In this document: piece by piece, positions 1-12,084 of the stretch
Layout of the letters: each line of letters begins with the position of its first letter
Numbering within the stretch: position 1 is the first letter of the stretch
Program-made: the position numbers and the translations under genes
The notes under the pieces: generated by a model
The model's input: only the letters and a program-made list of their open reading frames with translations
Databases searched by the model: none
Told to the model about the DNA's origin: nothing
Source: Elusimicrobiota bacterium
GTDB lineage: Bacteria; Elusimicrobiota; Elusimicrobia; UBA1565; UBA9628
DNA: 12,084 nucleotides
Direction of reading: 5' to 3'
Assembly: GCA_028871595.1 (NCBI GenBank)
Contig: JAGWMT010000077.1
Span: 1 to 12,084 of the forward strand

Positions 1-1
1 C

Positions 2-286
2 GCGCGCGCGCGCGCCGAGAGGATGGCCCTGAAGCTCGACGACGCGATCCGCGACGAATCGCAGGCCGTCCGCCTGGATCCGGCCGACGCCGCGCCGCTC
101 ATGGAGCGCGCGCGTTCCTACTACCTGACGAACCGCTACTCCGAGGCGCTAAGGGACTGGATGAAGGCCTTGAAGCTTGACCGCGGCCTGGCTCCCGAGA
201 TCCGCGCCTACGTCGATCAGATTGAGAAGAAGACCGGGCCGACGGCGCCGAAAAAGAAAAAGCTCTCCGCACGGAGGCGGAAATGA
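2..286 (+). CDS. TPR-repeat protein, C-terminal part (5' end outside window)
   Basis: The reading frame is open from base 2, and the residues before the first ATG at 23 (ARARAER) already fit the first helix of a tetratricopeptide repeat. The gene therefore most likely starts upstream of the window. The visible part holds about two TPR units: one around DDAIRDESQAVRLDPADA, then one around RYSEALRDWMKALKLD. A lysine-rich tail (KKTGPTAPKKKK) closes the protein. TPRs are helical protein-protein interaction scaffolds, and no catalytic domain is visible. The stop TGA (284-286) overlaps the ATG of the next gene as ATGA, so the two are probably co-transcribed and translationally coupled. Cell location cannot be judged without the N-terminus. 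Confidence 0.8.
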   Translation, partial: ARARAERMALKLDDAIRDESQAVRLDPADAAPLMERARSYYLTNRYSEALRDWMKALKLDRGLAPEIRAYVDQIEKKTGPTAPKKKKLSARRRK

Positions 287-1365
287 ACCTTGCCCGCGCC
301 GCGTGCCTCGCCGCGCTCCTCCTCTCCGCCTGTTCGCGTCAGGCCGAGAGGAATTACCGCAACTGCCTGAAGCTGCGCGTGGGTATGACCAAGGACGCCA
401 TGACGAAGATCATGGGCGCGCCCGAGGACGTGGAACCGTACGTCGAAGGCAAGTCCCTCCCCTATTTGAAGGGCCGCACCACGTACGAGTGGTCGAATCC
501 GGCGTCCATGCCCAGCCCCGACCACATCAGCTTTTCGGAGGAAGCCGGGATGATCGAGAGCATCCGCTGCTCGGGCGTGGACATCACCGCCCCGGTGTAC
601 GTCGAGCCTCCGGCGCCGTCCACCGCGACCGTCGCGGTCTCCACGCCGGCGCCCGTCGCCGCGCCGGCGGTCTCCACCGCCCCCGCCGAGCCCGCGCCCG
701 ACTTCAAGGCCGCGCTGGCCGCGTACAAGAACAAGGAGCTGGTCCTCGCCTACAAGATCGCGCGTCCCATGGCCGACGCGGGCAACGCCGACGCCCAGAT
801 GCTGATGGGGCTTCTTTATTCGGACGAGCGCGCCCGCGCCGCCGGCAAGGAGTCCCTCAACGAGGCGCAGAAATGGTTCTACCGCGCCGGCCGCGTGAAG
901 GACTGCGAGGCGGCCTACGCCTACGCCGCCCTCATCGAGGAGGGCGGCGCCGCCCCGGAGAAGGTCATCGAGGAGTTCGGCTACGCCGCGGACCTCAAAT
1001 GTCCGGCGGCCGAACTGCGCCAGGGGCTGATGCTCATCGACGGCTACAAGGACTCCATCGCCAAGGATCCCGACGCGGGCCAGAAGCTGGTGGAGGCCGC
1101 GGCGGAGGGCGGCTCCCCCCAGGCCCAGATGATCCTGGCCGGGCGCGCGCAGAGCGTCGCCAAGGACCCGGTCGAGGCCTACCGCTGGGCGCTGACCGCC
1201 TCGCGGCATCCGGTCGTCAGCAAATACGACGACCCCCTCCACGCCTACTCGAACACGTGGCGCGAAGAGGATCAGACGGAAGCCAAGGCCAAGCTTAGGA
1301 CGCTGGGCGCGCTGATGACGCCCAAGCAGCTCGCGGACGCCAAGAAGCGCGCGGGGACTCCCTAG
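283..1365 (+). CDS. Lipoprotein with BamE/SmpA-like N-terminus and Sel1-like repeats
   Basis: The protein has 360 residues. The start ATG is preceded by GGAGG (272-276) and overlaps the upstream stop. The N-terminus is a lipoprotein signal with lipobox LSAC (Cys17), so the mature protein is probably lipid-anchored in the envelope. Residues about 25-103 resemble the SmpA/BamE fold: LRVGMTKDAMTKIMGAPEDV matches the usual 'GMTKxxVxxxxGxP' helix-turn, followed by a TYEW strand. A Pro/Ala/Val-rich linker covers about 104-138. Residues about 145-320 are Sel1-like helical repeats (NADAQMLMGLLYSDE, SPQAQMILAGRA, DPVEAYRWALTAS). In these families the N-terminal fold acts in outer-membrane assembly or peptidoglycan-associated scaffolding, and Sel1 repeats bind partner proteins. 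The exact role here is unknown. It may work with the TPR protein encoded just upstream. Confidence 0.85.
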   Translation: MNLARAACLAALLLSACSRQAERNYRNCLKLRVGMTKDAMTKIMGAPEDVEPYVEGKSLPYLKGRTTYEWSNPASMPSPDHISFSEEAGMIESIRCSGVDITAPVYVEPPAPSTATVAVSTPAPVAAPAVSTAPAEPAPDFKAALAAYKNKELVLAYKIARPMADAGNADAQMLMGLLYSDERARAAGKESLNEAQKWFYRAGRVKDCEAAYAYAALIEEGGAAPEKVIEEFGYAADLKCPAAELRQGLMLIDGYKDSIAKDPDAGQKLVEAAAEGGSPQAQMILAGRAQSVAKDPVEAYRWALTASRHPVVSKYDDPLHAYSNTWREEDQTEAKAKLRTLGALMTPKQLADAKKRAGTP

Positions 1366-1367
1366 CA

Positions 1368-1389
1368 GAAAGGTGAGAAACCACCTTTC
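1368..1389 (+). terminator. Hairpin after the lipoprotein gene, possible terminator
   Basis: GAAAGGTG (1368-1375) and CACCTTTC (1382-1389) form a perfect 8-bp stem with a 6-nt loop, starting 3 nt after the stop codon. The 3' arm ends in TTTC followed by ATTCT, so there is some T-richness but no true T-run. It is placed to end the plus-strand transcript, but it is a weak intrinsic terminator. Confidence 0.45.
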
Positions 1390-1394
1390 ATTCT

Positions 1395-1451
1395 ACTCGC
1401 GCTGACACGAGTGGCCGGCCCCTTTCGGGGCTAAGACCGAGAGGTTTCTCG
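1395..1451. other. Three tandem hairpins between convergent genes
   Basis: With the hairpin at 1368-1389 this fills the 94-bp gap between convergent genes. The stems are ACTCG(1395-1399)/CGAGT(1408-1412), GCCCC(1418-1422)/GGGGC(1427-1431) and CGAGA(1438-1442)/TCTCG(1447-1451). Read on the minus strand, the middle one has a GAAA tetraloop, which favours an RNA fold in the transcript coming from the secreted-protein gene. None is followed by a T-run. The likely role is ending or protecting the two convergent transcripts. Confidence 0.45.
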
Positions 1452-1459
1452 CTCCTTTG

Positions 1460-2020
1460 CTAGTCCCAGTCGTCTTCGTCGTCCCCGGTCATGTCCTCGA
1501 CGCGCTTGTCGATGAGGACGTCGCGCATCGCCTTCCTCTTCTCCAGATGGGCGCGCAGGTTCGCCGCGCGCTTCTCGATGGCCGCGGCCTCGGCCTCGCT
1601 CACGGCCAGCCGCGCGTCGAACAGTTCCGCCACGGCCGCGCGCAGTTCCGCCTTCGCCGCCGCCTGGGCCGCGGGCGCCGCGTCGCGGTACTTCGCCCCC
1701 AGATCCACGGCCTTGCGCTCGGCGTCCTCGGCCTTCTTCATCTTGGCGACCGCGTCGGCGTCGGGACCGCGCCGGCCCCACGCCCCGCCGCCGCACATGT
1801 TCCGCGGCCCGCGCGCGTCGGGGCCCGCCGGTCCCACTCCCGGGCCGCCGGGGTTTGTCATGCCTCCGTCCATCCGTTGCCCATCCGACCGCGCCGGTGC
1901 GGCGGCGGCGGGCGCGGGGGACTTGACGCCCTTCTTGACGCCTCCGGCCGCGCACAGGGGCGCGGCGGTCAGGACGACGGCGCAGGCGGCGAAAAATAGG
2001 TCACGGCCGAGGGTCTTCAT
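1460..2020 (-). CDS. Small secreted coiled-coil protein, unknown function
   Basis: The protein has 186 residues. The ATG at 2020 has a good ribosome binding site on the minus strand (GGGAGG, 2026-2031, 5 nt away). Residues 1-24 are a signal peptide (hydrophobic FFAACAVVLTAAPLCA, likely cut after PLCA), so the product is exported. A low-complexity Pro/Gly/Ala region follows (about 25-85), with GGPGVGPAGPDARGPR and one Cys. From about residue 90 to 172 it is a long, charged, Ala-rich helix (AEDAERKAVDLGAKY, then AAIEKRAANLRAHLEKRKAMRD) likely to form a coiled coil. It ends in an acidic tail (GDDEDDWD). The shape recalls small periplasmic helical proteins such as the Spy/CpxP type, but I do not see their LTxxQ motif, so no function is claimed. 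It lies downstream of the membrane-protein gene and seems to have its own promoter. Confidence 0.75.
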   Translation of the reverse strand: MKTLGRDLFFAACAVVLTAAPLCAAGGVKKGVKSPAPAAAAPARSDGQRMDGGMTNPGGPGVGPAGPDARGPRNMCGGGAWGRRGPDADAVAKMKKAEDAERKAVDLGAKYRDAAPAAQAAAKAELRAAVAELFDARLAVSEAEAAAIEKRAANLRAHLEKRKAMRDVLIDKRVEDMTGDDEDDWD

Positions 2021-2042
2021 CGCTTCCTCCCTTAACGAAGGA

Positions 2043-2070
2043 AGTGTAGCCCCTTTCCGCCCAGTTTCAA
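2043..2070 (-). promoter_or_regulatory. Likely sigma-70 promoter for the secreted-protein gene
   Basis: On the minus strand, TTGAAA (2070-2065) is followed by a 16-nt spacer and TACACT (2048-2043). The start of transcription would fall near 2036, giving a leader of about 16 nt that includes the ribosome binding site. The -35 box contains the TGA stop of the upstream membrane-protein gene. CCCCTT/AAGGGG arms flank the spacer and could fold in the read-through transcript. Confidence 0.5.
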
Positions 2071-3629
2071 GGGGCGACTTCGAAGGAATGCCGGGTCCGT
2101 TCGGCGGCCAGCGCGGCGACGGGAATCTCCCCGCGCGTCAGCGCGTCGGCGCGGGCGGCGTCGTCGCCGGGCAGCAGCCAGCGGTACTCGTGGGCGGCCA
2201 GCCAGGGCGCCGGGACCTTGGCGCGGTCCACGAACACCAGCGCCTGCGCGTCCCAATAGACCAGCGCCCAGCGCGCGCGCGGCAGGTAGGTCACGTACCA
2301 GGGGCGCTGGAACTCCCGCGTGGCGCCCCGGGGATAGACGCGCGTGGACGTCAGCTTCGTCGCCATGTTCCGGATCAGGAAGCCGTCCAGCGCGTGGCGC
2401 GCGGCGAAGTCCGCCAAGTTCTCGGGCGCGGTCAGGGCGGCGTTGATCTCGGGCAGCTGCGCGTGGAACAGGTAGCGGCCGTCGCCGAAGACGCGCCCGC
2501 CCTCGCCCAGCCGCCAGCCCAGGTAGCCGCCCCACTCGTATTGATTGAACAGGCGCAGTCCGCCCAGCGCGCCGCGCTCCCGCGCGACGAAATCCACGGC
2601 GCGCGCCGCCACGTACACGTCGCTGAACGGCTTGCGCGAGTACCACGGGCGCAGCGGCAAGAACAGCGCGGTGACGGCGGCCAGCCCCGCGGCCGCGGCG
2701 GCGGCCGCCGGCCGCGGGAACGCGGCGAAGACGAACATGGCCCCGGCCGCGGCGAAGTACGCCCCGAAGCGCGCGCTCATGATCGCCGCGCACGCCGCCA
2801 GGCAGGCGGCCGCCGCCAGGAACCGCGACGCGCGCCGCGCCGCGAAGGCCAGCAATACCAGCACGAACGCCACGGCCAGCATCAGCGGGAGCTGGAAGCC
2901 GTTATGCGCCGACGGCGGCTTCCACTCCATCACGGCGCGCACGGCGGGGTCCGACGCGTGGGTCAAGAGCACGCGGTACAGCCCGGCGCCGTACGGATTG
3001 AGCAGGCTGCCCAGCGCGGCGCCGGTCGCCTCGGCCGCCAAGCCCGCCGGCGCCGCGCGCCCCTCGCTGCGCGCCGTCAGGGCGATGAGAGCGTACAGGC
3101 CGAAGCCCAGAATGAAGCCGGCGTGAAGGTTCGCCCACAGCGCGAACAGGCCGAAGCCGAACAGGAAAGACGCGCGGCCGCTCTCCAAACGGCGCAGCAG
3201 GACCGCGAAGAAGCACGCGGAGACGGTGTCCGCGCGCAGGTCGCTTTGGGCCAGCATGGCCGCCAGCCACAGCGCCAGCGCGCCCGCGCGTGCGGAGCGG
3301 GAGGCTCCCTTCTCGCGGAGCAGTCCATCCACGGGCCAGAACGCGGCGGCCAGCATGACCGCCTTGAACAGCCACAGCGCCCACAATCCGCCCAAGGCGT
3401 TCAGCGCGTACCACGCCAGCTGGGTTCCCCATTCGAAGTCGATCCACGGGGCGCCGAAGGCGGTGAAACTAAAAGAATCGGTCCGGGGAACGGCGCGGTG
3501 GGCCAAAATCCAGCGCGCGGCCGAGAGGTGCCAGAACAGGTCGGGGTTGAAAATGGGCAGGCACAAAACAGCGAGGGCCAGGGCGTAAGCCCAGGCCCTG
3601 ATCAGCCCCTCTTTCGGAGAGGCGGACAC
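2067..3629 (-). CDS. Polytopic membrane protein, GT-C glycosyltransferase-like
   Basis: With the GTG start at 3629 the protein has 520 residues. A longer reading from an ATG at 3686 is possible but would overlap rpmB by 49 bp, so I prefer the GTG, 8 nt after the rpmB stop. The protein has about ten hydrophobic segments, many Ala-rich, over residues 10-326, then a soluble C-terminal domain (about 330-520). Residues 28-35 (NPDLFWHL) and 48-56 (PRTDSFSFT) lie in the first loop, where GT-C enzymes of the dolichyl/undecaprenyl-phosphate-sugar type place acidic catalytic residues; Asp30 is the candidate. Other marks of this uncharacterised bacterial family are NLHAGF (167-172), LNPYG (210-214), QYEWGGYL (363-370) and RVFGDGR (379-385). 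It probably moves a lipid-linked sugar or acts on an envelope polymer. The substrate is unknown and activity is inferred from shape only. Confidence 0.75.
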   Translation of the reverse strand: MSASPKEGLIRAWAYALALAVLCLPIFNPDLFWHLSAARWILAHRAVPRTDSFSFTAFGAPWIDFEWGTQLAWYALNALGGLWALWLFKAVMLAAAFWPVDGLLREKGASRSARAGALALWLAAMLAQSDLRADTVSACFFAVLLRRLESGRASFLFGFGLFALWANLHAGFILGFGLYALIALTARSEGRAAPAGLAAEATGAALGSLLNPYGAGLYRVLLTHASDPAVRAVMEWKPPSAHNGFQLPLMLAVAFVLVLLAFAARRASRFLAAAACLAACAAIMSARFGAYFAAAGAMFVFAAFPRPAAAAAAAGLAAVTALFLPLRPWYSRKPFSDVYVAARAVDFVARERGALGGLRLFNQYEWGGYLGWRLGEGGRVFGDGRYLFHAQLPEINAALTAPENLADFAARHALDGFLIRNMATKLTSTRVYPRGATREFQRPWYVTYLPRARWALVYWDAQALVFVDRAKVPAPWLAAHEYRWLLPGDDAARADALTRGEIPVAALAAERTRHSFEVAP

Positions 3630-3637
3630 TTTCGCTA

Positions 3638-3838
3638 TTATCGGGTCGGACGGATCGCGCGCCCGGACTTGATGCAGTCCGTGCACACGTAGGCGGTCAT
3701 CGTGCGGTTCTCGATGACGACCTTCTGCCGCTGGAGGTTCGGACGGAAAACGCGGTTCGTCGCTCTGTGCGAGTGACTGTAGCTCTTACCGGCCTTCGGA
3801 CCCTTACCGCAACCCGGAATCTGACACTTGAAGGACAT
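3638..3838 (-). CDS. rpmB: 50S ribosomal protein bL28, zinc-ribbon (C+) form
   Basis: The protein has 66 residues, normal for a short bL28. It binds 23S rRNA in the large subunit near the exit (E) site. The family signature is clear: GKGPKAGKSYSHSHRATNR, then FRPNLQ (31-36), and a C-terminal YVCTDCIKSG. Four cysteines (C5, C10, C52, C55) mark the zinc-binding C+ form; the first pair is spaced C-x4-C rather than the usual C-x2-C. No Shine-Dalgarno sequence lies upstream, although other genes here have one. A perfect TATAAT sits 10 nt before the ATG, which implies a nearly leaderless mRNA. It is first in an operon with the GT-C-like gene 8 nt downstream. Confidence 0.95.
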   Translation of the reverse strand: MSFKCQIPGCGKGPKAGKSYSHSHRATNRVFRPNLQRQKVVIENRTMTAYVCTDCIKSGRAIRPTR

Positions 3839-3856
3839 AACGTCAACGATTATAGC
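3828..3856 (+). promoter_or_regulatory. Candidate recG promoter (plus strand)
   Basis: TTGAAG (3828-3833), a 17-nt spacer and TATAGC (3851-3856). The -35 lies inside the first codons of rpmB on the other strand, and the -10 shares bases 3851-3854 with the rpmB -10. The predicted start is near 3863, about 17 nt before the recG ATG. No Shine-Dalgarno sequence is visible in that leader. Confidence 0.45.
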
Positions 3857-3878
3857 AAACGGCGCATGACGGCCGCAA
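3849..3878 (-). promoter_or_regulatory. rpmB promoter (minus strand)
   Basis: On the minus strand, TTGCGG (3878-3873), an 18-nt spacer and a perfect TATAAT (3854-3849). Transcription would start about 3842, leaving some 4 nt before the rpmB ATG at 3838. The -10 overlaps that of the opposing recG promoter. Confidence 0.6.
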
Positions 3879-3879
3879 C

Positions 3880-5970
3880 ATGAGCGGCTCCCTGGACAGC
3901 CCGCTCCAATTCCTCAAAGGCGTGGGGCCGCGCCGTGCCGCGCTCTTCGAGCACCTGGGCGTGCGCACCGTCGAGGACCTGCTCCACCACTACCCGCGCC
4001 AGTGGCAGGACCGCCACGAGACCGCGGACCTGCGCCTGCCCACGGCCGCGGGGCTGGTGGTGCTGCGCGGGCGGGTGCTGCGCGCGTCGGGGCATTCCGC
4101 GGGGCCGCGGCTGGCGCTGTACAAGGCGACCCTGGCCACGGGGCACGGCAAGGTGGAGTGCGTGTGGTTCAAGCACCTGAGCCGGCGCTTCGACGTGTTC
4201 TCCGCGTTGAAGGCCGAGGTGACGGAAGGGGCGGACCTGTGGGTCGTCGGTCACGCGGACCCGGACCTGACCGGAATCCGCGAGATCCGGGTGGACGAGC
4301 ACTACCCGCTCACCGACGAGCGCTGGCGCACGCACGTGGCGCGTCTGACGCCGGTGTACGCCTTGACCGAAGGATTGACGCAACGCTTCGTACGGGAACT
4401 CACCCATACGGCGTTGGAGGCCCACGCGGACCAGGCGACGGATGCCGTGCCCGCGGCGCTGATGGCCAAGCGCAAGCTGCTGGCCGCGCCGCAGGCGCTG
4501 CGCGGTATTCACTTCCCCCGTTCGGACGCGGAGCTGGAGGCGGGGCGGGCGCGGCTGGCGTACGAGGAGCTTCTGCTTCTGGAAGTGGCGTGGATATTAA
4601 AACGGCGGCAGACGCGCGGGGTGTTGAAAAATTACGGGTACGAGATCAAACGGACCCTTCTCACGCCGTTCCGCGCCGCGTTGGGGTTCGAGCTGACCCA
4701 CGCGCAGAAACGGGTCATCAACGAAATTTTTGACGACATGAAGAAAGGGCATCCCATGACGCGCCTTCTTCAGGGAGATGTCGGTTCAGGCAAGACGGTG
4801 GTGGCGCTGTCGGCATTACTTCTCGCCGTCGAGAATGGAGGCCAGGGCGCGTTGATGGCTCCCACCGAGATTTTGGCGGATCAACATCGCGTCACTCTCG
4901 ATCGAATTCTCAAGGGGCTTCCGGTGAGGATCGCTTCCCTAACGTCGCGGGTTCCCAAAAAGGAGCGCGAATCGATCTTAAAAAAGATCGCCGCGGGCGA
5001 GATCGACATCGTGGTGGGCACTCACGCCGTTCTCGAAGAAGACGTGCGTTTTAAAAATCTAAAGCTGGCGGTCATCGACGAGCAGCACCGTTTCGGGGTG
5101 CGGCAGCGCACGACGTTGCGGCAGAAAGGCGCCCAGATCGACCTTCTCGTGATGACGGCCACGCCCATTCCCCGCACGTTGGCGCTGGCTCTATACGGCG
5201 ACTTGGAAGTGTCTACCATCGACGAATTGCCTCCGGGCCGCACGCCGATCAAGACGGAGCTGGCTCCGGCGGCGGCGGCGCTGGAGGCGGTGCGGCGCGA
5301 GGTGGGACAGGGGCGGCAGGCGTACGTGGTGTATCCGATCATTGAAGAATCGGCCCGTCTCGACCTGCAGTCGGCGAAGGCGGAGTACGAGCGTCTTCGC
5401 CTGGAGGCGTTTCCGGACCTGAAGGTGGCGCTGATACACGGGGCCATGCCGCCGAAGGCCAAGAACAAGATCATGGAGGAGTTCTCGCGCGGGGAGTGGC
5501 AGGTGCTGGTGGCCACGCCGGTCATCGAAGTCGGCATCGACGTGCCCAACGCCACGGTGATGGTCATCCAGAACGCCGACCGTTTCGGGCTGGCCAGCCT
5601 GCACCAACTGCGCGGGCGCATCGGGCGCGGGGCGGCGGAGTCCACGTGCTTCCTGGTGGCCGAGCCGAAAACGGCGGAGGCGGCGCACCGGCTGCAGACG
5701 ATGGCGGCCACGGCCGACGGGTTCCGGATCGGCGAGGAGGACCTCAAATTACGGGGTCCCGGGGAGCTGCTGGGCACGGCGCAGTCGGGGGAGCTCTCGC
5801 TTCAGGTGGCGGACCTGTTCAAGGACGCCGAACTGCTGGCCTACGCGCGGGCCGACGCCGACGAGCTGTTGGCCGCCGACGCGAAGCTGCTCAAGCCCGA
5901 GCACGCGCTTCTGCGGCGGCGTTTGCTGGCGCTGTATCAGAACCGCTGGAACTGGATCGATCTGGCGTAG
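3880..5970 (+). CDS. recG: ATP-dependent DNA helicase RecG
   Basis: At 696 residues this is the usual RecG length. RecG is a monomeric superfamily 2 translocase that regresses stalled replication forks and remodels branched recombination intermediates. The N-terminal wedge/OB region (about 1-220) grips the junction and starts with the typical LQFLKGVGPRRA helix-hairpin-helix-like segment. The helicase core has Walker A GDVGSGKT (299-306, Lys305), the DEQH box (400-403), TATPIPR (426-432), and motif VI with QLRGRIGRG (576-584). The TRG-type end (FRIGEEDLKLRGPGELLGT, 615-633) couples ATP use to DNA movement. The ATG at 3880 is the only sensible start, because an in-frame TAG at 3853-3855 blocks extension. 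Codon use shifts part-way: the stretch around 4560-5250 is clearly AT-richer than the flanks. Confidence 0.98.
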   Translation: MSGSLDSPLQFLKGVGPRRAALFEHLGVRTVEDLLHHYPRQWQDRHETADLRLPTAAGLVVLRGRVLRASGHSAGPRLALYKATLATGHGKVECVWFKHLSRRFDVFSALKAEVTEGADLWVVGHADPDLTGIREIRVDEHYPLTDERWRTHVARLTPVYALTEGLTQRFVRELTHTALEAHADQATDAVPAALMAKRKLLAAPQALRGIHFPRSDAELEAGRARLAYEELLLLEVAWILKRRQTRGVLKNYGYEIKRTLLTPFRAALGFELTHAQKRVINEIFDDMKKGHPMTRLLQGDVGSGKTVVALSALLLAVENGGQGALMAPTEILADQHRVTLDRILKGLPVRIASLTSRVPKKERESILKKIAAGEIDIVVGTHAVLEEDVRFKNLKLAVIDEQHRFGVRQRTTLRQKGAQIDLLVMTATPIPRTLALALYGDLEVSTIDELPPGRTPIKTELAPAAAALEAVRREVGQGRQAYVVYPIIEESARLDLQSAKAEYERLRLEAFPDLKVALIHGAMPPKAKNKIMEEFSRGEWQVLVATPVIEVGIDVPNATVMVIQNADRFGLASLHQLRGRIGRGAAESTCFLVAEPKTAEAAHRLQTMAATADGFRIGEEDLKLRGPGELLGTAQSGELSLQVADLFKDAELLAYARADADELLAADAKLLKPEHALLRRRLLALYQNRWNWIDLA

Positions 5971-6219
5971 GAAAACACCGATGGATCTTCGCGCGGATAG
6001 GGAAGTCTCTTAGCGAGCTTCGTGATCGATTCATCGACGGCGTCATGGAGAAATTGATTAAGAATATCCCGCGGGCGGCGGTTGGGCGTCGATTTCTGAT
6101 GTCTTAACGGACAACAGGACTTACTCCGGAGTAAGCCGCGATCCCGATAAAAGGATCAAAACTCGCGCCGGCGCGAGTCGTTCCGTTGCGTCACCGTCTT
6201 CCACGGGCAGGGAGGCCAC
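5971..6219 (+). other. Non-coding gap between recG and the histidine kinase gene
   Basis: These 249 bases hold no convincing gene. Only very short open frames are present, such as 20 codons from an ATG at 6045 to a TAA at 6105-6107, without a good ribosome binding site or family signature. The part around 5980-6110 is AT-richer than its surroundings. The second half holds a cluster of inverted repeats, listed separately. Confidence 0.6.
6120..6178. repeat. Cluster of three inverted repeats upstream of the kinase gene
   Basis: First, a perfect 16-bp palindrome, CTTACTCCGGAGTAAG (6120-6135). Second, GATCC (6140-6144) and GGATC (6153-6157) with an 8-nt AT-rich spacer. Third, a perfect 18-bp palindrome, ACTCGCGCCGGCGCGAGT (6161-6178). 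They could be protein-binding operators for the kinase operon, or RNA hairpins (7-bp and 6-bp stems with CCGG loops) ending the recG transcript. No T-run follows, so they are not classical terminators. A weak TTACTC/GATAAA pair (6121-6126 and 6146-6151) overlaps them but is not a convincing promoter. Confidence 0.6.
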
Positions 6220-7278
6220 GTGACCGCGCAATTCATCGACGCCCTTCGTCCCTTGTTCGACTGCCTGGTCGACGGCATCTGCGTGACCGACGACGACGGC
6301 CGGCTCCTGTACGCCAACGCCGCCGCCGGCGAGCTTCTGGGCCCCGCCGCGCGCCAAGCGGATGGCGCCCGGATCTGCGACCTGCTGTGCCGCGTCCTCG
6401 AGGGCTCCCGCGGAGAGACGTCCGACGCGTGCCCGCTCCGGACGGCGGGCGGCGAGACGGACGCCGTCGTGTTCAAGGGTCCGTACCGCCCCACCGGGAA
6501 GGAACTGCGCGTGCGCTGCCTGCGCGTGCGCCTGCCCAGCGTGGAGCGCCGGTTCCTGCTGATCGAGGACGTCTCCACTCAGGCGGAGACTGGGCGCCTC
6601 CGGGAGCAGTGGCGGGAGATGCTCGCCCACGATTTCCGCTCCCCGCTGTCCGTCATGTTCGCCACGCTGCGCTACCTCGAGGACCTGGAGCCCGGGCGCG
6701 CGCTGACCCCCGCGGACAAGGGCTTGGTCGCCGGGGCGGTCCGCAACGGCCGCCGCCTGGAGGCGCTCATCGACGACTTCCTGGAGACCGCGCGGCTGGA
6801 GAGCGGAGCGGTCAAGGCGCGGACGGAAGACGTCGACGCCGCCCGGCTGGCGCGCGAGCTGGTCGACGAGCGCCGCGGCTTCTCCCAGGGCCGCCGCCTG
6901 GAGCTGAACGTCACCGGCGCCCCCGTCGCCCGCGCCGATCCGGAACTGCTGCGGCGCGTCGTCGCGAACCTGTTCGAGAACGCCCTGAAATTCGCGCCCG
7001 CCGGGGGACGGATCACCGTGGAGGCGGCCGAGCGGGACGGGTCCGTCCTGATCTCCGTGGAGGACGACGGCCCGGGCATCGCCCCCGCCGATCTGCCGCG
7101 CCTGTTCGACCGCTTCTACCGCGGCGCCGGGGGCGGGCGCGGGTACGGGCTGGGCCTGGCCTTCTGCCGCGCCGCCGCGGCCGCCATGAACGGGGACGTC
7201 TCGATCCGCTCGGAGCCCGGCGCCGGCACCCGCTTCACGGTGCGCGTCCCGCGCGCCTCCGGGGAGGCCCCGCCATGA
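6220..7278 (+). CDS. Soluble PAS-domain sensor histidine kinase (orphan)
   Basis: The protein has 352 residues. It starts at GTG 6220 with AGGGAGG (6209-6215) just upstream; an in-frame TAA at 6148-6150 limits extension. There is no membrane segment, so it senses in the cytoplasm. Residues about 6-118 form a PAS domain (GICVTDDDGRLLYANAAAGELLG) carrying several cysteines (C53, C57, C71 of ICDLLC and DACPL), a pattern seen in PAS domains that may sense redox or metals. The dimerisation/phosphoacceptor helix has MLAHDFRSPL with His137. The ATPase domain has the N box FENALKF (Asn254), G1 DDGPGI (282-287), F box FDRFYRG (296-302) and G2 GYGLGL (308-313), so it looks active. No response regulator lies in the window, so the phosphorelay partner is elsewhere. 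The stop overlaps the next start as ATGA. Confidence 0.93.
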   Translation: MTAQFIDALRPLFDCLVDGICVTDDDGRLLYANAAAGELLGPAARQADGARICDLLCRVLEGSRGETSDACPLRTAGGETDAVVFKGPYRPTGKELRVRCLRVRLPSVERRFLLIEDVSTQAETGRLREQWREMLAHDFRSPLSVMFATLRYLEDLEPGRALTPADKGLVAGAVRNGRRLEALIDDFLETARLESGAVKARTEDVDAARLARELVDERRGFSQGRRLELNVTGAPVARADPELLRRVVANLFENALKFAPAGGRITVEAAERDGSVLISVEDDGPGIAPADLPRLFDRFYRGAGGGRGYGLGLAFCRAAAAAMNGDVSIRSEPGAGTRFTVRVPRASGEAPP

Positions 7279-7448
7279 GCGTCTTCGCGTCCCTGGTCCG
7301 GGACACGCGCAACGCCCTGCTCGTCCTGTTCAAGCGCGCCCAGCTCGACCTCCTGTCCAGCCGCGCGGAGCGCCAGGTTCGGGAGATGGAGCGCGAGCTG
7401 GAACGCTATTGGGAGGCCATCGGCGATTATTTGGCGAACGACCGCTAG
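7275..7448 (+). CDS. 57-residue helical protein coupled to the histidine kinase
   Basis: This small gene starts with the ATG of the ATGA overlap at the kinase stop and has a strong ribosome binding site inside the kinase gene (GGGGAGG, 7261-7267, 7 nt away). The product begins MSVFASLVRDTRNALLVLFKRA and continues as a highly charged helix (SSRAERQVREMERELERYWEAIGDY). The first half is amphipathic to hydrophobic, and the second half should form a coiled coil. I do not recognise a family. Its tight coupling suggests it works with the kinase, perhaps as a partner or membrane-peripheral anchor; that is inference. Its stop lies just before the ribosome binding site of the next gene, which supports one operon. 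Confidence 0.7.
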   Translation: MSVFASLVRDTRNALLVLFKRAQLDLLSSRAERQVREMERELERYWEAIGDYLANDR

Positions 7449-7454
7449 GAGCCG

Positions 7455-8351
7455 ATGTCCTATAATTGGGGCGTGATCCTTCTCGCGCTCCTCGCCGGAT
7501 TTCTGGCCCTGTCCCCGCCCCATGCCGCCGCCCAGGACGACGCGGAGTTCGCCGTCGACCACCAGGACTGGCATCTGGTCGGCTGGAACGACGAGTGCGG
7601 CGCGGCCTTCACGGTGCTCTCCTACCCGAAGATCGGCGACGCCATCGCCGGCGATCCCATCTCCACCCGGGTGGGCACCATGGTCATTCCCGTGGGCCGG
7701 GAGGAGCCCAACCTGACCTGGACCTTGGAGGCCGACGGGCCGCTCAGCTTCAGCCAGAAGGACCTGGACAAGGCCGAGAAGGATCTGCGCGCCGGCGGCT
7801 TCAGCCGCGCCGGCTTTCCGGAGATCATCCAGGACGCCCCCGTCGCCGACCAGCCCCTGCTGGCGGACGCCATTCTCTCGACGGCCACCCTCCACCCGCG
7901 CGTGAACAAGGGCTGGCCCGCCGCCAAGGATTGGCGCTGGGCCGCGGCCGAGTACAATCCCCTGGGCACCTGCGCCCTGCTGGTCTACGAGAACCGCGAG
8001 CAGCGCAAGCACTACAGCTTCATCCTGCTGCGCGTGTACAATCCCGGCGCGCGCCGGCAGCGCGCCTACGCCCACGCGTCCAACGCGCGCCTGCAGTTCA
8101 ACACCGGGAACCTGGACATCGGCGCCGCCGAGGCCGCGACCGCCGCCCGCCTGGATCCGGGCCTGCCCATCGCGCGCTACGAGCACGCCGCCATGCTGGC
8201 GCTCACCGGCCGCACCGACCAGGCCGTGGACGAACTCAAGGCCGCCGTGAAGCTGGACGAGAAGTACCGCGAAAAGGCCCGCGACGACGAGGACTTCTCC
8301 GACCTGCGCCGTCGCGACGACTTCCGCGCCCTCACCCGCCGCCGTCCTTGA
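7455..8351 (+). CDS. Exported protein with C-terminal TPR repeats, unknown function
   Basis: The protein has 298 residues. The ATG follows AGGAG (7447-7451) by 3 nt and lies 6 nt after the previous stop, so this is the third gene of the kinase operon. Residues 1-27 are a signal peptide (WGVILLALLAGFLALSPPHAAAQ). Residues about 28-195 form a domain I do not recognise, with strand-rich segments such as WHLVGWNDECGAAFTVLSY and TRVGTMVIPVG, and two cysteines (in DECG and GTCALL) that could form a disulfide. Residues about 200-270 hold TPR units (NTGNLDIGAAEAATAARLDP, then TGRTDQAVDELKAAVKLDEK). The end, EDFSDLRRRDDFRAL, is the usual closing motif of TPR proteins. It probably acts in the periplasm or at the cell surface, and it may carry an output or input linked to the kinase. 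An alternative GTG start at 7473 is less likely. Confidence 0.8.
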   Translation: MSYNWGVILLALLAGFLALSPPHAAAQDDAEFAVDHQDWHLVGWNDECGAAFTVLSYPKIGDAIAGDPISTRVGTMVIPVGREEPNLTWTLEADGPLSFSQKDLDKAEKDLRAGGFSRAGFPEIIQDAPVADQPLLADAILSTATLHPRVNKGWPAAKDWRWAAAEYNPLGTCALLVYENREQRKHYSFILLRVYNPGARRQRAYAHASNARLQFNTGNLDIGAAEAATAARLDPGLPIARYEHAAMLALTGRTDQAVDELKAAVKLDEKYREKARDDEDFSDLRRRDDFRALTRRRP

Positions 8352-8376
8352 AAACCCCCTCTCAAGGGGCTATAAT
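8348..8376 (+). promoter_or_regulatory. Strong sigma-70 promoter of metH
   Basis: TTGAAA (8348-8353), an optimal 17-nt spacer and a perfect TATAAT (8371-8376) give a near-consensus promoter. The start of transcription should fall at about 8382-8384, exactly at the 5' edge of the structured leader. The -35 box contains the TGA stop of the upstream TPR gene (8349-8351). The spacer contains an inverted repeat (CCCCT 8356-8360 / AGGGG 8365-8369), which might bind a regulator or end the upstream transcript. Confidence 0.8.
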
Positions 8377-8381
8377 GACTT

Positions 8382-8440
8382 GTCGCAGGCGAGGATTTCC
8401 AGCCGAATTGCCCCGGCCGACCGGGAGCTAAAGAGGCGAC
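8382..8440 (+). promoter_or_regulatory. SAM-II-like riboswitch aptamer in the metH leader
   Basis: The leader carries, in the right order, the conserved blocks of SAM-II (SAM-alpha) riboswitches: GATTT (8394-8398), CCGAATTGC (8403-8411) and AGCTAAAGAGG (8426-8436). In the known SAM-II structure the U-rich loop packs in the groove of helix P2, made by CCG..UUGC pairing with GCUAAA.AGG, and SAM binds there. Here CC/GG and GC/GC can pair in the same way. The gap between GATTT and CCG is 2 nt longer than in the SAM-II crystal sequence I recall. P1 is not clean: a bulged helix of 8382-8393 with 8412-8421 is possible, but it competes with a perfect hairpin (CCCGG 8412-8416 / CCGGG 8421-8425) and with an outer stem GTCGC (8382-8386) / GCGAC (8436-8440). 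The position fits: promoter at its edge, terminator after it, a methionine synthase gene downstream. No family search was possible. Confidence 0.62.
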
Positions 8441-8452
8441 GCTGAACTGGAG

Positions 8453-8477
8453 ACCGCGCCCGCCGGCGCGGTTTTTT
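8453..8477 (+). terminator. Intrinsic terminator in the metH leader (attenuator)
   Basis: ACCGCGCC (8453-8460) and GGCGCGGT (8465-8472) form a perfect 8-bp, mostly GC stem with a 4-nt loop, followed by six Ts (8472-8477). It ends 14 nt before the metH ATG and about 95 nt after the predicted transcription start, so without control it would stop most transcripts before metH. That placement is typical of riboswitch expression platforms. GGCG at 8435-8438 can pair with CGCC at 8457-8460 or 8461-8464 but only weakly, so the antiterminator remains unclear. Confidence 0.85.
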
Positions 8478-8491
8478 CATTTCAGGAGCCC

Positions 8492-11400
8492 ATGAGCCAC
8501 GGAAAACGGTCGTTCGCCGATCGGGGACGCGAGGACGAGCTGCGCGAGCTGCTGCACCGCCGCGTGCTGGTGCTCGACGGCGGCATGGGCACCATGCTCC
8601 AGGCCCAAAACCTGACCGCGGCCGACTTCGGCGGCCCCGAGCTGGAGGGCTGCAACGAGAACCTGATCCTCACGCGGCCGGACGCCATCCAATCGGTCCA
8701 CGAGGCCTACTTCGCCGTCGGGGCCGACATGATTGAGACCGGCACCTTCGGCGCCATCAAGCATGTGCTCGCCGAGTACGGATTAGAAGCCAAGGCGCGG
8801 GAGATCTGCCGTCGCGGCACCGAATTAGGCCGTGCCGCCGCGAAAAAATACGCCACCGCTGATCGCCCATTGTTCGTCGCGGGCTCATTGGGGCCCGGCA
8901 CGAAGGCCATCACCGTCACCGGCGGCATTACTTATGACGAGGTGTTGGTCAATTATGCCGAGGCGACCGCCGGTCTGCTTGAGGGCGGGGCCGACCTGAT
9001 CCTGTTGGAGACCCAACAAGACACGATCAACGTGAAGGCCTCGATGAACGGGATTCAGGAGGCCTTCCAGAAGGCCGGACGCTCCGTGCCCGTCATCTTG
9101 TCGGTCTCCATCGAATCCATGGGCACGATGCTGGGCGGGCAGGACATCTCCGCTTTGGCCGACGCGGTGGCCCACTTCGACCTTTTGGCTTTGGGAATGA
9201 ACTGCGCGACCGGTCCGGATTTCATGACCGACCATCTCCGCACCTTGTCCTCGCTGACGCGCGCGTTCACCATCGTTTACCCGAACGCGGGACTGCCCGA
9301 CGAGAACGGAAACTACAACGAATCCCCCGAGATGCTGGCGAAGAAGATCGCGCGTTTCGCCGACGAAGGCTGGGTCAATTTAGTGGGCGGCTGCTGCGGA
9401 ACGACGCCCAATCATATTAAACAGATCGCCCAAACCGTGATGGGCAAGCCGCCGCGGCGGCCGCACAAGCAGCGCCGCGCGTCGGTGTCGGGCATGGAGT
9501 CTTTGTCCCTGGACGAGGACCGGCGGCCGCTGATCGTGGGCGAGCGCACGAACGTGATCGGCTCGCGCAAGTTCAAGGAGCTGATCGTGGGCGGGGAGCT
9601 GGAGGCCGCGGCCGAGTTGGCGCGCCACCAGGTCCGCGCGGGCGCGCACATCATCGACGTGTGCCTGGCCAACCCGGACCGCGACGAGAAGGAGGACCTG
9701 GTGGCCTTCTTCGAGAAGGCGGTGCGCAAGGTCAAGGTCCCGTTCATGATCGACTCCACCGACGCGGCGGTCATGGAGGAAGCGCTCAAGCGCGCCCCGG
9801 GCAAGTGCGTGCTGAACTCCGTCAATTTGGAGGACGGCGAGGAGCGCTTCGAGGCCGTCATCCCCTTGGTCCACACGTACGGCGCGGCCTTGGTGGTGGG
9901 CACCATCGACGAGGACAAGATCATGGGCATGGGCCTGACGCGCGCCCGCAAACTCGCCATCGCCGAGCGGTCCTTCAATCTATTGGCGACGAAGTACGGG
10001 ATCGCGCCCGAGGACATCATTTTCGATCCGTTGGTCTTTCCGGCCGGAACGGGAGACAAGAATTATTGGGGGTCCGCGGTCGAGACGATCGAAGGGATAC
10101 GTTTGATCAAGGCCGCCATGCCCCGCTGCCGCACGATCCTGGGCATATCCAACGTGTCGTTCGGTCTTCCTCCCGCGGGACGAGAAATCCTCAACTCAGT
10201 GTTTTTACATCACTGCGTCGAGGCCGGATTGGATATGGCCATCGTGAACGCCGAGAAATTGGCGCGATATTCGCAGATACCCGACGTCGAGAAGAAACTG
10301 GCCTGGGACCTTCTCTCTTGGAAGGGCCCCGGAGATCCGGCGCATCCCAAGGAGTTCGACGCCGTGTCGGTCTTCTCCGAGCACTTCCGGGCGGTCAAAA
10401 CGGTGGAGAAATCCCCGTCGGAACGTTTGAAATTACCCATCAACGAACGCGTCGCCAAAAACGTCGTCGAGGGTTCCCAAGAAGGTCTCCGCGTTGATCT
10501 CGACGAACTGCTCAAGACGTTGAAACCGTTGGAGGTCATCAACGGACCTCTCATGGCGGGCATGGACGAGGTCGGACGACTGTTCGGCGCCAACACGATG
10601 ATCGTGGCCGAAGTGCTCCAATCGGCCGAGGTCATGAAAGCGGCGGTCGCGCATCTCGAACCGCACATGACCGTCGCGGACTCCGCCACGCGCGCCACGA
10701 TTCTTTTGGCGACCGTCAAAGGCGATGTGCACGACATCGGCAAAAATCTCGTCCACATCATCCTCAAGAACAATGGTTATAAAGTCGTGGATCTCGGCAT
10801 CAAGATCGCGCCCGAGCAGCTCTTGGCCGCCGTGAAGGAGCACAAGCCGGACGCGATCGGCCTGTCGGGGTTGCTGGTCAAGTCGGCCCAAATGATGGTC
10901 ATCACCGCCGAGGACCTCACCGCCGCCGGCATCCGCCTGCCCGTGCTGGTGGGCGGCGCCGCGCTGTCTCCGCGCTTCACGGCCAAGCGCATCGCCCGGG
11001 CCTACGACGGGCCGGTGTTCTACGCGAAGGACGCGATGACCGGGCTGTCTTTGGCCAACGACTATTTCGGCGAGAAGCGCGAGGTCCTGCTGAACAAGAA
11101 CCGGGAGATCCAGGAATACCTGCGCACGGAGTCGCCCACGGCGGCGGTCACCGACGCGGCCGCGGTGGCCGAGACGCCGCGCTTCACGGTGACGCACGCC
11201 GAACCGCCCCCGGCGCCGCCGGACCTGAAGCTGCACGTCGTGTCCGACTTCGACGTGGAGGAGATATTCAAGTACGTGAACCCCATCATGCTGTACGGAA
11301 AACATTTGGGGCTCCGGGGAAATTTGGAGCAGCTTCTTCGCGATAAGAACCCCAAAGCGGTGGAGCTCACGAAGCGCGTCCAGGCTCTCCAGGACGAAAT

Positions 11401-12028
11401 TCTCGAAAAGAAGATGATCACCGCCAAGGCCGTGTATAAATTCTTCGCCGCGAACAGCGACGGCGACAAAATCCATCTGTACGACTCGCCGAAGGCGGCC
11501 GTTCCGCTGGCCAGTTTCGACTTCCCGCGCCAGCCCTCGGGCGAGCGCCTGTGCCTGGCCGATTTCGTCCGCCCCGCCTCCGACGGCCGCGATTACGTGG
11601 GGATGTTCGTGGTCACCTGCGGGGCCGGCATCCGGGCTTTGTCCGACACGTACCGGGACTCCGGGGAATACCTGCGCTCCCACGCGCTTCAGGCCGTCGC
11701 CGTCGAGTCGGCCGAGGGCTTCGCGGAGCTGCTGCATGACCGCCTGCGCAAGATGTGGGGCATCGGCGACCCCGCCGGGCTGCCGGTGCGCGAGAAGTTC
11801 CAGGGGCACTACCGCGGCAAGCGCTTCAGCTTCGGCTACCCGGCCTGCCCGAACCTGGAGGACCAGACCAAGCTGTTCGCTTTGCTCCAGCCCGAGAAGC
11901 ACGTGGGCGTGGAGCTGACCGAGGGCTTCATGATGGAACCGGAGGCCAGCGTGTCGGCCTTGGTCTTCCATCATCCGCAGACGCGCTACTTCTCCGTGGG
12001 AGAAGCCGCGATCGCCGCGGCGGAGTGA
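8492..12028 (+). CDS. metH: Cobalamin-dependent methionine synthase MetH
   Basis: The protein has 1178 residues with the full four-module layout. It moves a methyl group from 5-methyltetrahydrofolate through methylcobalamin to homocysteine, making methionine in the cytoplasm. The homocysteine module (about 24-320) has LDGGMGTML and the zinc ligands Cys238 (GMNCATG), Cys301 and Cys302 (GGCCGTTPNH). The folate module (about 345-610) has VGERTNVIGSRKF and DPLVFPAGTGDKNYWG. The cap plus B12 module (about 645-880) has GDVHDIGKN with His747 as the lower cobalt ligand, LSGLLVKS (791-798) and VGGAALS. The reactivation module (about 915-1175) has YVNPIMLYGKHLGLRG and the SAM-binding RFSFGYPACPNLED (1111-1124). 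All key residues are present. The start has AGGAG (8484-8488) 3 nt upstream. Expression seems set by the strong promoter, leader aptamer and terminator upstream. Codon use alternates between GC-rich and AT-leaning blocks. Confidence 0.98.
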   Translation: MSHGKRSFADRGREDELRELLHRRVLVLDGGMGTMLQAQNLTAADFGGPELEGCNENLILTRPDAIQSVHEAYFAVGADMIETGTFGAIKHVLAEYGLEAKAREICRRGTELGRAAAKKYATADRPLFVAGSLGPGTKAITVTGGITYDEVLVNYAEATAGLLEGGADLILLETQQDTINVKASMNGIQEAFQKAGRSVPVILSVSIESMGTMLGGQDISALADAVAHFDLLALGMNCATGPDFMTDHLRTLSSLTRAFTIVYPNAGLPDENGNYNESPEMLAKKIARFADEGWVNLVGGCCGTTPNHIKQIAQTVMGKPPRRPHKQRRASVSGMESLSLDEDRRPLIVGERTNVIGSRKFKELIVGGELEAAAELARHQVRAGAHIIDVCLANPDRDEKEDLVAFFEKAVRKVKVPFMIDSTDAAVMEEALKRAPGKCVLNSVNLEDGEERFEAVIPLVHTYGAALVVGTIDEDKIMGMGLTRARKLAIAERSFNLLATKYGIAPEDIIFDPLVFPAGTGDKNYWGSAVETIEGIRLIKAAMPRCRTILGISNVSFGLPPAGREILNSVFLHHCVEAGLDMAIVNAEKLARYSQIPDVEKKLAWDLLSWKGPGDPAHPKEFDAVSVFSEHFRAVKTVEKSPSERLKLPINERVAKNVVEGSQEGLRVDLDELLKTLKPLEVINGPLMAGMDEVGRLFGANTMIVAEVLQSAEVMKAAVAHLEPHMTVADSATRATILLATVKGDVHDIGKNLVHIILKNNGYKVVDLGIKIAPEQLLAAVKEHKPDAIGLSGLLVKSAQMMVITAEDLTAAGIRLPVLVGGAALSPRFTAKRIARAYDGPVFYAKDAMTGLSLANDYFGEKREVLLNKNREIQEYLRTESPTAAVTDAAAVAETPRFTVTHAEPPPAPPDLKLHVVSDFDVEEIFKYVNPIMLYGKHLGLRGNLEQLLRDKNPKAVELTKRVQALQDEILEKKMITAKAVYKFFAANSDGDKIHLYDSPKAAVPLASFDFPRQPSGERLCLADFVRPASDGRDYVGMFVVTCGAGIRALSDTYRDSGEYLRSHALQAVAVESAEGFAELLHDRLRKMWGIGDPAGLPVREKFQGHYRGKRFSFGYPACPNLEDQTKLFALLQPEKHVGVELTEGFMMEPEASVSALVFHHPQTRYFSVGEAAIAAAE

Positions 12029-12084
12029 TGTTGATCCTTCCGGCGCTACTGCTCGCGGCGTCGGCGCGGGCGGCGACGCCGGAG
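12028..12084 (+). CDS. Start of an exported-protein gene (3' end outside window)
   Basis: An ATG at 12028 shares its A with the metH stop TGA (12026-12028), a TGATG-type overlap that suggests translational coupling. GGAG (12022-12025) lies just before it. The 19 visible codons, MLILPALLLAASARAATPE, read as a short hydrophobic signal peptide with a likely cut after ARA. Nothing about function can be said from this fragment. Confidence 0.6.
   Translation, partial: MLILPALLLAASARAATPE

Follow-up and report, generated by a model that had tools for sequence, protein, structure and literature searches.

What controls metH in this Elusimicrobiota genome, and does its leader hold a SAM riboswitch of a known class? 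Within the 12,084-nucleotide stretch of DNA analysed here (the window), three blocks of SAM-II type follow one another ahead of metH: GATTT at 8394-8398, CCGAATTGC at 8403-8411 and GCTAAAGAGG at 8427-8436. A sequence-only reading had taken them for the ligand site of a SAM-II-like riboswitch between a strong promoter and a terminator; the blocks were then found in the window letters in the order it gave, and with their gaps they match a single place in the window and none in 200 shuffles. Our analysis makes it probable that the leader is a riboswitch which senses SAM, acts by terminating transcription and belongs to the SAM-II/SAM-V superfamily, its helices being arranged in a new way; we infer its ligand, its OFF direction and an antiterminator. 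The features concerned are as follows.

8348..8376, plus strand: sigma70-like promoter with -35 TTGAAA, 17-nt spacer and -10 TATAAT, scoring 11/12
8388..8390, plus strand: 5′ strand GGC of P1, a short pseudoknot helix, covarying with the loop GCC
8391..8398, plus strand: third strand GAGGAUUU, its UUU the counterpart of U8-U9-U10 of SAM-V as given in PMC6061858
8403..8411, plus strand: 5′ strand CCGAAUUGC of P2, the last pair C-G being swapped to G-C in 8/51 elements
8412..8425, plus strand: added helix named P3 (CCCGG/CCGGG), which extends P2 and is absent from SAM-II
8416..8418, plus strand: 3′ strand GCC of P1 at the apex of P3, with one base in common with the final pair of P3
8427..8436, plus strand: 3′ strand GCUAAAGAGG of P2, with U8429, A8430, A8431 and A8432 equivalent to U47, A48, A49 and A50 of SAM-V
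8449..8477, plus strand: intrinsic terminator with T-run (stem 8449-8460/8465-8476, loop 8461-8464)
8454..8460, plus strand: CCGCGCC, part of the terminator 5′ arm and putative antiterminator partner of GGCGAGG at 8388-8394
8492..12028, plus strand: metH, cobalamin-dependent methionine synthase (ATG at 8492; TIGR02082, 1193 bits, cut-off 1011)

The surroundings are those that the sequence-only reading had described: a strong promoter just upstream (comparable sites in shuffles averaged 0.0 over 50 shuffles), a GC-rich hairpin with six Ts behind the core, and metH as the next gene. The six-T run (8472-8477) overlaps the weak foot of the terminator stem, and a generic terminator scan of the window returned 0 sites, this hairpin included. 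With a minimum free energy of -44.6 kcal/mol (z -2.30), the leader is equalled in stability by 3/200 shuffles. An outer helix of that fold, GUCGC 8382-8386 with GCGAC 8436-8440, was rejected, its partner strands mismatching by eye in most relatives. Farther upstream on the same strand lie ordinary genes, encoding a RecG helicase (3880-5970) and a sensor histidine kinase (6220-7278).

To find relatives, one genome per species (84,980 species) was searched for the pattern, allowing a short gap ahead of GCTAAA, and 65 stretches came back. Seven of these (L010, L013, L017, L023, L026, L037 and L042) share with the window the layout GGCGAG-GATTT-n-CCGAATTGC-local hairpin-GCTAAARAGG-terminator. All seven precede metH; five come from Elusimicrobia records and two from records labelled bacterium only. 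The window MetH shares 78% identity with the L042 protein and 81% with the L023 protein, and up to 84% over 487 residues with proteins from genomes of the same phylum, which places the window in or near it. The remaining 58 stretches were sorted by eye only, as coding-like or as having a canonical P1 as in SAM-II. Recurrent matches in several phyla (L002, L008, L009, L030 and others) resemble one conserved coding stretch, a trap for motif searches; this stretch, reading DFGRIAAQTAKQ, we take to be NusA. Four SAM-II-like elements outside alpha-proteobacteria, in Marinimicrobia, Spirochaetia and Ignavibacteriae records (L031, L065, L038 and L006), have an apparently canonical P1 by eye.

A covariance model built from nine same-layout sequences (R1) was run on 340 genomes from the phylum to which G001, the Elusimicrobia genome carrying L010, belongs. 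It matched 175/340 genomes at E≤1, the weaker matches being mostly left unread. A second model (R2), built from 43 matches and so giving E-values that depend on its training set, reached 48/340 genomes at E≤0.02 and yielded 46 matches at E≤1e-5; most of the elements it found had first been recovered by R1, trained on nine. Curation left 52 elements in 45/340 genomes, or 53 with the window. Eight matches were dropped by eye as chance or coding-like (L123, L126, L127, L128, L129, L131, L133 and L157), as was L175 from another phylum (E 0.006), which lacks the core; weak R2 matches in G045 (E 0.0066) and G289 (E 0.0132) and an ambiguous second copy behind L148a were left out. L116 duplicates L108, and longer versions replaced shorter ones of the same element. 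Weak members were kept: L158 (R1 E 0.014, not in the R2 list) and L147, L148a and L143b (R2 E 0.003 to 0.011). L113 and L143b, which misfit the core pattern, count among the 53 and are excluded from the pair statistics, which cover 51.

Beyond this phylum, R2 (with stricter filters in searches across more than 40 genomes) matched 0/6 genomes of other phyla, 0/128 genomes in the L025 phylum and 1/125 in the L033 phylum, the latter at E 0.006 and put down to chance. In the phylum of L019 it matched 1/129 genomes at E 6.9e-10, and the class of that genome holds the element in 3/93 genomes, that one included (L176, L177 and L178). L019 is a Pyrinomonadaceae record, a family that we assume to belong to Acidobacteriota. 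A scan of viral contigs with a stricter pattern found none. The range outside proteobacteria that had been suggested for the window is borne out by its relatives in the Elusimicrobia phylum, and the blocks are strongly conserved in related metH leaders.

Such conservation bears on the thought that the blocks are a chance likeness ahead of a constitutive leader with a terminator. The blocks were, after all, first matched without a database search, and the strict pattern also matches coding-like sequence elsewhere; set against 46 matches in the phylum that reach E≤1e-5, most of which precede methionine genes, this explanation is scarcely credible.

Membership in SAM-II itself is another matter. 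The window as a whole had no Rfam match at gathering score, and 8340-8510 searched at E up to 10 yielded six weak hits, each to an unrelated family and far below its gathering score, and no SAM family. Eighteen loci likewise gave no SAM family at gathering score, and L176 and L117 gave only unrelated weak matches up to E 10, the best for L176 being a ribosomal leader (E 2e-4, below gathering score). The models for SAM-V, SAM-II long loops and SAM/SAH were presumably present in the library searched. RF00521 (cut-off 36 bits) exceeded its cut-off in 0/149 phylum genomes, and in none of 14 control genomes either, so that this search has no positive control; weak matches occurred in 50/149 genomes, the best at 24 bits, and none in the carrier G001. 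Of the earlier claim of a SAM-II-like riboswitch, the ligand core stands and the assignment to SAM-II does not, since no Rfam SAM family matches and the strand that should form P1 folds as a local hairpin.

An ordinary SAM-II or SAM-V riboswitch, too diverged for the Rfam model, would share the identical core letters, and homology searches often miss strongly diverged members of known RNA classes, as noted in PMC2864571. We nevertheless regard this as improbable, given the searches above and because a strand that follows AUUGC, forms a local hairpin and has its loop paired by the 5′ GGC is more than divergence.

The preferred reading, a rearranged member of the superfamily, starts from this hairpin. 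Beyond AUUGC, the RNA pairs with the strand that precedes GCUAA, giving a local helix that extends P2; its loop carries GCC, and the 5′ end of the element carries GGC. A canonical SAM-II P1, for which the eight sequences sharing this layout offer no more than 3 pairs, was rejected, the local hairpin forming instead. Across the 51 elements, with loop triplets assigned by eye from the listing, the 5′ and loop triplets read GGC/GCC in 41, GGU/ACC in three (L119b, L121 and L147), GGU/GCC in two (L141 and L150), AGC/GCU in L112, AGC/GUU in L154 and GGC/GCU in L106, and are broken in L105 and L109, so that P1 is fully paired in 49/51. For 49 distinct elements, 145/147 cells pair, a level reached by 0/20000 shuffles (mean 139.6), which ignore relatedness; Fisher's test gives P 5e-4 at each of two positions. 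A fixed-window check runs in the same direction and is weaker: GGT finds its partner in 3/5 of its own elements vs 6/46 others, AGC in 1/3 vs 5/48, and GGC in 40/43 of its own. Two tandem copies in one metY leader, L119a and L119b, carry GGC/GCC and GGU/ACC, respectively, and GGU/ACC is seen before metH, metY and a gene with no assigned link, both of which count against simple inheritance. P1 covaries, and these compensatory changes support a three-pair helix between the 5′ GGC and the loop GCC.

The closing pair of P2 covaries as well, being C-G in 42 elements, G-C in eight and A.A in one. P3 pairs with little variation: C-G makes up its first, second and third pair in 49, 48 and 46 elements, respectively, L089 and L151 each carry a lone G-C swap, and covariation is slight. 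By script, it has 5 or 6 pairs in 16 elements, 4 in seven, 3 in 24 and fewer in four, that is, one to three pairs only in 28/51. In the window, one base belongs both to the last pair of P3 and to the GCC pairing, so that P3 would have four pairs once P1 forms. Long inserts, apparently hairpins, occupy the added-helix loop of L107, L119 and L145.

That shared base pair, for which P3 and the GCC pairing compete in the window, also suits a full permutation, in which the hairpin replaces P1, no GGC/GCC pseudoknot forms and GGCGAGG is kept as antiterminator only; single-structure folding works without a pseudoknot, and GGCGAGG is able to pair with the terminator arm. It is harder to square with a loop GCC kept although its flanks and spacing vary, with GGC and GCC changing together, and with L108, a metY leader in which a lenient script found no terminator and which still keeps both triplets. 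We hold the permutation to be unlikely and retain the pseudoknotted arrangement.

How well does the core of this arrangement fit SAM? In SAM-V, as PMC6061858 describes it, the adenine of SAM is held by U47 and U8; among the triples, U20:A48.U9 faces the sulfonium, with U19:A49.U10 as another; and the amino-acid end is held by A50, which pairs with A18. Each of the contacts U8, U9, U10, U20, U47, A48, A49 and A50 has a counterpart in the window, where the equivalent nucleotides are UUU 8396-8398, A8407, U8408, U8409, U8429, A8430, A8431 and A8432. The window has the strict core UUU ... AUUGC ... GCUAAA, and 51/53 elements match the looser UUU ... UUGN ... NCUAA; UUU, UUG and CUAA occur in 51/51 parsed elements by construction, as they are part of the parsing pattern. 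The positions equivalent to SAM-V 18/50 are A/A in 29 elements, C/A in 19 and U/G in three (L106, L109 and L112), although A50 reads the SAM amino-acid end in SAM-V. The superfamily is recognised by a pseudoknot and a P2 triplex with SAM contacts; at the level of sequence, nucleotides and covariation are compatible with such a fold.

The genes behind the elements point the same way: metH follows 31 of the 53, metY nine (7 loci), and metX, metK, cysT and dsrE2 one each, making 44/53; one more precedes an aminotransferase (an aminotransferase model ranks first among its matches and methionine aminotransferase third), and eight precede genes with no assigned methionine link. Except for the window metH, genes were named by similarity or from N-terminal pieces, for which reason they do not reach curated cut-offs. 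Tandem pairs occur in two metY leaders, L155 (636-728 and 787-877) and L143 (632-706 and 798-910). metH-like proteins are found in 182/340 phylum genomes at E≤1e-100 (73 above cut-off), whereas the 30 metH-linked elements fall in 29 genomes; many metH genes therefore lack the element.

A subtype with UUGG/CCUAA in place of UUGC/GCUAA (L142, L147, L148, L149, L151, L152, L153 and L158) stands before genes without an assigned link in 6/8 cases, the other two being metK and the aminotransferase; this mostly unlinked subfamily may bind another ligand. Farther downstream, L142 and L147 are followed by AAA-ATPase-like proteins that resemble each other. Behind each of L176, L177 and L178 lies a homologous conserved protein of ~95 residues, at 1131-1418 on the minus strand for L176.

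Could the core as a whole bind SAH, methionine or some relative of SAM instead, or could the leader bind a protein? Spermidine-binding variants of SAM aptamers, reported in PMC10853860, set a precedent, and the eight unlinked elements, six of them of the UUGG/CCUAA kind, leave some room. The nucleotides that read adenine and sulfonium in SAM-V are unchanged in the window, however, and 44/53 genes are methionine or sulfur genes, which makes SAM the preferred ligand and a substitute for it doubtful.

With respect to the switching step, 43/50 elements with enough upstream sequence have a -10-like hexamer (at least 4/6 matches) no more than 30 nt ahead of P1, and in 28/29 measurable metH elements such a hexamer ends 8 to 15 nt before GGC, both counts being without shuffle control. 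This spacing leads us to expect the RNA to start near P1. For SAM-II, too, a start just before P1 is reported in PMC1273637. The lenient script found terminator-like hairpins behind 48/53 elements; taken with the start near P1, these are why we propose an OFF switch by termination. In L108, which has no such hairpin, a Shine-Dalgarno-like sequence inside the P2 3′ strand, just before the ATG, would fit translational control.

An antiterminator can be proposed from the 5′ GGCGAGG, which, one mismatch aside, is the complement of CCRCGCC, the terminator-arm sequence that many metH leaders carry. Folding of a window transcript ending at the arm gives GGC-arm pairing a probability of 0.99, and 20/45 leaders folded as transcripts cut at the arm exceed P>0.5. 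GGCGAGG pairs at -10.65 with 45 terminator arms vs -9.18 with 45 control terminators (P=0.012); against 21 GC-matched control terminators the difference is not significant (P=0.11). Ranked among the 45 arms, an element's own arm comes 1st for L112 and L149, 6th for L105, 10th for L150 and L154, 13th for L141 and 34th for L119b; with the L149 arm, the consensus element pairs even better than L149's own. The suggestive case is L112, in which AGC, the loop GCU and the terminator CGCUG change together and the element prefers its own arm over the other 44, the arm pairing at 0.34 in the fold of the transcript cut there. Terminators of L176, L177 and L178 hold UUGGAG, complementary to the P2 sequence CUCCAA. 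In L176 the complement spans ten bases (1/300 shuffles), which is not strong alone because it is the best of 56 leaders tested; in L177 and L178 it is not unusual alone by shuffle comparison, nor is the longest aptamer-downstream complement in most of the 56 leaders. Since arm pairing varies by leader and barely exceeds controls, we can only infer the antiterminator, which may differ between clades.

Under the proposed mechanism, the transcript would begin just before GGC. SAM would stabilise P1 and P2 and so occupy the 5′ strand, letting the terminator form and turning metH off. When SAM is lacking, GGCGAGG would be free to pair with the terminator, a role that a P2 strand would take in other clades, and transcription would read through into metH. 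If this is true, one SAM-binding triplex core is carried by different helix arrangements, the superfamily extends to a poorly studied phylum, whose methionine and sulfur genes gain a named regulator, and structural biologists gain a compact test that separates the SAM-II parts required for binding from those that serve switching alone.

Compared with known SAM riboswitches, the helices seem arranged unlike those of any described one, and a search of open-licence literature turned up no riboswitch of this kind. With SAM-II (RF00521, the metA element), the family shares the UUU third strand, the UUGC/GCUAA core, the CC/GG outer P2, a pseudoknot, a transcription start just before P1, a terminator behind and methionine genes. 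In SAM-II, however, P1 joins the 5′ end to the strand directly after AUUGC and adjoins P2, whereas in the window that strand is a local hairpin, an extra helix lies between the two, and P1 consists of three pairs at the apex; SAM-II also has a loop before the P2 3′ strand where this family has a short loop or insert. SAM-II long loops (RF01726), Bacteroidetes and marine in a table of PMC2864571, are likewise a described SAM-II variant outside alpha-proteobacteria; Rfam searches up to E 10 did not return them for the window, L176 or L117. SAM-V shares the ligand contacts and triple positions, as given in PMC6061858, but its four-pair P1 continues directly from P2 with a P3 hairpin 3′ of P1, while the added helix of the window crosses P1 and extends P2; its control is translational, as opposed to the termination proposed here. 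SAM-V was itself set apart from SAM-II on differences in helix length and loops, according to PMC2704228, and because these are comparable to the present ones we treat the element as a new variant of the SAM-II/SAM-V superfamily. It is probably a third architecture for the SAM-II/SAM-V site, with the same triplex pocket and a pseudoknot whose first stem sits at the far end of a lengthened second one, serving as the methionine switch of many Elusimicrobiota, occurring also in a class on the Acidobacteriota side, and placed in tandem before metY.
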